64,000 nt of DNA from Asaccharospora irregularis DSM 2635 (GTDB lineage: Bacteria; Bacillota; Clostridia; Peptostreptococcales; Peptostreptococcaceae), in assembly GCF_900129815.1 (NCBI RefSeq), contig NZ_FQWX01000005.1, positions 1 through 64,000 of the forward strand. Reading direction: 5' to 3'. Within the stretch, counting starts at the first letter, position 1, and every line of letters starts with the position of its first letter. The notes under the pieces were generated by a model. That model had not been told where the DNA came from. It saw only the letters and a program-made list of their open reading frames with translations, and did no database searches. The position numbers and the translations under genes were made by a program. This document shows positions 1-64,000 of the stretch, piece by piece.

Positions 1-228
1 TCAATTAGAACTAAGCGTAATTCTGAGGCAATAAACCCTGTTTTGCTTAATTATTATAAAAATAATATGAATGGTAAAAGCAAAAAAGTTGGACTAGTTG
101 CCATTATGCATAAGCTAATGAACTATATTTTTTCTGTGCTACGCAACCAAAAACCATATGAAGTACGTAACCCTAAATTGCACTGTAAGATGTATCTAGA
201 AAACAAAAGTCTACCTAATATAGCCTAA
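1..228 (+). CDS. IS110-family transposase, C-terminal end (partial)
   Basis: The frame is open from the first base of the window to a TAA at 226-228, so only the last 75 residues are visible. The run NPVLLNYY, then HKLMNYIFSVLRNQKPYEV, is the typical end of IS110-type DEDD transposases (Transposase_20 domain), which move circular intermediates. IS110 elements usually lack long terminal inverted repeats, and none is seen. The element therefore probably extends left of the window and ends somewhere before the next gene. Whether the complete copy is active cannot be judged from this fragment. Confidence 0.8.
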   Translation, partial: SIRTKRNSEAINPVLLNYYKNNMNGKSKKVGLVAIMHKLMNYIFSVLRNQKPYEVRNPKLHCKMYLENKSLPNIA

Positions 229-255
229 CGGCTAATATGAACTATTTTTCCATAT

Positions 256-289
256 AAGCCATCAAAAATTCGTGTATATTTGATGGTTT
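256..289 (+). terminator. hairpin after the transposase
   Basis: AAGCCATCAAA pairs with TTTGATGGTTT across a 12-base loop about 28 bases after the transposase stop. The 3' side is only weakly U-rich, so it is a possible terminator or element-end structure. Confidence 0.4.
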
Positions 290-369
290 ATTTGCTATAC
301 GAAAAAACATAATTATAAAATATTTTTAAAAACTGTTGACTTTAACTAGCTGGTCTTGTATATCATCCT

Positions 370-642
370 TTAGATATGTTCTACTATAAATTTCATTATA
401 TCAAAAACCTCATTTTCAACTAAACTAAATAACTTATATACAACGTGATTTTTTGGATCATTGTCACACTCATTTTCATCAATCCAAGTCCTAATTATAA
501 CTTTTTCATTATAATCGTACTCAACATTTAAATTTGGTGTATCAAAATCTTTTATATAAACATTGAATATATATGTGCCATTTGGTAAATCTCCCTCTAT
601 ATACGTTATTTCAAGTCTTTTATTTTCAAATTTCGGCTTCAT
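370..642 (-). CDS. hypothetical protein, 90 aa
   Basis: I do not recognise this small acidic soluble protein. A strong AAAGGAGG ribosome-binding site sits 8-10 bases before the ATG, which supports real translation. It has no signal peptide or membrane segment and no cysteine pair. It carries several short charged beta-like stretches (for example NVEYDYNEKVIIRTWIDE) and ends in a hydrophobic helix-like segment, VFDIMKFIVEHI. It stands alone, convergent with the transposase fragment, and could be cargo left by the mobile element or a local orphan gene. Confidence 0.6.
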   Translation of the reverse strand: MKPKFENKRLEITYIEGDLPNGTYIFNVYIKDFDTPNLNVEYDYNEKVIIRTWIDENECDNDPKNHVVYKLFSLVENEVFDIMKFIVEHI

Positions 643-821
643 AATCCCTTGTCCTCCTTTTAACTTTTTGCAATATTTTACAATTCAAATTAAACTATTC
701 TTTGATTAAGATTATAGTCATTAAAAAGTACAATTTACTCTTCATTTACTATTAATTTTATCCATAATCAAATATAATATCTCAAGTAATATTAAATAAT
801 CATTAAAAAACACAGCTTAGT

Positions 822-850
822 TTGATAATTTTTCTAAAAAGAGGTAAAAT
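822..850 (+). promoter_or_regulatory. sigma-A promoter of ferritin
   Basis: TTGATA (822-827) and TAAAAT (845-850) are separated by exactly 17 bases and lie 45 bases before the ferritin ATG. No Fur-box-like palindrome is evident nearby. Confidence 0.7.
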
Positions 851-894
851 AGTATTAGATAGACTTAAAATATTTAATTAAGGGGGATATCAAA

Positions 895-1404
895 ATGCTA
901 AGTAAAAAGTTACTTAAAGCTATTAATGATCAGGTAAATTTTGAGTTTTACTCATCTTATACTTACCTAGCAATGGCTGCCTTTGCTGAATCACTTGATT
1001 TAAGTGGTTTCGCGAACTTTTTTAGAGTTCAAGCAGAAGAAGAATTATTCCATGCAATGAAGTTTTACGACTATATATTCCAAAAAGATGGAATGGTTAA
1101 ATTAGAACAAATATCAGAACCTAGCACTGACTACAAAGATATAGTGGATGTTTTCCAAAAAGGTTACGAACATGAACAATTAGTTACAAGCAGAATATAT
1201 AAAATTGCTGATATAGCAAGTGATGAAAGAGAACATGCTACAATGAGCCTACTTAATTGGTTTATTGATGAGCAAGTTGAAGAAGAAAACACTTTCAACT
1301 CTCTTTTAAAGAAGGTTAAACGTTGTGAAAATAACCCAGCTGCTTTATATATGCTAGATGATGAACTTGCAGCGAGAGTATTTACTCCTCCTGCAAATGC
1401 ATAA
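895..1404 (+). CDS. ftnA: non-haem ferritin
   Basis: Iron-storage ferritin of 169 residues, the usual bacterial FtnA length. It oxidises Fe(II) and stores it in a 24-subunit cytoplasmic shell. The ferroxidase residues are in place: E17, Y24, E50, H53, E94, Q127 and E130, in the typical NFEFYSSYTYLAMA, EEELFHAMK and HEQLVT contexts. No haem-ligand methionine pattern of bacterioferritin is obvious. The start is supported by an AAGGGGG ribosome-binding site. It is monocistronic, with its own promoter upstream and a strong terminator downstream. Ferritin limits free iron and so Fenton damage, which suits an anaerobe with several redox genes nearby. Confidence 0.95.
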   Translation: MLSKKLLKAINDQVNFEFYSSYTYLAMAAFAESLDLSGFANFFRVQAEEELFHAMKFYDYIFQKDGMVKLEQISEPSTDYKDIVDVFQKGYEHEQLVTSRIYKIADIASDEREHATMSLLNWFIDEQVEEENTFNSLLKKVKRCENNPAALYMLDDELAARVFTPPANA

Positions 1405-1417
1405 ATCCTTTTAATAG

Positions 1418-1461
1418 AGCTACGAGATGTATTACGCAATTAAAACATCTCGTAGCTTTTT
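1418..1461 (+). terminator. intrinsic terminator of ferritin
   Basis: A perfect 13-bp stem, AGCTACGAGATGT with ACATCTCGTAGCT (1418-1430 and 1445-1457), is followed by a T run. It lies between two convergent genes. Confidence 0.9.
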
Positions 1462-1468
1462 AAGTTTT

Positions 1469-2524
1469 CTAGACAAATTCGATCTCACTACCTATCCTAT
1501 CACAATCGTTTTCTTGTTTTGATTTATACAGCTCTAAATTAGCTTTTGTATATAACTTATCAAAATCATTTCCATCTCTGTCATACATAGATAACCCTAC
1601 TCTTCCACGTATTCTATATTTATCTCCATCGACTTCAAAAGATTGTTTAAATATATTTAATACATCATCAACCTTCTTAATAGCCAAGTCCTCAGAGTAT
1701 ATATCTTTCATTAGGATTATAAACTTATCATTACTTTCCATCCCTACTATATCTGTATTTCTAAAAACTCTCCTCAATTTATATAATATACAAAGAGAAG
1801 CCCTGTCCTTTATGTTCTCTAATAAATTATCATTTTCCCATTCTAGTTCAACTATAACCAAAGCATGCTTTCCGTGTTTTCCCTCATCGCTCAGGTACTT
1901 TTCTATTATCTTTTGCGAGTATATCTTATCGTATAAGTGTTCCGCCTCCACTTTAACATCGACCTCAGTACATCTTAAACTGCCAGGCTTTGAAAGACCA
2001 ATATCCTTTGCATATATTAATATTATAAGAGAGTTGCTCTCTTCGGTTAAAAAATACTCTACAGTATATAACATCCAGCTATACACACCTTCAATAAGCA
2101 TCCTACATTCCAATACTATTTTTTCTTCACCATCATTAATGCTTCTTTTTACATTTTCCAAACGAAATAAATCTCTAAATTTCAGGTAATCATCTTTGTG
2201 TATGTATTTTTTAGAAATTCCATTTATAATTCTGTCATATACATCTTCACCATCTAGTCCTAAATCTTCTAGCATATTATTTTTAGAATACAGCAGGCAG
2301 TCATTGCTTATATCGACCTCGAACATAATTTCACTTATTGATTGTATCAAACTTCTTATTTTATTTTGTATATTAATTAAATTGAGTGAAGATTTCTGTT
2401 TTTCAACTATAAATTCATCTAATATTTGACTCAATATTATTATTTCTTCTTCACTCCCATGTTTAAGATAAAGTCCACTCAAAACATCTTTTAAATCGTT
2501 TATTAGCTTTTTATAAGACGGCAC
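1469..2524 (-). CDS. Spo0E-like / PAS-like / degenerate GGDEF fusion protein
   Basis: Predicted soluble signalling protein of 351 residues. Residues 8-45 carry the Spo0E-phosphatase signature: a helix, then LSQILDEFI at 31-39, matching the SQxLDxxI core of proteins that dephosphorylate Spo0A~P. Residues about 55-175 look PAS-like. Residues about 195-340 have the GGDEF fold, but the catalytic GGDEF is replaced by SNDKF (264-268), so diguanylate cyclase activity is unlikely. It may sense a ligand or c-di-GMP and act on sporulation phosphorelay. The fusion reading is inference from motifs. It is monocistronic and followed by the ferritin terminator region. Confidence 0.65.
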   Translation of the reverse strand: MPSYKKLINDLKDVLSGLYLKHGSEEEIIILSQILDEFIVEKQKSSLNLINIQNKIRSLIQSISEIMFEVDISNDCLLYSKNNMLEDLGLDGEDVYDRIINGISKKYIHKDDYLKFRDLFRLENVKRSINDGEEKIVLECRMLIEGVYSWMLYTVEYFLTEESNSLIILIYAKDIGLSKPGSLRCTEVDVKVEAEHLYDKIYSQKIIEKYLSDEGKHGKHALVIVELEWENDNLLENIKDRASLCILYKLRRVFRNTDIVGMESNDKFIILMKDIYSEDLAIKKVDDVLNIFKQSFEVDGDKYRIRGRVGLSMYDRDGNDFDKLYTKANLELYKSKQENDCDRIGSEIEFV

Positions 2525-2760
2525 TTCTATTCCCTCCCCACAATATGATTATTCATAAATTTCCCAACTAAATTTAGTACCACAAAAATAATTTTTAACT
2601 TTTGTAAATCTATTAACTACTTTTATAATCTGTAGTATTACACACATCTATAATTATAATAATATACTGTTTTGTATTTTATTTATATGATTGTCTATAA
2701 CTTTAGACTCTATATTTTTTTATATATAAATACTACCTCCCTCTCTAGGTAAAAAAATTA
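2525..2760. other. AT-rich intergenic region
   Basis: This 236-bp segment holds the ribosome-binding site (GGGGAGGGA) of the leftward Spo0E/GGDEF gene and no other open frame or structure that I can support. Confidence 0.4.
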
Positions 2761-2796
2761 AAAAACCGACTAAATTTACTATTTAGTCGGTTTTTA
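2761..2796 (-). terminator. bidirectional terminator after the LRR gene
   Basis: ACCGACTAAAT pairs with ATTTAGTCGGT (2765-2775 and 2781-2791), with A5 on one side and T5 on the other, so it can act in both directions. It lies 85 bases after the leftward LRR reading frame. Confidence 0.9.
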
Positions 2797-2880
2797 TTAT
2801 TTTAACATATTTTATATACCTCATTCAATATGCATATGGTTTTTACCATATAATTCCATATATAAATCTTTTTCTATCTA

Positions 2881-3591
2881 TTACTTGATTAATTTTTTTA
2901 TTTGAGAAAATGAATCCTCATTTCCTTTCCCACCTATTTTACATATAGATTCTATTTTTTTACTTCTGATTAATTTCTTTTGACCATCAGTTATCTGATT
3001 ACCTACAAGCATAACTGGAGATTGATTTTTAAATCCTCTTAGCTTTACTAAATTTTTAAGTGGTTCTATATCTTTGACTTTATTATCATATATATGTAAA
3101 TATTCTAGATATCTTAGATTTTTTAGATTTGATATTGGTTGTAAATCATTGAGTTGACTTTCTATCACCTCAAGAATTACAAGTTTTTTTAGATTCTCTA
3201 ATCCAGCATAACTTTTAAAGTTTATAAAACTAACTCTAATTTCTTCTAGATTCTCAGCATATTTTAATCCTTCAATTGTGTCTATATTCTCCTTAGTATA
3301 TCCTATAATATGTATTTTTTTTAGTAGCTTCATATCTTGAATGCTTGGATTGTATGTGTTTATATCTTTTTTTCCCAGACAGATCCTTCTATCCTATTTT
3401 CCTCACTATTTAGCGCTGTTACCACTTCTTTTCTTAATAGTTCACTCGTAAATATTTTTTCACTACTCTCTGGTTCTTCTGTAACTACTGATTGCTCGGT
3501 CAAATCTTTTGTTGTTTCTACGTTAGCCTGAAACAATATAGAATTACAGAATAGTATAGTTGCTGTCAAAAATATAAGTTTTTTCCTTCAT
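2881..3591 (-). pseudogene. secreted leucine-rich-repeat protein, frameshifted
   Basis: Three pieces make one protein. An ATG at 3591 with a GGAGG site begins a signal peptide, but the frame is lost within a few codons. The frame ending at 3360 supplies the hydrophobic core (LIFLTATILFCNSILFQA) and a Glu/Ser-rich spacer. A third frame, from about 3366 to 2881, carries leucine-rich repeats (ENLKKLVILEVI, KNLRYLEYLHIYDNKVKDIEPL). The second break falls at A-AAA-AAG, where a -1 slip would restore the LRR frame. With two breaks in A-rich runs, decay, phase variation or sequencing error are all possible. Family role, if intact: a surface or secreted protein-binding LRR domain. Confidence 0.7.
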
Positions 3592-3764
3592 TTTGCTTCC
3601 TCCAGTTGATTATTTTGTGAATATTTCAAACACATTATATCAACAAAATGTTTCATACTCAAATAAAAAAACTATATTATTCATTTAAAAATCTATATAT
3701 TAATTCATTTACTCCAAATACTTATATTTTTAATTTAGCTATGAATAAAAAAATTCTATGCATT
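3592..3764. other. AT-rich intergenic region
   Basis: Nothing beyond the GGAGG site of the LRR gene is recognisable here. The terminator of the agr operon follows. Confidence 0.4.
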
Positions 3765-3796
3765 ATAAAAAAAGCCCTATGTAGTATATAGGACTT
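3765..3796 (-). terminator. terminator of the agr operon
   Basis: On the minus strand AAGTCCTAT pairs with ATAGGGCTT (one G-U pair) and runs into seven T. It lies about 140 bases after the agrD stop. Confidence 0.8.
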
Positions 3797-3937
3797 TATA
3801 AAAATTAGCTTTCATTTGAACTATCAACAAAGTTTTATTTGATATTATCAAAATCAACTAAAAAATATTTAAACTTAAAACTTTTTAAGTATTTTATGTA
3901 ATTGTAATAACTTTAAAACAAGATGTTACCTATAAAA

Positions 3938-4078
3938 CTATTTTTTTAGTTGTTTTACTGCATTTGGAACCTCTGGTTGATAAACATACCAAGTACATGC
4001 AGTGTTTGCAGATAAAATAGCAGTAAATACTGCTAAAGAACTAGAATACTTTAAAACCTTTAATAAAATTCTTTTCAT
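3938..4078 (-). CDS. agrD: AgrD, autoinducing peptide precursor
   Basis: A 46-codon gene starting 5 bases after the agrB stop, with a GGAGGG ribosome-binding site. The product has an amphipathic/hydrophobic leader (MKRILLKVLKYSSSLAVF), then a cysteine at 28, then a charged tail. The core A-CTWYV-YQPEVPNAVKQLKK lines up with clostridial AgrD peptides such as CLWFT-HQPEEP, so the mature signal is predicted to be a five-residue thiolactone, Cys28 to Val32. AgrB should cleave and cyclise it and AgrC should sense it. The exact ring size and N-terminal tail are inference. Confidence 0.88.
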   Translation of the reverse strand: MKRILLKVLKYSSSLAVFTAILSANTACTWYVYQPEVPNAVKQLKK

Positions 4079-4083
4079 AATAA

Positions 4084-4668
4084 TTAAACCCTCCTAATAT
4101 TTTTTATAATCCCTAAAACTAACATTATAAAAATCCAAAACAGTGAGCTTCCTGCATAAAATGCATAATTATGCAAACTGTTTTTTGTTAGAGCTACTAA
4201 GATGAAAATAACAATTATGCTAGATATTAATCTTGCCATTTTTTTATACTTCTTTTTTTCACCCTCATTTAAAGGGTTATTCCTATGTTCTACTGGCGAT
4301 AAGCTATAAATACCTGCATAGCTTATAAATGTATATATCCCTAAAAATATTGGAGATATACTCGCTACTAAATACTTATCTGTAAAAACTGTAACTAAAA
4401 ACATTCCCAAAAACGTAAGTGAGCATCTTTTATAATTTTCTGCATGGTAACCACCTGCAAATTGTCTTACAGGACAGTAACAAGTTAAAAATATTATCGT
4501 ATGTATTATTTTATTACATAATATACCAGTTGCAATTATCATTATTGAGTTAAATATAAATGAAATCAAAACTTCAAATCCGTACGCATATACATCGTAC
4601 TCACTACTATCAATTTCTTTATTCAAAGCTAAGAAAGATGTTATTTTTTGGGCACACGATTTAAACAT
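4084..4668 (-). CDS. agrB: AgrB, AgrD-processing membrane peptidase
   Basis: Accessory gene regulator B of 194 residues, the usual length. It is an integral membrane cysteine endopeptidase that cuts the AgrD tail and forms the thiolactone. The catalytic pair H75 and C82 stands in the family motif VRQFAGGYHAENYKRC. Several hydrophobic segments surround it. The start has a TAGGAGG site. It lies 78 bases after agrC and directly before agrD. The upstream gap carries paired 9-bp direct repeats (4734-4766) of the type bound by LytTR regulators, so agrBD probably has its own autoinduced promoter. Confidence 0.93.
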   Translation of the reverse strand: MFKSCAQKITSFLALNKEIDSSEYDVYAYGFEVLISFIFNSIMIIATGILCNKIIHTIIFLTCYCPVRQFAGGYHAENYKRCSLTFLGMFLVTVFTDKYLVASISPIFLGIYTFISYAGIYSLSPVEHRNNPLNEGEKKKYKKMARLISSIIVIFILVALTKNSLHNYAFYAGSSLFWIFIMLVLGIIKNIRRV

Positions 4669-4733
4669 TACTACCTCCTAAAGTTTTTACAATTTAAATG
4701 TAGCATACTTAACTTATTTATGCAATTGCTCAA

Positions 4734-4766
4734 ACATAACTGGACGTTATTCATACATAACTGGAC
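4734..4766 (-). promoter_or_regulatory. AgrA-type (LytTR) direct repeats upstream of agrBD
   Basis: Read on the minus strand, CCAGTTATG occurs twice with a 12-base spacer, a 21-bp period. A 9-bp repeat spaced by 12 is the arrangement known for AgrA/LytTR binding sites. A weak TTGAGC-N20-TATGCT follows before agrB; long spacers are typical of activator-dependent agr promoters. One repeat overlaps the very end of agrC. Confidence 0.65.
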
Positions 4767-6084
4767 AAATATTAACATTTATTCCTGGAATAATTATTAC
4801 TAATGCAAATTTATTATCTGTAAAATTTATATTTACCTGCCCATCATATCTTTCTACTGTTTGTTCTATATTCTTTATGCCAATACCGTGAATGTCCTTG
4901 TCTTTTTTATTTGTTAGTATTACATTATTGACTTTTAATATTTTATTAACCTTGCTATTTTCAATTTTTATCACACAGAACTTATTTACATACGTCACCT
5001 TTATAAGTATCCACTTCTTAACTCCTACATCTTTAATTTTATCACAAGCCTGAATAGAATTATCTAATGCATTTGAAAATATAGTACATATATCAGTCAT
5101 ATCTATAAAATCTATTTTTGAAAAATCTATATACGTCTCCAAATGAATACCTTTTTCTTTGCAAATTTCATACTTTTCATTTAAAATAATATCTAGAATT
5201 CTATTTCCTGTATTAAAAAAATCCCCTATCGTATTTAACTTAATATTTATATTCTCAATATACCTCTTTATATCATCAGAATCACTTAAGTTAGAAATAC
5301 AAATCACATGATTTTTCATGTCATGATACAATTTTTTAACCTTCTCCTGGTTATTTTCTATCTTCATATAGTAATTATATTCCATATTAACTTTTTCTCT
5401 AATAAGCTTATTCTCTAACTGCAACTTATTATTTTTCATAACTTTCCCAACTATTGCTAATATAGACATACTAGATAATAATAGTAAAAAGAAAATCATC
5501 ATAAGCATCATATTACTAGACATACTATTAGAGTTCTTTATACCATAGCTAAAAATTACTAGTATACTAAAAATATTTGTACAAATAGGAAGCCCCACAT
5601 ATAAAAAGTCTTTCTTTCCTATTTCTCCATATAACTTTATATACTTAAAAAATACCATTCCTATTAATAAAAGAATCTTTGAAGTCAAAACAGCCTCTAA
5701 CCTGTATATATTATACTCCAACAATATACTTATTTCTGATATATCATTTATAAATAGAACAACACTCATACTTAAAGCTTCTATAACTATTAACATCATC
5801 CAAAACGCCAAAGGAACAATTATAGCCTTAAATAAATTTATTTTGTAATTAATCTTGTAAAATCCTATAGTCAAAATTATAGAAATTATAACCCTATAAT
5901 TTGGAAGTATATTTAAAACCTTTATGGATATTGCCACCAACATTACAAAGTAAAAGCCTGTATGTCTTATCTTTCTCGATGTTTTTTGCTCACTTATTTC
6001 ACCTAATAAAATATATAGTACTATCCACTCTAACAGTAGAACAAGTAGATCTAGGGTGCTCCAAAAAATATTATTTTCTAACAT
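4747..6084 (-). CDS. agrC: AgrC-like sensor histidine kinase
   Basis: Receptor kinase for the Agr peptide, 445 residues. The first about 215 residues hold six or so membrane helices. The kinase core follows: H254 in KLYHDMKNHV, the N box around FSNALDNSIQAC (N338, N342) and the G box HGIGIKNIEQ (399-407), which is the GHKL type used by peptide-sensing kinases. It overlaps the response regulator gene by 7 bases, so the two are co-translated. The signal is presumably the product of agrD just downstream. The C terminus overlaps one copy of the LytTR-like repeats. Confidence 0.9.
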   Translation of the reverse strand: MLENNIFWSTLDLLVLLLEWIVLYILLGEISEQKTSRKIRHTGFYFVMLVAISIKVLNILPNYRVIISIILTIGFYKINYKINLFKAIIVPLAFWMMLIVIEALSMSVVLFINDISEISILLEYNIYRLEAVLTSKILLLIGMVFFKYIKLYGEIGKKDFLYVGLPICTNIFSILVIFSYGIKNSNSMSSNMMLMMIFFLLLLSSMSILAIVGKVMKNNKLQLENKLIREKVNMEYNYYMKIENNQEKVKKLYHDMKNHVICISNLSDSDDIKRYIENINIKLNTIGDFFNTGNRILDIILNEKYEICKEKGIHLETYIDFSKIDFIDMTDICTIFSNALDNSIQACDKIKDVGVKKWILIKVTYVNKFCVIKIENSKVNKILKVNNVILTNKKDKDIHGIGIKNIEQTVERYDGQVNINFTDNKFALVIIIPGINVNICPVMYE

Positions 6085-6791
6085 ATTACCTCTCCTAAAT
6101 AACTTGCCAACTCTCTTTTAAGGTCCTTTACCCTATATTTACTTACAGGAATTTGAATATCATCTATATATGCTACGTTTTTTATAAGTGATTGTATCTT
6201 AGTTATATTTATTAAAAAACTATTATGACATCTAAAGAATCTTTTGTTTTTAAGTTGTTTTTCAATATCATTGATTCCTATTTTTAAATTGTAAGACTTA
6301 TTTTCTTCATATATAGTTATCTCTCTTTTATCTGTCTCTATATACAGAATTGAATTTAAGTCTAATTTAATCATATAACCCTTATTATCAACAAATAGGA
6401 CGTTTTCTATCTTACTTATTATCCCAGAAACACACGAGTCTAAATGCTCAGATAGTGTTTCGTAGGAAATCGGTTTCAGCAAGTACCTATATGCTCTAAC
6501 TTCATACCCTTTTTGCACGTATTCTGATACAGCCGTTATAAACAGTATTTCCACCTTATTATCAAATTTTCTTATCTGTCTGGATGCTTCCATTCCAGTT
6601 AACTTATCCATTTGAATATCTAAAAATAAAATATCTAAAGTTTCAGGATATTTCTCAAGAAGCTCCTCCCCTGATGAAAATTCATAAATATTAAAGGATA
6701 TATCCTTTAATTTTAGAAACTTTTTAACAGAGTTAACCAAAAATTCTCTTTGTAATAAATCATCCTCACAAATTCCTATATGTAGTAACAT
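6078..6791 (-). CDS. agrA: AgrA-like response regulator (REC-LytTR)
   Basis: Response regulator of 237 residues with an N-terminal receiver (acidic cluster E9 D10 D11, phospho-acceptor D58 in LFLDIQMD) and a C-terminal LytTR DNA-binding domain (about 135-235, with FFRCHNSFLINITKI). LytTR proteins bind 9-bp direct repeats, and such repeats lie just before agrB. It is the first gene of the agr operon (agrA-agrC-agrB-agrD order, all leftward), with a GGAGG site before the ATG. Named agrA for locus context. As a family member alone it could be any LytTR regulator. Confidence 0.88.
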   Translation of the reverse strand: MLLHIGICEDDLLQREFLVNSVKKFLKLKDISFNIYEFSSGEELLEKYPETLDILFLDIQMDKLTGMEASRQIRKFDNKVEILFITAVSEYVQKGYEVRAYRYLLKPISYETLSEHLDSCVSGIISKIENVLFVDNKGYMIKLDLNSILYIETDKREITIYEENKSYNLKIGINDIEKQLKNKRFFRCHNSFLINITKIQSLIKNVAYIDDIQIPVSKYRVKDLKRELASYLGEVIC

Positions 6792-6856
6792 TCCTAACCT
6801 CCATTAAAAAACTCTTTCTACAAACTCAAGTAGACTTTTATACCTATTTTACCACA

Positions 6857-6896
6857 AATAAAGCCATATTACCTAAATGGTATACATGACTTTATT
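6857..6896 (-). terminator. probable terminator after the antiporter gene
   Basis: AATAAAGCCAT and ATGACTTTATT form an imperfect stem 35 bases after the antiporter stop, followed on the minus strand by a short T-rich stretch. Confidence 0.45.
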
Positions 6897-6929
6897 TATT
6901 TTAGATTATAATCCAAATTAAATTATAAT

Positions 6930-8102
6930 CTATTGCAAAAGTTTTTTGTAGGTTATGTCTATAAAAAAGGCACCAAGAGGGGCAGTTACTAAGATTGATA
7001 AAACAGCAACAGTCAATACAATTTTTCCACATGGCAATCCCATAGAAAGCGGTATTGCTCCTATAGCAGCTTGTACAGTTGCCTTTGGTGTATATGCAAT
7101 CATACAGAATATGCGCTCTTTTATAGATAGATCACTTTTAATTAAGCAACAATAAACACCTATCATTCTAAATATTAAAACTATAAATATAAGAATAACC
7201 GCTGCTGAACCTGCAGAAATAGCATAATTTATATCTACAGTAGCTCCTACTAAAACAAATAAAACTACCTCTGCTCCTATCCATAGCTCGGAAAATTTTA
7301 TTGAAATACTCTTAGCTAATTTACTATCTCTTTTTTGTAAAGCTACCCCTATACTCATTATTGCAATCAGGCCTGATATAGGAACAATTCCTTTTAATTT
7401 ATCTTCTAGAGCGACTAATAGAAAAGATACACTCAACAGTATTATTACTTTCATGGTATCATTTATGTTTATACGTTTGAAAAATAATACCAAACATCCT
7501 CCCAAAACAATCCCGGCCAAAATACCGATTATTATTGATACTGGTATTTGAGCAAAACTCATCGCCGACATTTTTTGTCCCTGTGCTAACCCTATAAATG
7601 ATGTGAAAAGTACAATTACAAAAACATCATCTACAGATGCTCCTGCCATTATAAGTTGAGGAATACTCTTATCTGTTCCGCATTTTTTTTCTATTAAATT
7701 CAACATTCTCGGAACTATTACCGCAGGAGAAACAGCTGCAACAACAGCTCCCATTATAGCAGCATCTAGTGTTGAAATCCCAAGCAATTTTGGAGCTATC
7801 ATAACCATTGCCAATATTTCAAAACAAGCTGGTAAAAAACACATTAAAATAGCAGCTCTACCAACCTTTTTCAAATCTCCAAAGTCTAATGCAAGACCCG
7901 CTCTTGTTAAAATTATTATGAGTGCAAGCTTACGTAAATCAGTAGAAATGGCTAAAATAGATCCATCAAGTATATTAAATACATATGGACCAATTATAAT
8001 ACCGGTAAGTATCATTCCCAGTAATCTTGGTAATCTAAATTTATTAAAAATTGATCCTACCAATATACCAATCAAAAAAATATAGGCTAAACTTGTTAAC
8101 AT
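6930..8102 (-). CDS. cation/proton antiporter (CPA family)
   Basis: Membrane antiporter of 390 residues, about eleven to twelve helices, lacking the C-terminal TrkA-N or USP domains of larger Kef/CPA2 proteins. Family landmarks include an N-terminal LPRLLGMILTGIIIGPYV and the conserved acidic pair region GASVDDVFVIVLF. It should exchange Na+ or K+ for protons. The leader (8171-8264) resembles a fluoride riboswitch ending in a terminator, and a strong promoter starts that leader. This suggests induction by fluoride. Antiporters of this kind are a known minor class of fluoride-riboswitch targets. The start has an AGGAGG site. Confidence 0.85.
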   Translation of the reverse strand: MLTSLAYIFLIGILVGSIFNKFRLPRLLGMILTGIIIGPYVFNILDGSILAISTDLRKLALIIILTRAGLALDFGDLKKVGRAAILMCFLPACFEILAMVMIAPKLLGISTLDAAIMGAVVAAVSPAVIVPRMLNLIEKKCGTDKSIPQLIMAGASVDDVFVIVLFTSFIGLAQGQKMSAMSFAQIPVSIIIGILAGIVLGGCLVLFFKRININDTMKVIILLSVSFLLVALEDKLKGIVPISGLIAIMSIGVALQKRDSKLAKSISIKFSELWIGAEVVLFVLVGATVDINYAISAGSAAVILIFIVLIFRMIGVYCCLIKSDLSIKERIFCMIAYTPKATVQAAIGAIPLSMGLPCGKIVLTVAVLSILVTAPLGAFFIDITYKKLLQ

Positions 8103-8170
8103 CTCAAAATCCTCCTGTAATTTATATTTATTTTGAGTTAATATTCTCCTTTTATGTCCCTATAAAACAC

Positions 8171-8218
8171 AAAAAAAGCTGATAACTCTGCCTTTAATAA
8201 ATGCAGAAGTCATCAGCT
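8171..8218 (-). terminator. regulated terminator in the antiporter leader
   Basis: On the minus strand AGCTGATGACTTCTGC pairs with GCAGAGTTATCAGCT (two mismatches) and runs into seven T, about 70 bases before the antiporter start. Its 5' arm overlaps the 3' strand of the aptamer pseudoknot, giving a ready on/off switch. Confidence 0.85.
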
Positions 8219-8264
8219 TAATAAGCGTTTTTGGTAAATACCACGGGAGAACTTCATTCCCTAT
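8204..8264 (-). ncRNA. fluoride riboswitch (crcB motif) aptamer
   Basis: Read 5' to 3' on the minus strand: stem GGGA/UCCC with loop AUGAAGUU, a small hairpin (GGUAUUUACC), the linker AAAAAC, stem GCUU/AAGC, then UGAUGACUUCU. Loop GAAGU can pair with ACUUC as the pseudoknot. This follows the known fluoride aptamer order (stem, AUGNNGNN loop, AAAC, stem, UGAUG plus the pseudoknot strand). One deviation is the base closing the first stem, A instead of the usual G. Fluoride binding would hold ACUUC away from the terminator and turn the antiporter on. Confidence 0.7.
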
Positions 8265-8270
8265 TTATAT

Positions 8271-8299
8271 ATAATAATCAGATAAATAATAAATGTCAA
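8271..8299 (-). promoter_or_regulatory. sigma-A promoter of the riboswitch-antiporter transcript
   Basis: TTGACA (8299-8294), 17 bases, TATTAT (8276-8271). The predicted start is near 8264, exactly at the first base of the aptamer. The promoter sits in the 30 bases after the panC stop. Confidence 0.8.
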
Positions 8300-8313
8300 G
8301 CTTGCTTTTTATA

Positions 8314-9168
8314 CTAATATATAAAATTATCTATTAATCTTGTTTTACCTATATATACAGCCGTAGCTACTAAAACAGATTTTTCTATATATTTTACCTT
8401 TTCCATTGATAAATTATCAACAACCTCTACATAATCTATTCTTGCCAGAGGCTCAGAGTTTATAGTTTCCTTTATTTGATTTATTATAACTTCAGAGCTT
8501 TTTTCACCATTTTCAATTAACGTTTTCGCTTTAGACAATGATTTATTCAATATGGTAGCCGCTTCTCTTTCTTCTGTGGACAGATAAATATTCCTAGAAC
8601 TTCTAGCTAGTCCATCCTCTTCTCTAACAATAGGGCATCCTATTACCTCTACGTCTATATTTAAATCCCTGACCATCCTTTTTATAATTGCCAGTTGTTG
8701 TGCATCCTTTTGACCAAAATATATTCTATCTGGATAAACTATATTAAGTAATTTTGTCACTACAGTACATACCCCTCTAAAATGAATTGGTCTACTCTTT
8801 GCACATAACCCTTCTGTCAAACCATTCACATCTACAAAAGTTAAAAAATCATTTTTATACATTTCTTTATCTTCTGGATGAAATATTAAGTTAGCACCAG
8901 CATCTTTACATATCTTACTATCTCTTTCTAGATCTCTAGGGTATGTATCTAAATCCTCTGTCGGACCAAACTGCATAGGATTTACAAATATACTGACTAC
9001 TATCCTATCATTTTCTTCATATGCTTTTTTTATTAGGCTTTGATGACCTTCATGTAGGTATCCCATAGTAGGTACAAATCCAACACTTAGACCTTGATTT
9101 TTCCATTCTTTAACTGTATTTCTTACATCTTCTATTCTATTAACTACTCTAATATTTTCTTCTTTCAT
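8314..9168 (-). CDS. panC: pantoate--beta-alanine ligase (pantothenate synthetase)
   Basis: PanC of 284 residues, the usual length. It joins pantoate and beta-alanine with ATP to make pantothenate in the cytoplasm. The ATP site PTMGYLHEGHQSLIKKA (33-49), FVNPMQFGPTEDLDTYPR and the KMSKS-like ARSSRNIYLS loop are present. It follows panB by 11 bases and is the last gene of the pan cluster. A ribosome-binding site, GGGGA, precedes the ATG. No panD (aspartate decarboxylase) lies next to it, so beta-alanine must come from an unlinked gene or from uptake. Confidence 0.96.
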   Translation of the reverse strand: MKEENIRVVNRIEDVRNTVKEWKNQGLSVGFVPTMGYLHEGHQSLIKKAYEENDRIVVSIFVNPMQFGPTEDLDTYPRDLERDSKICKDAGANLIFHPEDKEMYKNDFLTFVDVNGLTEGLCAKSRPIHFRGVCTVVTKLLNIVYPDRIYFGQKDAQQLAIIKRMVRDLNIDVEVIGCPIVREEDGLARSSRNIYLSTEEREAATILNKSLSKAKTLIENGEKSSEVIINQIKETINSEPLARIDYVEVVDNLSMEKVKYIEKSVLVATAVYIGKTRLIDNFIY

Positions 9169-9179
9169 AATTCCATCCC

Positions 9180-10007
9180 CTAGTATAGTTTTTCTATTAT
9201 ATCATCATCTATTTTAAAGCCATGTTCTTCACTTGGAAAACTTCCATCTTTAACTTCATCAATATAATTTTTAAATGCTTCCTTCATCTTGTCGCCTAAA
9301 CACTCATACTTCTTAACAAACTTTGGTGTAAAGTCATCAAACATTCCTAGCATATCTTGATAAACTAATATCTGTCCATCACATCTAGCCCCAGCTCCAA
9401 TTCCTATAGTTGGAATTGACACTTTATCAGTTATTATATCTGCCAACTTTGAAGGAACCCCCTCCAAAACTATTGAAAAGGCTCCTGCTTTTTCTACTGC
9501 TATTGCGTCATTTATAAGTTTTCTTGCTGCTTCCTCATTTTTCCCTTGTACCTTAAATCCTCCAATAGCATTAACTGACTGCGGTGTAAGACCTATATGT
9601 CCCATAACCGGTATTGAAGCCTTTACAATCGCTTCTATCTTGTCACAGACCTCTAAGCCACCCTCAAGTTTTACAGCATTTGCCTTTCCTTCTTTTATTA
9701 GTCTGCCTGCATTTACTACTGCATCATATACAGATGTTTGATAAGACATAAAAGGCATGTCGGCTACAACAAGGCTATTTTTTACTCCTCTAGCTACAGC
9801 CTTTGTATGATGAATTATATCCTCCATCGTAACAGATAATGTATCATCATACCCTAAACATACCATTCCCAAAGAATCTCCTACTAGTATCCCATTTATT
9901 CCAGCGTCATCCATTAGTTTAGCTGTTGAGTAGTCATAGGCAGTAAGCATAGTCAACTTTTCATTCATATTTTTAGCATTTTTAAATGTTACAACCGTGT
10001 TCTTCAT
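9180..10007 (-). CDS. panB: 3-methyl-2-oxobutanoate hydroxymethyltransferase
   Basis: PanB transfers a one-carbon group from methylene-tetrahydrofolate to 2-oxoisovalerate to give ketopantoate. Signatures include [25 protein letters not shown] (metal and substrate site), [13 protein letters not shown] and [18 protein letters not shown] chose the second of two adjacent ATGs (10007) because the GGGAGG site is 5 bases before it and only 2 before the first. A longer in-frame start at 10037 lies inside the preceding gene. The coding region overlaps the reductase gene by 26 bases, so translation is coupled. Confidence 0.95.
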
Positions 10008-10860
10008 CATAACCTCCCAAATATTTTTCGATTTCACTATAATCTCTATTAATATTCTTAGATGTTGCTATATCTAATACTTTTTTTGATAATAATTTAT
10101 ATAATATCTCATCTTCTTTTCCTAAAGCATTACAATGGTTTTTGATGGTCGATAAATCTCCTCTTTCTACAGGCCCCGTTAGGCTTTGAATAATACCAGC
10201 TGATTTTATATTTTTTAAATTAAACTCTATAAGTGGCAACAAAGCTTTGATGGCTATCTCCTCTGGGAAATTACATTCTTCAAGGTATTTAGCACCAGTA
10301 CCTATAAGACCCAGTACTAAGTTGCTTACAACTACACAAGCAGCGTGGTATAATACTTTATTGTCCTTTGAAATAATAACTACATCATTTCCAAAAGATA
10401 CAAACAAATCTTTTAACTTTTCTCTGTATTTTTCATGACCTTCAATTGTAATAAAAGCTTCTGGGAAATTTTTATAAGAATTATATTTGCTAGACACAGC
10501 AAACATGGGATGGATAGAATAACCGTATGCACCGTATTTTTCTATATTTGAAAAGATTTCTGAAGAAATTGAGCCACTACAGTGGCAAAATAATTTACCA
10601 TCTATATGAAATTTGTTTATACAATTCCATATATTTTGTATCTCACTATCTGGTGTAGTGATAAATATTATATCACTATCCTTTACCAAATTTTGTAAAT
10701 TATAGTAGCATTGGCTTTGTGTAAAAAGTGCAGCTTCTTGTGATGAATGCCGATTTTTACTATAATATCCAACTACTATAATATTATTTTCTTTTAGATA
10801 TTTTCCTAGGGAAAATCCAACCTTCCCCGCTCCAATAAATCCAATTTTTATAGTTACCAC
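9982..10860 (-). CDS. panG: PanG-type ketopantoate reductase (Rossmann / DUF2520)
   Basis: Protein of 292 residues with an N-terminal NAD(P)-binding motif [16 protein letters not shown] (7-22), then [18 protein letters not shown] and a C-terminal helical DUF2520 domain with NHCNALG. The DUF2520 family includes PanG, an alternative ketopantoate reductase that replaces PanE in some bacteria. Position directly upstream of panB and panC, with overlapping translation, supports that role: it would convert ketopantoate to pantoate. Pure homology would allow only an oxidoreductase call; the assignment rests on context plus family. Ribosome-binding site AGGAGG. Confidence 0.8.
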
Positions 10861-11007
10861 CTCCTATATGAGTGTGATACTTGTTGTATTATAATCTTCA
10901 ATTTCAAATATATGGTGTAGTTTTTCTTAAAATACCACCCATAGATACTATAAACATATCAGAAATTTTTGTCAATAATCTAATTAAGTATTGAAAACTA
11001 TTTAAAG

Positions 11008-11043
11008 AAAAATAGCGAACCCCCCTTTGGGTCCGCTATTTTT
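11008..11043 (-). terminator. terminator of the Cys/His-rich gene
   Basis: AAATAGCG-ACCC pairs with GGGT-CGCTATTT (one mismatch), flanked by A and T runs on both sides, so it may serve both directions. Confidence 0.9.
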
Positions 11044-11061
11044 AGTCAATTCATACTATTA

Positions 11062-11865
11062 TTATCTCATATATTTTCCATTCCACTCATTATTGTAATA
11101 ATAGTCTCCTAAATCACATTTACATCCACATTCACATTTATGTTTGTCCTTATTATGATCTGGTTTACAATTGCAATGATGATGTCCTGGTTTATCGTCA
11201 CAGTGGTGATGTCCACCTTCTTGTGTACACTCTATAAAATCAGTAGCTAATTCACTTAACTCTTCTATTAAATCGTCAAGGTCACATAATTCCTCTGATA
11301 ACTGATGTATTAAGCATTTACAGAAATTATATGCTACCTTGCCTTGGGAGCTACATTCCATTCCACAACTATTACAGAATATTAATAGTATTATTATTTT
11401 AGCTATTATTTCTATAATTTCAAGTATAAGCTCTACAAGTATACAGAATAATTTTCCTACTAACTCTTCGCATCTATCTATACAATTAAGAGTTTCTATA
11501 ACATCTATCAACTCTTCTAATATATCTAATGCCTTTTCAAGTTCTCCTTTAAGTTTACAGTTAGTTATATCATCGTCTTGTGTTATATCCTCTAAAGTTT
11601 CATAAAGTTCATCTAGTATTCCATCAGTAAAAAATAATGGAAATCCTACTAAAAATCCTTTTATAATGTTCCATATTTCACAAGGATCTACTCCTGATTG
11701 TAGTGATAATTTAGGTACTACCTGAATTGCTACTTCTGAATCTAGCTGAGCTTCACCAACAATCTTGGCATTGACATTATCTATTTGCTTATTAACATCT
11801 TCTAATAAGCCTAATAAAGAACTTTGTTGTTCTCTTAATTTACCTACATATATTTCCTTATTCAT
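11062..11865 (-). CDS. Cys/His-rich protein of unknown function
   Basis: I do not recognise the family. The 267-residue product has 19 cysteines. Residues 80-160 are acidic and helix-rich (repeated LEELIDVIE-like heptads), 150-164 form one very hydrophobic stretch, and 217-251 are a metal-binding-like tail: GGHHHC, GHHHCNC, KCECGCKC. There is no signal peptide. Cys-rich proteins with His tails are common in clostridial spore coat and exosporium layers; metal storage is another option. Monocistronic with its own terminator. Ribosome-binding site AAGGGG. Confidence 0.75.
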   Translation of the reverse strand: MNKEIYVGKLREQQSSLLGLLEDVNKQIDNVNAKIVGEAQLDSEVAIQVVPKLSLQSGVDPCEIWNIIKGFLVGFPLFFTDGILDELYETLEDITQDDDITNCKLKGELEKALDILEELIDVIETLNCIDRCEELVGKLFCILVELILEIIEIIAKIIILLIFCNSCGMECSSQGKVAYNFCKCLIHQLSEELCDLDDLIEELSELATDFIECTQEGGHHHCDDKPGHHHCNCKPDHNKDKHKCECGCKCDLGDYYYNNEWNGKYMR

Positions 11866-11962
11866 ATAAACAACCCCTTATTTTGTTTTGGATGTTTGTC
11901 ATCCTAATACCAATATATTAATTTTCTATTATAATGTGACAATAAATACTATTTTCTGCAAA

Positions 11963-12008
11963 TAAAAAATATCGAATAACGAGTATCAAAACTCATTATC
12001 CGATATTT
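11963..12008 (-). terminator. terminator after the histidine kinase
   Basis: An 18-bp stem with one or two mismatches (AAATATCGGATAATGAGT with ACTCGTTATTCGATATTT on the minus strand) begins at the kinase stop and runs into six T. Confidence 0.9.
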
Positions 12009-13355
12009 CTAATTTCTAAAGCTTATTGTAAATTCAGTTCCCAAACCTCGTTGACTTTTAGCCCTTATATTACCCTCATGAAGTATAATTATCTTTCTTG
12101 CAATAGAAAGACCTAATCCGCTTCCTTCCACTCTCCTCGATTCATCTGATTGGTGAAATCTATCAAATATTTTCGATAAATCTTCTTCGCTAATACCAAT
12201 CCCTTCATCTTTTATACTTATATCTATAACGCAATCATATTTTTTTATTTGTATATATATTTTGCTGTCATTCTCGCTGAATTTTATGCTATTGTCTATA
12301 ATATTTATCCATACCTGCTCTAAAAGACCTATATCTGCATATATTTCAGTCTTGGGAAGAATCAAATCAAATTTTATATTTTTATCGTCCCACTTAGGCT
12401 CTAGCATAAGCACTACCCTTCTTATTTGCTCATCTAAATAATACTTACTTTTATTTAACCTATCTTGGTCATTATCTAGCGATGCTAGTTTTAATAGGTT
12501 TTCACTTAATCTAGATAGCCTTTTACTTTCCTCTTCTATAATCTTTGCGTATGTTTTTTTATCACTATCCGTGCAATCACTTTGTAATATATTTGCAAAT
12601 CCCATTATAGAGGTAATTGGAGACTGTATTTCATGAGATACATTTGAAACAAATTCTTTTCTCATTTTTTCAGTTTTACCGATTCTTTTTGCCATAAGGT
12701 TAAAGGTCTCACTTAGTTCACTCAATTCATCCTTGCCTTTATCTTCTACCTTTATATCATAGTTTCCTCTAGATATTTGCCTAGATGCCATAGTAAGAAA
12801 TTTCACCCTTTTTACAATCATTTTTCCTACAATAGTGAATGTGATTACCCCAGTTAATATCATTACAAGTATGTTTATTTCTAATAAAACTGTACCATCT
12901 ACATAATCATCACTTACATTTAAGTACATAAAAACTGCATGATTTTTATTTTTAACTTTAAAAGGGTACCCTACTATAGGTGTTTTTGGTGTAAGCACTC
13001 TGTTAAGTTTTGTATTATTGATATAAATTTCCTGTTTTTCTACCTTTTCTTTGGCCTCATCTGACATATAAAATGACTTGTTATCACCATATGACTTAAT
13101 TTGTTTATCCCCGTTGTATATCTCTACGTAGTAATTCGAAAATAAATTTGTACTCATTACTTTCTCAAAGTCATCAGAAGATGATTTTGTATAAAGCATT
13201 GATATATCCGATGCAGCGTCAACTAAAAGATTATTAGCTTGTTTATAAATCTTATCGAAATACAAATTATATATTAACACAAAACTCAAAATAGTCCCTA
13301 GAATTATAGTTAATACAAACATTACTACTAATTTAAAGTAAATGCTTTTTTTCAT
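12009..13355 (-). CDS. sensor histidine kinase (HAMP-HisKA-HATPase)
   Basis: Membrane sensor kinase of 448 residues. A first helix (about 10-31), an extracellular sensor (about 32-155) and a second helix (about 157-178) are followed by HAMP, then HisKA with H241 in FVSNVSHEIQSPITSI, and a HATPase with IIDNSIKFS, DEGIGI and GSGLGLSIARKI. It overlaps its response regulator by 4 bases (ATGA). Directly downstream of a MacAB-type exporter, it probably senses an envelope stress or a toxic compound handled by that exporter. The exact signal is unknown. Confidence 0.93.
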   Translation of the reverse strand: MKKSIYFKLVVMFVLTIILGTILSFVLIYNLYFDKIYKQANNLLVDAASDISMLYTKSSSDDFEKVMSTNLFSNYYVEIYNGDKQIKSYGDNKSFYMSDEAKEKVEKQEIYINNTKLNRVLTPKTPIVGYPFKVKNKNHAVFMYLNVSDDYVDGTVLLEINILVMILTGVITFTIVGKMIVKRVKFLTMASRQISRGNYDIKVEDKGKDELSELSETFNLMAKRIGKTEKMRKEFVSNVSHEIQSPITSIMGFANILQSDCTDSDKKTYAKIIEEESKRLSRLSENLLKLASLDNDQDRLNKSKYYLDEQIRRVVLMLEPKWDDKNIKFDLILPKTEIYADIGLLEQVWINIIDNSIKFSENDSKIYIQIKKYDCVIDISIKDEGIGISEEDLSKIFDRFHQSDESRRVEGSGLGLSIARKIIILHEGNIRAKSQRGLGTEFTISFRN

Positions 13356-14026
13356 TTGCCTACCTCTAGTTTGTACCCTAGTCCTCGCACTGTATTTATA
13401 CTTATGTTAGATCTTGATTTTTGAAGTTTTTCTCTTAATCTTTTTATATGAACATCGACAGTTCTATTATCTCCCATATAGTCAATTCCCCATATATTTT
13501 CTATTAACTCGTTTCTTGTAAAAATTTTTCCCGGGAAATTTGACATTTTAAACAATACTTGGAACTCTTTAGATGCTAAATTTACATTTTCACCCTTTAT
13601 TTTTAGAGAATATTCGCTATGATTTAGCTCCAAATCTCCAATATTTAAAATATCACTAGAAAACATTTTGCATCTTCTTAGCATGGCTTTTACTCTTGCT
13701 AATAATTCTAATACATCAAATGGCTTTACCATATAATCGTCTATTCCTAATTCAAAGCCTTTTAATTTATCATATGATTCTCTTTTAGCTGTAACCATAA
13801 GTATTGGTATATCACAACATTCTCTTATTTCCTTTGTAAGAGTATAGCCGTCCTTTATTGGCATCATTATGTCTACTATAGCTAAATCTATTTTTTCATT
13901 TTCTATAATATCTATAGCTTGTTGACCATTACTTGCCTTTTTTATATTAAAATTTTCATTTTTTAGTACTACTGATATAAGCTCCCTTATATTTTTATCA
14001 TCATCTGCCACAAGTATAGTTACCAT
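13352..14026 (-). CDS. OmpR/PhoB-type response regulator
   Basis: 224 residues: a receiver with D52 as phospho-acceptor (LAIVDIMMPIKDG), K in MVTAKRE, and a winged-helix C-terminal domain (NRTVDVHIKRLREKL). It pairs with the overlapping kinase gene. The 140-base gap after the permease gene may hold its own promoter, though co-transcription with the exporter is also possible. Likely target: the exporter operon immediately upstream. Confidence 0.94.
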   Translation of the reverse strand: MVTILVADDDKNIRELISVVLKNENFNIKKASNGQQAIDIIENEKIDLAIVDIMMPIKDGYTLTKEIRECCDIPILMVTAKRESYDKLKGFELGIDDYMVKPFDVLELLARVKAMLRRCKMFSSDILNIGDLELNHSEYSLKIKGENVNLASKEFQVLFKMSNFPGKIFTRNELIENIWGIDYMGDNRTVDVHIKRLREKLQKSRSNISINTVRGLGYKLEVGK

Positions 14027-14166
14027 ATTATCTTCCCCTTTATTTTAACCTAACCTTTAGCTTATTTTATATAATCTAGTTAATCTAAACCTAATTATAT
14101 TATAATACTTTTTATTTTTCGTTGTCATAATATTGTGAGCTTAATTGATTTAAAATTTTATATTAA

Positions 14167-15336
14167 TTATTCTGCTCTAAGTGCCTGTATTGGTTTAAGC
14201 TTTGATGCCTTATTTGCAGGCATAATTCCAAATACAATTCCTACTAACATAGAGAATCCTAGAGCAAACGCTACTACTCCCCATGATATAGTTGGATCTA
14301 ATTTAACTGCAACATAGAATATATTTGCACCGACTATTCCTATGATAGCCCCAATAATTCCGCCTATTAGACTAACAACTATAGATTCTATTAAAAACTG
14401 CACCAGTATTGTTTTTCTTTTTGCTCCAAGTGCTTTTCTTATACCTATTTCTTTGGTTCTCTCAGTTACTGATACAAGCATTATATTCATTATACCTATA
14501 CCGCCTACAACTAAAGATATACTTGCAATAGATCCGAGTACAGCAGTCATTGTAGCTTGCATTGTGTTTATTGAGTCTATCATTTCTTGTTGATTAAATA
14601 CCATAAAATCATCTTTGCTTCCTAACTTTTTCTTTAGTGTTTTTTCAGTTGTCTTGATTATACTATCCATCCCTACACTTGACTCTGTTATTATATCTAT
14701 TCGTGCAACTCCTTTGGTCTTAAGTAGCCTTTGGCCTGTAGTAATTGGAACAAATACACTGTCATCTGGTGAATCCATAATATTCATGCCTTTTTTTTCT
14801 AATACTCCTACAACTTTATATGGCATTCCGTTTAATTTTACATATTTACCAATAGGATTTTCTAAGGTGAACATTTTTTGGGCTACTTTTTTACCTAAAA
14901 CCACAACCTTAGTGCTATATTCCACATCGTCTGCTAATATGAACCTTCCGCTCTCATTTTCCATTGGTGATGCCTTTGTATAAACATCAGTTGTCGCTAT
15001 AACAGATGCTTTTTCCTCTTTTTCATCATATCTTAATTTTACTTCTCCAGTACGACCTTGACATATATCCGCTACTCCATCTATATCCCTTAGTTCATCA
15101 CTTTCTTCATATGAGTAAATTTTATTACTACTCGTAGGGTTAATATTTATACTTATAATATTTGACCCCAAATCTCCCATCTGTTCATTTAAACTTGCTT
15201 CCATTCCTTTAGCTATAGAAATTAATAATGTTATACTAGAAACCCCTATTATTATTCCAAGCATTGTCAGTAAGCTTCTCATCTTATTTGATAATAATTG
15301 TTTAAACGCCATTTTAAAACTTTGAGTAAATCCCAT
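14167..15336 (-). CDS. MacB-type ABC transporter permease
   Basis: 389 residues with the MacB/FtsX plan: one helix near the N terminus (about 20-45, MRSLLTMLGIIIGVSSITLLISIA), a large extracellular MacB-core domain (about 50-265), then three C-terminal helices. Conserved EIGIRKALGAKR lies between helices and contacts the ATPase. It is a mechanotransmission-type exporter subunit rather than an importer. It sits 11 bases after the ATPase gene in the operon adaptor-ATPase-permease. Without an outer membrane the substrate would be a cell-envelope-active compound or lipid. Confidence 0.93.
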   Translation of the reverse strand: MGFTQSFKMAFKQLLSNKMRSLLTMLGIIIGVSSITLLISIAKGMEASLNEQMGDLGSNIISININPTSSNKIYSYEESDELRDIDGVADICQGRTGEVKLRYDEKEEKASVIATTDVYTKASPMENESGRFILADDVEYSTKVVVLGKKVAQKMFTLENPIGKYVKLNGMPYKVVGVLEKKGMNIMDSPDDSVFVPITTGQRLLKTKGVARIDIITESSVGMDSIIKTTEKTLKKKLGSKDDFMVFNQQEMIDSINTMQATMTAVLGSIASISLVVGGIGIMNIMLVSVTERTKEIGIRKALGAKRKTILVQFLIESIVVSLIGGIIGAIIGIVGANIFYVAVKLDPTISWGVVAFALGFSMLVGIVFGIMPANKASKLKPIQALRAE

Positions 15337-15347
15337 GATACACCTCC

Positions 15348-16022
15348 CTATTCATAAAGTTTTCCATCTCTTATGTGAATTTGTCTTTCTGATTGTTTTG
15401 CAATACCTTCATCATGTGTAATCATAACTATTGTACGACCTTCTTTATTTAAATCATTCATTATATTCAGTATTTCCTTACTCGTTTTGCTATCCAATGC
15501 CCCTGTAGGCTCATCAGCCAAAAGTATTTGAGGATCGGTCACTATTGCTCTAGCTATAGCAACCCTTTGCTGTTGACCTCCTGACAATTGATTTGGTATA
15601 TGGTCCTTTCTACTTTCAAGCCCTACTTTTCTTAAAGCTCCCAATACCATCTCCGTCCTAGCTGATGAAGGGATTCCCTGGTAAATAAGTGGCAGCTCAA
15701 CATTTTCAAATGCACTTAATTTACCCAAAAGATTAAATTGTTGAAATATAAAACCTATTTTTTTATTTCTTATCTCACTTAATTGATCATCATTTAGACT
15801 TCCTACATTTCTTCCATCTAACAAATACTCTCCTGAGTCTGGAGTATCAAGACAGCCTATTACATTCATAAAAGTAGATTTTCCAGATCCTGAAGGTCCT
15901 ACTATTGCAACAAATTCTCCTCTTTTTATATTGACAGATACATTGTCTAATACCCTCAATTCTTCTTCTCCCATTTTATAAGTCTTACATACTTCCTTTA
16001 CCTTTATAACATAATCACTCAT
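15348..16022 (-). CDS. MacB/LolD-type ABC transporter ATPase
   Basis: 224 residues with Walker A GPSGSGKST (38-46), Q loop FQQFNLLGKLSAFENVELPL, signature LSGGQQQRVAIARAI and Walker B ILLADEPTGALDSKT. This is the group paired with MacB-type permeases. It follows the adaptor gene by 21 bases and has a GGAGGAG site. It powers the adjacent permease and does not look like an import ATPase. Confidence 0.95.
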   Translation of the reverse strand: MSDYVIKVKEVCKTYKMGEEELRVLDNVSVNIKRGEFVAIVGPSGSGKSTFMNVIGCLDTPDSGEYLLDGRNVGSLNDDQLSEIRNKKIGFIFQQFNLLGKLSAFENVELPLIYQGIPSSARTEMVLGALRKVGLESRKDHIPNQLSGGQQQRVAIARAIVTDPQILLADEPTGALDSKTSKEILNIMNDLNKEGRTIVMITHDEGIAKQSERQIHIRDGKLYE

Positions 16023-16043
16023 AGTACTCCTCCTAGATTATAT

Positions 16044-17201
16044 CTACTCTTCATCTTTGCCTTCTTCATTATCATCTCCATCAAAATTCATTGGTCCTTG
16101 TTTATCATCTTTTGATTTTTTATTTTTTGTAATTTCTATTTTATCTCCCTTGTTTAGACCCTCTTTTATCTCTATATAATCTTCATTACGTATACCTATT
16201 TCAATACTTTTATCTTTAGATGCCTTTAGGGGTTTTACATAATACTTACCGTCATCTTTTTTAACAATTCCTTTTATAGGAAGATACAGCGCATCATCTT
16301 TTTGAACTATAGATATATTTGCACTTGCGTTCATACCTGCTTTTAGATTGCTTGCTTTTATGTCTTCTTTGTTTACCCATCCTTCAATTCCTTCATCCAA
16401 TCTAACTTTGTACCAATTTCCATCCTTTTCCAATACTTCTAACTGTTCTCCTTTGATTATCTTTACTTTTATATCAGAACTACCAGATGCCTTTTCCCTT
16501 ACATTTACAGTATTTTTACTGGCTACTCCGTTTGAATCAGGCTTTATTCCTGTTATCTTTATATTACTTTTGTTTGCCCATCCTATTTTTTGATCTGGTG
16601 TTTTTACTTTGTACCAATCATCATCTTTTTCTATTACTTCCAATTTGTCATCCCTTTTTAGTTCAGTTATTGCTAGATATTTCTTTCCTTGACCTTCTCT
16701 TAAAGTAAGATTGTCTGTATCTACCACAGCTGTTTCAATTATTTGATTTGGAAGTGATACCTTTACTATATAACTTGATACTCCACCAGTTGCTGCTCCT
16801 GTCACTGCACCAGGCATACTACCTTCCTCCTGAAACGCAGTTCCAGCACTATCTGCAATTTCAGTTACCCTTCCTTCTAATAACTCGCCCTTTAATGCAT
16901 CTACTTCTATTTCTACAGCCTGATCTTTCTTTATTTTTGCTATATCTAGTTCATCAACTTCTAGTTCAAGTATTAAATTATTGTAGTTAGGATTGTTTTT
17001 ATCCTTAGGCACGATACTTCCTGTAGCAGATACCTTTAATCCTAATTTACCTTCTTTTACAGTTACCACTTCATTTTTATTATTTTTCTCTGCCTCTGCA
17101 GTGGCTTTTTTAATGTTAGCCTTTATTTTTAATACTCCTAAAGATGTCACTACTATCAAGACTGCGACTACCGTCACTATTATTTTTTTTGGTTTTTTCA
17201 T
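16044..17201 (-). CDS. HlyD/MacA-like adaptor with two inserted SH3 domains
   Basis: Membrane-anchored extracytoplasmic adaptor, 385 residues from the chosen ATG. A GGGGGA site 8 bases upstream favours 17201 over an in-frame start at 17216. One helix (7-24) anchors it. Residues 45-110 have the beta-barrel strand typical of MacA proteins (LELEVDELDIAKIKKDQAVEIEVDA), but the lipoyl and helical-hairpin part that normally precedes it is missing. Two bacterial SH3 domains (about 160-216 and 226-283, each with WYKV and GW) are inserted before the final barrel strand (NLKAGMNASANISI). The tail is acidic. SH3 domains may bind peptidoglycan. Confidence 0.88.
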   Translation of the reverse strand: MKKPKKIIVTVVAVLIVVTSLGVLKIKANIKKATAEAEKNNKNEVVTVKEGKLGLKVSATGSIVPKDKNNPNYNNLILELEVDELDIAKIKKDQAVEIEVDALKGELLEGRVTEIADSAGTAFQEEGSMPGAVTGAATGGVSSYIVKVSLPNQIIETAVVDTDNLTLREGQGKKYLAITELKRDDKLEVIEKDDDWYKVKTPDQKIGWANKSNIKITGIKPDSNGVASKNTVNVREKASGSSDIKVKIIKGEQLEVLEKDGNWYKVRLDEGIEGWVNKEDIKASNLKAGMNASANISIVQKDDALYLPIKGIVKKDDGKYYVKPLKASKDKSIEIGIRNEDYIEIKEGLNKGDKIEITKNKKSKDDKQGPMNFDGDDNEEGKDEE

Positions 17202-17276
17202 ACTTAATTCCCCCATAATATTTAATTTACAAGTTTATTGTATACATAGATTATGAACTGAATATGAACAAATCAT

Positions 17277-17338
17277 AAAAAAAATCCCCCCTATGACATA
17301 TAGTTAAATTAATAAAACTATCTATCATAAAGGAGATT
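17277..17338 (-). terminator. terminator after the DUF134 gene
   Basis: AATCTCCTTTATGATA and the facing TGTCATAGGGGGGATT form a long imperfect stem on the minus strand ending in eight T, starting at the DUF134 stop. Confidence 0.75.
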
Positions 17339-17340
17339 CT

Positions 17341-17781
17341 TTATTTATAAGTATCACACCACTTTTTACATATACCCGCTCGTTTACTGCAACCTACGTT
17401 ATTAGACCCGCATGATTTACAAGTATATTTGTCTTGTTCATAATTAATTTCATATACTTCTCCGCAATCTAAACACTTAAATTTACAAAGCTTACTTCTG
17501 TAGTTACCCCCACTTATTCTTATAGCATTTCCATTCGTCAAAGCAATAGCAACTTTTTTTCTAGCACTATCTATTATATTTTGGAATGTTTGTCTTGATA
17601 CTTCCATCCTTTGTGCACATTCTTCTTGGTTAAGAGCTTCTATATCCTTTAACCTCATAGCCTCTAGTTCTTCTAACTTTAAAGTCACCTCTTCTATTTC
17701 ACACTTTGGCTTACCTATAGGTATAAAATGGGTATCTTCTGGAAAAAATTCTACTTTTCTAATTTTTGTCGGTCTTGCCAT
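17341..17781 (-). CDS. DUF134 (UPF0251) family putative DNA-binding protein
   Basis: 146 residues. The N-terminal MARPTKIRKV and a sigma-70-region-4-like helix-turn-helix (LNQEECAQRMEVSRQTFQNIIDSARKKVA, about 50-78) mark the DUF134 family. Unlike the short family members, the C terminus adds a zinc ribbon (CKFKCLDCGEV, then YTCKSCG) and a final Cys cluster (CSKRAGICKKWC). It is predicted to be a metal-binding cytoplasmic regulator; the target is not known. Ribosome-binding site AGGAGG. It overlaps the remnant of a Fur-like gene at its 5' end. Confidence 0.85.
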   Translation of the reverse strand: MARPTKIRKVEFFPEDTHFIPIGKPKCEIEEVTLKLEELEAMRLKDIEALNQEECAQRMEVSRQTFQNIIDSARKKVAIALTNGNAIRISGGNYRSKLCKFKCLDCGEVYEINYEQDKYTCKSCGSNNVGCSKRAGICKKWCDTYK

Positions 17782-17961
17782 TTTAGTTCCTCCTTACAAT
17801 CGCTACATAGACCTATAAACATAACGTTTAAATCATATATCTCTAGGTTATTTTCTATTTCTACCTTATTATTTAATTCTAAGCAGTCAATATTTATATC
17901 TTTGCTGTTTATATCAATTATATTATTTTTACCCCCAAGAATATTATTAGTATATACTAAT
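17751..17961 (-). pseudogene. 3' remnant of a Fur-family regulator gene
   Basis: A frame open from about 17961 to a TAG at 17751 encodes GGKNNIIDINSKDIN, then LEIYDLNVMFIGLCSDCKEEL. The end, hydrophobic beta-strand followed by G-x-C-x-x-C, is the usual C-terminal zinc site of Fur/PerR/Zur proteins. No start codon is available and the DNA-binding domain is absent; an in-frame stop lies just upstream. It overlaps the 5' end of the DUF134 gene by 31 bases. Read as a decayed gene end, not translated on its own. Confidence 0.6.
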
Positions 17962-18021
17962 TAAATGCTATCACCAAATTTAATTATCGTCAAATGCCAA
18001 TAATATTCAAGACCTATCACA

Positions 18022-18771
18022 TCAATATATATTCAACTGCTTTCTCTCATTAAAAAAGCTCTTATAACTTAAATACACAGACATCATAGTAACTATTGAT
18101 ACAGATGAAAGAAGCATAAATGTAACCATTATCTGAAACTTTATAGCCAACAACGGAGATGCTCCTCCTAATATAAGACCTGTCATCATACCAGGCAAGG
18201 ATACAATTCCCAATGTCTTTGCAGAATCAACTGTAGGTATAATCGCACCTTTGATACTTTCTCTAAGTATTTCCTTGGATGCTTCTTTTATATCAGCTCC
18301 CAAAGATAGCTTTACCTCTACCTCATCTCTTTTTACTCTAAAAGAATTGTTTAGATTTCTATATGCTAATCCAACCGCAACCATAGAATTACTAACTACC
18401 ATACCAGCTACCGGAATAATTTCATTCGGTGTAAACTCTATAGCCTGTGATATCACTAAAACTGAGATAGTTAAAAAAGTAGCTACTAGAATAGATATAA
18501 ACGATATTTTAACTACATTATCAATTCCTTGACCTCTCTTTTTAGTATTTAGGGCTGCATTTGTAACCATTACTAATACTAGTGCTATTATAAATATTGG
18601 CTTTTTTAATTTGAAAATTACATCTAATAAATATCCAACTATTGTTAGTTGTATTATCGCTCTTAAAATACTGATTAGTACCTCTTTTTCTATACCTAAA
18701 TGTTCCTTATACGATATAAATAAAGGAATTAAAATTAAAATCGATGCTATAACTAAAGACATTGTATCCAT
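18022..18771 (-). CDS. fetB: FetB-like ABC transporter permease (UPF0014)
   Basis: 249 residues, about seven membrane helices, matching the FetB/YbbM (UPF0014) family: VGYLLDVIF, LNTKKRGQG, the central VAGMVVSNSMVAVGLAYRNL and the C-terminal SLPGMMTGLILGGASP. In E. coli FetAB exports iron and protects against oxidative stress. The start codon overlaps the last base of the ATPase gene. Near ferritin and redox genes this supports a metal-homeostasis role, but the substrate is inferred from family only. Confidence 0.9.
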   Translation of the reverse strand: MDTMSLVIASILILIPLFISYKEHLGIEKEVLISILRAIIQLTIVGYLLDVIFKLKKPIFIIALVLVMVTNAALNTKKRGQGIDNVVKISFISILVATFLTISVLVISQAIEFTPNEIIPVAGMVVSNSMVAVGLAYRNLNNSFRVKRDEVEVKLSLGADIKEASKEILRESIKGAIIPTVDSAKTLGIVSLPGMMTGLILGGASPLLAIKFQIMVTFMLLSSVSIVTMMSVYLSYKSFFNERKQLNIY

Positions 18772-19427
18772 TACTTTATCACCTCTATCCTATCTACTTT
18801 TCCCTCTGATACAACTATCCTTTTATTAAAAATTCTAGTACTTTGATTTAGATCATGGGTGATCCATAAAACAGTTGCACCCCTATCATTTACCTCTTTT
18901 ATGTACTCCTCAATTTTATAAGCATTTTCCTTATCCAGTGCTGAAGTAGCTTCATCTAATAAAATAATTTCTGGTGTAAACAATAAATTTCTTATAATAC
19001 CTACCCTCTGTTTTTCTCCGCCAGATAGAGAATTTACACTCTTTTCTAAGTAACTCCTATCTAAACTGAATCGTTCTAATAAATCTATTATCTTTTTTTC
19101 ATCCATATCCTTATTCCTCAGTTTAAACGGAAAATATAAGTTTTCATACACATTTTCACCAAAAAGGTATGCATTCTGTGTACAGTAACTAATTTTTTTC
19201 CTAAGATCCAAAGGGTTTAAGGATGAGTAGTCCTTACCTTTAAAAAATATTCTTCCTTCAGATATAGGAATTAAGTCTGCAATTAGCTTTAGTAGTGTAC
19301 TTTTACCGCTACCTGATTGACCTACTAATGATATACAGTCGCCTTCTTCTATATCAATCGATATTCCATTTATTATATCTGTATTTCCTACCTTATAATA
19401 AACATCTTTTATACTCAATATATCCAT
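18771..19427 (-). CDS. fetA: FetA-like ABC transporter ATPase
   Basis: 218 residues, a short ATPase typical of FetA/YbbL. Walker A GQSGSGKST (36-44), signature NSLSGGEKQRVGIIRNL, Walker B EIILLDEATSALD and the switch WITHDL are present. It is the first gene of a two-gene leftward operon with fetB. Ribosome-binding site GGAG. It would energise the membrane partner for metal export. Confidence 0.9.
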   Translation of the reverse strand: MDILSIKDVYYKVGNTDIINGISIDIEEGDCISLVGQSGSGKSTLLKLIADLIPISEGRIFFKGKDYSSLNPLDLRKKISYCTQNAYLFGENVYENLYFPFKLRNKDMDEKKIIDLLERFSLDRSYLEKSVNSLSGGEKQRVGIIRNLLFTPEIILLDEATSALDKENAYKIEEYIKEVNDRGATVLWITHDLNQSTRIFNKRIVVSEGKVDRIEVIK

Positions 19428-19611
19428 GTCCCTCTCCTTTTTATATATTTTATTATAGTTTAATTATAATGCTTACCTTATTAATTATCGATATTATATA
19501 TTATTTTGCAAATTAATTATTGTATATACCCTTATTAATGTAACCTAGTCACAGTAATTAGTATTTATAATTAGTATAATTAAAACAATGCTAAATAAGG
19601 AGGTAGATATA

Positions 19612-19821
19612 ATGGCAAAAATGAAAAGAAAAGCATTCGTGGATAAAGACTACTGCGTTGCATGTGGTACTTGTGTAAAAGTATGTCCACTTCAAATTAT
19701 AAAAATAGAACAAGGTGTATTCGCCGATATAAATTATGATAAATGCGTAGGATGTGGTAAATGTGCTAATGTTTGTCCTGCATCCGTAATAGAAGTCAAG
19801 TCAGTGGAGGTGAATCAATAG
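19612..19821 (+). CDS. 2[4Fe-4S] ferredoxin
   Basis: 69 residues with two classical clusters, CVACGTCVKVCP and CVGCGKCANVCP. I place the start at the ATG of MAKMKRK (19612) because AAGGAGG lies 8 bases before it; an in-frame ATG at 19588 lacks a site. It is a soluble low-potential electron carrier. It is co-transcribed with a membrane Fe-S protein whose ATG lies 1 base after its stop. Together they may form an electron-transfer module to or from a membrane acceptor. Confidence 0.93.
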   Translation: MAKMKRKAFVDKDYCVACGTCVKVCPLQIIKIEQGVFADINYDKCVGCGKCANVCPASVIEVKSVEVNQ

Positions 19822-19822
19822 T

Positions 19823-20407
19823 ATGAAAAATAATAAGAAAAAATTTACAGACTATATGTGGATAATAAGTGCCATATATCTATTTTTAGGTATATTTAAT
19901 ATTTTATTTGCTTGGTTGGGGGTATTGTGCTTTTTAATTCCACTTATAATATCTATAGCTGGAGGAGGAAAATCTTACTGTAATACTTATTGCGGTAGAG
20001 GGCAACTATTAGATCTTATGGGGAATAAATTAAAGCTATCTAGAAAACAAAGTATTCCAAAATTTTTAAGAAGTAAATGGTTTAGATATGGATTTTTAAC
20101 ATTCTTTATGACTATGTTTGCAATTATGCTATTTAACACATATTTAGTATTTAATGGTACTAACAATTTAAGAGAAGTTATAAAGATACTTTGGACATTC
20201 AAACTTCCTTGGAACTGGGTAAACACTAGTATGGTTAGCCCTTGGGTTGCTCAATTCGCCTTTGGATTTTATAGTATGATGCTTACATCTACTATACTTG
20301 GTATAATCACCATGTTATTATATAAACCTAGATCATGGTGTGTTTATTGCCCAATGGGAACTATGACTCAAATGATATCAAAAGCTAAGTACAAAGAAAA
20401 AATATAA
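19823..20407 (+). CDS. NapH/NosR-like membrane 4Fe-4S protein
   Basis: 194 residues with about four helices. Cysteine motifs CNTYCGRGQLLDL (about 53-65) and CVYCPMGTM (about 174-182) sit next to helices, as in the membrane domains of NapH, NosR and YccM. It lacks the extra soluble ferredoxin domain of these proteins, which may be supplied by the ferredoxin encoded immediately upstream. Start codon 1 base after the ferredoxin stop implies coupled translation. The natural donor and acceptor are unknown. Confidence 0.8.
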   Translation: MKNNKKKFTDYMWIISAIYLFLGIFNILFAWLGVLCFLIPLIISIAGGGKSYCNTYCGRGQLLDLMGNKLKLSRKQSIPKFLRSKWFRYGFLTFFMTMFAIMLFNTYLVFNGTNNLREVIKILWTFKLPWNWVNTSMVSPWVAQFAFGFYSMMLTSTILGIITMLLYKPRSWCVYCPMGTMTQMISKAKYKEKI

Positions 20408-20462
20408 GAATATATTTAGAATATTTACCCATACTAAGTACAACATTTAGGAGGTAATTTTT

Positions 20463-20969
20463 ATGTATATTTTATTTAATTTTTTTATCTTCGGCATCTT
20501 AGGATGGGCAATAGAAAATATATATTCTTATTTTATCCATGGTCACTTTCAAAAGGATGGTTTCTTGAATCTTCCGTTTAAACCAATGTATGCAATTGCA
20601 ATGTCTGTTTTAATAAATTTTTACAGTAGTATTCAAAATGGTTATATTTTCATATTACTATGTGCTATAGTTCCAACATCAGTTGAATATTTGACCGGAA
20701 AAATTATGAGAAGTTATTTTAACAAGGATTATTGGGACTATTCAAAATGTAGGTTTAGTATTGATGGAATAATATGTTTGAGATTCTCTATATATTGGAC
20801 TATTTTAACCTATATCGGGGTAATCTATCTAAGACCATTAGTAACTGATAGGATTTACACCTTCATATATCCATATTGGGTATTTTTAGCTCCTATAATT
20901 TTTATAACACTTTTTATAGACACTCTAGTCACTATCAGAAATTATAAATTAAGTATCGATATAAAATAA
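20463..20969 (+). CDS. CmpB-family (PF06541) membrane protein
   Basis: 168 residues, about four to five helices, with the family features GILGWAIENIYSYF near the N terminus, NLPFKPMYAIA, VEYLTGKIMRSYF and YWDYS. The family is annotated as putative type IV ABC-transporter membrane protein but has no proven function. It has an AGGAGG site and lies 55 bases after the Fe-S gene, so the three rightward genes may be one transcript ended by the terminator at 20981. Confidence 0.8.
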   Translation: MYILFNFFIFGILGWAIENIYSYFIHGHFQKDGFLNLPFKPMYAIAMSVLINFYSSIQNGYIFILLCAIVPTSVEYLTGKIMRSYFNKDYWDYSKCRFSIDGIICLRFSIYWTILTYIGVIYLRPLVTDRIYTFIYPYWVFLAPIIFITLFIDTLVTIRNYKLSIDIK

Positions 20970-20980
20970 AACATAAAAAT

Positions 20981-21039
20981 AAATAAAGAATAGAGGATAA
21001 TTAGCCCTAAGATGCTATTATTCTCTATTCTTTATTTTT
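20981..21039. terminator. bidirectional terminator
   Basis: AAATAAAGAATAGAGGATAAT pairs with ATTATTCTCTATTCTTTATTT, one mismatch, with A and T runs outside. It lies between convergent genes and can end both. Confidence 0.9.
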
Positions 21040-21077
21040 GTATTAATAATATATCAAATACTCTCATCTCATTACTT

Positions 21078-22322
21078 CTATAAATCTTCTTTTTTAACTA
21101 AATTGAGATTAACAATGTCACCACCTTTAATTTCACCACCATATAGTACTTTATTATTTTTTTCATCTAAAACATATATATAATTCTTTTCCTCTGTGTT
21201 GTAATAACTTCCTTCAACAGTTTCCTTAGTTGCTCTAATTATCATGTATCTCTTATTATTTACTAGTATTTCGTCGTACAATCTATAGTCAAAATTTTTA
21301 TCCTTCATTTCGATAGTATAATGATCTTTGTTGGATGCCTTGTTATCTACGAGATTCATCCCTAATACATCTATGTTTAATTCTTTGCTATCTTTATCAT
21401 ATAAATATGATATAAAAGATACCTCGTCTCCTTCTATATCGTATTTGTAATCAGCAAAATCCGGGTTAGCTGAGTAAAAAGGCATTTCTACAGTTTCGAA
21501 GTAATCCTCTTTTATATGATACTTTATTAATTCACTTTTCACAACTTTGCCATCTTCTGAAGTATTGTCATAATTATTTTTTATCATATAAGCTATATCT
21601 TTATTTAATAAACTAATATACGTATTTATACCAGACACATCCGAACCTTCATTTATTACCTTATTGCTAATAATTTGTGAGCTTTCATTTTCTAAATTCA
21701 ACTTATATACCTTTATACAAGACTTTCTACTTGTCGGTCTATCGTTTCTATAGTCCTCCTCCGTATTAGATCCTAATATTAAGTATACATCTCCATTATG
21801 TTTTGTACTTATATCGGTATATGAATAATTAATACGTGAATCTAGATTAGTTTCTATAGGTATTTCATAAGTTTTTACCCTATTAGTCTTTAAGTTTTTA
21901 TCTTTTATCGTTGCAATTAATCGTGATTTGTAACTTCCATTAGTGTAGTCCATACCCACGGAGACTGTGCCTATACTTTTATCATCCTTATAGACCTGTT
22001 TATTATTCTCTACCTGATTGCTTAATATATCCCTATTTTCCTTTGAATACTTAGTCGCTGGAATTCCAACAGGAACCTCTTTTACATGTTTCTTTGAATT
22101 TACCCCGTCTTTAGTAAATTCAACTTCAATAGTGTTATAAATTCCTTCTCTTTTGTGAGATATAAGACTTATATCTCCTAGTTCTTGCCTATTCCCATCT
22201 ATATCAACAAGCTTATAGTCTTTTTTATTATAAAACCCTAAAAATAAAACTATTAATATCAATGGTGCTATAGTTAGAATCAATGTTATATTCGATAATT
22301 TATTCTTCATATATTCCTCCAT
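21078..22322 (-). CDS. membrane-anchored extracytoplasmic protein, unknown
   Basis: 414 residues. One N-terminal helix (about 13-30) anchors a long polar domain with many beta-strand-like segments and DxDxNR-type turns, suggestive of a propeller-like fold. No family recognised. It is the last gene of a GntR-ATPase-permease operon, 3 bases after the permease. In B. subtilis the ytr operon also carries accessory envelope genes, so a sensing or substrate-binding role is plausible but unproven. GGAGG site before the ATG; a second ATG (MKNKLSN) four codons in is an alternative start. Confidence 0.7.
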   Translation of the reverse strand: MEEYMKNKLSNITLILTIAPLILIVLFLGFYNKKDYKLVDIDGNRQELGDISLISHKREGIYNTIEVEFTKDGVNSKKHVKEVPVGIPATKYSKENRDILSNQVENNKQVYKDDKSIGTVSVGMDYTNGSYKSRLIATIKDKNLKTNRVKTYEIPIETNLDSRINYSYTDISTKHNGDVYLILGSNTEEDYRNDRPTSRKSCIKVYKLNLENESSQIISNKVINEGSDVSGINTYISLLNKDIAYMIKNNYDNTSEDGKVVKSELIKYHIKEDYFETVEMPFYSANPDFADYKYDIEGDEVSFISYLYDKDSKELNIDVLGMNLVDNKASNKDHYTIEMKDKNFDYRLYDEILVNNKRYMIIRATKETVEGSYYNTEEKNYIYVLDEKNNKVLYGGEIKGGDIVNLNLVKKEDL

Positions 22323-22325
22323 AAC

Positions 22326-23141
22326 CTACATATATACTCTTTTATTTAAAAGTTTATGTGATATTGTTATTGATAAGGCAAATAAAATAATATAATAAAT
22401 ACTATGTACTACTAAAACCCTATCTGTAAAAACAGATTGGCTAGTTAAATACCCGTATATTATTATAGATGAGACAACATATAATGAACCTAGTATTGCT
22501 CCTTTTCTCTTAAATGCCATTTGTATCATTATCCCTGTAAAGATTACCACTACAGCTAATACCACACCTATAATATTTATCATAATAAAATCAATAGTGT
22601 ATAATCTTATCAATCCTTCTCTCAACATACTATTTCCTATAACTGAACTTATAGCTTTTGTAATGCCAACTCCTGATAACCCGCTTATTACAAAAACCTC
22701 TATTATCCAAGCAAAAATCTGAGCTATAATAATTCCATATATCATCATTGTCACTGTCAGGGCCTTATATATATATATGTTAAACTTGTCTATAGGCAAT
22801 GTGAATAAAGTGTATGATGTTCTATTCTTTCCTAAAAAATCTCTATACCATATTGCTATTGAGTATACCAAACATAATACAACAACTAATCCAACTAATA
22901 GATTTGTTGACAAATGGATATTATTAATACCCTCCATAAAGACTTTATTTTTTCCTATTGTAGACTTTAATATATCCATGCTTGGTCTTAGATTTCTATC
23001 CTCTGCAACCGAATTTATTATCTCACTCAGCTTCCTCGATACTATTGCAATATTCCCTGCAAATAAAATTCCTAATAAAGCCAAATAGAGTTTATACACT
23101 CTTTTAAATTCTATATTATATAAAGTAAGTATTTTACTCAC
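22326..23141 (-). CDS. ABC-2-like transporter permease (Ytr-type operon)
   Basis: 271 residues with six predicted helices and no soluble domain, as in YtrC/YtrD-like permeases. It begins with a cytoplasmic NIEFKRVYKLYLALLGILFAG. The start overlaps the ATPase gene by 8 bases. With the GntR regulator and ATPase it forms an exporter-like unit. In related bacteria such operons respond to cell-wall antibiotics. Substrate not known. Confidence 0.85.
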   Translation of the reverse strand: MSKILTLYNIEFKRVYKLYLALLGILFAGNIAIVSRKLSEIINSVAEDRNLRPSMDILKSTIGKNKVFMEGINNIHLSTNLLVGLVVVLCLVYSIAIWYRDFLGKNRTSYTLFTLPIDKFNIYIYKALTVTMMIYGIIIAQIFAWIIEVFVISGLSGVGITKAISSVIGNSMLREGLIRLYTIDFIMINIIGVVLAVVVIFTGIMIQMAFKRKGAILGSLYVVSSIIIYGYLTSQSVFTDRVLVVHSIYYIILFALSITISHKLLNKRVYM

Positions 23142-23826
23142 CTCTATACACCTCCCTCATCTTATCGATTATCGACTTACCTTCACTTTGGCGAATTTCC
23201 TCTGCATTAAACCCAAATATTAATTTCCCATTATCTATAATCAAAACATCATCTACAATCATTTCTATCTCGCCTATTTCATGAGTAGTTATAATTATAC
23301 TTTGATTTTCATCCATGTATTTTGCCATAATTCCTATAAATTCTTCTCTCTTAAAAATATCAATTCCTGAAAATGGCTCGTCCAATAAAGTATATTTTGC
23401 ATTTTGAGCAAAACCTAATACTATTTTTACTCTAGCCTTATTTCCCTTAGATAATGATGATATTAATAAATCATCAGTTAGATTGAAAATTTCAAGCATT
23501 TCATAAGCTTTTTCATCGCTCCAGTTAATATAAAATTCCTTCATAAATTCGAAGCTTTCTTTTATTGTAAGTTGTGGAAAATGACTTTCTACATCTGGTA
23601 CGAATGCCAACTTATTGTATGTATCCTTGTTTATTCTGTCTCCATCTATAAGAATTTCCCCACTATCAATACCTACTAATCCAGATATAGCCTTTAATAT
23701 TGTAGATTTTCCTACTCCGTTAGTGCCTAGTATGGCAGTTATTTTTCCTTCTTGTATGTTAAAACTTATGTCATTAAGTGCTTTAATTTTTTTATATTTT
23801 TTACTTACATTTTTAACTTCTATCAT
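23134..23826 (-). CDS. ABC transporter ATPase (YtrB-like)
   Basis: 230 residues with Walker A GTNGVGKST (34-42), the less common signature LSKGNKARVKIVLGFA, Walker B YTLLDEPFSGID and H loop TTHEIGEIE. The altered signature (LSKGN rather than LSGGQ) is usual in the YtrB/BcrA-type exporter group. The start lies 11 bases after the GntR gene. It works with the overlapping permease gene. Confidence 0.92.
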   Translation of the reverse strand: MIEVKNVSKKYKKIKALNDISFNIQEGKITAILGTNGVGKSTILKAISGLVGIDSGEILIDGDRINKDTYNKLAFVPDVESHFPQLTIKESFEFMKEFYINWSDEKAYEMLEIFNLTDDLLISSLSKGNKARVKIVLGFAQNAKYTLLDEPFSGIDIFKREEFIGIMAKYMDENQSIIITTHEIGEIEMIVDDVLIIDNGKLIFGFNAEEIRQSEGKSIIDKMREVYRGE

Positions 23827-23837
23827 ATTTCCACCCC

Positions 23838-24194
23838 CTAATATGTATCTTTTATAATTTCTATTAGCTCCTCTTTATCTACGTTTATAGCTTTCATATT
23901 TTCTATAAAAATCTTTAATGACTCATTTATCAAATCCTGTCTTATATTATTTATAATATTTTTATCAGTAGTTATAGTACTTTGATAATTTCTAACTGTA
24001 TTTATAATTTCCATGTCCTCCATCTCCTTATATGCCTTTTGAACCGTGTTAGGATTTACCTTTATCTTTACCGCCATCTCTCTCCTTGATGGAACTGGAT
24101 CCCCTGGCTTTAATTCATCTGTCACTATTTGTTGCTTTATATATCTTATAATTTGAAGATATACTGGTTCCTTTTCGTTTGGTGTGAAATTCAC
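23838..24194 (-). CDS. GntR-family regulator (YtrA subfamily)
   Basis: 118 residues: an N-terminal winged helix (EPVYLQIIRYIKQQIV, GDPVPSRREMAVKIKVNPNTVQKAYKEME) and a short C-terminal dimerisation helix pair, the YtrA size class. GTG start with a GGAGGTGA site 4 bases before. It heads the ABC operon, and a large dyad (24215-24260) covers its promoter, so it is very likely an autorepressor relieved by an envelope stress signal. Confidence 0.93.
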   Translation of the reverse strand: MNFTPNEKEPVYLQIIRYIKQQIVTDELKPGDPVPSRREMAVKIKVNPNTVQKAYKEMEDMEIINTVRNYQSTITTDKNIINNIRQDLINESLKIFIENMKAINVDKEELIEIIKDTY

Positions 24195-24214
24195 CTAATC
24201 ACCTCCGTATTAAT

Positions 24215-24260
24215 GTACTATACCAGTAATACACCTATAACTGTATTATAGATATAGTAC
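24215..24260 (-). promoter_or_regulatory. two-level dyad, likely YtrA-type operator
   Basis: GTACTATA (24215-24222) faces TATAGTAC (24253-24260), and inside them TAATACA (24227-24233) faces TGTATTA (24242-24248). Both arm pairs are separated by 4 bases on each side of an 8-base centre, so the 46-bp segment is one symmetric dyad. It overlaps the -10 of the operon promoter. Confidence 0.7.
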
Positions 24261-24273
24261 ACTCATAAGTCAA
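24245..24273 (-). promoter_or_regulatory. sigma-A promoter of the GntR-ABC operon
   Basis: TTGACT (24273-24268), 17 bases, TATAAT (24250-24245), about 50 bases before the GTG start. Confidence 0.8.
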
Positions 24274-24349
24274 CTATATTTTAAATTTGGAAAGTGTTAA
24301 TATATATTTACATAAAACCTTATCTGTAGTAAACTATATATTAGTGGGA

Positions 24350-24416
24350 ACTTATACTATATGTATAAGTATACGCTAGCCCAAAAAAACACCTATCTTT
24401 TGATAGGTGTTTTTTA
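24350..24416 (+). other. hairpin plus orphan terminator, possible small RNA end
   Basis: ACTTATAC pairs with GTATAAGT (24350-24357, 24363-24370). Fifteen bases later AAAAACACCTATC pairs with GATAGGTGTTTTT (24385-24397, 24402-24414), a clear terminator with runs on both sides. No gene ends here on either strand except the distant HisJ-like gene at 24681, so it may end that transcript or belong to a small rightward RNA. Confidence 0.45.
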
Positions 24417-24420
24417 GTAT

Positions 24421-24680
24421 TTCATAAGATTCTTTAATTCCATTTAATAGTTAAATTTATTGATATTATACATAATTCTAGAATGATATACAATATCAAT
24501 GAATTTATATAAATATTGATTTTCTTACCTTAAAAATCACATATATCCCTATAACTGAATTAATAGTCCTACGTTCATAGTTATACCTCCAAAAATCGGT
24601 TATACTCATATCATAACCTATTTTTGGAAAAGTATCACAAATAAACATTAACTTAAAGCAGAGGATTACTTTTATATTCT
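24421..24680. other. intergenic region with a strong hairpin
   Basis: A 16-bp stem with one mismatch and a 9-base loop lies at 24588-24628 (TCCAAAAAT-GGTTAT with ATAACC-ATTTTTGGA). Just beyond it, leftward, GGAGG precedes a nine-codon frame (MNVGLLIQL). I see no longer gene. The hairpin has no U tail. Confidence 0.4.
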
Positions 24681-25496
24681 CTACGCACTGTAAATTATTT
24701 CACTATTAAACTTTATAAATTTAGGTTCTCTTTCTTCAAATAAACATACATACTCAAATCCCAAATAATCTAATATAGCATATGCTTTATCAAAATCCCT
24801 ACAAACATCAATTGCCCTATGTGAATCAGATCCTACGGTTATTATCTCTCCACCTAATTCTTTGTATCTCTTTAATATATCTATATTAGGATGGGGGGAA
24901 TCTAAATTATATCTATAACCTGAAGTATTTAACTCTATCCCCTTTCCTAGATTTATTATAGTTTTTAGAGTTTCATCTAAAACTTCTTTATGATCATTAT
25001 ATACTATCTTTTTATCTTCATAATTTCCGTATCTTATTACATAATCTAAATGCCCATATGTGTCGTAGTTACTAAACTGTTTGTTGGTTTCTATAATACT
25101 CCTATAGTAGTTGTCATATGCTTCTTTTTTTGTCAGACCATCAAAATATTTCAATCTAGATATATCCTTATCGCCTACAGTATGAGTCGAACATAATACA
25201 AAATCGAAAGGATAACTCTTTATTATATTTTCAATTTCATCTCTTATATAACTTTTGTACCCAACCTCTACTCCAGTTAAGAGATTTATGTCTTTCTTGT
25301 ATTTTTCCTTATATTCATCTATCTGTTTAATATATCCGTCTAAATCCAAACTAAAGTGATCTGTATTATATTCCAAATGATCTGTAAACGTTAGATGACT
25401 TACTCCATTTTTAATAGCCTCTTTAATTACTGTTTCCATATGATCTTTTCCATCACTTGAAAAATGTGTATGGACATGATTATCTAGTATATGCAT
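24681..25496 (-). CDS. hisJ: HisJ-family histidinol-phosphatase (PHP domain)
   Basis: 271 residues, the usual PHP-type histidinol-phosphatase size. Metal ligands are visible: DNHVHTHFSSDGK (6-18), TDHLEYN, E in GVEVGYKS, CSTHTVGD, GHLDYVIRYG and GSDSHRA near the C terminus. It would hydrolyse histidinol phosphate in histidine synthesis, but no other his genes are near, and PHP enzymes of this clade can have other phosphoester substrates. Monocistronic, ribosome-binding site AAGGAGA. Confidence 0.85.
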   Translation of the reverse strand: MHILDNHVHTHFSSDGKDHMETVIKEAIKNGVSHLTFTDHLEYNTDHFSLDLDGYIKQIDEYKEKYKKDINLLTGVEVGYKSYIRDEIENIIKSYPFDFVLCSTHTVGDKDISRLKYFDGLTKKEAYDNYYRSIIETNKQFSNYDTYGHLDYVIRYGNYEDKKIVYNDHKEVLDETLKTIINLGKGIELNTSGYRYNLDSPHPNIDILKRYKELGGEIITVGSDSHRAIDVCRDFDKAYAILDYLGFEYVCLFEEREPKFIKFNSEIIYSA

Positions 25497-25675
25497 TTAT
25501 AATCTCCTTTCTAACTCCAAAATATTTTTAATTTAAATATACTATTATCTCTCTTTCTAATCATAAGTGTAATACTATTTTGTTAACATGATATTAATTA
25601 CCAGTTAGTGTTTTGTTAACTTTATATTTAATATATAAAAAGATATATATTTTACTATAAACTATAAGCCTTATG

Positions 25676-25709
25676 TTTACTATTTATCTATTTATACTAT
25701 AATAGTAAA
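25676..25709 (+). promoter_or_regulatory. promoter with overlapping inverted repeat, Rrf2 gene
   Basis: TTTACTATT (25676-25684) and AATAGTAAA (25701-25709) form an inverted repeat spaced by 16 bases. The -35 (TTTACT) and -10 (TATAAT, 25698-25703) fall inside it, so a bound dimer would block RNA polymerase. Upstream, TGTTAAC is repeated directly at 25581 and 25614. Confidence 0.55.
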
Positions 25710-25738
25710 TAATAACATTATTTATTTACGGAGGTATT

Positions 25739-26134
25739 ATGACTTTATCAAAATTTACCGACTATAGTTTTAGGGTACTAATTTACCTAGGAAATCACCC
25801 TAATGATCTTTTCACTGTAGATGAATTATCTAAAATACTTGGCTTATCTACACATCATATAAAAAAAATCATCTATATCTTAGCTAAAAACGAATATATT
25901 GTTTCCTCTAAAGGTAGAAACGGAGGGATAAGACTAAAACTAAACCCTAAGGACATAAATTTAGGAGAACTACTTAAAGTTACAGAGGGTAACTTAAATA
26001 TAGCTGAATGTTTTTCTATTGAAAATAATACTTGCCCTTTGAACAGCATGTGCAAATTAAAGCCTATTTTAAACAATTCTCTTAAAGCATTTATAGTTAA
26101 ACTAAGTGAGTACACTTTGGATGATATACTTTGA
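25739..26134 (+). CDS. Rrf2-family regulator (NsrR/IscR-like)
   Basis: 131 residues with the Rrf2 winged helix (KFTDYSFRVLIYL at the N terminus, GLSTHHIKKIIYILAKNEYI) and the wing GRNGGIRL. Three cysteines, AECF, NTCPL and SMCKL (about 90-106), are spaced as in Fe-S-binding members, so it probably holds a cluster and senses nitric oxide or iron-sulphur status. GGAGG site 5-6 bases before the ATG. An inverted repeat covers its promoter, suggesting autoregulation. Other targets are not evident here. Confidence 0.9.
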   Translation: MTLSKFTDYSFRVLIYLGNHPNDLFTVDELSKILGLSTHHIKKIIYILAKNEYIVSSKGRNGGIRLKLNPKDINLGELLKVTEGNLNIAECFSIENNTCPLNSMCKLKPILNNSLKAFIVKLSEYTLDDIL

Positions 26135-26152
26135 AAATTTTCTATGCATTAT

Positions 26153-26205
26153 AAAAACACCTATATATTTATCCCCTTTATAAGAATAAATGTATAGGTG
26201 TTTTT
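26153..26205. terminator. bidirectional terminator
   Basis: AAAAACACCTATATATTTA faces TAAATGTATAGGTGTTTTT, one mismatch, between the convergent Rrf2 and NlpC/P60 genes. Confidence 0.9.
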
Positions 26206-26222
26206 GATCTATCACTTTTTAA

Positions 26223-26936
26223 CTAAGGTCTTCTGGCTCCCTTATATGTCTTTTCATAATATCCTGTTAATGTTGATTTTTTTACTCCAGATCTCGGGTT
26301 AGATGCATGTATAAACTCATTATTTCCTATATACATCCCAACATGACTTACTCTTCCCTTATTCATAGTGTCAAAAAATAACAAGTCTCCTACCTGTAAA
26401 TCTTTTCTATCAACTGCTTGGCCAAATTTACTTTGATCTGCTGATACTCTAGGTATATTTTTACCTAGGGCATTTTTATATACATACTGAACTAACCCTG
26501 AACAGTCAAAAGAGTTAGGCCCCGTTGCCCCCCAAACATACTTTTTACCTAGTTGTGCATGCAACATTTCCATAGCCTTATTCATTTTGTTAGAAGTATT
26601 TACGTCGTTTGGTTTTGGAACTTCTACAGCAGGTTTACTGATATTTTCTACGCTCTCATTAACTACTGTTTTGCTTGATTCATTTGTAGCACTATTTTTT
26701 ATATTTATCCTATTGTCATTAACTGTTCCTAATAATGTATTTAGAGTATCTAAATTTCCCATACTATTGCTTCTACATGATTCACATGTTCCGCTAGAAA
26801 AATTTAAGTTACCTAACATACTTCCTAAAATTGAGTCAAACATATCATTTGAAGAAGTTCTACTACTCGTACTTGCATTTGCCGAACTCATCGCCCTTAA
26901 GAGTGAAGTTAAAACTATATCACTAACGTTACTCAT
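26223..26936 (-). CDS. NlpC/P60 peptidase, no signal peptide
   Basis: 237 residues from the chosen ATG (MSNVSDIV), which has a GGGG site; an in-frame start at 26987 lacks one. Residues about 1-60 are Ser/Asn/Leu-rich, 60-120 a polar linker, and 125-237 a D,L-endopeptidase domain with YVWGATGPNSFDCSGLVQYVY (catalytic Cys), GDLLFF and SHVGMYIGNNEFIHA (catalytic His). It should cut stem peptides of peptidoglycan. With no export signal it may act in the spore or mother cell, or leave the cell by another path. Confidence 0.85.
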   Translation of the reverse strand: MSNVSDIVLTSLLRAMSSANASTSSRTSSNDMFDSILGSMLGNLNFSSGTCESCRSNSMGNLDTLNTLLGTVNDNRINIKNSATNESSKTVVNESVENISKPAVEVPKPNDVNTSNKMNKAMEMLHAQLGKKYVWGATGPNSFDCSGLVQYVYKNALGKNIPRVSADQSKFGQAVDRKDLQVGDLLFFDTMNKGRVSHVGMYIGNNEFIHASNPRSGVKKSTLTGYYEKTYKGARRP

Positions 26937-27096
26937 TTTATTACCCCTATCCTTTTGATTTATACTAGTTATTATTATACGGTTCATAGCTATAACGGTT
27001 TATACATTATATTTAAAATATTTTATGACCACTAAAACATAATCTATTCTAAGTATAATTTAACATAATATGTATAAATAAACTATCAATTTCAAC

Positions 27097-27124
27097 AAAA
27101 AAGCCACACTATTTGTAGTGTGGC
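27097..27124 (-). terminator. terminator of the sigma-54 activator gene
   Basis: GCCACACT pairs with AGTGTGGC around a 6-base loop, followed on the minus strand by six T, 18 bases after the stop. Confidence 0.9.
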
Positions 27125-27141
27125 AATATTACTTAACATTA

Positions 27142-29103
27142 TTAATCTTCTTGTAAGTTTGATTTTTTATTATAAACTTTAGCCACACTTAGTATAGTTC
27201 TTACCTCTCCTTCACTTATAGTATAACCTTGGTCGTGTAGCTCATTTACTATATAGTTCCTACCTATACTTTTGTTTAATAGATTGTACTCTTTTATTAT
27301 CTCCATAACCCTTATAATCTTTTCTATAGACACCTTTTCCTTTAAAATCTTGATTTCCTTACTATAGTCTTTCTTTATATTAATAAAATTATGAGGTAAA
27401 TCATATAACTCAACCCTATCACCAGAGCTCATTATATCTATATACATCGCTGTATTTTTAAGCTCTCTAATATTTCCTGGCCAGTCATAGCTTTCCATAA
27501 CACGTTTTACATCCTCACTTATTTCAATTTTTCTTTTCATAAAATACTTTAACATCATGATAATATCTTCTTTTCTCTCTCTAAGTGGAGGTATACTAAT
27601 AGGCAATACATTTATTCTATAGTATAGGTCTGATCTGAATTTTTCACACTCTATCATACTTAATAAGTTTCTATTTGTGGCTGCAATTATCCTAACATCA
27701 ATGTCTATTATACTTTCACCACCGACTCTCATCACTTGATTTTCTTGGATAACTCTAAGTAATTTAGTCTGTAAGTACATGGGCATATCACCGATTTCGT
27801 CTAAAAATATAGTCCCATTATGAGCTTGTTCAAATAATCCTTTCTTCCCACCTTTTAATGCTCCTGTAAATGCTCCTTCTTCGTACCCAAATAGTTCGCT
27901 TTCCAGCAAATTTTCTGGCATTGCAGCACAATTTATAGCTATAAATGGTTGATTGCGCCTTAAAGACTCATTATGTATAGACTGAGCCATTAACTCTTTT
28001 CCTGTTCCGCTTTCTCCCGTTATCAGAACTGTATAATCTGACTTGGATATTTTTTTTGCCAATTCTTTTGTATTTTTTAAGCTTATAGAATTAGTCTTTA
28101 TGTCTTCAAAGTTGTATCTCGCAATTTGCCCTTTATCTCTTAATTTTTTGCTGAGATTTTGTTCTAGCTTTTTTATATAGGTTATTTCCTGAATACAAAA
28201 ATATATTCCAGTATTTTTTCCAAAGCTATCTATTGTGTATTTATTAACATTTATATATTTATTTTTAAATTTTATAACTTCATCACTAGCTTCATCTATT
28301 GTAAATATATCAACGATATTCTTAGATTCTAATTCATGAATATTTTTTCCTACTACATCGTATTCAATATCCAATATCCTCTTTAAACTGTCATTGCATA
28401 TTATTATTTCTCCCTTAGTAGATATCAATACCATTCCAATATTAGATAGATTTATTATTGAATCTAACTCCTCATTTTTTATTGAAAGCTTTTTATAAGT
28501 ACTATTTATACCCGACTCTAGGCTCACGACTTCATCAGAATATTTTATCAAACGCCTCGTTATATCTCTATCATCTATTTTTAGCTTTGCCATTATTTGT
28601 ATAAATGTAGAGCTATCGATATATCTATGACCAAGATCTATAATTTCATCAATATAGTCCGGTACCAAACTCGATTCCCCTGGAGTAATAGCGACCCTTA
28701 TGTCCTTATACTCTTTGTCTTTATTGTAGGGTATAAAATTCAAATGATTTATGCCTATACTGTACAGATTCGATATCGTTTCAAGTGTAGTCTGCATATT
28801 GTCATTGACTACTAAAGCATCTATTCCTTCTGGTAGTGAAAACAGTTTATAAATTTCTTTTTGTTTTATACTCCTGTTTATTTTTATTATCTTTTTAGTA
28901 TCATCTACATATTTTTTTATCTTTAATGCTCTATCATCCAACATTACAAGGATTACATCATCTCTTATAAGCTGATTACTTTTAAGATTCTTAAAATAAT
29001 AATTATTTATTTTTACTTTATCCATAAATATAGATTCTATATTTTCATTTAGAAAATATTCAAGTTTTGACATCCCATCCGTAACAATTCCTATTGTCTT
29101 CAT
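27142..29103 (-). CDS. sigma-54-dependent activator (PrpR_N-PAS-AAA+)
   Basis: 653 residues. Residues about 1-190 resemble PrpR N-terminal sensory domains; about 205-310 a PAS domain ([29 protein letters not shown]); the centre is the sigma-54 AAA+ domain with Walker A GESGTGKE, the GAFTGA loop ([20 protein letters not shown]), Walker [12 protein letters not shown] and R-finger region. The C terminus is a short helix-turn-helix. It needs RNA polymerase with sigma-54 and usually controls a neighbouring catabolic operon, but no such operon or -24/-12 element was found nearby. Ribosome-binding site AGGAGC. Confidence 0.92.
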
Positions 29104-29157
29104 ATTATAAGCTCCTTATTATTTTGTGAAATTATATAATAAATTTTCTTTAAACAG

Positions 29158-29895
29158 TTAAAATGAATGAAATCTTGTATCTGTATACAAATCTCCTGCC
29201 AATTTTTTCAAAAGTTCTTTATTAACTACTATATATCCAGCACTATCTTTCTCTAGCACACCTTTTTTAATTAAATTATTAAGAGTTCTCAATAAATGTC
29301 TATAACTACTACCTAAAAGCTCTGCTATCTCAATCAAATTCTCGTCAAAATCTATATATTCTTTTTCTGATTTATCATCTACAAGTTTTGGTAATTCATT
29401 TATATAGCTAGCCAACCTATTTTCAAGCGGATATAGTAAATTTATCGAACTATTAATACTAATTACCGAAAGTTTTTCTGCCAAACTCTCACATATAAAT
29501 TTAAGAAACTCACTGTCTGCTGTTAACTCATATCGAGCTTTTTCCATAGGTATAGAAAGACAATAGCATTCACTAAGAGCTTGAATTGTACTAGAGGCAA
29601 CCTGATTTTTTATAATTTCCATATCTCCAATAACTTGAATAGGCCTATAGAAGGCTAAAAGAAATGTTTTTCCATTTGGCAAGGTTTTAAATACCTTCGC
29701 TTTTCCATCTATAAAAATCATAAAATTAGAAATCTCATCACCTTCTCTGCACAAATACTCATTTTTGTCGAATTTTAAAAATTCTATATAGTTTTTTATA
29801 TCTTTCTTAAAAAAATTGTTTACTTTTAGTTTATTATAATACGTTTCTATAATGGATATATCTTCTATCTTTTTCACTCTATTTAACACTTCCAT
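29158..29895 (-). CDS. Crp/Fnr-family regulator (YeiL-like)
   Basis: 245 residues: a cNMP-binding-type beta barrel (FDKNEYLCREGDEISNFMIFIDGKAKVFKTLPNG) and a C-terminal helix-turn-helix (IEIAELLGSSYRHLLRTLNNLIKKGVLEKD). The layout resembles YeiL, a stationary-phase regulator; effector residues for cAMP are not complete. It is transcribed away from a pair of DUF606 transporter genes, and a perfect 12-bp palindrome (29938-29949) lies between them, so it probably controls those genes and itself. Confidence 0.87.
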   Translation of the reverse strand: MEVLNRVKKIEDISIIETYYNKLKVNNFFKKDIKNYIEFLKFDKNEYLCREGDEISNFMIFIDGKAKVFKTLPNGKTFLLAFYRPIQVIGDMEIIKNQVASSTIQALSECYCLSIPMEKARYELTADSEFLKFICESLAEKLSVISINSSINLLYPLENRLASYINELPKLVDDKSEKEYIDFDENLIEIAELLGSSYRHLLRTLNNLIKKGVLEKDSAGYIVVNKELLKKLAGDLYTDTRFHSF

Positions 29896-29937
29896 TCCAT
29901 ATTTTTTACTTTTTTATTTTTATTGTATATATTTAGG

Positions 29938-29949
29938 TGACATATGTCA
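29938..29949. promoter_or_regulatory. palindrome in the divergent promoter, likely regulator site
   Basis: TGACATATGTCA is a perfect 12-bp palindrome 43 bases before the Crp-like gene and 62 before the transporter pair. The outer TGA-TCA halves resemble Crp/Fnr half-sites with shorter spacing. Confidence 0.5.
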
Positions 29950-30010
29950 TTATATTTATTAAGTATTTATGGTATATTTTATTAATTATTACAAGAAAGG
30001 AGGTATTAAA

Positions 30011-30433
30011 GTGAATAATATTCTTTCAATTTTGACAGGGAGTTTACTAGCGATAATGCTATCCCTAAACGGTACTGTTTCCCAAATCGCGGGTAACTAT
30101 GCTTCAACCGTAATAATACACACGGTCGGACTTATAGGAATTATTTTTGTACTTATTGCAACTAAATCAAAGATTAAAAATACTAGGAGTGTACCTTTTT
30201 ATATGTATACAGGGGGTCTTATAGGAGTTTTAACGGTTATATTTAGTAATGCAAGCTTTTCAAAACTAGGAGTTTCTCTGACTACTTCCCTTTGTTTATT
30301 AGGTCAGCTGGTCGCATCTATAATAATAGATCATTTTGGATGGTTTAACTTAGCCGTAAGTAAATTTAATAAGAAAAAAATAATAGGACTTATTATCATT
30401 GTATTAGGTATATTATTAATGACCATAAAATAA
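30011..30433 (+). CDS. DUF606 (DMT superfamily) small transporter, subunit 1
   Basis: 140 residues, five predicted helices, from a GTG start with AAAGGAGG 8 bases before; an in-frame upstream start lacks a site. Charged residues (KSKIKNTR; SKFNKKK) lie in the second and fourth loops, so by the positive-inside rule the N terminus is inside. It is followed 10 bases later by a paralogue with the opposite charge pattern, so the two probably make an antiparallel heterodimer. Substrate unknown; a small metabolite or drug is likely. Confidence 0.85.
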   Translation: MNNILSILTGSLLAIMLSLNGTVSQIAGNYASTVIIHTVGLIGIIFVLIATKSKIKNTRSVPFYMYTGGLIGVLTVIFSNASFSKLGVSLTTSLCLLGQLVASIIIDHFGWFNLAVSKFNKKKIIGLIIIVLGILLMTIK

Positions 30434-30443
30434 GGAGGTTATT

Positions 30444-30884
30444 ATGATTTATATAATTATTGCTATTTTATCTGGAGTTACAATCGTTGTTTCTAGATCA
30501 GTAAATTATGTTTTAGCAGAAAAAATTGGAATGTACCAAAGTACATTTTTTAACTATGTTTTTGGACTTATCGGTTCATTTTTATTGTTAATAATAGGAG
30601 GAGAAATTGCTAAACTTTCCAGCCCCGAAACTTATAGTGCGGCATGGTTTGTTTATACAGGAGGGTTTATTGGGGTTGTATCTGTTACTCTATCATCTTT
30701 TTTATCTCCTAGAGTATCATCATTTTACTTAACACTTTTAACTTTCATCGGACAATTATTTACAGGAGTTTTGATAGACTATATAGTTGATGGTCATATG
30801 TCTGTTTATAAAGTTCTCGGTGGAATTTTAGTAGTTATAGGCCTTGGATATAATATGATTGTGGACAAAAAAAAGACCCTTTAA
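30444..30884 (+). CDS. DUF606 (DMT superfamily) small transporter, subunit 2
   Basis: 146 residues, five helices. Positive residues here fall in loops one (SRSVNYVLAEK) and three (SPRVSS) and the C terminus (DKKKTL), so the N terminus is predicted outside, opposite to its partner. AAGGAGG site. The stop codon lies within the 5' arm of the downstream terminator. Known paired DUF606 proteins work as antiparallel dimers, which fits the two charge patterns. Confidence 0.85.
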   Translation: MIYIIIAILSGVTIVVSRSVNYVLAEKIGMYQSTFFNYVFGLIGSFLLLIIGGEIAKLSSPETYSAAWFVYTGGFIGVVSVTLSSFLSPRVSSFYLTLLTFIGQLFTGVLIDYIVDGHMSVYKVLGGILVVIGLGYNMIVDKKKTL

Positions 30885-30906
30885 CTTTATAGTTAAGGGC
30901 TTTTTT
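30874..30906. terminator. bidirectional terminator
   Basis: GACCCTTTAACT pairs with AGTTAAGGGC with a bulged base, with A and T runs outside. It lies between the transporter pair and kdpE. Confidence 0.85.
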
Positions 30907-30910
30907 GTGT

Positions 30911-31606
30911 TTATTCATCATTTAATTTGTATCCCACACCAATTTCCGTTATTATATACTCTGGGTTTGCAGGTTGTTTTTCTATTTTCCTTCTTAAGTT
31001 AGCCATGAATACCCTTAATGATTTTATCTCACTTCCAAATGCACTTCCCCAAATCTCCTTAGCAATAAATTTATGAGTTAGTACTTTTCCATGGTGTTCA
31101 ACTAAAAGTGATAGTATATCATACTCAATAGGTGTTAGATGAACCTCTATATCATCTACAGTTACTCTCCTTCTTTCAAAATCTATACCTAAACTTTTAT
31201 AAATAAATTTATCCTTCAAAACTATTGTTGTCTTATTTTTATAGGAATGCCTAATTGCTACTCTTACCCTAGCAAGTAATTCTGCTACCGAAAAAGGCTT
31301 TGTTATATAATCATCTGCACCCATATCAAATGCTTCTACCTTTTCCCTATCCTGTTCTCTGGCAGACACCACTATTATAGGAACATCTGATAATATCCTT
31401 ATGTTTTTTATTACATCTATCCCGTCCATATCTTCAAGTCCCAAATCTAGTAAGACTGCATCTGGTGAATAAGACATACATAAAGATATTCCTTCTTTCC
31501 CAAATGCAGTCTCCTTAACTAAATAATCCTGTGTTGTTAAAGAAGTACTTATAAATTTCCTTATAGTACTATCATCCTCTACAACTAATATAAGATTTTT
31601 GCTCAT
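30911..31606 (-). CDS. kdpE: KdpE response regulator
   Basis: 231 residues: receiver with D54 (AVLLDLGLEDMDGIDV) and an OmpR-type winged helix (SEIKSLRVFMANLRRKIEK). Partner of KdpD, encoded 11 bases upstream. It activates kdpABC when potassium is low or turgor drops. It is the last gene of a single leftward kdpABCDE cluster. Confidence 0.95.
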   Translation of the reverse strand: MSKNLILVVEDDSTIRKFISTSLTTQDYLVKETAFGKEGISLCMSYSPDAVLLDLGLEDMDGIDVIKNIRILSDVPIIVVSAREQDREKVEAFDMGADDYITKPFSVAELLARVRVAIRHSYKNKTTIVLKDKFIYKSLGIDFERRRVTVDDIEVHLTPIEYDILSLLVEHHGKVLTHKFIAKEIWGSAFGSEIKSLRVFMANLRRKIEKQPANPEYIITEIGVGYKLNDE

Positions 31607-31617
31607 TTCTTCACCCT

Positions 31618-34314
31618 CTAACTAACCTCTTTTGGTAACTTAAACTCAAATGTAGCACCACCTTCCTTATTATTTTTAGCCTCTATCGTGCCATTATGTG
31701 CATTTACTATAGATTTACATATTGATAGCCCAAGACCAACACCCTTTCTAGAATCAGCATATTTAATCTCACCTGTAAAAAATCTATCAAATATATTGTC
31801 TATTATACTTTCACATATTCCCGGTCCATCATCAATTATCTTGAAAACAACAAATTGTTTTTCCTCGTAAACTTTTATTTTTATTTCAGAGCCTTCTTTA
31901 GAATACTTTAAAGCATTGTCTATTAAATTTATAATTACCTGTTCTATAAGTTTAGCATCCATAGGAACAAATAAAATTTCATCTGGTATATCTATACTTA
32001 TTTTCATATTCTTTATTCTCTTTTTTATATGGCCCAATGATTCTGATATAACCTCTTCTACAATTTCATGAGTTTTTTTGAGTTCTAATTTTCCATCATC
32101 AATTCTAGTCATACTCAATAAATTTTCAACCAACCTTATTAACCATTGGGTATCATCAAAAACTCCTTTTAGAAGGTCATCTATAATACTTTCATCTATT
32201 AATTCTTTATTTTTTATTATTGTACTAATCGCACCACTTATAGCAGCAAGAGGAGTCCTTAAATCATGTGATATGGCCCTTAATAAACTACTTTTCAACC
32301 TCTCACTCTCTATTTCTAAGCTAGCCTCTTTTTTGATTTCTGCTAAGTTTTCTCTATCTATGGATATAGCCATTTGCGCCACGACAGCCTCTATCAGCCT
32401 TATATCTTCGTTATCCACTTTTTGATCCAGACATAAAACACCAATTACACCTAAAGTTTCATCCATACCAATTATAGGCGCATAAAAACATTTTGCCCCT
32501 GGTAATGTGTCCGTAAAGCTTCCCGCTGTCTTATTGTTATTATAAACCCATCTAGCAACTGCTCTTTCTGATTCATCTGTAATTAATTCTTCCTCTATAT
32601 CCCTACTTTGATTCATATATAGTAGAAGCTGATTTTCCCTTTTATCATTTATATAGCAAACCACACTCTTACCAAGTCCCGCCTCTAAAAGCTCTATTCC
32701 TGTATTTATTATCTCTTCCTTATTCGACAGTCTTAAGAAACTTCTATTCACTTTATAAAGCATCTGAGTATTTTGTTCTCTCTTAGAATATATTTCTACC
32801 TGTTGCTGAATTCTTGAAGTAAGTGTAGATGTTATAACTCCAACAACACAAAATACAGCTAGTGTTACTATATAATTAGTATCATCAATATTCAATGTGT
32901 ATAAAGGTTCTGTAAAAAAATAGTTTAGTAACAATATATTGAGTACGGAACTTATTATGCCCGATCCATATCCTCTAGTAAATGCTGAAACCAATACAAC
33001 ACCAAGTATATAACTTAGATATATATTCTCCTGTGTAAAACCAACTCTTTTTAATATATATGAGGACATGGTAGTTATAAGAGTTATTATAAGAAGTTTT
33101 AATATATCAGTCCCACTAATCTTAAGTTTAGAGGTAATTCCCACTGACTTTTTAGGTTTGTACTTGTTTCCTTCAGCTATAGACGGAATTATATGAATAT
33201 CTATATAGTCTACCTCATCTATAAGTTTGTCTACTATATCCTTTTTTAACACTCTATAAAATACACTGTGTTTTCTATGATTTCTACCTATAACAATTTT
33301 TGTAACATTCCTTAACTTCGAAAATCTTATAATATCTTCTACTATATTATCCCCATGCAATAAAACAATCTCTGCACCTAACTTTTTTGCTAAATCCAAG
33401 TTGTCTTCTAGCTGTTTACTGGCTTTTTTAGATATATCCTGCTTACTAGGATCTTTTATATAAATAGCAATTAACTTTGATAAAGATGACTGGGCAATCC
33501 TAGAAGCTGTTCTTATTAGCTTAGCAGAAGAAGATGATGGCGATACACACACAAGTATTGTATCAGAGGTTGGCATTACAGATGTATCTCCCTTAGATAG
33601 ACGTGTTATTTCTACCTCTTTATTAACCTTTTGTGTGGTTTTTCTAAGCGCCAACTCTCTAAGTGCAACTAGATTATCTTTAGTAAAGAAATTTTCTTGT
33701 GCTCTTATAGCTTGATCTTTTTTGTAAATTTTACCTTGATTAAATCTTTCAAGTAAAACATCTGGATCTACATCTATTAATTCAAGTTGTGATGATAAAT
33801 CTATTAGCTTATCAGGTATAGTCTCTTTTACAGATACATTCGCTATTATTTGTATTATGTCATTTAAACTTTCCAAATGCTGTACATTTAACGTTGTATA
33901 AACATCAATGCCTGCTATCAACAATTCCTCTATATCCTGCCACCTCTTATTATGCCTACAACCTACAACATTTGTGTGTGCTAATTCATCAACCAATATT
34001 ACCTCTGGATTCCTCTCCAATGCCAAATCTATATCAAACTCTTTTAATTTTATATTTTTATAGTTTATCTCCTTTGTGCTCAAAACCTCTAAGCCTTCTA
34101 TTAAATCTAAAGTTTCTTTCCTAGAATGAGGTTCTATATACCCAACTACTACGTCTATGCCACTTTCCTTTAAGGTATGTGCGGACTCAAGCATAGAGTA
34201 GGTTTTCCCTACTCCAGCTGCATACCCAAAAAATATCTTTAATTGACCTCTATTTAATTTTGCTTCTTCATTGTTTACTCTAGACAGTAAAATTTCTGGA
34301 TCCGGTCTCTTCAT
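31618..34314 (-). CDS. kdpD: KdpD potassium sensor histidine kinase
   Basis: 898 residues with the full KdpD plan: N-terminal ATP-binding sensor domain (GYAAGVGKTYSM, Walker A at 30-38; VDELAHTNVVG), a UspA-like domain (about 250-370), four clustered helices (about 400-500), a GAF domain, HisKA (RAISHDLRTPLAAISG) and HATPase (IDNALKYS, GVGLGLSICKSI). The UspA-like part begins CVSPSSSSAKLIRTASRIA and continues to KLIAIYIKD, similar in layout to the c-di-AMP-binding USP domains of other Firmicutes KdpD proteins; that is inference. Confidence 0.96.
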   Translation of the reverse strand: MKRPDPEILLSRVNNEEAKLNRGQLKIFFGYAAGVGKTYSMLESAHTLKESGIDVVVGYIEPHSRKETLDLIEGLEVLSTKEINYKNIKLKEFDIDLALERNPEVILVDELAHTNVVGCRHNKRWQDIEELLIAGIDVYTTLNVQHLESLNDIIQIIANVSVKETIPDKLIDLSSQLELIDVDPDVLLERFNQGKIYKKDQAIRAQENFFTKDNLVALRELALRKTTQKVNKEVEITRLSKGDTSVMPTSDTILVCVSPSSSSAKLIRTASRIAQSSLSKLIAIYIKDPSKQDISKKASKQLEDNLDLAKKLGAEIVLLHGDNIVEDIIRFSKLRNVTKIVIGRNHRKHSVFYRVLKKDIVDKLIDEVDYIDIHIIPSIAEGNKYKPKKSVGITSKLKISGTDILKLLIITLITTMSSYILKRVGFTQENIYLSYILGVVLVSAFTRGYGSGIISSVLNILLLNYFFTEPLYTLNIDDTNYIVTLAVFCVVGVITSTLTSRIQQQVEIYSKREQNTQMLYKVNRSFLRLSNKEEIINTGIELLEAGLGKSVVCYINDKRENQLLLYMNQSRDIEEELITDESERAVARWVYNNNKTAGSFTDTLPGAKCFYAPIIGMDETLGVIGVLCLDQKVDNEDIRLIEAVVAQMAISIDRENLAEIKKEASLEIESERLKSSLLRAISHDLRTPLAAISGAISTIIKNKELIDESIIDDLLKGVFDDTQWLIRLVENLLSMTRIDDGKLELKKTHEIVEEVISESLGHIKKRIKNMKISIDIPDEILFVPMDAKLIEQVIINLIDNALKYSKEGSEIKIKVYEEKQFVVFKIIDDGPGICESIIDNIFDRFFTGEIKYADSRKGVGLGLSICKSIVNAHNGTIEAKNNKEGGATFEFKLPKEVS

Positions 34315-34339
34315 TTTTCACCCCACTAATCTTAGTTAA

Positions 34340-34909
34340 TTATTTTAACTTCTCTAAATCTAAGTTTAGTTTTAATACATTAACTTTATCTTCTCCAAAT
34401 ATTCCTATAATTTTTTTCTCAGTATTATTGTCTATAAGTTCTATTAGTTTATCTTTTGATATTTTGCTGTATTTAGAAACACGGTCCACTTGGTACATTG
34501 CTCCTCTCAAAGATATATGAGGATCAAGCCCACTACCTGATGCTGTTACCAAGTCTACTGGAATTTTATCATTAGTAGAGTTGGAATACTTTTTATATAG
34601 TTTTACTCTTTTATCTATTACTTTTCTAAAATCCTCGCCTGTTGGTGAATTATTACTTCCAGATGATTTTTGCCCATTGTATGGATAATCCAGGGTCATA
34701 GAAGGTCTTGACCAAAAATAATCTGGACTTACAAAGTTCTGACCAACATACTCTGAGCCAATACTTTTACCATCCAGTTCAATTATACTACCATTGGCCT
34801 GTTTTGGTACAAATATTTGTGCAAATATAGTTACCGTAAAAGGATACAAAATCCCTGTTATAAATGTCATTATTATCAATATTAAAACTGATTTTTTAAT
34901 ATATTTCAT
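34340..34909 (-). CDS. kdpC: KdpC, potassium-transporting ATPase subunit
   Basis: 189 residues, one N-terminal helix (about 8-30) and an extracytoplasmic domain with GQNFVSPDYFWSRPS and ASGSGLDPHIS, which are diagnostic. KdpC stabilises the KdpA-KdpB complex and is thought to help K+ binding. It lies between kdpB and kdpD with short gaps. Confidence 0.96.
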   Translation of the reverse strand: MKYIKKSVLILIIMTFITGILYPFTVTIFAQIFVPKQANGSIIELDGKSIGSEYVGQNFVSPDYFWSRPSMTLDYPYNGQKSSGSNNSPTGEDFRKVIDKRVKLYKKYSNSTNDKIPVDLVTASGSGLDPHISLRGAMYQVDRVSKYSKISKDKLIELIDNNTEKKIIGIFGEDKVNVLKLNLDLEKLK

Positions 34910-34941
34910 ACTTATATCTCCTTCTATACATACTATTTTAC

Positions 34942-37002
34942 CTATATAATTGTAGCTATAATCATATCTATTAATTTTATGAATATGAATGGAGTTATAA
35001 TTCCTCCAAGACCGTATATTAAAAGATTTCTTGATAAAAGCTTACTTGCAGGTAACTCCTTATATTTAACACCTTTAAGTGCTAATGGTACCAGTGCTAT
35101 TATTATAAGTGCATTGTATATAACTGCACTCATAATAGCACTCTCAGTACTATACAAATTCATTATATTTAATTTATTTAATTGTGGGTATATTCCTATA
35201 AATAGAGATGGAATTATAGCAAAATATTTAGCTATATCATTTGCTATACTAAAAGTTGTTAATGAACCTCTAGTCATAAGTAACTGCTTTCCTATTTTCA
35301 CAATTTCAATTAGTTTAGTAGGGCTAGAGTCTAAGTCAACCATATTTCCTGCCTCCTTAGCCGCCTGAGTTCCAGTATTCATAGCAACCGCAACATCTGC
35401 CTGAGCAAGCGCAGGTGCATCATTGCTACCATCTCCTGTCATTGCCACTAAATGTCCGTTCTTCTGATAGTTATTTATTAAATCTAGCTTAGCCTTAGGT
35501 GTTGCCTCTGCCAAAAAGTCATCTACTCCTGCCTCAACCGCGATAGCTGCAGCTGTAAGAGGATTGTCTCCAGTTATCATAACCGTTTTAATTCCCATTT
35601 TTCTTAGTTCATTAAACTTATCTGCTACCCCTTCTTTTAGAATGTCTTTTAGGTATATAACACCTAAGACTCTTTCATTCTTGCAAAGGACTAAAGGAGT
35701 TCCTCCTTTTTTGGAAATTTTTTCAACTATTTCATCACATTCTTTTGGGTAGATTCCTCCCATTTCTTCCACGAACACTTTTATAGAGCTTGCTGCCCCT
35801 TTTCTTATTTTAGTTTCCTTAATATTTGCTCCACTCATTCTAGTTTTCGCAGAAAATGGTACAAACTCTGCATCTTTAACATTTAAGTATTTACCATTTA
35901 TAGCATGACTTTTTTTAGCTAAAATTACTATACTTCTTCCCTCTGGCGTTTCATCTAAAGTTGAGCTTAACTCTGCACACTCTATAAATTCTTCTATATC
36001 TATATTTCTGAGTGCTATAAATTCACTAGCCTGTCTATTTCCATAAGTTATAGTCCCAGTTTTATCTAAAAGTAATATATCTACATCTCCAGCTGCTTCT
36101 ATAGCTCTACCTGAAGTTGCAAGTACGTTTTTATTATTTAATCTACTCATTCCTGCAATTCCTATTGAAGAAAGTAATGCCCCTATTGTAGTGGGAGCTA
36201 AACAAACAAGTAGAGCTACTAAAGATGATATTGAAACAGTTCTCCCTACCCCATTTTGTATAATAGCAAATTCACTAAATGGGTATATTGTAATTGTAAC
36301 AACTACGAATATAGATGTTAAAGCTATAAGTAAAGTTTGTAGTGCTATCTCATTCGGAGTCTTCTTTCTCTGTGCACCCTCTACCATTGCAATCATTTTA
36401 TCTAAAAAACTCTCACCTGCAGTTGATGTAACTTCTACTATCAGATAATCCGATACAACAGTAGTTCCACCTGTCACAGCGCATCTATCCCCACCTGACT
36501 CCCTTATAACAGGTGCACTTTCTCCCGTTATCGCACTTTCATCTACTGATGCTACTCCCTCTATAACATCTCCATCAGCTGGGATCTGACTATCAGCCTC
36601 AACAAGAACAATATCACCTTTTTTCAATAAGTTTGATGGAATCATTTCAATCTCACTATTTTTATCACAAGTTTTAAGTTTTTTAGCTATAACATCTTTT
36701 TTTGCCGCCCTTAAACTACTAGCTTGTGCCTTTCCACGTCCTTCTGCTATTGCCTCTGCAAAATTTGCAAATAAAACAGTAGACCATAAAAATAAACTAA
36801 TCATAAAAGTAAACACTGTATTTTCATCAACTATATCAAAAAAAGACATAATAGTTATAACACTAGTAACTATAGAACCTATATAAACTATAAACATTAC
36901 TGGATTTTTAAGTTGTACCCTAATATCTAATTTTTTAATAGAATCCTTGAAACTCTCTTTGAATACTTCTCTATCAATAAACTTTTTATTTAAATCGCCC
37001 AT
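34942..37002 (-). CDS. kdpB: KdpB, P-type ATPase of the potassium pump
   Basis: 686 residues, the normal length. TGES actuator loop (159-162), phosphorylation site D313 in [15 protein letters not shown] nucleotide-binding lysine region, [13 protein letters not shown] and [31 protein letters not shown] are all present. It hydrolyses ATP to drive K+ uptake through KdpA. Ribosome-binding site AAGGAGA. Confidence 0.97.
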
Positions 37003-37023
37003 ATTAATATCTCCTTATCTAGT

Positions 37024-38763
37024 CTAAAACACCATATTTAAATGCTCTGCTATTGGTCCTAGTGCTAATGATGGTAAAAATCCTAGAGCACCTATCATAA
37101 TAACAACTCCTACTAACAAAAATACAAATAAAGCATTATTAGTAGCCAAAGTCCCTACACTTTCTGGTACTTTTTTCTTACCAGCTAATGATTCTGCTAT
37201 CTTTATAATTAAAATTATTGGTATAAAACGTGCAAAAATCATTATAATTCCAGTCAGTAAATTTACAAATGTGTTATTAGCTCCAAACCCTGCAAAAGCG
37301 CTACCATTGTTATTTCCAGTAGAACTTAGTGCATACAATATCTCTGAGAATCCGTGTGGTCCCGAATTATTTAGTAGACTAATTACATCTGGAGACATAC
37401 AAACTATGGATGTACCAATCAACACTAACATAGGTGTTGTAATTATCATGATTGAAGCCATCTTCATTTCAAATGGTTCTATCTTCTTACCTAAATATTC
37501 AGGTGTTCTCCCTACCATAAGACCCGAAATAAATACTGTTAATATTACAAATGCTAACATCCCATAAAGTCCGCATCCAACCCCTCCAAATACAACTTCT
37601 CCTAATTGCATAAGTAAGGTCAAAATCATTCCTCCAATAGGTGTAAAAGAATCATGCATAGAATTTACTGAACCATTTGATGCTGATGTTGTAGTAACTC
37701 CCCATATAACTGAATTTGTTACTCCGAATCTCACTTCTTTTCCTTCCATATTTCCACCAGACTGTTGAATATTTATATCATCTATTATAGACAAGTTTCT
37801 TGAAAGTTCCGGTGTAGACTTATACTCAAAGTACATTGTGGTAGCTATAGCAAGAGTAAAAATAATTAACATTGCATATAAGAGAACTTTTCCCTGTTTC
37901 TTATCTCCAATCATATCTCCAAATGTAAAACATAACGCTGCTGGTATTAGTATTATGGATACCATCTGAGCAAAATTAGATAAATATGTTGGATTTTCTA
38001 ATGGGTGTGATGAATTTGTTCCAAAAAAACCACCCCCATTGGTTCCAAGTTGCTTTATAGCTATCTGACTCGCTGCAGGTCCGCCTGGGATTATTTGTTT
38101 ATCAATAAAATCTCCGTCATTTAATTTTATTTCTTCTAATAATCTAACTTCTTGGTATGGTTTAAAATTTTGAACTACCCCTTGAGTCGTTAAAAATATT
38201 GCAAGAACTAATGACATAGGTAATAAAATATATAATGTAGATTTAGTTAAATCAACCCAAAAATTACCTAGACTCTTACATTTAACTCCTTTGATTCCTC
38301 TAATTAATACAATTAGTACACTTATACCTACGGCTGCTGATAAAAAGTTTTGAACCGTAAGTCCTAACATCTGTGATATATAGCTTAGTGTAGTTTCCCC
38401 ACTATAAGCCTGCCAATTTGTATTAGTTATAAAACTAGATGCTGTATTAAATGCAAGATCCCAACTTACGCTTCCTAATTTCTCCGGATTTAGAGGCAGT
38501 AAGTACTGAATTTTCTGTAGTATTGTAACAAATACTAAGCTAATAAAACTAAATGATATTATACTTAAAATATACTCTTTCGCGCTCATCTCCTCTTCAT
38601 TTACCTTTAATAGTTTGTAAATAAACTTCTCTACCGGCTTCATTATACGTGTTAAAAAAACCTTTTTATTTTTAAATACACTAGATATATAAATACCTAA
38701 AGGCTTAGCTAATAATATAACTACTGTAATAAAAAATATAAATTGAATTATAATACTCTTCAT
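37024..38763 (-). CDS. kdpA: KdpA, potassium-binding channel subunit
   Basis: 579 residues, about ten helices. The four degenerate selectivity loops are visible, including TNTNWQAYSGE, LGTNGGGFFGTNSSHP and SSTGNNNGSAF. First gene of the operon, GGAGG site. I found no KdpF-sized frame with a ribosome-binding site directly upstream. No c-di-AMP or other known leader element was recognised before it. Confidence 0.97.
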   Translation of the reverse strand: MKSIIIQFIFFITVVILLAKPLGIYISSVFKNKKVFLTRIMKPVEKFIYKLLKVNEEEMSAKEYILSIISFSFISLVFVTILQKIQYLLPLNPEKLGSVSWDLAFNTASSFITNTNWQAYSGETTLSYISQMLGLTVQNFLSAAVGISVLIVLIRGIKGVKCKSLGNFWVDLTKSTLYILLPMSLVLAIFLTTQGVVQNFKPYQEVRLLEEIKLNDGDFIDKQIIPGGPAASQIAIKQLGTNGGGFFGTNSSHPLENPTYLSNFAQMVSIILIPAALCFTFGDMIGDKKQGKVLLYAMLIIFTLAIATTMYFEYKSTPELSRNLSIIDDINIQQSGGNMEGKEVRFGVTNSVIWGVTTTSASNGSVNSMHDSFTPIGGMILTLLMQLGEVVFGGVGCGLYGMLAFVILTVFISGLMVGRTPEYLGKKIEPFEMKMASIMIITTPMLVLIGTSIVCMSPDVISLLNNSGPHGFSEILYALSSTGNNNGSAFAGFGANNTFVNLLTGIIMIFARFIPIILIIKIAESLAGKKKVPESVGTLATNNALFVFLLVGVVIMIGALGFLPSLALGPIAEHLNMVF

Positions 38764-38878
38764 TTTTTATCCTCCTCAAATTTTCTATATCCCTATCTTA
38801 TTAGTTTTTATATAAATTAGAGGTTAAGATATATGTATTAGTATTAAGATTGTATAAAGATTTTCAAACTATAAATTA

Positions 38879-38924
38879 AGGGTTATTAAAAAATAACTGT
38901 AAGTCATCTTTTAATAACCCTTTT
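38879..38924 (-). terminator. hairpin after a chimeric gene remnant
   Basis: AAGGGTTATTAAAA pairs with TTTTAATAACCCTT. It lies 15 bases after the remnant stop and about 115 bases upstream of kdpA. Confidence 0.65.
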
Positions 38925-38938
38925 AGATTAGTACTTAA

Positions 38939-39056
38939 TTATAAATCTAGATTTAAACTCTCTCTTACTTCTTTTAGATAGCTACTTCTTATAACTAAAA
39001 AATATACTATTTGTACTAAAAAGAAACTCGCACTAACAAAAAAAGCTGACGAGGCA
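38939..39056 (-). pseudogene. 3' remnant of a multi-helix membrane protein gene
   Basis: A frame open from about 39056 to a TAA at 38939 gives SSAFFVSASFFLVQIVYFLVI, then RSSYLKEVRESLNLDL: one membrane helix and a basic/acidic cytoplasmic tail, as at the end of MFS-type transporters. It has no start codon and overlaps, in another frame, the end of a truncated response-regulator gene. The two look joined by a deletion. Confidence 0.5.
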
Positions 39057-39158
39057 ATCTTCAACTACCGATACCTCAAATCCATACCTTTCTATATGAT
39101 CCTTTAATAGCCTTCTTATTGATATATCATCCTCTATTATATAAATCTTATTTTTCAT
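39033..39158 (-). pseudogene. 5' fragment of a response-regulator gene
   Basis: An ATG at 39158 behind a GGAGGA site opens a receiver-domain start: MKNKIYIIEDDISIRRLL, then HIERYGFEV. After about 33 residues the frame continues into foreign sequence and stops at 39033. The first beta strand and acidic pocket (E9 D10 D11) are present; the phospho-acceptor is gone. Non-functional remnant. Confidence 0.65.
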
Positions 39159-39307
39159 TTCATTCCTCCAAATTAATAAATAAAGTTATCTTTTCTAATT
39201 TAAATCCTACAATAATATGATAATATAATTATATACATTATATCTAAATAAAAATATTTATATTTAGGACTATAATATTAAATATAAACATTCTAAGGGG
39301 AGATTAT

Positions 39308-39490
39308 ATGTCGATTACGATTGAACTTTTTTTCCAGATATTTAATACATTTATATTAGTACTAATTGCTATAATTTTAATATGGGTTATCCCTAGACTT
39401 CTAAATAAAGTCAAATCGAAGAATACACTAATGGTAGATAAAATCAATAATTTAGAAAAAAAGATTAATGAGTTAGAGGATAAACAGTAG
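39308..39490 (+). CDS. small membrane protein with coiled-coil tail
   Basis: 60 residues: a single helix (about 8-29), then a basic stretch (RLLNKVKSK) and a C-terminal heptad segment (MVDKINNLEKKINELEDKQ). A good AGGGGAG site precedes the ATG and a terminator follows, so it is probably a true gene. No family recognised; such proteins often act as small regulators or scaffolds in the membrane. Confidence 0.65.
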   Translation: MSITIELFFQIFNTFILVLIAIILIWVIPRLLNKVKSKNTLMVDKINNLEKKINELEDKQ

Positions 39491-39510
39491 AAAATTTTAA
39501 TATTATAAGA

Positions 39511-39547
39511 TTAAGGCAGGATAAGAAAAAACTTACCCTGCTTTTAT
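39511..39547. terminator. bidirectional terminator
   Basis: AAGGCAGGATAAG faces CTTACCCTGCTTTT (one mismatch), between the convergent small membrane protein and DbpA genes. Confidence 0.85.
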
Positions 39548-39563
39548 TTTATAGTATTTTGGA

Positions 39564-41006
39564 TTATAGTACTTTTTTTACCTTTCTAAGTTTGCCTTTT
39601 ATGTTCTTATTCTGCAACACTTTAAGAACCATTTCACCTTTGCTATTTAATATTTCCACAAATGTAGATACATCAAGTATGTTTATAACCCCAATATCGC
39701 TAGGTGTTATACCCTCTATACTGCAGAGTGTGCCTACTATATCTACGGGTCTCATCTTATTTCTTTTACCAGCATTAATATGTAATTTGACTATTTCTTT
39801 ACTAAGAATAGCCCCCTTTACCTCTTTTGTATCTGGTTTTTGTAGTAATTTTCGTTCAAAATCTGCTATACATCTGCTGACAATACTCTTATCAGGTGCC
39901 TCCTTAAAAGAAATCTCCTTACCAGTGTATAAGTAAATTTCAGATATTCGTCTTTCATCAGATTCCATTGCAAAAGTAATCGCTATCCCACCTTTCCCAG
40001 CACGTCCAGTCCTACCTATTCTATGCACATAATTTTCTCTTAAGACAGGTACATCGTAGTTTATAACATGGGTTACATCGTCAATATCTATTCCTCTAGA
40101 CGCTACGTCTGTAGCTATTAAATATCTAAAGTGACCTTTCTTAAAGTTAGAGATTACTCTTATTCTGTCATCTTGTTCCATTCCTCCATGTATTTTGTCA
40201 CATGGATACTTTATCTTACTCAGTTCATTAAAAAGCCTCTCTACCTTGTCCTTAGTGTTACAAAATACCAAACAACTATCCGGGTTTTCTACAGTAGTTA
40301 TATCCTTTAATAATTCTAATTTTTCAGATTCCTCCACATTGTAACCATACTGTTGTATGCTATCTACAGTTAAATTCTTAGACTCAATTTCTATATTGAC
40401 AGGGTTACTCATATATTTTTGGGATATAGAATCTATATCCTCTGGCATTGTAGCTGAAAATAGCATTGTTGTACGTCTTGATGGAAGGCTTTGTATTATT
40501 TCTTCTATTTGTTCTACAAACCCCATACTAAGCATTTCATCCGCTTCATCTATTACAATATACTTTATATTATCTGTTATAAGACTTCCTCTATTAATGT
40601 GGTCTATTATTCTCCCTGGAGTTCCGACTACTATATGACATTTTTGCTTAAGCTCTTTTTCTTGCATAGAAAATGAAGACCTCCCAAATATTGCGGGTAC
40701 TTTTATCCTTTTAAATCTTCCTATGTTGAATACATCTTCCTTTATTTGAATTGCAAGTTCCCTAGTCGGTGTAAGTATTAAAGCTTGAGGCTTATTTTCA
40801 TTCCAATCAACCAATTCACATAATGGGATTGCAAATGATGCTGTTTTTCCACTCCCTGTTTGTGACTTAACTAGTAAATCCCTACAATCTAGTGCAACTG
40901 GTATTACCTCTTCCTGAACTTTTGTGGGACTTTTATAATCCAATATATCGAGTGATTTTAGTATTTCATCACTCAATTTGTATTTCTTAAAGTTTGATTT
41001 TATCAT
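39564..41006 (-). CDS. dbpA: DEAD-box RNA helicase DbpA
   Basis: 480 residues. Motifs: AQTGSGKT-type Walker A (KSQTGSGKTASFAIP), PTRELAIQ, DEADEML, SAT, YVHRIGRTGRAGKGG. The C terminus is the DbpA RNA-binding domain (KLHINAGKRNKMRPVDIVGTL onward), which targets hairpin 92 of 23S rRNA in large-subunit assembly. Monocistronic. No strong ribosome-binding site before the ATG. Confidence 0.93.
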   Translation of the reverse strand: MIKSNFKKYKLSDEILKSLDILDYKSPTKVQEEVIPVALDCRDLLVKSQTGSGKTASFAIPLCELVDWNENKPQALILTPTRELAIQIKEDVFNIGRFKRIKVPAIFGRSSFSMQEKELKQKCHIVVGTPGRIIDHINRGSLITDNIKYIVIDEADEMLSMGFVEQIEEIIQSLPSRRTTMLFSATMPEDIDSISQKYMSNPVNIEIESKNLTVDSIQQYGYNVEESEKLELLKDITTVENPDSCLVFCNTKDKVERLFNELSKIKYPCDKIHGGMEQDDRIRVISNFKKGHFRYLIATDVASRGIDIDDVTHVINYDVPVLRENYVHRIGRTGRAGKGGIAITFAMESDERRISEIYLYTGKEISFKEAPDKSIVSRCIADFERKLLQKPDTKEVKGAILSKEIVKLHINAGKRNKMRPVDIVGTLCSIEGITPSDIGVINILDVSTFVEILNSKGEMVLKVLQNKNIKGKLRKVKKVL

Positions 41007-41130
41007 TTGAATTTCTCTTTTCTTATATAGTTATAGTAATATTTATTATATCGTACCATAAAATACTCTATATTATATTTCCATTTATGCATTATTTTAT
41101 TATACTTATGACAAAAATCTGTATAACCTA

Positions 41131-41177
41131 AAAATAAGGGTGTAGAACCTGAAAAATACAGATTCCATACCCTTATC
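41131..41177 (-). terminator. terminator of the TauE/SafE gene
   Basis: ATAAGGGTATGGAATCTG faces CAGGTTCTACACCCTTAT with a few mismatches, followed on the minus strand by T5. Confidence 0.85.
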
Positions 41178-41207
41178 TAAATTTATATTATACTTAGTTA
41201 AAAAACT

Positions 41208-42095
41208 CTAAGCAACGTTTTCCACACCCTCAGGCTTTTTCTTTAATCCAGCTGATAACATAGTCGTAGCTGTATAAAGTACTACCATTACTACTAACCA
41301 GTTTAACCAATATACTGGCATATTTGTTACGAATAATAATGCGACTATAGATCCCACTATTCCACCTATTGTTATACCCATAGATATACTTTTCTCATAA
41401 GCACCTTCTCTAACAAACTTAGAACTTGCTATTGGACCTACGAAAGCACATGCACCCATCATTATCGGGAATGCTGCCTTAGGGTTCATTCCAAGTAATG
41501 CAACCATAGCCATACATGGAGCGTATAATCCTATACCTGCAGTCATAAGTGCACCTAATATAAAGTTCCCTACCATACCTATTATCAAAGTCATTCCTGT
41601 AAGACCCATAGCATTTCCACCTGCTGGCATAAATCCTACTTGTCTAAGAGTGATTAATCCTGCAGTACCTATAAGAGCTACTCCCATTGTTATCTGTACT
41701 ACTCTTTCTGGTAACTTAGATATTATTCCGGCACCTATCCAAGAACCTACCACAGCTGCTACTATCATACCAATAAGAGTGATTATATCTATATCTATTG
41801 CATTTAAAGACATAAACGCTTGCACAATCATCGGAAGTGCATGAGCAACATTTAATGTACCCGGTAATATTTTATCTGGAATATGTATATTTTTGTTTAA
41901 TTTTAATATTGCTGTTGTTGTTGCGAAAGATCCAACACCTATTGCATCAAAAAAGTCCGTTATTAATCCTATCAATAATCCAGATTTAAATAATTTGTTA
42001 TTTCTTCCCTCTTTATTCTTTCTGAAATCGTTAACATAAACGCCAGTAAACCCCGCAGTTACTGTTGTTAATGCAGCTAAAATTACTTTTAACAT
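41208..42095 (-). CDS. TauE/SafE family sulphite/anion exporter
   Basis: 295 residues, about eight helices, with DAIGVGSFATTTAILK and GMNPKAAFPIMMGACAF, typical of the TauE/SafE (DUF81) family. Members export sulphite, sulphoacetate or other organic anions. No sulphur-metabolism genes adjoin, so the substrate is open. GGAG site. Separate transcript. Confidence 0.9.
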   Translation of the reverse strand: MLKVILAALTTVTAGFTGVYVNDFRKNKEGRNNKLFKSGLLIGLITDFFDAIGVGSFATTTAILKLNKNIHIPDKILPGTLNVAHALPMIVQAFMSLNAIDIDIITLIGMIVAAVVGSWIGAGIISKLPERVVQITMGVALIGTAGLITLRQVGFMPAGGNAMGLTGMTLIIGMVGNFILGALMTAGIGLYAPCMAMVALLGMNPKAAFPIMMGACAFVGPIASSKFVREGAYEKSISMGITIGGIVGSIVALLFVTNMPVYWLNWLVVMVVLYTATTMLSAGLKKKPEGVENVA

Positions 42096-42449
42096 GTCCT
42101 CTTCTCCTTAGTAGTTAGTTTTTTGACAAATAAGATTATACTACATTATACATTTTAATTACAATATAAATTTTAAATTTATATTTATTTGACATTTTTA
42201 TGTAATATTCTTAATTTTTTGTCAAGAAAAACTATTTTTTCATACTGAAAATATCGTTTCAAAATCACCTATTTCAAACTAATAATATTCATTCACATAT
42301 TATTTATTACAGTAATACTTAATAATTTTCATTTTTATAATTTATTATATATTTTTTAAAATTATATTTTTCACTTAGATATTATTTTGTTCTCCTAATA
42401 TCACTCAAATTTAAGCTAGATATATTTTAAATATAATTTCCTTCTAATT
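42096..42449. other. AT-rich intergenic region
   Basis: About 350 bases with the leader of the TauE/SafE gene and no open frame, repeat or structure that I can support. A TTGACA-like hexamer at 42190 points away from any gene. Confidence 0.3.
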
Positions 42450-42483
42450 AAAAAACCACTTCCCTATTATATAGAGAAGTGGT
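42450..42483 (-). terminator. terminator of cheV
   Basis: ACCACTTC pairs with GAAGTGGT around a 12-base loop, with six T on the minus strand, overlapping the region just after the cheV stop. Confidence 0.85.
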
Positions 42484-42491
42484 TAAAAATT

Positions 42492-43418
42492 CTATTTACT
42501 TGTCAATCTATCTATAATACTAACAAGGTTGGCTATCTCAGGCTTTGCTATTTGCTCATCTGCACCAAGTGCCTCTCCTTTTCTACGTATTTCGTCACTT
42601 ATTAAAGAAGAGAATAGTACAATTGGCGTGTCTTTTAGTACGCTATCCTCCTTTACAAGTCTTGTAAGTCTATGTCCGTCCATTAGAGGCATTTCAATAT
42701 CTGATACTATACAAGAAACATGTTCTTCAATCGGACTACCAGATTCTTTAACTTCCATCAAATAGTCCCATGCCTCCTGACCATTGTCAGCCTTAACAGT
42801 ATTTCTGTAACCTGCTTTGTGCAAACATTCCGTAATCATTTTTGAAAGTAGCATTGAATCTTCTACAATTAAAATAGATTTTTCGCTAGTTCTACGTTCA
42901 CCTAATCTATCCAGGTTTTCAAATTGAATACTTGATTCTGGACTTATTTCAGCTATAATTTTTTCAAAATCTAAAATAGTTATAAGTCTATCTTTATATT
43001 CTGCTATACCTGTTGCAACACCTTCTTCTCCGCCGTAGATAACTCTATCTGGTTTTCTTATTGATTCCCAAGAAATCCTATTAATACCTGTAACTGTTTC
43101 TACACGGAACGCAAAATTCAATTTATTAAAGTGTGTTATTATAAATATATCGTTATTTGGATTTTCTGACTTAGGAACATTTAAATATTTACCTAACTCT
43201 ATTACCGTAATAATTTCATCTCTCGGTTTTATTACCCCTTCTACAACACTATTTGAATTCGGCATTTTTTTTACTTCTTGAGCCATCATGATTTCACGGA
43301 CTTTTGCTACGTTTATACCAAATAATTCACCGGCAATAGTAAATTCCATTATCTCAAGCTCATTGGTCCCTGACTCCAAAAGTATTTTTGTTTGACTTGT
43401 ACTTTCTGAAAATTCCAT
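42492..43418 (-). CDS. cheV: CheV chemotaxis coupling protein
   Basis: 308 residues: an N-terminal CheW domain (about 20-160, ELFGINVAKVREI, GVIKPRDEIITVIELGKYL) and a C-terminal receiver (180-305; IVEDSMLLSKMI, phospho-acceptor D240 in SCIVSDIEMPLMDGHR). It links receptors to CheA and adapts by phosphorylation. No other chemotaxis or flagellar gene is in the window. Confidence 0.95.
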   Translation of the reverse strand: MEFSESTSQTKILLESGTNELEIMEFTIAGELFGINVAKVREIMMAQEVKKMPNSNSVVEGVIKPRDEIITVIELGKYLNVPKSENPNNDIFIITHFNKLNFAFRVETVTGINRISWESIRKPDRVIYGGEEGVATGIAEYKDRLITILDFEKIIAEISPESSIQFENLDRLGERRTSEKSILIVEDSMLLSKMITECLHKAGYRNTVKADNGQEAWDYLMEVKESGSPIEEHVSCIVSDIEMPLMDGHRLTRLVKEDSVLKDTPIVLFSSLISDEIRRKGEALGADEQIAKPEIANLVSIIDRLTSK

Positions 43419-43634
43419 AATAAATCTCCCCTATTACAAATTTTGTGATTTCTAAAGTATACTTACACTACCTGTAAGTCATATCGGTCTTCCACTTTAA
43501 ATTTATAGTTAAATAGTTTTAACTTCTCTAACTGTAATTTGACAATATACATTCCTTATACTATATATTATTCTGTTTTTCGACCTAAAACTTTATATCT
43601 AATCATCAAAATATTTGTTTTCAACAGAGTATAT

Positions 43635-44840
43635 TTATCTAAATTTTTCTATAAGGCTCTTCATAGTTTCTTTATTCATTGCTCCAGGAACATATTGAGT
43701 TAGATAGCCGTCCTTATCTATTATAAATGTCGATGGAAATGAATTTATTCCATACTGATAAATTAAATTACCACCATCATCAAATACGACAGGAAAAGTA
43801 TAGTTTTGATCTTTTAAAAAGTCTTCTATATCTGATTTAGTCCCTTCATTTCCTATATTAGGAGAAGCAACTCCTAGAATTGCTACATCATCATTATTTT
43901 TGTTATACTCTTTATACAACTCTTCTATATATGGCATCTCTTCTCTACATGGTGGACACCAAGTTGCCCAGAAATTCAAAAACACAGTCTTTCCTTTGTA
44001 GTCCTCTAATTTGTGCTTATTTCCGTACTGATCATATAACACAAAATCCAATGCCTTTATCCTATCTTCTTCTGAGTCTTTATTTGAATCTTTAGCTAAA
44101 TCTTGACTATCTTCTACCTGATTATTTTTTACAGTGTTATTTTGAGTATTCGCTTTTTCCAAGCTACCATTAACTCCATTTATAAACATAACAAGGCCAG
44201 ATATTATAAGTATTGTCCCACCTATTTTTTTAATTTTATCCATATGTTGTTTCATTTTATCTATTGTTTTGAAAAGTTTATTGTAAAATAAAGCTACCAA
44301 AATAAATGGTAGTATAAATCCTATAGTGTATATCCCTATTAGTAGATTGGATAATACTGCACTACTTGATGTCGATGACATTATAAGTACAGATGCAAGT
44401 ATAGGACCTATACAAGGTGTCCATCCAAAACTAAAAGTAAACCCTAATAAGAATGCTGACAATGGATTCATCTCTTTAGACTTAATATTAAATCTTTTTT
44501 CTGTATTAAGTAATGATGATTTTATAATACCCATATAGAATAAGCCCATGAATATTATAATAAGCCCACCTATTATCATTATTAAATCCTTATTAGTATT
44601 AAAAAATGAGCTTAATGCATTTACTGAAGACCCTAGTATAAAAAATGTCGTGGATATTCCAAGAACAAAAAATAATGTATTTTTAAAAAGCGGACCCTGT
44701 ATAAATTTACCATTCTTCATGTTTTCTATACTACTATTCGATAGCATACTTAAATATATCGGTAGTATAGGTAGTATACATGGTGAAAAGAAAGACAATA
44801 CTCCCTCTATAAACACCACTACTAAATTTAATTTTTCCAT
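43635..44840 (-). CDS. CcdA-TlpA fusion, thiol-disulphide membrane reductase
   Basis: 401 residues. The first 225 form a CcdA/DsbD-like membrane domain with C21 (FFSPCILPILP) and C143 (FSFGWTPCIGPIL), which carries electrons across the membrane. A linker (230-258) leads to an extracytoplasmic thioredoxin-like domain (about 262-401) with FLNFWATWCPPCREEMPYIEEL (C295, C298). The two are separate genes in most species. The fusion supplies reducing power outside the cell, for disulphide repair or cystine and peroxide handling. A symporter gene for cystine-like substrates lies 33 bases upstream. Confidence 0.93.
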   Translation of the reverse strand: MEKLNLVVVFIEGVLSFFSPCILPILPIYLSMLSNSSIENMKNGKFIQGPLFKNTLFFVLGISTTFFILGSSVNALSSFFNTNKDLIMIIGGLIIIFMGLFYMGIIKSSLLNTEKRFNIKSKEMNPLSAFLLGFTFSFGWTPCIGPILASVLIMSSTSSSAVLSNLLIGIYTIGFILPFILVALFYNKLFKTIDKMKQHMDKIKKIGGTILIISGLVMFINGVNGSLEKANTQNNTVKNNQVEDSQDLAKDSNKDSEEDRIKALDFVLYDQYGNKHKLEDYKGKTVFLNFWATWCPPCREEMPYIEELYKEYNKNNDDVAILGVASPNIGNEGTKSDIEDFLKDQNYTFPVVFDDGGNLIYQYGINSFPSTFIIDKDGYLTQYVPGAMNKETMKSLIEKFR

Positions 44841-44873
44841 TAAGTTTCCCCCTAGCTTTTGATTTTACTATAT

Positions 44874-46235
44874 TTATGATTTTGAGCTTGTTTTATCAAA
44901 CAACTTAGCTACAACAACTGTCGATGTCATACTTCCATTAACATTGAGCATCGTACGTCCCATATCTAATATAGGATCTATAGCTAATATTCCACCTGCA
45001 TAAGGAAAGTACGCCCCAAGACCTATACCAGATATTACTACTGATACTGACATAGCAGCTGTTCCAGGTATACCTGCAATCCCCAAAGAACTTATAGCTA
45101 TTACAATTACTAACATAGTATAAAAACTAAAATTCATGTCTGTTCCGGACATATTTGCAATAGTAACTGCCATAAGTGCCGGATAAATACCTGCACATCC
45201 GTTCATTCCCATATTTGAACCTAGGCTTGTTACGAAGCTTGCTACGCCTTCATCTATCTTTAAATTATCTGTTAAAGCTTCTATGGCTACTGGCAAAGTT
45301 CCTAAACTTGATCTTGATGTAAATGCCAATATAAGTGGCTTTGAAACATGCTTTATATATTTTATAGGATTTATTCCATTTAAACTTATTATCACTAAAT
45401 GTATTATAAACATTATAAGTATGCTTATATATAATGCAACTATAAAATCTATAACGCCAAGTATTGACCCAACTCCACGGGCTATGATTGTATTGGCCAT
45501 TAATGCCACAACAGCATAAGGCATAAAGTCTATGATAATTAGTGAAACATTTATAATTATTTTGTAAGAAGCCTCTATAAATCCTACAAATGGCTTTAAT
45601 TCTTCTTCATTATCTTTATTAAGTGTCTTTATTGCTATACCTATAAATGCTGCAAATACTACTATTGCCACTATATTTGAGTCTGCCATTGCCTTTATTG
45701 GATTTGAAGGAATTAATTCAACTAATGTATCTACTATAGGTGTTATCTCCCTTATTTCGTTAGTTGATGCTGTGACTGCATCAGAGACTCCTAGCTTAAA
45801 TATATTCGCTACAACTATCGCAACAATTGCAGACAAAGCCGTTGTTCCCAATAACATTGCTACACTTCTATATGTTAATTTGCTTATATTCTCTTCGCCC
45901 TTTAAATTCATAATAACTCTTATTATAGAGATAAACACAATCGGAACAACAAGCATTTTTAATAGATTCATATACCCATTTCCAACTAGTCCATACCATT
46001 TATTTACCTCATTTAACCAAACAACTTCACCTGGATTACTTGGAAATTTTGCAACATACTGTATTATTACACCCAATCCTATACCTATTAGAGTCGATAG
46101 TATCATCAACTTTGTAAAGCTTAGCTTTTTACTTAGTCTATTAACTATAATAAATACTGCTATTAATCCCATTATCGAAATTAATGTTGATACATCAGTC
46201 ACCATAAGAAACTGTGAGAAAAATGTAGAATCCAT
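44874..46235 (-). CDS. TcyP-like cystine / dicarboxylate:cation symporter
   Basis: 453 residues, sodium:dicarboxylate symporter family. Signatures: LLKMLVVPIVFISIIRVI, TSRSSLGTLPVAIEAL in the re-entrant loop, GSNMGMNGCAGIYPALMAV and GIAGIPGTAAMSVSVV. The NMGMNGCAGIYPA form is like TcyP cystine transporters rather than glutamate ones. Directly followed, on the same strand, by the CcdA-TlpA fusion, which would make cystine import plus thiol redox a coherent unit; they may be co-transcribed. Confidence 0.85.
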   Translation of the reverse strand: MDSTFFSQFLMVTDVSTLISIMGLIAVFIIVNRLSKKLSFTKLMILSTLIGIGLGVIIQYVAKFPSNPGEVVWLNEVNKWYGLVGNGYMNLLKMLVVPIVFISIIRVIMNLKGEENISKLTYRSVAMLLGTTALSAIVAIVVANIFKLGVSDAVTASTNEIREITPIVDTLVELIPSNPIKAMADSNIVAIVVFAAFIGIAIKTLNKDNEEELKPFVGFIEASYKIIINVSLIIIDFMPYAVVALMANTIIARGVGSILGVIDFIVALYISILIMFIIHLVIISLNGINPIKYIKHVSKPLILAFTSRSSLGTLPVAIEALTDNLKIDEGVASFVTSLGSNMGMNGCAGIYPALMAVTIANMSGTDMNFSFYTMLVIVIAISSLGIAGIPGTAAMSVSVVISGIGLGAYFPYAGGILAIDPILDMGRTMLNVNGSMTSTVVVAKLFDKTSSKS

Positions 46236-46377
46236 GATTTTACACGCCCTTTCCTGCTTTGATTTCGTACTTTAGAGAGTAAGTCGCTAAAATACCTATA
46301 CTTTAATATATATTTTCTTGTATCATATTAAAGTATACCCTTATAATAGGTTTTTAAATAAATATAATTTTTCACTA

Positions 46378-47640
46378 TTATAAAAACCTCAAGAAAATAT
46401 TTACTGCTACTAAAATTATGACTATAGCTATTAACTTTTCTAGGAACGATCCTGAATTTAAGTATGCATATGGGTTTAATATAAGTTTTGGGTCTTTCTG
46501 ATTATTATTAATTCTTTCATCATCTTTTTTTAACTCTTCAATTATAATCATAGCTATTTTAAGTTCTGATTGAGATACTATCCCCTTTTTAAATTTATAT
46601 TCTAAATCTTCAATTACATTAGATAAAACCTGTTGTCTATCCTTTGATGTTTTGCAATTAATTATCTCTTCTCTTAAATCTCTATAATGATCTATAGACT
46701 TCTGTGCAATTTTTTTTATATCTGGGTATTTTTCGTTTATAAAACGTAACTCATTTTTTGTTAATTTATCTCCCTTAAGTATCTTTGTAGCTATAAGGTC
46801 TGATCTGTGTTCTTCTTTTTTAATATTTTTTGAAAGTTTTATAACCTCTTCCATGGCCGACATTTTTATTTTGGCCTCCGTCTTAGAAATCAAGCCTGCC
46901 TTAGATTTATCTTCTACATCTCTTATAGCATTTGATATTAATTTTTGTCTCTCATTATCTGTCTTGCATCCCTTTAGTTCTTCCTTTAAATATATCTGCT
47001 CAGATTCTACCTTCTCTGCCACGCTTTTTATATCAGGATATTTTTCATTTATAAAACGTAATTCATCAGCAGTTGGCTTACTCCCTTTTACTATTTTTAT
47101 TGCTATAACTTCTGCTTTTTTTAATTCAGATTGAAATTTTTTCGAAGATTTTAGAGCCTCTTCTACAGCTGAAATCTTTATTTTAGCTTGGATATCAGAA
47201 ATGGACCCTCTACTTAACATTGACTTTATATTTTTAATAGCACTAGATATAACCTGTTGCATTTCTTCTTCTGTGTTGCAATTTTTAAGTACTTCCTTTA
47301 GATCAGTATATTCTTTAATAGATTGCTCTGCCGTCTTTTTTATATCAGGATATCTAGTATTTATCAAACGTAATTCTTCTCTAGTGATTTTCTCACCCTT
47401 AACCATTTTTATAGCTATTAATTCAGCATCTTGCATTTCTTCCTTAATTTTTTTTAAAAAACTTGGGACTTCCTCGCTTTGGACTTTATTTAATTTGCCC
47501 TGTTCTTCTTTTGGTGAATCTTTTATATTAGCCTCAGGTAATAGATCATTTTCTGTATGTAATGTTACATCAATTGGCTTCACATCAAGCTTTGAGTAAG
47601 TGTCTTTATTGTATGAATTATTATTTATATTATTAATCAT
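46378..47640 (-). CDS. tail-anchored protein with three 104-residue repeats
   Basis: I do not recognise the family. The 420-residue product has a disordered N terminus (1-58), three all-helical repeats of 104-residue period (starting near 72, 176 and 280), and a C-terminal helix (400-419) with no residues after it, so it should be tail-anchored with the repeats in the cytoplasm. Each repeat begins IAIK-KG-K-T-EELR-IN-YPDIK and ends with AKIK-SA-EE. Ribosome-binding site AAGGGGA. The repeats are diverged from each other, so the duplication is old. Adjacent genes give no clear clue. Confidence 0.8.
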   Translation of the reverse strand: MINNINNNSYNKDTYSKLDVKPIDVTLHTENDLLPEANIKDSPKEEQGKLNKVQSEEVPSFLKKIKEEMQDAELIAIKMVKGEKITREELRLINTRYPDIKKTAEQSIKEYTDLKEVLKNCNTEEEMQQVISSAIKNIKSMLSRGSISDIQAKIKISAVEEALKSSKKFQSELKKAEVIAIKIVKGSKPTADELRFINEKYPDIKSVAEKVESEQIYLKEELKGCKTDNERQKLISNAIRDVEDKSKAGLISKTEAKIKMSAMEEVIKLSKNIKKEEHRSDLIATKILKGDKLTKNELRFINEKYPDIKKIAQKSIDHYRDLREEIINCKTSKDRQQVLSNVIEDLEYKFKKGIVSQSELKIAMIIIEELKKDDERINNNQKDPKLILNPYAYLNSGSFLEKLIAIVIILVAVNIFLRFL

Positions 47641-47825
47641 TTATTCATTCCCCTTATATAAAATTTTGTTAAACCTAAGTTTATTTATATTGTCCTATAT
47701 ACTATTTATCGCTTCTTTTAGCCATTTCTTTAAGTATATATAATAGAGGAATTCTCAGTATATTGAAATTTCTAAATTTTATAAGTTGTTTAAAGTTTAA
47801 GAGTAATTATAGTTTCCTAATACAT

Positions 47826-47884
47826 AAAAAATGCCCTATACACTAGACAGTTAGTAAAATCATCTATAATACAGGACATTTTAT
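47826..47884 (-). terminator. terminator after the gpx locus
   Basis: AAAATGTCCTGTA and TATAGGGCATTTT form a stem with several mismatches, a long loop and a run of six T on the minus strand. Confidence 0.7.
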
Positions 47885-47926
47885 ATAGCTTTATATATCT
47901 ATTTTAAAATATAGCCATTTAATTAT

Positions 47927-48256
47927 TTATTTTTTAAGTAACTCTTCTATCTTCGCTTCTATTTTTTCAGGTTCTTCAGTTGGAGCAAATCTAGCTACAA
48001 CATTTCCATCTTTATCAACTAAAAATTTAGTAAAGTTCCATTTTATATCATCGTTGCTAGTTTCAAATCCCAGCTTTGAAAGTTTATCATAAAATTCCAT
48101 TGATGATTTATCCTCTGTAGCACTAGGAGCTTCTTTTTTTAAGAACTTATATAATTCATGTGCACTTTCGCCATTTACATCTATTTTCCCAAATGTTTTA
48201 AAACTTGTTCCATATTTTAATTTACAGAAGTTAGATAATTTGTATTTTACATTTAT
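47927..48256 (-). pseudogene. truncated second glutathione peroxidase gene
   Basis: An unbroken frame from about 48256 to a TAA at 47927 encodes the C-terminal half of a Gpx-like protein: LSNFCKLKYGTSFKTFGKID, VNGESAHELYKFLKK and [17 protein letters not shown]. It matches the tail of the intact gene just upstream ([38 protein letters not shown]) but lacks the N-terminal half with the peroxidatic Cys, and no start codon is available. It starts in the frame overlapping the intact gene stop. A tandem duplicate decapitated by deletion. Confidence 0.8.
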
Positions 48257-48735
48257 TGATTTTTAAGCAGTTTTTCTATATCTTTCTTTATTTTTAGAGG
48301 TGACACTGTAGGTGCGTATCTTTTAACTACATTTCCTTCAGAATCTATTAAAAACTTTGTGAAATTCCACTTTATTTCTTTACCTAATATTGATTTTGTT
48401 TGCTCTTTTAAGTAATTGTATAATGGATGGGCATTACTGCCATTTACATCTATTTTCTCAAACATATTAAATGTAACGCCATAATTTATTTGGCAAAAAC
48501 TATTTATTTCATCATTGCTACCAGAATCCTGATTAGCAAACTGATTGCATGGGAAACCTAAAATTTCAAAACCTTTTTCTTTGTACTCTTTGTACAAAGC
48601 TTCTAAATCCTTAAACTGAGGAGTTAGACCACATTTACTAGCAGTATTGACAACCAAAACTACTTTTCCTTTATACTCATCCATGCTTACTAGTTGTTTG
48701 TTCATTTTTACTGCCTCGAAATCATAAAAGTTCAT
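48253..48735 (-). CDS. gpx: glutathione peroxidase-family thiol peroxidase
   Basis: 160 residues. Peroxidatic Cys35 is in [32 protein letters not shown] carries the second motif and active-site Gln; [11 protein letters not shown] completes the catalytic Trp and Asn. The resolving-Cys loop (GFPCNQF) fits bacterial thioredoxin-dependent members, so thioredoxin is the likelier reductant. It reduces peroxides. Ribosome-binding site GAGAGGGTAACG. Followed by a truncated tandem copy. Confidence 0.93.
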
Positions 48736-48996
48736 ATTTACGTTACCCTCTCTATTTCTATTAAATTTTTATTATTTATTCCCCGATTTTCCTGTATTTA
48801 ATATTTACCCATAATAATGTTTAGAAAACAAAAATCATAAATAAATGTAAAAAATTTACATAATATTTATTTTTATTTAAAGAAAAGTTATTCAAAATGG
48901 TTCCCTGGGTATACTAAGTTTAAAGGAATATAATTCCCTAGAACTATAAAAAATACATTTATATATTAAAATATATTAAATTTAAAAGGAGAAAAA

Positions 48997-50484
48997 ATGA
49001 CTAATAAAAAAGACTTTGTTAAAATGGGCTGGAATTTAGATAACAGCTATCTTAATTTACCTGAAATATTTTTTAGCAAAATTAATTTAAATAAAGTAAA
49101 ATCACCAGAACTAGTTATTTTCAATGATAAACTAGCAAAATCATTAGGACTAAATTCCGATGAACTTAAAAGTACTGATGGGATATCTATACTTTCTGGA
49201 AACAAGACTATAGAAGGTGGAGCATTCATAGCTCAAGCTTATGCAGGCCATCAATTTGGCCACTTCACAATGCTTGGTGATGGCAGAGCTTTATTGATAG
49301 GTGAACAACTAGCTCCTTCGGGGGAGAGATTTGATATACAACTTAAAGGATCTGGAAGGACTCCTTATTCACGCGGTGGAGATGGTAGAGCAGTACTCGG
49401 CCCTATGCTTAGAGAATATATAATAAGCGAGGCTATGAATGCCCTTGGCATACCTACAACACGTAGCCTGGCAGTAATCAAAACCGGAGAAACTGTGATT
49501 CGTGAAAATTTAAAACAAGGAGCAATACTAACACGTGTAGCTTCTAGCCATATCAGATTTGGTACATTTCAATATGTGGCTCAATGGGGTAACACTGAAC
49601 AGCTAAAACAACTTGCTGATTATTCAATAAAAAGGCATTTTCCATATATAAAAGATGATTCTAACAAATATATTAATCTACTAAATGAAGTGGTAAAAGC
49701 ACACGCAAACCTAGTAGCTATGTGGCAAGCAGTCGGATTTATACACGGTGTTATGAATACTGATAATATGACTATTAGTGCAGAGACTATAGACTATGGA
49801 CCTTGTGCATTTATGAACACTTACAAACCAGACACAGTATTTAGCTCAATAGATATTAATGGACGCTACTCATATGAAAATCAGCCTGTAATGGCTGAAT
49901 GGAATTTATGTAGATTTGCTGAAACTTTGCTTCCATTAATACAAGAAAATTTAGCCTATAGCGACCAAAAGGATATAATAAAAATAGCTCAAGATTCTGT
50001 TTCTAATTTCTCAGAAATATATTATTCTAGTTGGATATCAAAAATGAGATCAAAACTAGGAATATTCAATGAGGAGTTACAAGATAAAGCCCTTATAGAA
50101 GATTTACTTAGTATGATGGAAAAATATAACCAAGACTATACCAATACCTTTAGTTCATTAACTTTTGACAAAGATAAAAACTCAGATATGTTCAACAGTA
50201 TAGAGTATAAAAATTGGCACAAACTTTGGCTAGAGAGATTAAAAAGACAGCCTGAATCAAAAGAAAAAGCACGTGATTTAATGAAAAAATCTAATCCTGT
50301 AGTAATACCAAGGAATCATTTAGTTGAGGAAGCCCTTGATTCAGCTGATAAAAATGATTTTACCCCTTTAATAAACTTAATCGATGCGGTTTCAAGACCT
50401 TATGATTATCCATATGGTGATCAAAAATACTCTATGCCACCTAAGAATTCTGACTGCAATTACAAAACTTATTGTGGAACATAA
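48997..50484 (+). CDS. selO: SelO, protein adenylyltransferase (YdiU)
   Basis: 495 residues, a pseudokinase-fold enzyme that transfers AMP to proteins during oxidative stress. Landmarks: [62 protein letters not shown] and TIDYGP (metal ligands). A cysteine, YCGT, lies near the C terminus, where some relatives place selenocysteine; here it is TGT. AAAGGAGA site. Single gene. Confidence 0.93.
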
Positions 50485-50547
50485 TATAAATTTTATAAAG
50501 CTATATAACCCTTTAATATAAATTAAAATATGATAGAATATAAAGAT

Positions 50548-50590
50548 AATCTCCTCTACTCTATAAAAGTATTGGAGATTAAATTTTATA
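50548..50590 (+). terminator. possible terminator between selO and the MATE gene
   Basis: AATCTCC pairs with GGAGATT, with an inner ACT/AGT pair and a loop; the tail is only weakly U-rich. It could also act as a leader structure of the MATE gene. Confidence 0.5.
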
Positions 50591-50612
50591 TTCGGGGTGT
50601 AAAACAGACAAT

Positions 50613-51956
50613 ATGGGGAAGAACTTAATAGATGGAAAAATAGGGGAATCTTTAATAATTTTTAGTTTACCAATGATTTTAGGAAATATGCTTCAACAAT
50701 TGTATAATGTTGCTGATACTTTGATTGTAGGAAAAACAATAGGTGCTACAGCTCTCTCTGCTGTTGGTTCTTCTTATGCACTTATGGTGCTTCTAACTTC
50801 GATAATTCTAGGTCTATGTATGGGAAGCAGTGTTGTTTTTTCTCAGCTTTATGGAGCAAAAAAGATAGACGATATGAAAACAAGTATTTTTAATTCTTTT
50901 TTATTTATACTTTTTGTTTCAATAGCAATAAATTTAATATCTTTTTTACTATTAGAAAAATTTATAATCTGGCTTAATATTCCTGACAAAGCAGTCGAAT
51001 TTACTAGAGAATATCTCAAAGTTATTTTTATCGGTATCACATTTGTATATATCTATAATTTTTTAGCATCAATACTCAGAAGTATAGGAAATACTATTGT
51101 TCCACTTATTTTCCTCGCTCTATCAGCTATAACTAATATTATCTTAGATATTGTATTTATTGTGTATTTTGATATGGGAGTTTCAGGTGCAGCTTGGGCA
51201 ACTGTAATCTCACAGATAATATCTGCTCTAAGTATTACCTTGTACTCTTTCTTTAAAATAAAACAGCTATTTCCAAGCAAAAAACATATGTATTACAGCA
51301 AAACACTATTAAATCTTATAGTAAATAACTCTATATTAACAGCAATTCAACAATCTATTATGAACCTTGGAATTTTAATGGTACAAGGACTCGTAAATAG
51401 CTTTGGATTTGCAGCAAGCGCCGCTTTTGCAGCAGTTGTAAAAATTGATGCATTTGCATATATGCCAGCCCAAGATTTTGGAAATGCATTTTCAACCTTT
51501 GTAGCCCAAAATTACGGTGCCAAAAAATCAGATAGAATAGACGCTGGCTTCAAAATAGCCATGAAAATCTCAGTACTGTTTTGTCTTCTCTCTTCAGCAT
51601 GTGTTTATGTCTTTGCAAAACCTTTAATGTTGATGTTTGTAAAGGCAGAAGAAATTGAAATTATCAATATAGGTATACAGTACTTACACATAGAAGGTTT
51701 ATTCTATGTTGGAATCGGTATTCTTTTCCTATTATATGGACTATATCGAGGACTAGGTAAATCTATGATGTCAATTATATTAACCGTAATTTCTCTTGGG
51801 AGTAGGGTCGCTCTAGCATATACACTATCATCTATACCTGCTTTAAATATGAATGGAATTTGGTATTCTGTTCCTATCGGCTGGGCATTAGCTGATGTAT
51901 TTGGACTATGGCTTTACCATAAGAAAAAAGATGATCTTATTAACAATCTTAACTAA
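50613..51956 (+). CDS. MATE-family multidrug/cation efflux protein
   Basis: 447 residues, twelve helices in two repeats. N-terminal LIIFSLPMILGNMLQQLYNVADTLIVG and FGFAASAAFAAVVKIDAFAYMPAQDFGNAFSTFVAQNYGAKK are typical of the MATE family. Exports cationic drugs using Na+ or H+ gradient. Own terminator downstream. Ribosome-binding site weak (GGGGTG, distance 13). Confidence 0.92.
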   Translation: MGKNLIDGKIGESLIIFSLPMILGNMLQQLYNVADTLIVGKTIGATALSAVGSSYALMVLLTSIILGLCMGSSVVFSQLYGAKKIDDMKTSIFNSFLFILFVSIAINLISFLLLEKFIIWLNIPDKAVEFTREYLKVIFIGITFVYIYNFLASILRSIGNTIVPLIFLALSAITNIILDIVFIVYFDMGVSGAAWATVISQIISALSITLYSFFKIKQLFPSKKHMYYSKTLLNLIVNNSILTAIQQSIMNLGILMVQGLVNSFGFAASAAFAAVVKIDAFAYMPAQDFGNAFSTFVAQNYGAKKSDRIDAGFKIAMKISVLFCLLSSACVYVFAKPLMLMFVKAEEIEIINIGIQYLHIEGLFYVGIGILFLLYGLYRGLGKSMMSIILTVISLGSRVALAYTLSSIPALNMNGIWYSVPIGWALADVFGLWLYHKKKDDLINNLN

Positions 51957-51970
51957 ATAATTTGATATAA

Positions 51971-52012
51971 GAACAGTCTTCCAATTTTATTATTTGGCAA
52001 GGCTGTTTTTAT
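51971..52012 (+). terminator. terminator of the MATE gene
   Basis: ACAGTCTTCCAA faces TTGGCAAGGCTGT (small mismatches) and is followed by T6. Confidence 0.9.
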
Positions 52013-52182
52013 ATTTTTCTATATAAAACATAACAGTAACTCTTAAGTACGTGATCAAAATATGTGTCAAGATGTTTTTTTTGTTGATTTATGATGATAT
52101 TTGTTTATAATAAATATAGTCACAGTATTAAACTTTGGAAGAATGTTTCAAATTTAAAAATCGTAAATTAAAGGAGACTTAT

Positions 52183-52917
52183 ATGGAAAATATATATTAT
52201 TTTTTTAGAGGTAATCCAGACATAAATAATTTTATTGTGTTTGGTAGGATACATTTGTTTATATTATTTATAGCCTTACTTGGTATTTTCATTATGTTTA
52301 GAAATAAATCTGAGAATAGAAAATTAGAATTGTTTATGGGTTATATTTTAGTTCTACAACAAGTATCTTTATATGTATGGTATTTTACAAGCAATTATAA
52401 CTTGCTAAAAGAAGGATTACCTTTTTATCATTGTAGAGTAGCAATCATATTTATAGCTTTAGGGTTAATTTTAAACAAAGAAAAAATCATGAAAATAGGA
52501 TCATATTTGGGTATATTCGGATCAATACTTGCACTATTGTTCCCAGTTTTGGATCCATTTTCTTTCCCACACATAACTCAGTTTTCCTTTTTTATAGGTC
52601 ATTTATTTTTACTATGGGGATCTGTTTATTTGCTATTTATAAAAAGTGTAGGTATGACTGAATTAGACTTTAAGAAGTCGTTGACATTTATTAATGTTTA
52701 CCATTTTTCTATGTTAATATTAAATAAAATTCTTAAATCAAACTATGCATATATGGCTGCCTCACCTATTTCAATTGGAAGGGGATTAAATCACTCTATC
52801 TATGCTTTAATAGTAATCATGCTATTTAACATATTAATAAGTATAGAGTATACTGTTGTAAAATTTAATAATAAAGTAAAATCGCAAAACCAAATATCAT
52901 TAGCTACTTTAGATTAA
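52183..52917 (+). CDS. TIGR02206 / YwaF-family membrane protein
   Basis: 244 residues from the chosen ATG (MENIYYFFRG), which has an AAAGGAG site; an in-frame start at 52135 lacks one. About seven helices, with family features GRIHLFILFIALLGIF, QQVSLYVWYF, LPFYHCRVAI and YMAASPISI. The family has no settled function. A terminator follows. Confidence 0.85.
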   Translation: MENIYYFFRGNPDINNFIVFGRIHLFILFIALLGIFIMFRNKSENRKLELFMGYILVLQQVSLYVWYFTSNYNLLKEGLPFYHCRVAIIFIALGLILNKEKIMKIGSYLGIFGSILALLFPVLDPFSFPHITQFSFFIGHLFLLWGSVYLLFIKSVGMTELDFKKSLTFINVYHFSMLILNKILKSNYAYMAASPISIGRGLNHSIYALIVIMLFNILISIEYTVVKFNNKVKSQNQISLATLD

Positions 52918-52938
52918 CGTATTTCAATTATTTATAGC

Positions 52939-52985
52939 AAAACTCCTTTATAGAAATATTAAAATATACCATAAAGGAGTTTTTT
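52939..52985. terminator. bidirectional terminator
   Basis: AAAACTCCTTTAT pairs exactly with ATAAAGGAGTTTT; T-rich on both strands. Ends the YwaF gene and the leftward FUSC gene. Confidence 0.9.
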
Positions 52986-53009
52986 ATCTTATGATCCATA
53001 ATTTCAATA

Positions 53010-53885
53010 CTATAGACTCTTCTCAATATCTTGAAGTTCATTAATATTCTCTATTATCATACTTATATGATAATTGTATACTGGGCTTATATCATCTTTT
53101 ATCTCTATATCATTAGCCAGTTCGTTGTACAAATCCTTGGATTTAACATAATTTTCTTTGTTCAAATAACACTTATCCTTCATGTGTTCTAGAACCTGCA
53201 AATGCATATATATTTGCTTACATATCTTTATTGTTCTATTTATTTCCTTATTATCTATCTCATCATTGCTATACTGAAGTTCATCTAAAAAATTTTTATA
53301 TAATGCCTCCAACTTAGTGATTTCCCCCTTAAGATATGCTATGTCTATAGGTATGCCTCTTTCTATTTCACTTTTTAGTATTTTTATCGATGTATTTTCT
53401 ATTACTTTGATTTCATTATATATCTCATGTAGATAATTTGGTCTGTAAATAAGGTAATTAACACCCACACCCACTATAACTCCTATCGAAGTGTCTATTA
53501 TCCTATGAATGGAATAGTAGACAGGATCTGCCGTGCCTATACCTAAGTGTATTGCACAGTATACTACGCAAGCTATTGTTATTGACTTATTTATATTCAA
53601 AGTATTGCAGGTGTATATAGTTATTATTATTCCTATACATGATAATAAAGGATCACCGGGACGTATAAGAGCAAACAGAAAACCTATTACCCCACCAATC
53701 AACGTACCCTTTAATCTATTCAGCCCTACTGTCAATGAACCCTTAACTGTTGCTTGCATACAAACTACACAGGCTATTGCTGCATAGAACGTTTTGTCTA
53801 GTATATTTAAATACCCTATTAAAACACAAATCAATACCCCTATCCCAGTTTTTATGTTTCTCATTCCGGGCCTACGAAGCTTCAA
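53010..53885 (-). CDS. FUSC/ArAE-family membrane protein (DUF939-like)
   Basis: 291 residues. Six to seven helices in the first 150 residues (GMRNIKTGIGVLICVLIGYL; RLKGTLIGGVIGFLFALI; HRIIDTSIGVIVGVGVNYLI) and a coiled, cytoplasmic C-terminal half. The N-terminal part matches the aromatic acid exporter family. Probable small-anion exporter or envelope protein. Ribosome-binding site AGGAGG. Confidence 0.85.
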   Translation of the reverse strand: MKLRRPGMRNIKTGIGVLICVLIGYLNILDKTFYAAIACVVCMQATVKGSLTVGLNRLKGTLIGGVIGFLFALIRPGDPLLSCIGIIITIYTCNTLNINKSITIACVVYCAIHLGIGTADPVYYSIHRIIDTSIGVIVGVGVNYLIYRPNYLHEIYNEIKVIENTSIKILKSEIERGIPIDIAYLKGEITKLEALYKNFLDELQYSNDEIDNKEINRTIKICKQIYMHLQVLEHMKDKCYLNKENYVKSKDLYNELANDIEIKDDISPVYNYHISMIIENINELQDIEKSL

Positions 53886-53969
53886 AATACCACCTCCTAA
53901 TACTGATTATATATAAATATATCATAATTTTAGTTATATTCATATTTTTATTGATAACTAAAATTATAA

Positions 53970-54018
53970 AAAACAAAAGTGAGCTGTGCAATAATTGCAA
54001 CAGCTCACTTTTGTTTTA
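53970..54018 (-). terminator. terminator of trxA
   Basis: An 18-bp perfect stem (AAACAAAAGTGAGCTGT and its complement) around a 13-base loop. It ends with T-rich tails on both strands. Confidence 0.9.
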
Positions 54019-54047
54019 GTATTTAATCTATGTCAACTTTATACTAA

Positions 54048-54362
54048 TTATAATTGTTCGCTTATTTTAGATCTTAAGCTTTCTTTAGGCATGAATCCTA
54101 CCATTTTATCTACAACTTCTCCATTTTTGAATACCAACATAGTTGGAACTGTATTTATGCCATAAGTTCTAGCTAATTCTAAACTTTGGTCTATGTCTAC
54201 CTTAAAGAAGTTTGCATTGTCACCCATCTCATTGCTTAAATCCTCAAATACCGGTGCTAACATTTTACAAGGTCCACACCAACTTGCAAAGAAATCAACT
54301 ACTATAACTCCCTCTTTATTTATTTCTTCATTGAAACTATTATCATTAAGTATTTGTACCAT
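54048..54362 (-). CDS. trxA: thioredoxin
   Basis: 104 residues from the chosen ATG (MVQILNDNSF); GGAGGG is 7 bases before it, so the in-frame start at 54377 is rejected. Active site DFFASWCGPCKMLAP and cis-Pro NTVPTMLVF are present. General cytoplasmic disulphide reductase; likely electron donor to the Gpx-like enzyme in this window. No thioredoxin reductase adjoins. Confidence 0.96.
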   Translation of the reverse strand: MVQILNDNSFNEEINKEGVIVVDFFASWCGPCKMLAPVFEDLSNEMGDNANFFKVDIDQSLELARTYGINTVPTMLVFKNGEVVDKMVGFMPKESLRSKISEQL

Positions 54363-54498
54363 CCTTATTCCCTCCATACATTCTTATTAATCAGTTATCT
54401 ATCTGATATATTTATATTTTACAATAATCTATTTTTTTATTCTGTGACAAGGTCACATAACCTAATTTTTTTCAAAATAAATATAATTTCGTTGTAAT

Positions 54499-54537
54499 TA
54501 AAAAATAAGTCACTACTTTTTGATGTAGTGACTTATT
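54499..54537 (-). terminator. terminator of the flavodoxin gene
   Basis: AATAAGTCACTAC pairs exactly with GTAGTGACTTATT; T5 follows on the minus strand. It begins 5 bases after the flavodoxin stop. Confidence 0.9.
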
Positions 54538-54541
54538 CTAT

Positions 54542-54973
54542 CTAAATACTTGCTAGTTTTTTTCCAAGTTTTTTTAATTCATCTAAAACAGTATCATCAG
54601 GTGCTTCTTGGCAAATTAATCCTTTGCCATCAACAAGATTAGCTCCTGCACTTGTCATTCTTTCTTCCCAGTTTCGCATCCATTCTCCATCTCCCCATCC
54701 ATATGAGCCAAATAGAGCAATATTTTTGCCAGATACAAATTTTTCTACCTCCTGGACAAAAGGTTCCATTTCACTTTCCTCTAGTTCTTCTACCCCCATA
54801 GAAGGGCATCCCATTGCAAAACCTGTCGCCTCCTTTAAATCTTCAAACGATACCTTCGAAACTTCAAGCACTTCTGGTTGCTTTCCAGCCTCCTCAATAC
54901 CTTTGGCAATAGCATCTGCCATAGCTTCAGTGTTTCCTGTTTGTGACCAATATGCTACAATAACTTTACTCAT
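54542..54973 (-). CDS. flavodoxin (short-chain)
   Basis: 143 residues. FMN phosphate loop SQTGNTEAMADAI (10-22), FGSYGWGDGEWM for the ring-stacking loops. It can replace ferredoxin under iron limitation. Preceded 11 bases upstream by a DUF3793 gene, and a Fur-box-like site lies before that gene, so iron control is likely. AGGAGG site. Confidence 0.95.
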   Translation of the reverse strand: MSKVIVAYWSQTGNTEAMADAIAKGIEEAGKQPEVLEVSKVSFEDLKEATGFAMGCPSMGVEELEESEMEPFVQEVEKFVSGKNIALFGSYGWGDGEWMRNWEERMTSAGANLVDGKGLICQEAPDDTVLDELKKLGKKLASI

Positions 54974-54984
54974 TTTAACCCCTC

Positions 54985-55602
54985 CTAAATTGCTATTTTA
55001 TTAAATTTATTTGAGTAATGAATATCTAAAATGCTTTGGATACTCATTCCTTTCACCACCATTCCAATTACAACATCTTTAGCCTTGTTGTACTTATCAA
55101 AAAGACTTATCTTCTCTGATAGATTACTGTATACCTTCCAATATCCTGTGTATATTGAATTTTTACCATCATTTTCTATAAACCCAATAACATCGTCTAT
55201 TGGGTAACCAAGAAGAAATCCAATCTCATGAGGAAAAACCTTTTTTTCAATCATATACTTACTATATCTTTTTGAAAATTCCTCAAGTATATAATCAAAC
55301 TCTAGCGAACTATAACCAAGTGAGTTCATAATTTCTTCTATTTTATTAGAATTTAAATAAGATAATAACTCATCCTTTATATAAAGCAAAAAGGTTGTCT
55401 TTTTATCCCTCTTGCAAATAATATGCGTTGAAATTTGTGTGCCTTTAAATGTTTCTATTACATGATTTATTTTGTCATTGTGTACAATTAAAAGATTTGA
55501 AATTTTTATTCCTGTAAGTAGTGGTGCACACTGAAGTGCTAGTTGAGACTTTAAATCTTTTCTATCCATAGGTTTAAAAATATTAAACACCTCTTGGCTC
55601 AT
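54985..55602 (-). CDS. DUF3793 family protein
   Basis: 205 residues. Family features: LALQCAPLLTGIKISNLLI near the N terminus, FPHEIGFLLGYPIDDVIGFI and a central GYWKVY. The family often lies next to flavodoxin or haem and iron-uptake genes and has no proven function. It heads a two-gene operon with flavodoxin. Ribosome-binding site AAGGAGA. Confidence 0.85.
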   Translation of the reverse strand: MSQEVFNIFKPMDRKDLKSQLALQCAPLLTGIKISNLLIVHNDKINHVIETFKGTQISTHIICKRDKKTTFLLYIKDELLSYLNSNKIEEIMNSLGYSSLEFDYILEEFSKRYSKYMIEKKVFPHEIGFLLGYPIDDVIGFIENDGKNSIYTGYWKVYSNLSEKISLFDKYNKAKDVVIGMVVKGMSIQSILDIHYSNKFNKIAI

Positions 55603-55721
55603 AGTATTCTCCTTCCCAGTTAGTTGAAGCTAACTCAAGTTTAAAAATATAATTTCATTTTAATTAAGTAGCTCACTCTTGATTATATTTATAATATATC
55701 ACATCGATATTTATTTGTAAA

Positions 55722-55736
55722 TGATTTTAATTATCA
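55722..55736 (-). promoter_or_regulatory. Fur-box-like site before DUF3793-flavodoxin
   Basis: On the minus strand TGATAATTAAAATCA matches the Fur 7-1-7 pattern TGATAAT-n-ATTATCA with two mismatches. It lies 120 bases before the DUF3793 start, with no other gene in a position to use it. Confidence 0.5.
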
Positions 55737-55812
55737 TTCTTGTTTTATTTTTTTAATTTAGGGTGGAGACGTAGATTATCTAACCCAAAATAAGTTTTAT
55801 TACAAAAATAAT

Positions 55813-55855
55813 AGGGATGTTGCTAGTGACTAAATTCTATCACTAGCAACATCCC
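55813..55855 (-). terminator. terminator of the CarD gene
   Basis: GGGATGTTGCTAGTGA pairs exactly with TCACTAGCAACATCCC around a 10-base loop, with a T-rich tail on the minus strand. Confidence 0.9.
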
Positions 55856-55886
55856 ACACTATTTAAAAGTATATAACTTAAATCTT

Positions 55887-56393
55887 CTAAGAATACATTT
55901 TTACTTTTTCATTTATATATGGTTGTACCTCTTCTCGAAGTATTCCTAAAACAACTGAGAATTCTTCATCGATTAAACTCTTTGCTATTTTCATAAACCT
56001 AATATCTACCTGACTAAGTTTTTTACCATTTTTCATTGCAGTTTCTTTTTTTTCATAAACCCCTGTAATTATAGTTAGCAAGTCTATACATTCATGAGTT
56101 TCAAGTAATTTTTTGTAATGAGCTTCTAATGACTTAGCGTTTTTTTCGTCACATTCTACTTCCTCTATTGAAGGAATAGATTTAATTAATTTTTGTATTT
56201 CCTCATATGTTTTGACTTTCCTCATAAATATATTTGTATTCGTCGGTACAAATATCTTGCTATTTTCATATACAGGTTTTAATGTGTAATACTTCTTGTT
56301 TTTATTGATACCTGATATATCAGGTACCCCTATGTCCTCTACCTTGCATACCCCCTCATTACCGTAAATGATAAGTTCTCCAATTTTGTACAT
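55887..56393 (-). CDS. CarD/CdnL-family RNA-polymerase-binding regulator
   Basis: 168 residues. N-terminal Tudor-like domain that binds the polymerase beta subunit (YKIGELIIYGNEGVCKVEDIG; KKYYTLKPVYENSKIFVP) and a helical C-terminal DNA-contact domain. It stabilises open complexes at promoters and often helps rRNA and stress transcription. Single gene with its own terminator. AGGAGA site. Confidence 0.92.
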   Translation of the reverse strand: MYKIGELIIYGNEGVCKVEDIGVPDISGINKNKKYYTLKPVYENSKIFVPTNTNIFMRKVKTYEEIQKLIKSIPSIEEVECDEKNAKSLEAHYKKLLETHECIDLLTIITGVYEKKETAMKNGKKLSQVDIRFMKIAKSLIDEEFSVVLGILREEVQPYINEKVKMYS

Positions 56394-56492
56394 AATTATC
56401 CATCTCCTATCTTCCTTTATATTTATTTTTATATCTGAAAATAGAATCCAATCTAATTAAATTAGATTTATATTTCTAAAACTTTAGTATAT

Positions 56493-56532
56493 ATTGATAT
56501 AAAGCTAAATTTATTGATATAAAGCTAAATTT
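56493..56532. repeat. two exact tandem copies of a 20-bp unit
   Basis: The 20-base unit beginning ATTGATATAAAG and ending CTAAATTT occurs at 56493-56512 and 56513-56532 without any change. It lies about 100 bases upstream of the CarD gene, in its probable promoter region. Confidence 0.9.
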
Positions 56533-56586
56533 CATTCTATTTATTAGTAAAATTGACTACATTTATATATAGGGTTACACTAGATA

Positions 56587-56613
56587 CAAAAAAAGACCCT
56601 TAAAAGGATCTTT
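56587..56613 (-). terminator. terminator of the cold-shock gene
   Basis: AAAGATCCTT pairs with AAGGGTCTTT (one mismatch) and is followed on the minus strand by a T run, 15 bases after the stop. Confidence 0.85.
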
Positions 56614-56627
56614 ACAAACCATATATA

Positions 56628-56828
56628 TTATAATATAGTTATGTTTTCTGCTTGAGGACCTCTAGCACCTTTAACTATATTAAAGCTTACTCTTTGACCT
56701 TCTTCTAATGACTTAAATCCATCAGTTTGTATAGCTGAGAAATGAGCAAAAACATCATCTCCACCTTCTACTGATATAAATCCAAAACCTTTGTCATTAT
56801 TAAACCATTTTACTATTCCGTTATTCAT
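56628..56828 (-). CDS. cold-shock protein (CspA family)
   Basis: 66 residues, the usual length. RNA-binding motifs KGFGFIS (14-20) and DVFAHFSAI (25-33) are intact, and [10 protein letters not shown] ends the domain. Single-stranded nucleic acid chaperone. GGAGA site. The roughly 130-base gap upstream could hold the usual long cold-shock 5' UTR. Confidence 0.96.
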
Positions 56829-57008
56829 ATAACTTCTCCTATTAAACCTCTATCAAGATATTCTTGATCTCATTTGTATTGCTACAATATTTATTATAAC
56901 ACATATTAATAATAATATCTACTATATAATTAATATATATTAAAAAGTCTATAATATTTGCTATCATTCTTTCTATTATTGCTTAATAATTATAGCTAAT
57001 TCTACACA

Positions 57009-57053
57009 AATAAAAATACTCCCACCTTTAATTAGGCAAAAGTATTTTTGAGT
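57009..57053 (-). terminator. terminator of the DUF975 gene
   Basis: AAAATACT and AGTATTTT form the outer stem, with an inner partly paired CCCACC/GG. The T tail is on the minus strand. Confidence 0.75.
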
Positions 57054-57076
57054 ATAATTTTCAAACAATCTTTCTA

Positions 57077-57946
57077 TTAGTTTTTATTTGAGAATCCAGG
57101 AAGTTCATCTAAACTAACAATCCCTCTCCTTAGTGCATCTTCACGTAAAACTGCATATAATTCAGCTGTAGTAGCTTCAACATAAGGATTTACATATAAA
57201 ATACCTGCAATGCCCCAGGTAATACCAGATAAAAATTGCCATCCTATAAAAGACAAGTCTAGTACAAAAGTATCAAATTTTTGTCCTTGCATCATATTCT
57301 TACTTATTTCAAATGCACGATGTCTGTCTATGTCTGTATTTTCAGCCAGTATATATGGAATCATTTTATATTCATACGACTTCACTATCCCAGGTATGAT
57401 TAGTAACAACGTCCACAGCCACGTGAATAAGTTCATGAAAAACATTGTAACTGACGTCTTAATCCAATTTTGATCCTTAAATACAAATAAAATATCAGAT
57501 ACACTTCGGTCTGATTCTCTAATACCCATAAAAAAATTATTTTTACCAACTTCAATAGGGTTAAGTATAATAACACGTATTATAATCGCTATAATCACTA
57601 TAGCTAGAACTATAGAAGATAAAGCGGCTGACCCTGCAAGTTCAAATATAGAAGCCTTTGGGCTATCACTTAATTTATTAAGTATACTACCCATTCTTCC
57701 AGCAAGGGTATTTTTTTCTACATAGTTATTAAGTATTTCCTTTGTTCCGTTAGTATCTTCTGGAGAAATATTTTCTGTAACATTATAATTTTGTTGATTT
57801 ATATTACTCACACTACCTGAAGGGTTCTTCCCTCCATCTAAAATAAAACCTAACAATGATACTATAAGACAAACTATGACTGAGCTAGTATAAACTCTCT
57901 TAAAACTTCGTTTTCCATTTTCCTTTAACTGTGCTCTACTCCACAC
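57077..57946 (-). CDS. DUF975 family membrane protein
   Basis: 289 residues from a GTG (MWSRAQLK) with AGAGGTG 6 bases before it; family members usually begin with MWSR. A longer in-frame GTG at 57955 would sit inside this ribosome-binding site. About five to six helices. Family landmarks: NPIEVGKNNFFMGIRE, IPGIVKSYEYKMIPYILAEN, DIDRHRAFEISKNMMQGQKFDTF. Function not established. Lies in a leftward row with other envelope genes. Confidence 0.87.
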   Translation of the reverse strand: MWSRAQLKENGKRSFKRVYTSSVIVCLIVSLLGFILDGGKNPSGSVSNINQQNYNVTENISPEDTNGTKEILNNYVEKNTLAGRMGSILNKLSDSPKASIFELAGSAALSSIVLAIVIIAIIIRVIILNPIEVGKNNFFMGIRESDRSVSDILFVFKDQNWIKTSVTMFFMNLFTWLWTLLLIIPGIVKSYEYKMIPYILAENTDIDRHRAFEISKNMMQGQKFDTFVLDLSFIGWQFLSGITWGIAGILYVNPYVEATTAELYAVLREDALRRGIVSLDELPGFSNKN

Positions 57947-58003
57947 ATTGATCACCTCTTTATTAATTTGTATATTTTTAAAATAAACTAATCACTACAT
58001 TAC

Positions 58004-59005
58004 CTAATTAATATATGTCGCACTTGCAGTAGATGCCGACATAATAACTAACATCATTGCAATATCAATGGCTATAATGATCTCCAAGAATATATTGTTG
58101 CTTATCGTATCTATATTAGTTTCTTGGCTAAAGTAATCAACATATGAAGATGCCACAATAACAGCACTTATCATATTTCTATTGTTTTTGCCTAAAGCCC
58201 AATTACCAAAACCTTTTACTTCTTTTAATTTATCTGATACGTTCTTTATTTGTTCTACTAATTGATTTTCATCACAATCTAATAAAGATATCGCTCCTAT
58301 CAAAGGGTAACCATACCCATCTATCTTGCATCCTTTTGACTCCAATAGCTTTTTAATTTTTACTACTCTATCTAGACTCTCTTCGTTTTTATTTTCATTA
58401 AACACCATTATATGTGATAGTGATTGGAGATCATTAGATTTATAAAATCCTTTTGAATTTAGTGCTTCGTAACTTTCTTCCATATACTTCAAGTCATCTT
58501 CTAAATTTTTTGAATTTATAGCGATAAGTGCTGACCTACAATAATCATCACTAGATGTTAGGAATGGGTGGTGTTTTTTCATAAAATCATATACATACTT
58601 TGTCCTATCAATGGCTGTATCTATATCCATCTTATCTCTATTCTCATAAATTATAATAGCTAAAAATGGCAAATATGCATCATTGAAAAATTTATCTTTT
58701 TTTAACTTTTCATATGTATCTAATATTACTTTAAATGATCTTCTCATTTCAGGCTTATACGATAATAGATTTGCCACGTAAAATAAACTATATCCTCTAA
58801 AATTTGAAAACATACCTGTGCTTTCTTTTATAATATTTATACCTTCTTCTACCCTAATTGGATTTATATTCTGATTTTTTATAGTGGATGATAAAATACA
58901 ACTATATTGCATCATCCCCATTTGCCACGATCCTTTTACTTCTTTTATTTTTTCATGATTTTTTATAAATAAATCTAGTTTATTTTTTATATTATACTGC
59001 CACAT
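58004..59005 (-). CDS. DUF4003 family protein
   Basis: 333 residues, mostly helical and soluble, with one hydrophobic C-terminal stretch (IFLEIIIAIDIAMMLVIMSASTASATY). Family features: GSWQMGMMQYSCIL near the N terminus, KEVKGFGNWALGKNNRNMISAVIVASSYV. Function not known. GGGGG site and an ATG start. Stands between DUF975 and a PadR-controlled operon. Confidence 0.82.
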   Translation of the reverse strand: MWQYNIKNKLDLFIKNHEKIKEVKGSWQMGMMQYSCILSSTIKNQNINPIRVEEGINIIKESTGMFSNFRGYSLFYVANLLSYKPEMRRSFKVILDTYEKLKKDKFFNDAYLPFLAIIIYENRDKMDIDTAIDRTKYVYDFMKKHHPFLTSSDDYCRSALIAINSKNLEDDLKYMEESYEALNSKGFYKSNDLQSLSHIMVFNENKNEESLDRVVKIKKLLESKGCKIDGYGYPLIGAISLLDCDENQLVEQIKNVSDKLKEVKGFGNWALGKNNRNMISAVIVASSYVDYFSQETNIDTISNNIFLEIIIAIDIAMMLVIMSASTASATYIN

Positions 59006-59133
59006 AATATTTTAATCCCCCTTAAACAACTAAATTTGTAGTACTTTTTTTTAGCTCATATATTATTTAAAGTTTATCATAAATCATTATTTTATATATA
59101 AAAAGACTATTATTGTAACTACTTTGAAATAAA

Positions 59134-59169
59134 TAAAACTATACTGAACAATTAATTACAGTATAGTTT
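59134..59169 (-). terminator. terminator of the DUF4097 gene
   Basis: AAACTATACTG pairs exactly with CAGTATAGTTT around a 12-base loop, with T-rich tail on the minus strand, 10 bases after the stop. Confidence 0.9.
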
Positions 59170-59178
59170 CATAATTTT

Positions 59179-60054
59179 CTATCTCTGTTTTAAAGTTATA
59201 TCTCCTACATTGTTTGATATGTTCAAATTGCAATAAGGCTCTTCTCCTATACTACCTTTTATACTACTACCGTCTTTATCTGTATTATAAATGTCTACAT
59301 TGCATTCAAACTCTCCTACCGACCATCTTGTAATCAAATTATATCCACTATCATCTAATAATTCTACATCTACATCTCCTGTTTTTCCCTTTATATTTAT
59401 TGTGCCACTTGGATTTTCTAGACCGCATTCTATATCTCCTACAGAAGATTTTACATTTCCACTTCCTGATAATCTGTCTATATTTATATCCCCTACAGAT
59501 CCATTTATATCATATCTACTTGCCATTATGTTGTCTATTTCTATATCTCCTACCTTCATATTCAATATAAGTTCATCAACCTTTAAATCTGAATATATTT
59601 TTAAGTCACCCACATTAGATTTTATTTCTAAATCTGAGTTGAAATTTTTAGGCAGATATATTTCTGTGGTTTTTGTTAGGTTTTTGATTTTAGAGATCAA
59701 ATTTCTCTTTTGTGTTAAAGCTGAGTATACTTCTACCTCATTACCTTTTTGGTATATTTTTATTGAATCATACTCCTTCGATTGTTTATTAGAACTTTCT
59801 ATTATTTTCAATTTATCGTCATCGCTTTCTTTTATTATTACATCGCTAGAATACAAATTGAATTTAATCTTGTCTGTGCCTTCAATATTTACACTATGTT
59901 CATCTACTGATTTAGCACTTCTATTTATTATATTTCCACTAAATAAGTTTATCTGGCTATCTCTATTTAAAATAAGGTTTATTAACATCCCTGTAAGTGC
60001 TAGCGCTATAAGTGACCAAAGTAAAATTCTAAGCTTGATCTGTTTTCTACCCAT
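59179..60054 (-). CDS. DUF4097 beta-repeat protein, membrane-anchored
   Basis: 291 residues: one helix (about 8-27), then a right-handed beta-helix-like repeat with a GD turn in each rung (SNVGDLKIYSD, MKVGDIEIDN, GSVGDINIDR, SSVGDIECGL, GKTGDVDVEL, NNVGDITLK). It is the last gene of PadR-HAAS-DUF4097, following the HAAS gene by 2 bases. The layout is typical of envelope-stress or permease-linked operons. Function unknown. Confidence 0.88.
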   Translation of the reverse strand: MGRKQIKLRILLWSLIALALTGMLINLILNRDSQINLFSGNIINRSAKSVDEHSVNIEGTDKIKFNLYSSDVIIKESDDDKLKIIESSNKQSKEYDSIKIYQKGNEVEVYSALTQKRNLISKIKNLTKTTEIYLPKNFNSDLEIKSNVGDLKIYSDLKVDELILNMKVGDIEIDNIMASRYDINGSVGDINIDRLSGSGNVKSSVGDIECGLENPSGTINIKGKTGDVDVELLDDSGYNLITRWSVGEFECNVDIYNTDKDGSSIKGSIGEEPYCNLNISNNVGDITLKQR

Positions 60055-60056
60055 GC

Positions 60057-60740
60057 CTAGTTATCCTCCTTTAGATCAAAATATGCCTTTATAATTTGTT
60101 CAATAGCTGATCCTATCAAAAATATTACCCACGAAAATGCCCATGCTCCAAACAAAAAGCTTACCACAAAATATAGTGCTACTGTTATAGACCACATTGC
60201 AGAAATAAGAGATTTTCTAGCCCTATGTTTATTCTGACTTTCACTTTTCCATTCCTTAAACTCCTCGACCATAGAACTATCTTCCCCTATATACTTTGGT
60301 TTTGACATATAATTATAAACTAATAACCCTGTAGCTAATGCCACAAGTATTAATAATAGTATTACACCTACTTCGTTTTGAATAGTTAAAACACACACAG
60401 GACTAATTATATATATCATCACTGCTATTGCAGTTATTTTTGCAGACTTTATTCTTTGACGTTTTTCTTCCTCTCTATATTCATCATCATAATCAATAAG
60501 ATCATCTATATTTCCTATATTTGCTATTACCTGATTGTACGCATAATCACTATGCATTCCCCCATCTATAAGGTCATTGTACTTTTCAATTAAATTAGCT
60601 ATTATTTCTTCCTTTAATTCTTTTGTTTTACTTGTTTTAGGCGCATTCTCAAATAGCTTTTTTACATATGCTTCTATTTTATTATGCATTTCTTTATATT
60701 CCTCTGATAATTCCCTTTTTAATAGCTTATCTCTATCCAT
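60057..60740 (-). CDS. HAAS/permease-prefix domain membrane protein
   Basis: 227 residues. N-terminal helical HAAS/DUF1700-like domain (about 1-85: IEAYVKKLFEN, LKEEIIANLIEKYNDLIDGG, DYAYNQVIANIGNIDDLI) and about four helices in two pairs (about 100-140, 185-220). Known relatives couple membrane proteins to PadR-regulated operons. 18 bases after the PadR gene. Function not known. Confidence 0.83.
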   Translation of the reverse strand: MDRDKLLKRELSEEYKEMHNKIEAYVKKLFENAPKTSKTKELKEEIIANLIEKYNDLIDGGMHSDYAYNQVIANIGNIDDLIDYDDEYREEEKRQRIKSAKITAIAVMIYIISPVCVLTIQNEVGVILLLILVALATGLLVYNYMSKPKYIGEDSSMVEEFKEWKSESQNKHRARKSLISAMWSITVALYFVVSFLFGAWAFSWVIFLIGSAIEQIIKAYFDLKEDN

Positions 60741-60758
60741 TTTACTCTCTCCCTTACT

Positions 60759-61079
60759 TTAGATTAAAGTATCTATTAATTTCTTAGATTCTTCCCAATC
60801 TTTTTTATTTTTTTCATACACTATTTTTCCCAACTCTGTAATAGAATAGTATCTCCTTCTAGCACCTTTATTTTCACTTCCCCAATAGGATGTTATCATC
60901 TCCCCTTGTTCTAATCTTCTAAATGCAGAGTATAATGTTGCTTCTTTTAACTCATATTCATTATTGGTTTTTTGTTTTATGGCTTTATTTATTTCGTATC
61001 CGTAACTATCGCCTTCCATTAAATGAGCCAAAATAATAGTCTCTGTATGTCCTCTTATCAAATCAGAAGTAATTGACAT
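60759..61079 (-). CDS. PadR-family transcriptional regulator
   Basis: 106 residues, the short PadR class: winged helix (ETIILAHLMEGDSYGYEINKAI, KEATLYSAFRRLEQGEMITSYW, GARRRYYSITELGKIVYEKNKKDWEESKK). AAAGGAGGAG site. First gene of a three-gene leftward operon that it probably represses until a ligand binds. Confidence 0.95.
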   Translation of the reverse strand: MSITSDLIRGHTETIILAHLMEGDSYGYEINKAIKQKTNNEYELKEATLYSAFRRLEQGEMITSYWGSENKGARRRYYSITELGKIVYEKNKKDWEESKKLIDTLI

Positions 61080-61366
61080 ATGCTGCTCCTCCTTTTTAAG
61101 TACATACCATAAAATTATATTTACTTTTAAAATTATACTTAATTATTTTATATGCTTTATCTCTTTAATTATATATCATTTTAATATACCTCACCTGTAA
61201 AGGTATATAAAATAAAAATGTATGTATTCTATTTTTAGAATACGTTATTTTTTAGAACGGATTATTTTTTTGCGAATATTATAAGTATATATCTATTCTT
61301 GTATTCACTGCTTAGTTAATATGTTATAGAAAAGTTATATAAACCAAAATTTTAGGGGGTATACCA

Positions 61367-61954
61367 TTGAGTTTTAATACAGAAAATAGGGTTAGAGTAA
61401 ATTCAAAGTTTATCGATTCATCAGATGTTTATAACGCCATAAAAAAATGTAATAGCAAAAAAATCAATATAACTTACTGTTCATTAGAAATTGACAATGA
61501 ATGTATAAATACTAGGAGTGTAACTATACAAATAAAAAAAATGCACCAAAACTGTAACTTTATTGAGGGTACTATAATAAGAAATAATAAACCAGTTGAA
61601 GATATTATTTTGAAATCTAGTTCAATTTATAGTATAGAGTGTATTTCTGATTTAGAACCTGAGGATACTATGTCCATATACGATACAATAAATTATTGTG
61701 ATGGCCTAGTAAGAATGACTGTATGCAACAAAATTGAAAAGGGGAAATGTATCCAAAAAATATCTTTTCCTTTTTTAGCTACTTCTGTAGATAGAAGAAA
61801 CAAACTTATAAAAGGCTACAGAATAAGGGCTAACCAACCTCCAGAGTATATAGTACTGGATGAACGAGTTATACTTGATGTAGATTGTATTACCAGCAAA
61901 AACACACCTAATTTCCCATGGTGGATATTACCTGCGTTAATGAAACAATACTAA
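61367..61954 (+). CDS. Cys-rich hypothetical protein, 195 aa
   Basis: I do not recognise it. TTG start with an AGGGGGT site; no ATG alternative lies nearby. Nine cysteines, no signal peptide, one short C-terminal hydrophobic patch (FPWWILPALMKQY). Two halves resemble each other loosely: YNAIKKCNSKKINITYCSL/ECINTRSVTIQI and YDTINYCDGLVRMTVCNK/GKCIQKISF, each followed by EGTIIRNNKPVEDIILKSSSIYSI / KGYRIRANQPPEYIVLDERVILDV. This looks like an internal duplication of a beta-rich domain. Monocistronic. Confidence 0.65.
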   Translation: MSFNTENRVRVNSKFIDSSDVYNAIKKCNSKKINITYCSLEIDNECINTRSVTIQIKKMHQNCNFIEGTIIRNNKPVEDIILKSSSIYSIECISDLEPEDTMSIYDTINYCDGLVRMTVCNKIEKGKCIQKISFPFLATSVDRRNKLIKGYRIRANQPPEYIVLDERVILDVDCITSKNTPNFPWWILPALMKQY

Positions 61955-62056
61955 GTAAAATAGTTAAAGACTATAAGTAACTATGCATATATAGTTTTTT
62001 TCTATACACCTCTAGTTAAATATAGCCTTTATACAACCTAACTTAATTTATTTTTT

Positions 62057-62812
62057 CTAACATCCTCTTAGATATTCTAAAGTTCTGTTATCAAGCGGGT
62101 TAGAGAATATATCTTCTCCATACTCAATAATCTCGCCTTCCATCATAAATGCACAATATTTGGAAATTTTTTTAGCTTGAGATAAATTATGTGTAACTAT
62201 GACAATAGTATATTCACTGCTTAATCTCATAAGAAGATTTTCTATCTTTTCAGTGTTTTTGACATCAAGAGCTGAGCAGGGTTCGTCCAAAAGAAGTACC
62301 TTAGGATTTATTGTCAAAGCCCTAGCTATACATAATCTTTGCTGTTGCCCCCCCGATAATCTAAGAGCTGACTTGTTTAAATCACTTTGCACCTCATCAT
62401 ATAAACCACAAATTTCAAGTGTATCCACAACCTTCTTTTCTAAAGTATTTTTATCCTTGATGCCATGATACTTTAGAGCGTAAGTCATATTCTTTATTAT
62501 AGAAAGTGGAAATGGTGCTGGCGATTGGAATACTATACCTATATTTTTTCTAACCTCATCTAAATCCATATTGTTTATATTTATACCATTAAATAATATA
62601 TCCCCTTCTACCTTAGCATCTTCCTCTTCTTTTAACATGGCATTTATAGATTTTAATAAAGTTGATTTTCCACACCCAGAAGGACCGACAATTGATGTTA
62701 TGGTGTTTTTCTTTATATTCAAAGAAATATTATTTAGTATTTTCTTATCTCCATAAGATACATTCAAGTTTTTAATTTCTAGTATATTTTCTGATTTTGA
62801 TCCAACATCCAT
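62057..62812 (-). CDS. pstB: PstB, phosphate ABC transporter ATPase
   Basis: 251 residues. Walker A GPSGCGKST (43-51), Q loop FQSPAPFPLSI, signature LRLSGGQQQRLCIARAL, Walker B VLLLDEPCSALD. FQxPxPFP is diagnostic for PstB. It overlaps pstA by one base. Likely induced under phosphate limitation, though no Pho box was seen in the visible part. Confidence 0.94.
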   Translation of the reverse strand: MDVGSKSENILEIKNLNVSYGDKKILNNISLNIKKNTITSIVGPSGCGKSTLLKSINAMLKEEEDAKVEGDILFNGININNMDLDEVRKNIGIVFQSPAPFPLSIIKNMTYALKYHGIKDKNTLEKKVVDTLEICGLYDEVQSDLNKSALRLSGGQQQRLCIARALTINPKVLLLDEPCSALDVKNTEKIENLLMRLSSEYTIVIVTHNLSQAKKISKYCAFMMEGEIIEYGEDIFSNPLDNRTLEYLRGC

Positions 62813-63642
62813 TAATATTTTCTCCTCCTAAAAGCATAAATTGTGGCTACAAAGTTTATACCTAATATGATTATCATAAGTAAAAAAGCTGTTTTATAGG
62901 CATTTTCTACAGATATTCCCTCATTTATTAAAATATATAAATGATATGCCAACGACATAGATGGCTCCATTACAGTTTTTGGGACTGGTGATACTAAAAC
63001 TGCTGATGTAAACATAACTGGTGCCACAGCCCCCATAGCAAAACATCCTCCTTGGCATATAGCTGGTATTATATCTCTTTTGCAACTTGGAAGAACTACC
63101 TTAAATATAGTATATGTTTTTGAAACTCCAAGTGCGTAAGATGAATATACAACTTCTTTAGATATTTCTCTCAATGATTTTTCCACCCTGACTGCTATAA
63201 ATGGGAAAATCATAATCGCAAGAACTATTCCTCCTACTAGTGTCGACTTTCCTAGATTAAATTTTAAAACTAGCAATGAGTAACCAAAAAGTCCTAAAAC
63301 TATTGAAGGTATCCCTGCCGTACACTCTATTACTAGATGAATTATTGCATCAACTTTAGAGCTTCTACAATAGAATACCAAATAAATAGAAGTTGATAAT
63401 GCCAGTATAGATGCAAATATACTAGCTATAATAAAAAGGTAGATACTCCCTATTATAGCTGGAAAAACTCCTCCATCTACACCTATAGGCATTCCACTTG
63501 GAGTAGATAAAATAAATTCTGTAGAAATAGATTTTCCTCCATTTATAAATATAAAAGCAAATATAAAAACTATTATAGACAACACTAATGCTATACTAGA
63601 TATAGCCCAAAACCTTATTAATAATTGATTTAGTTTTTTCAT
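62812..63642 (-). CDS. pstA: PstA, phosphate ABC transporter permease
   Basis: 276 residues, about six helices, with the family landmarks TAGIPSIVLGLFG and the binding-protein-dependent loop EISKEVVYSSYALGVSKTYTIFKVVLP. Partner of PstC in the membrane. Lies 6 bases after pstC. Confidence 0.94.
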   Translation of the reverse strand: MKKLNQLLIRFWAISSIALVLSIIVFIFAFIFINGGKSISTEFILSTPSGMPIGVDGGVFPAIIGSIYLFIIASIFASILALSTSIYLVFYCRSSKVDAIIHLVIECTAGIPSIVLGLFGYSLLVLKFNLGKSTLVGGIVLAIMIFPFIAVRVEKSLREISKEVVYSSYALGVSKTYTIFKVVLPSCKRDIIPAICQGGCFAMGAVAPVMFTSAVLVSPVPKTVMEPSMSLAYHLYILINEGISVENAYKTAFLLMIIILGINFVATIYAFRRRKY

Positions 63643-63648
63643 CCCTAA

Positions 63649-64000
63649 TTACTCCAAATCCAACAATTTTTTCTTAACTATATATAAAATAGAATTTATT
63701 ATAAGTATCAAAACCATTAAAATAAATCCAGATGCGAATAACCCATGGTAATGCAAGCTGCCTACCTCTGCTGTACCCATTTCCAGTGCTATAAGACCTG
63801 ATATAGTCTGGACTTTGCCTAATAATTTTGGCATCATCGGGCTGTTTCCTATAACCATCATAACTGCCATAGTCTCCCCAAGAGCCCTCCCTAGTGCTAA
63901 AACTACAGAAGCTAAAATACTTCTAAACGAATTTCTAAGTATTATTTTACTGATCATATATTCTTTAGAAACCCCCAAAGCATATGAATAACTTTCATAT
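63649..64000 (-). CDS. pstC: PstC, phosphate ABC transporter permease (partial)
   Basis: The frame is open through the window edge; only the C-terminal 116 residues are visible (YESYSYALGVSKEYMISKI, then LGRALGETMAVMMVIGN and three helices). The EAA-type loop ALGVSKEY and LGETMAVMMV are diagnostic. The upstream part of the gene and any pstS lie right of the window. An apparent TTG start at 63978 is inside the protein and is not the real start. Confidence 0.93.
   Translation of the reverse strand, partial: YESYSYALGVSKEYMISKIILRNSFRSILASVVLALGRALGETMAVMMVIGNSPMMPKLLGKVQTISGLIALEMGTAEVGSLHYHGLFASGFILMVLILIINSILYIVKKKLLDLE

Follow-up and report, generated by a model that had tools for sequence, protein, structure and literature searches.

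A fluoride riboswitch of a clostridial bacterium controls a single gene, and this gene encodes a cation:proton antiporter of the NHA/SLC9B group. The genome carries neither of the known fluoride exporters, Fluc/CrcB and CLC-F, and across Clostridia the antiporter and Fluc tend to exclude each other. On the strength of exporter absence together with Fluc exclusion, the antiporter probably stands in for a fluoride exporter. An association of fluoride switches with downstream Na+/H+ antiporters was already known (PMC11139923, PMC11477304), and such antiporters have been read as accessories for pH and ion balance (PMC11139923). A survey places Fluc or CLC-F in over 85% of bacterial strains, describes the strains with neither mainly as symbionts with reduced genomes, and reports that the two exporters exclude each other (PMC11139923). 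No report of switch-linked antiporters instead of exporters was found in the open-access literature searched. The riboswitch and the kind of target are not new; what appears new is the genomic pattern, in which switch and antiporter occur without exporters.

The features of the locus are listed in Table 1, with positions counted in the window, i.e., the whole 64-kb stretch of DNA that was analysed.

Table 1. Features of the antiporter locus and its leader, ordered from the promoter to the gene.
Feature	Position	Strand	Basis or detail
Sigma-70-type promoter TTGACA-17-TATTAT	8271..8299	(-)	Consensus scan, 11/12 matches
Fluoride riboswitch aptamer RF01734	8197..8270	(-)	48.6 bits
Extra hairpin UGGU-AUUU-ACCA, between first and second stems	8232..8243	(-)	Covariation, 21 aptamers
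Pseudoknot 3' strand ACUUC	8206..8210	(-)	Partner GAAGU at 8251-8255; within terminator 5' arm
Intrinsic terminator (stem 8219-8176, U run 8175-8169)	8169..8219	(-)	Hairpin folded alone -21.7 kcal/mol, z -5.3
NHA/SLC9B-type cation:proton antiporter P0001, 390 aa	6930..8102	(-)	PF00999, E 1.6e-40

A first-pass annotation of this DNA had described a perfectly spaced promoter, a leader resembling the fluoride aptamer, and a last aptamer strand that overlaps the 5' arm of a strong terminator. All three hold. The promoter ranks first among the promoter-like sites of the window in the consensus scan. The covariance search that the annotation had called for places the leader well above the family threshold (gathering score 34 bits; E 2e-10 with the whole window searched), and the aptamer is the sole Rfam match in the window. 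A low-threshold Rfam search of positions 6700-7300 returned chance matches only; because the antiporter gene lies on the minus strand, its leader is at the opposite end. The terminator overlaps the 3' strands of the aptamer. Both the pseudoknot strand and the 3' strand of the second stem fall within its 5' arm, AAGCUGAUGACUUCUGC, and the ligand-bound aptamer and the terminator should therefore be mutually exclusive. The same ON-switch layout is known from crcB RNAs (PMC2864571). The fold of the whole leader has a z score of -6.8, which no shuffle matched, and an AGGAGG ribosome-binding site precedes the antiporter gene. By sequence and structure the leader is an authentic fluoride riboswitch, and it is predicted to bind fluoride.

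We consider it very improbable that the leader merely resembles a fluoride aptamer and responds to something else or to nothing. The aptamer folded alone does no better than its shuffles (z 0.01) in a model without pseudoknots, which would fit such a look-alike. Against it stand the covariance score over 64 kb, the covariation of the stems, and the retention of the aptamer upstream of orthologues from other families. A chance resemblance is ruled out by the score and this conservation.

The extra small hairpin between the stems, which had also been pointed out, is real. In the 21 related aptamers, those found in front of antiporters from the same clade, changes on both sides are found at 4/4 of its pairs and 90.5% of cells are paired. 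The pseudoknot that joins loop 1 to the 3' strand is paired in 95.2% of cells of the same set. The A at the closing position of the first stem is there as described, but it is nothing unusual and forms a plain A-U pair (AU in 20/21 aptamers, GC in 1/21). When the copies are placed on the protein tree, aptamer length goes with antiporter clade, being 72-92 nt in the clade found here and 58-67 nt in the other. The extra hairpin is inherited along with one antiporter clade. Hence switch and gene were for the most part inherited as a single unit.

The annotation had named a cation/proton antiporter as the target, and the protein comparisons agree with this. The nearest solved proteins by sequence are human and bison NHA2/SLC9B2, and the predicted fold (structure model pLDDT 81.5) is likewise nearest to NHA2, which takes ranks 1-5 with TM scores of 0.83-0.85. 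The protein has the features of the NHA/SLC9B group: a Na_H_Exchanger domain, an NhaA-type fold, a DD pair on TM5, and equivalents of E215 and R432. In a hand-counted pairwise alignment with NHA2, E95 is opposite E215 and R312 is opposite R432. The cation site is strongly conserved among relatives (D158 in 76/76, D159 in 74/76, and E95 in 76/76), and R312 is invariant in an alignment of 18 sequences. This combination of E215- and R432-type residues is a mark of the mammalian NHA proteins, a group regarded as electroneutral (PMC6181914). We do not claim electrogenic transport from the DD motif, and the E95/R312 pair fits the electroneutral group (PMC6181914). The cation-site residues are intact, and this antiporter would by default be expected to exchange Na+ for H+ at 1:1. 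A 1:1 Na+/H+ exchanger operates in either direction, as set by the gradients.

The antiporter is the sole gene controlled by this switch, and its upstream neighbours are pantothenate genes. An exporter co-transcribed with it is ruled out, as the genes downstream encode a LytTR response regulator, a sensor kinase, and AgrB. These belong to an agr-type quorum-sensing locus (4084-6791, minus strand), in which the sensor kinase has a GHKL domain. Elsewhere in the genome (2.62 Mb, 98.9% complete) there is no second fluoride switch. The genome also gave no match to PF02537, the Fluc/CrcB family, in a search that was positive in 10/14 control genomes. Its only CLC reads GSGIP, GREGP, and GIFFP at the sites where CLC-F proteins read GNNLI/GMGLI, GREGT/V, and GEVTP (PMC11139923), and it thus lacks the CLC-F signatures. 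A known exporter hidden in this genome is therefore ruled out: PF02537 is absent and the sole CLC is ClcA-type.

The arrangement recurs in the class, for which 323 clostridial genomes from 192 genera were sampled evenly. The antiporter subfamily is found in 55 of these genomes and in 47 of the genera, and 47 of its 59 copies begin 34-341 nt behind a fluoride switch on the same strand. Genomes with the antiporter directly behind the switch make up 46 of the 77 that bear a switch (60%), and the statement of the first-pass annotation that CrcB or CLC-F is the target of most fluoride switches fails for this class. On the protein tree, unlinked antiporters are scattered among linked ones. The switch linkage therefore looks ancestral for the subfamily.

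Known exporters are scarce beside these antiporters. Fluc is present in 1/55 antiporter genomes vs 68/268 others (Fisher p 1.6e-5, a value inflated by shared ancestry). Kinship was handled in the co-occurrence statistics by genus count only, and shared ancestry inflates them. Counting each genus once, and scoring it as having both genes only if they occur in the same genome, gives p 4e-6, whereas p is 0.08 if both genes are credited to a genus even when different species carry them (7 genera then score as "both"). The exclusion acts at the level of the genome, with Fluc species and antiporter species found within the same genus. No recognised fluoride exporter is present in 32-43 of the 46 switch-linked genomes. 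The lower figure counts any CLC match as an exporter and so takes genomes without Fluc and without any CLC-F-like match; the upper takes genomes without Fluc and without a signature-bearing CLC, with one genome of partial signatures (G363) counted as having an exporter. The CLC profile cut-off alone was rejected as an exporter test for being too loose. CLC matches in antiporter genomes mostly fail the CLC-F signatures, and the result is therefore given as a range. Several antiporter genomes carry a CLC subtype reading GNDL[IV], GREGA, and GEVIP, near the CLC-F signatures but failing them (loci L115-L119 in G204, G247, G340, G348, and G259). Another group has a fluoride-switch match, in some cases below the cut-off, without Fluc, a CLC-F-like match, or the antiporter (G078, G080, G143, G147, G175, G177, G242, G246, and G255). 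These genomes are a place to seek further fluoride-defence genes.

The first-pass annotation had offered ion/pH compensation or a different export route as readings, and this choice becomes sharper with the lack of known exporters in the host genome and in many of its relatives. Could the antiporter itself export fluoride by means of its NHA fold, for instance together with Na+ or in exchange for H+? Fluc and CLC-F would then be joined by a third class of exporter. Its replacement of exporters in most switch-linked genomes speaks for this, as do the apparently ancestral switch linkage and the exclusion of Fluc, which resembles the mutual exclusion of Fluc and CLC-F (PMC11139923). The protein nevertheless retains all cation-site residues of NHA2, and no anion-site feature was found in it. 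We know of no precedent for halide transport in the NHA antiporter family, and we regard direct export as unlikely. Because the cation-site residues are kept, cation/proton exchange is ranked first and direct fluoride export second.

The arrangement also recurs in the host's own family. In 71 family genomes, homologues of the antiporter fall into 39 strong (>170 bits) and 50 weak (<67 bits) ones, and 31/39 of the strong homologues lie directly behind a fluoride switch, compared with 0/50 of the weak paralogues. Among the eight unlinked strong copies, one comes after a switch and then a CLC (G003), and in another a CBS-domain gene separates switch and antiporter (G035). A metagenome-assembled genome has a flavodoxin-like reading frame that runs into the antiporter at the switch terminator (L035:5617-7179); the aptamer is lost there and the 3' arm of the terminator is still present, reflecting either recombination or an assembly chimera. 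Switch and antiporter occur without Fluc or CLC-F in 20 family genomes, or 21 with G019, whose CLC fails the signatures. Antiporter and CLC-F occur together in eight, G019 being left out. In one genus of four species, CLC-F is intact in the first (G061), a fragment with four stops in the second (G062), and gone from the other two (G063 and G064), while the antiporter is retained in all four. That CLC-F decays here while the antiporter stays counts in favour of the stand-in role.

The published interpretation would instead have the antiporter assist in pH and ion balance as an accessory (PMC11139923). Fluoride itself would then be handled by an unrecognised exporter encoded at another locus. 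This alternative is favoured by genomes that have the antiporter together with CLC-F, such as G003 and G061, and by C. difficile, where the antiporter shares one operon with a CLC (PMC11477304). It is hard to square with the host genome, which lacks Fluc, CLC-F, and any further fluoride switch, and exclusion with Fluc is unexpected for an accessory. As an account of this locus we find it rather improbable. The genomes that hold both genes do show that the antiporter can also be an accessory, and this counts against the stand-in reading as a general rule.

The pairing reaches beyond the class. In Cetobacterium somerae and Ilyobacter polytropus (Fusobacteriota), and in Acetoanaerobium noterae, a fluoride switch lies about 40-100 nt upstream of the antiporter (96-100% query coverage). 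In Peptoclostridium acidaminophilum the order is fluoride switch, CBS-domain gene, antiporter (L141:2320-4143). Fusobacteria are listed among the groups without fluoride exporters (PMC11139923). Pieces of the gene also occur on mobile DNA. Nearly 800 plasmid records, mostly of Klebsiella and E. coli, carry a truncated gene of a close antiporter relative. In most of the 797 records the fragment is the C-terminal part, covering query residues 207-390 or less at 58-66% identity. In the one plasmid record that was opened (NZ_CP095654.1, L140:5016-5564), the fragment lies between IS26 and rmtB and no fluoride switch is left. An unverified "Bacteriophage sp." scaffold from human stool (MT837274.1, L143:5356-6654), which may well be bacterial rather than phage DNA, also carries a fluoride switch together with an antiporter of 56% identity.

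Taken together, the locus may work as a transcriptional fluoride ON switch whose antiporter is the main fluoride defence through cation/proton exchange, a model to which we give about an even chance. From the leader anatomy and the known behaviour of RF01734, the leader would form the terminator when fluoride is absent, and transcription would end at about position 8170. When fluoride is present, pseudoknot and second stem would sequester the 5' arm of the terminator and the antiporter gene would be transcribed. Exporter absence and the exclusion pattern suggest that the antiporter serves as the main fluoride-defence gene of the cell, replacing Fluc or CLC-F. In what is most likely its mode of action, HF would enter and dissociate, and the induced Na+/H+ exchange would reset cytoplasmic pH and cation balance. 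The net proton flux could run either way, outward to clear the acid load or inward to let F- leave as HF. Pumping protons out relieves the acid load of HF and increases the trapping of F-. Letting protons in lowers the pH difference, and F- leaves as HF, only to equilibrium. It is not obvious that ordinary Na+/H+ exchange would lower the fluoride level of the cytoplasm in the way an exporter does, and this weighs against the exchange model. Since neither direction equals an exporter, the exporter-free genomes leave room for direct fluoride transport.

More broadly, switch-linked NHA-type antiporters might be primary fluoride-resistance transporters of a third class that evolved independently. 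In many Clostridia, and perhaps also in Fusobacteria, they would have taken the place of Fluc and CLC-F, whether they export fluoride directly or use cation/proton exchange to drive HF from the cell. We advance this tentatively and rate its chances somewhat below even. Many clostridial genomes of ordinary size without Fluc or CLC-F keep a fluoride switch before one antiporter subfamily. If the antiporter alone confers resistance, the exporter gap is filled, the widespread "cation:proton antiporter" annotation gains a function, and a clean test of cation/proton exchange vs a weak-acid toxin becomes available.

The system can be compared with four known ones. Its leader shares with the RF01734 fluoride riboswitch (crcB motif) the consensus, two stems, pseudoknot, terminator overlap, and a promoter of its own, and differs in the additional covarying hairpin, which is an insert in the Rfam model. 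Fluc/CrcB and CLC-F are the usual products of fluoride-switch genes and likely serve the same physiological task as the antiporter; their folds are unrelated to that of the antiporter, whose gene belongs to neither family. NHA2/SLC9B2, a Na+(Li+)/H+ exchanger, is the best solved relative and has the acidic pair and the E95/E215 and R312/R432 positions in common with the protein described here, which is bacterial, shorter at both ends, controlled by a fluoride switch, and about 30% identical. C. difficile has an operon of a CLC and an NhaP-type antiporter behind its single fluoride switch (PMC11477304). The switch class is the same, and the family genome with the same gene order as C. difficile (G003: switch, CLC, antiporter) encodes an antiporter 66% identical to the one described here, which in contrast stands alone behind its switch in a genome without CLC-F.
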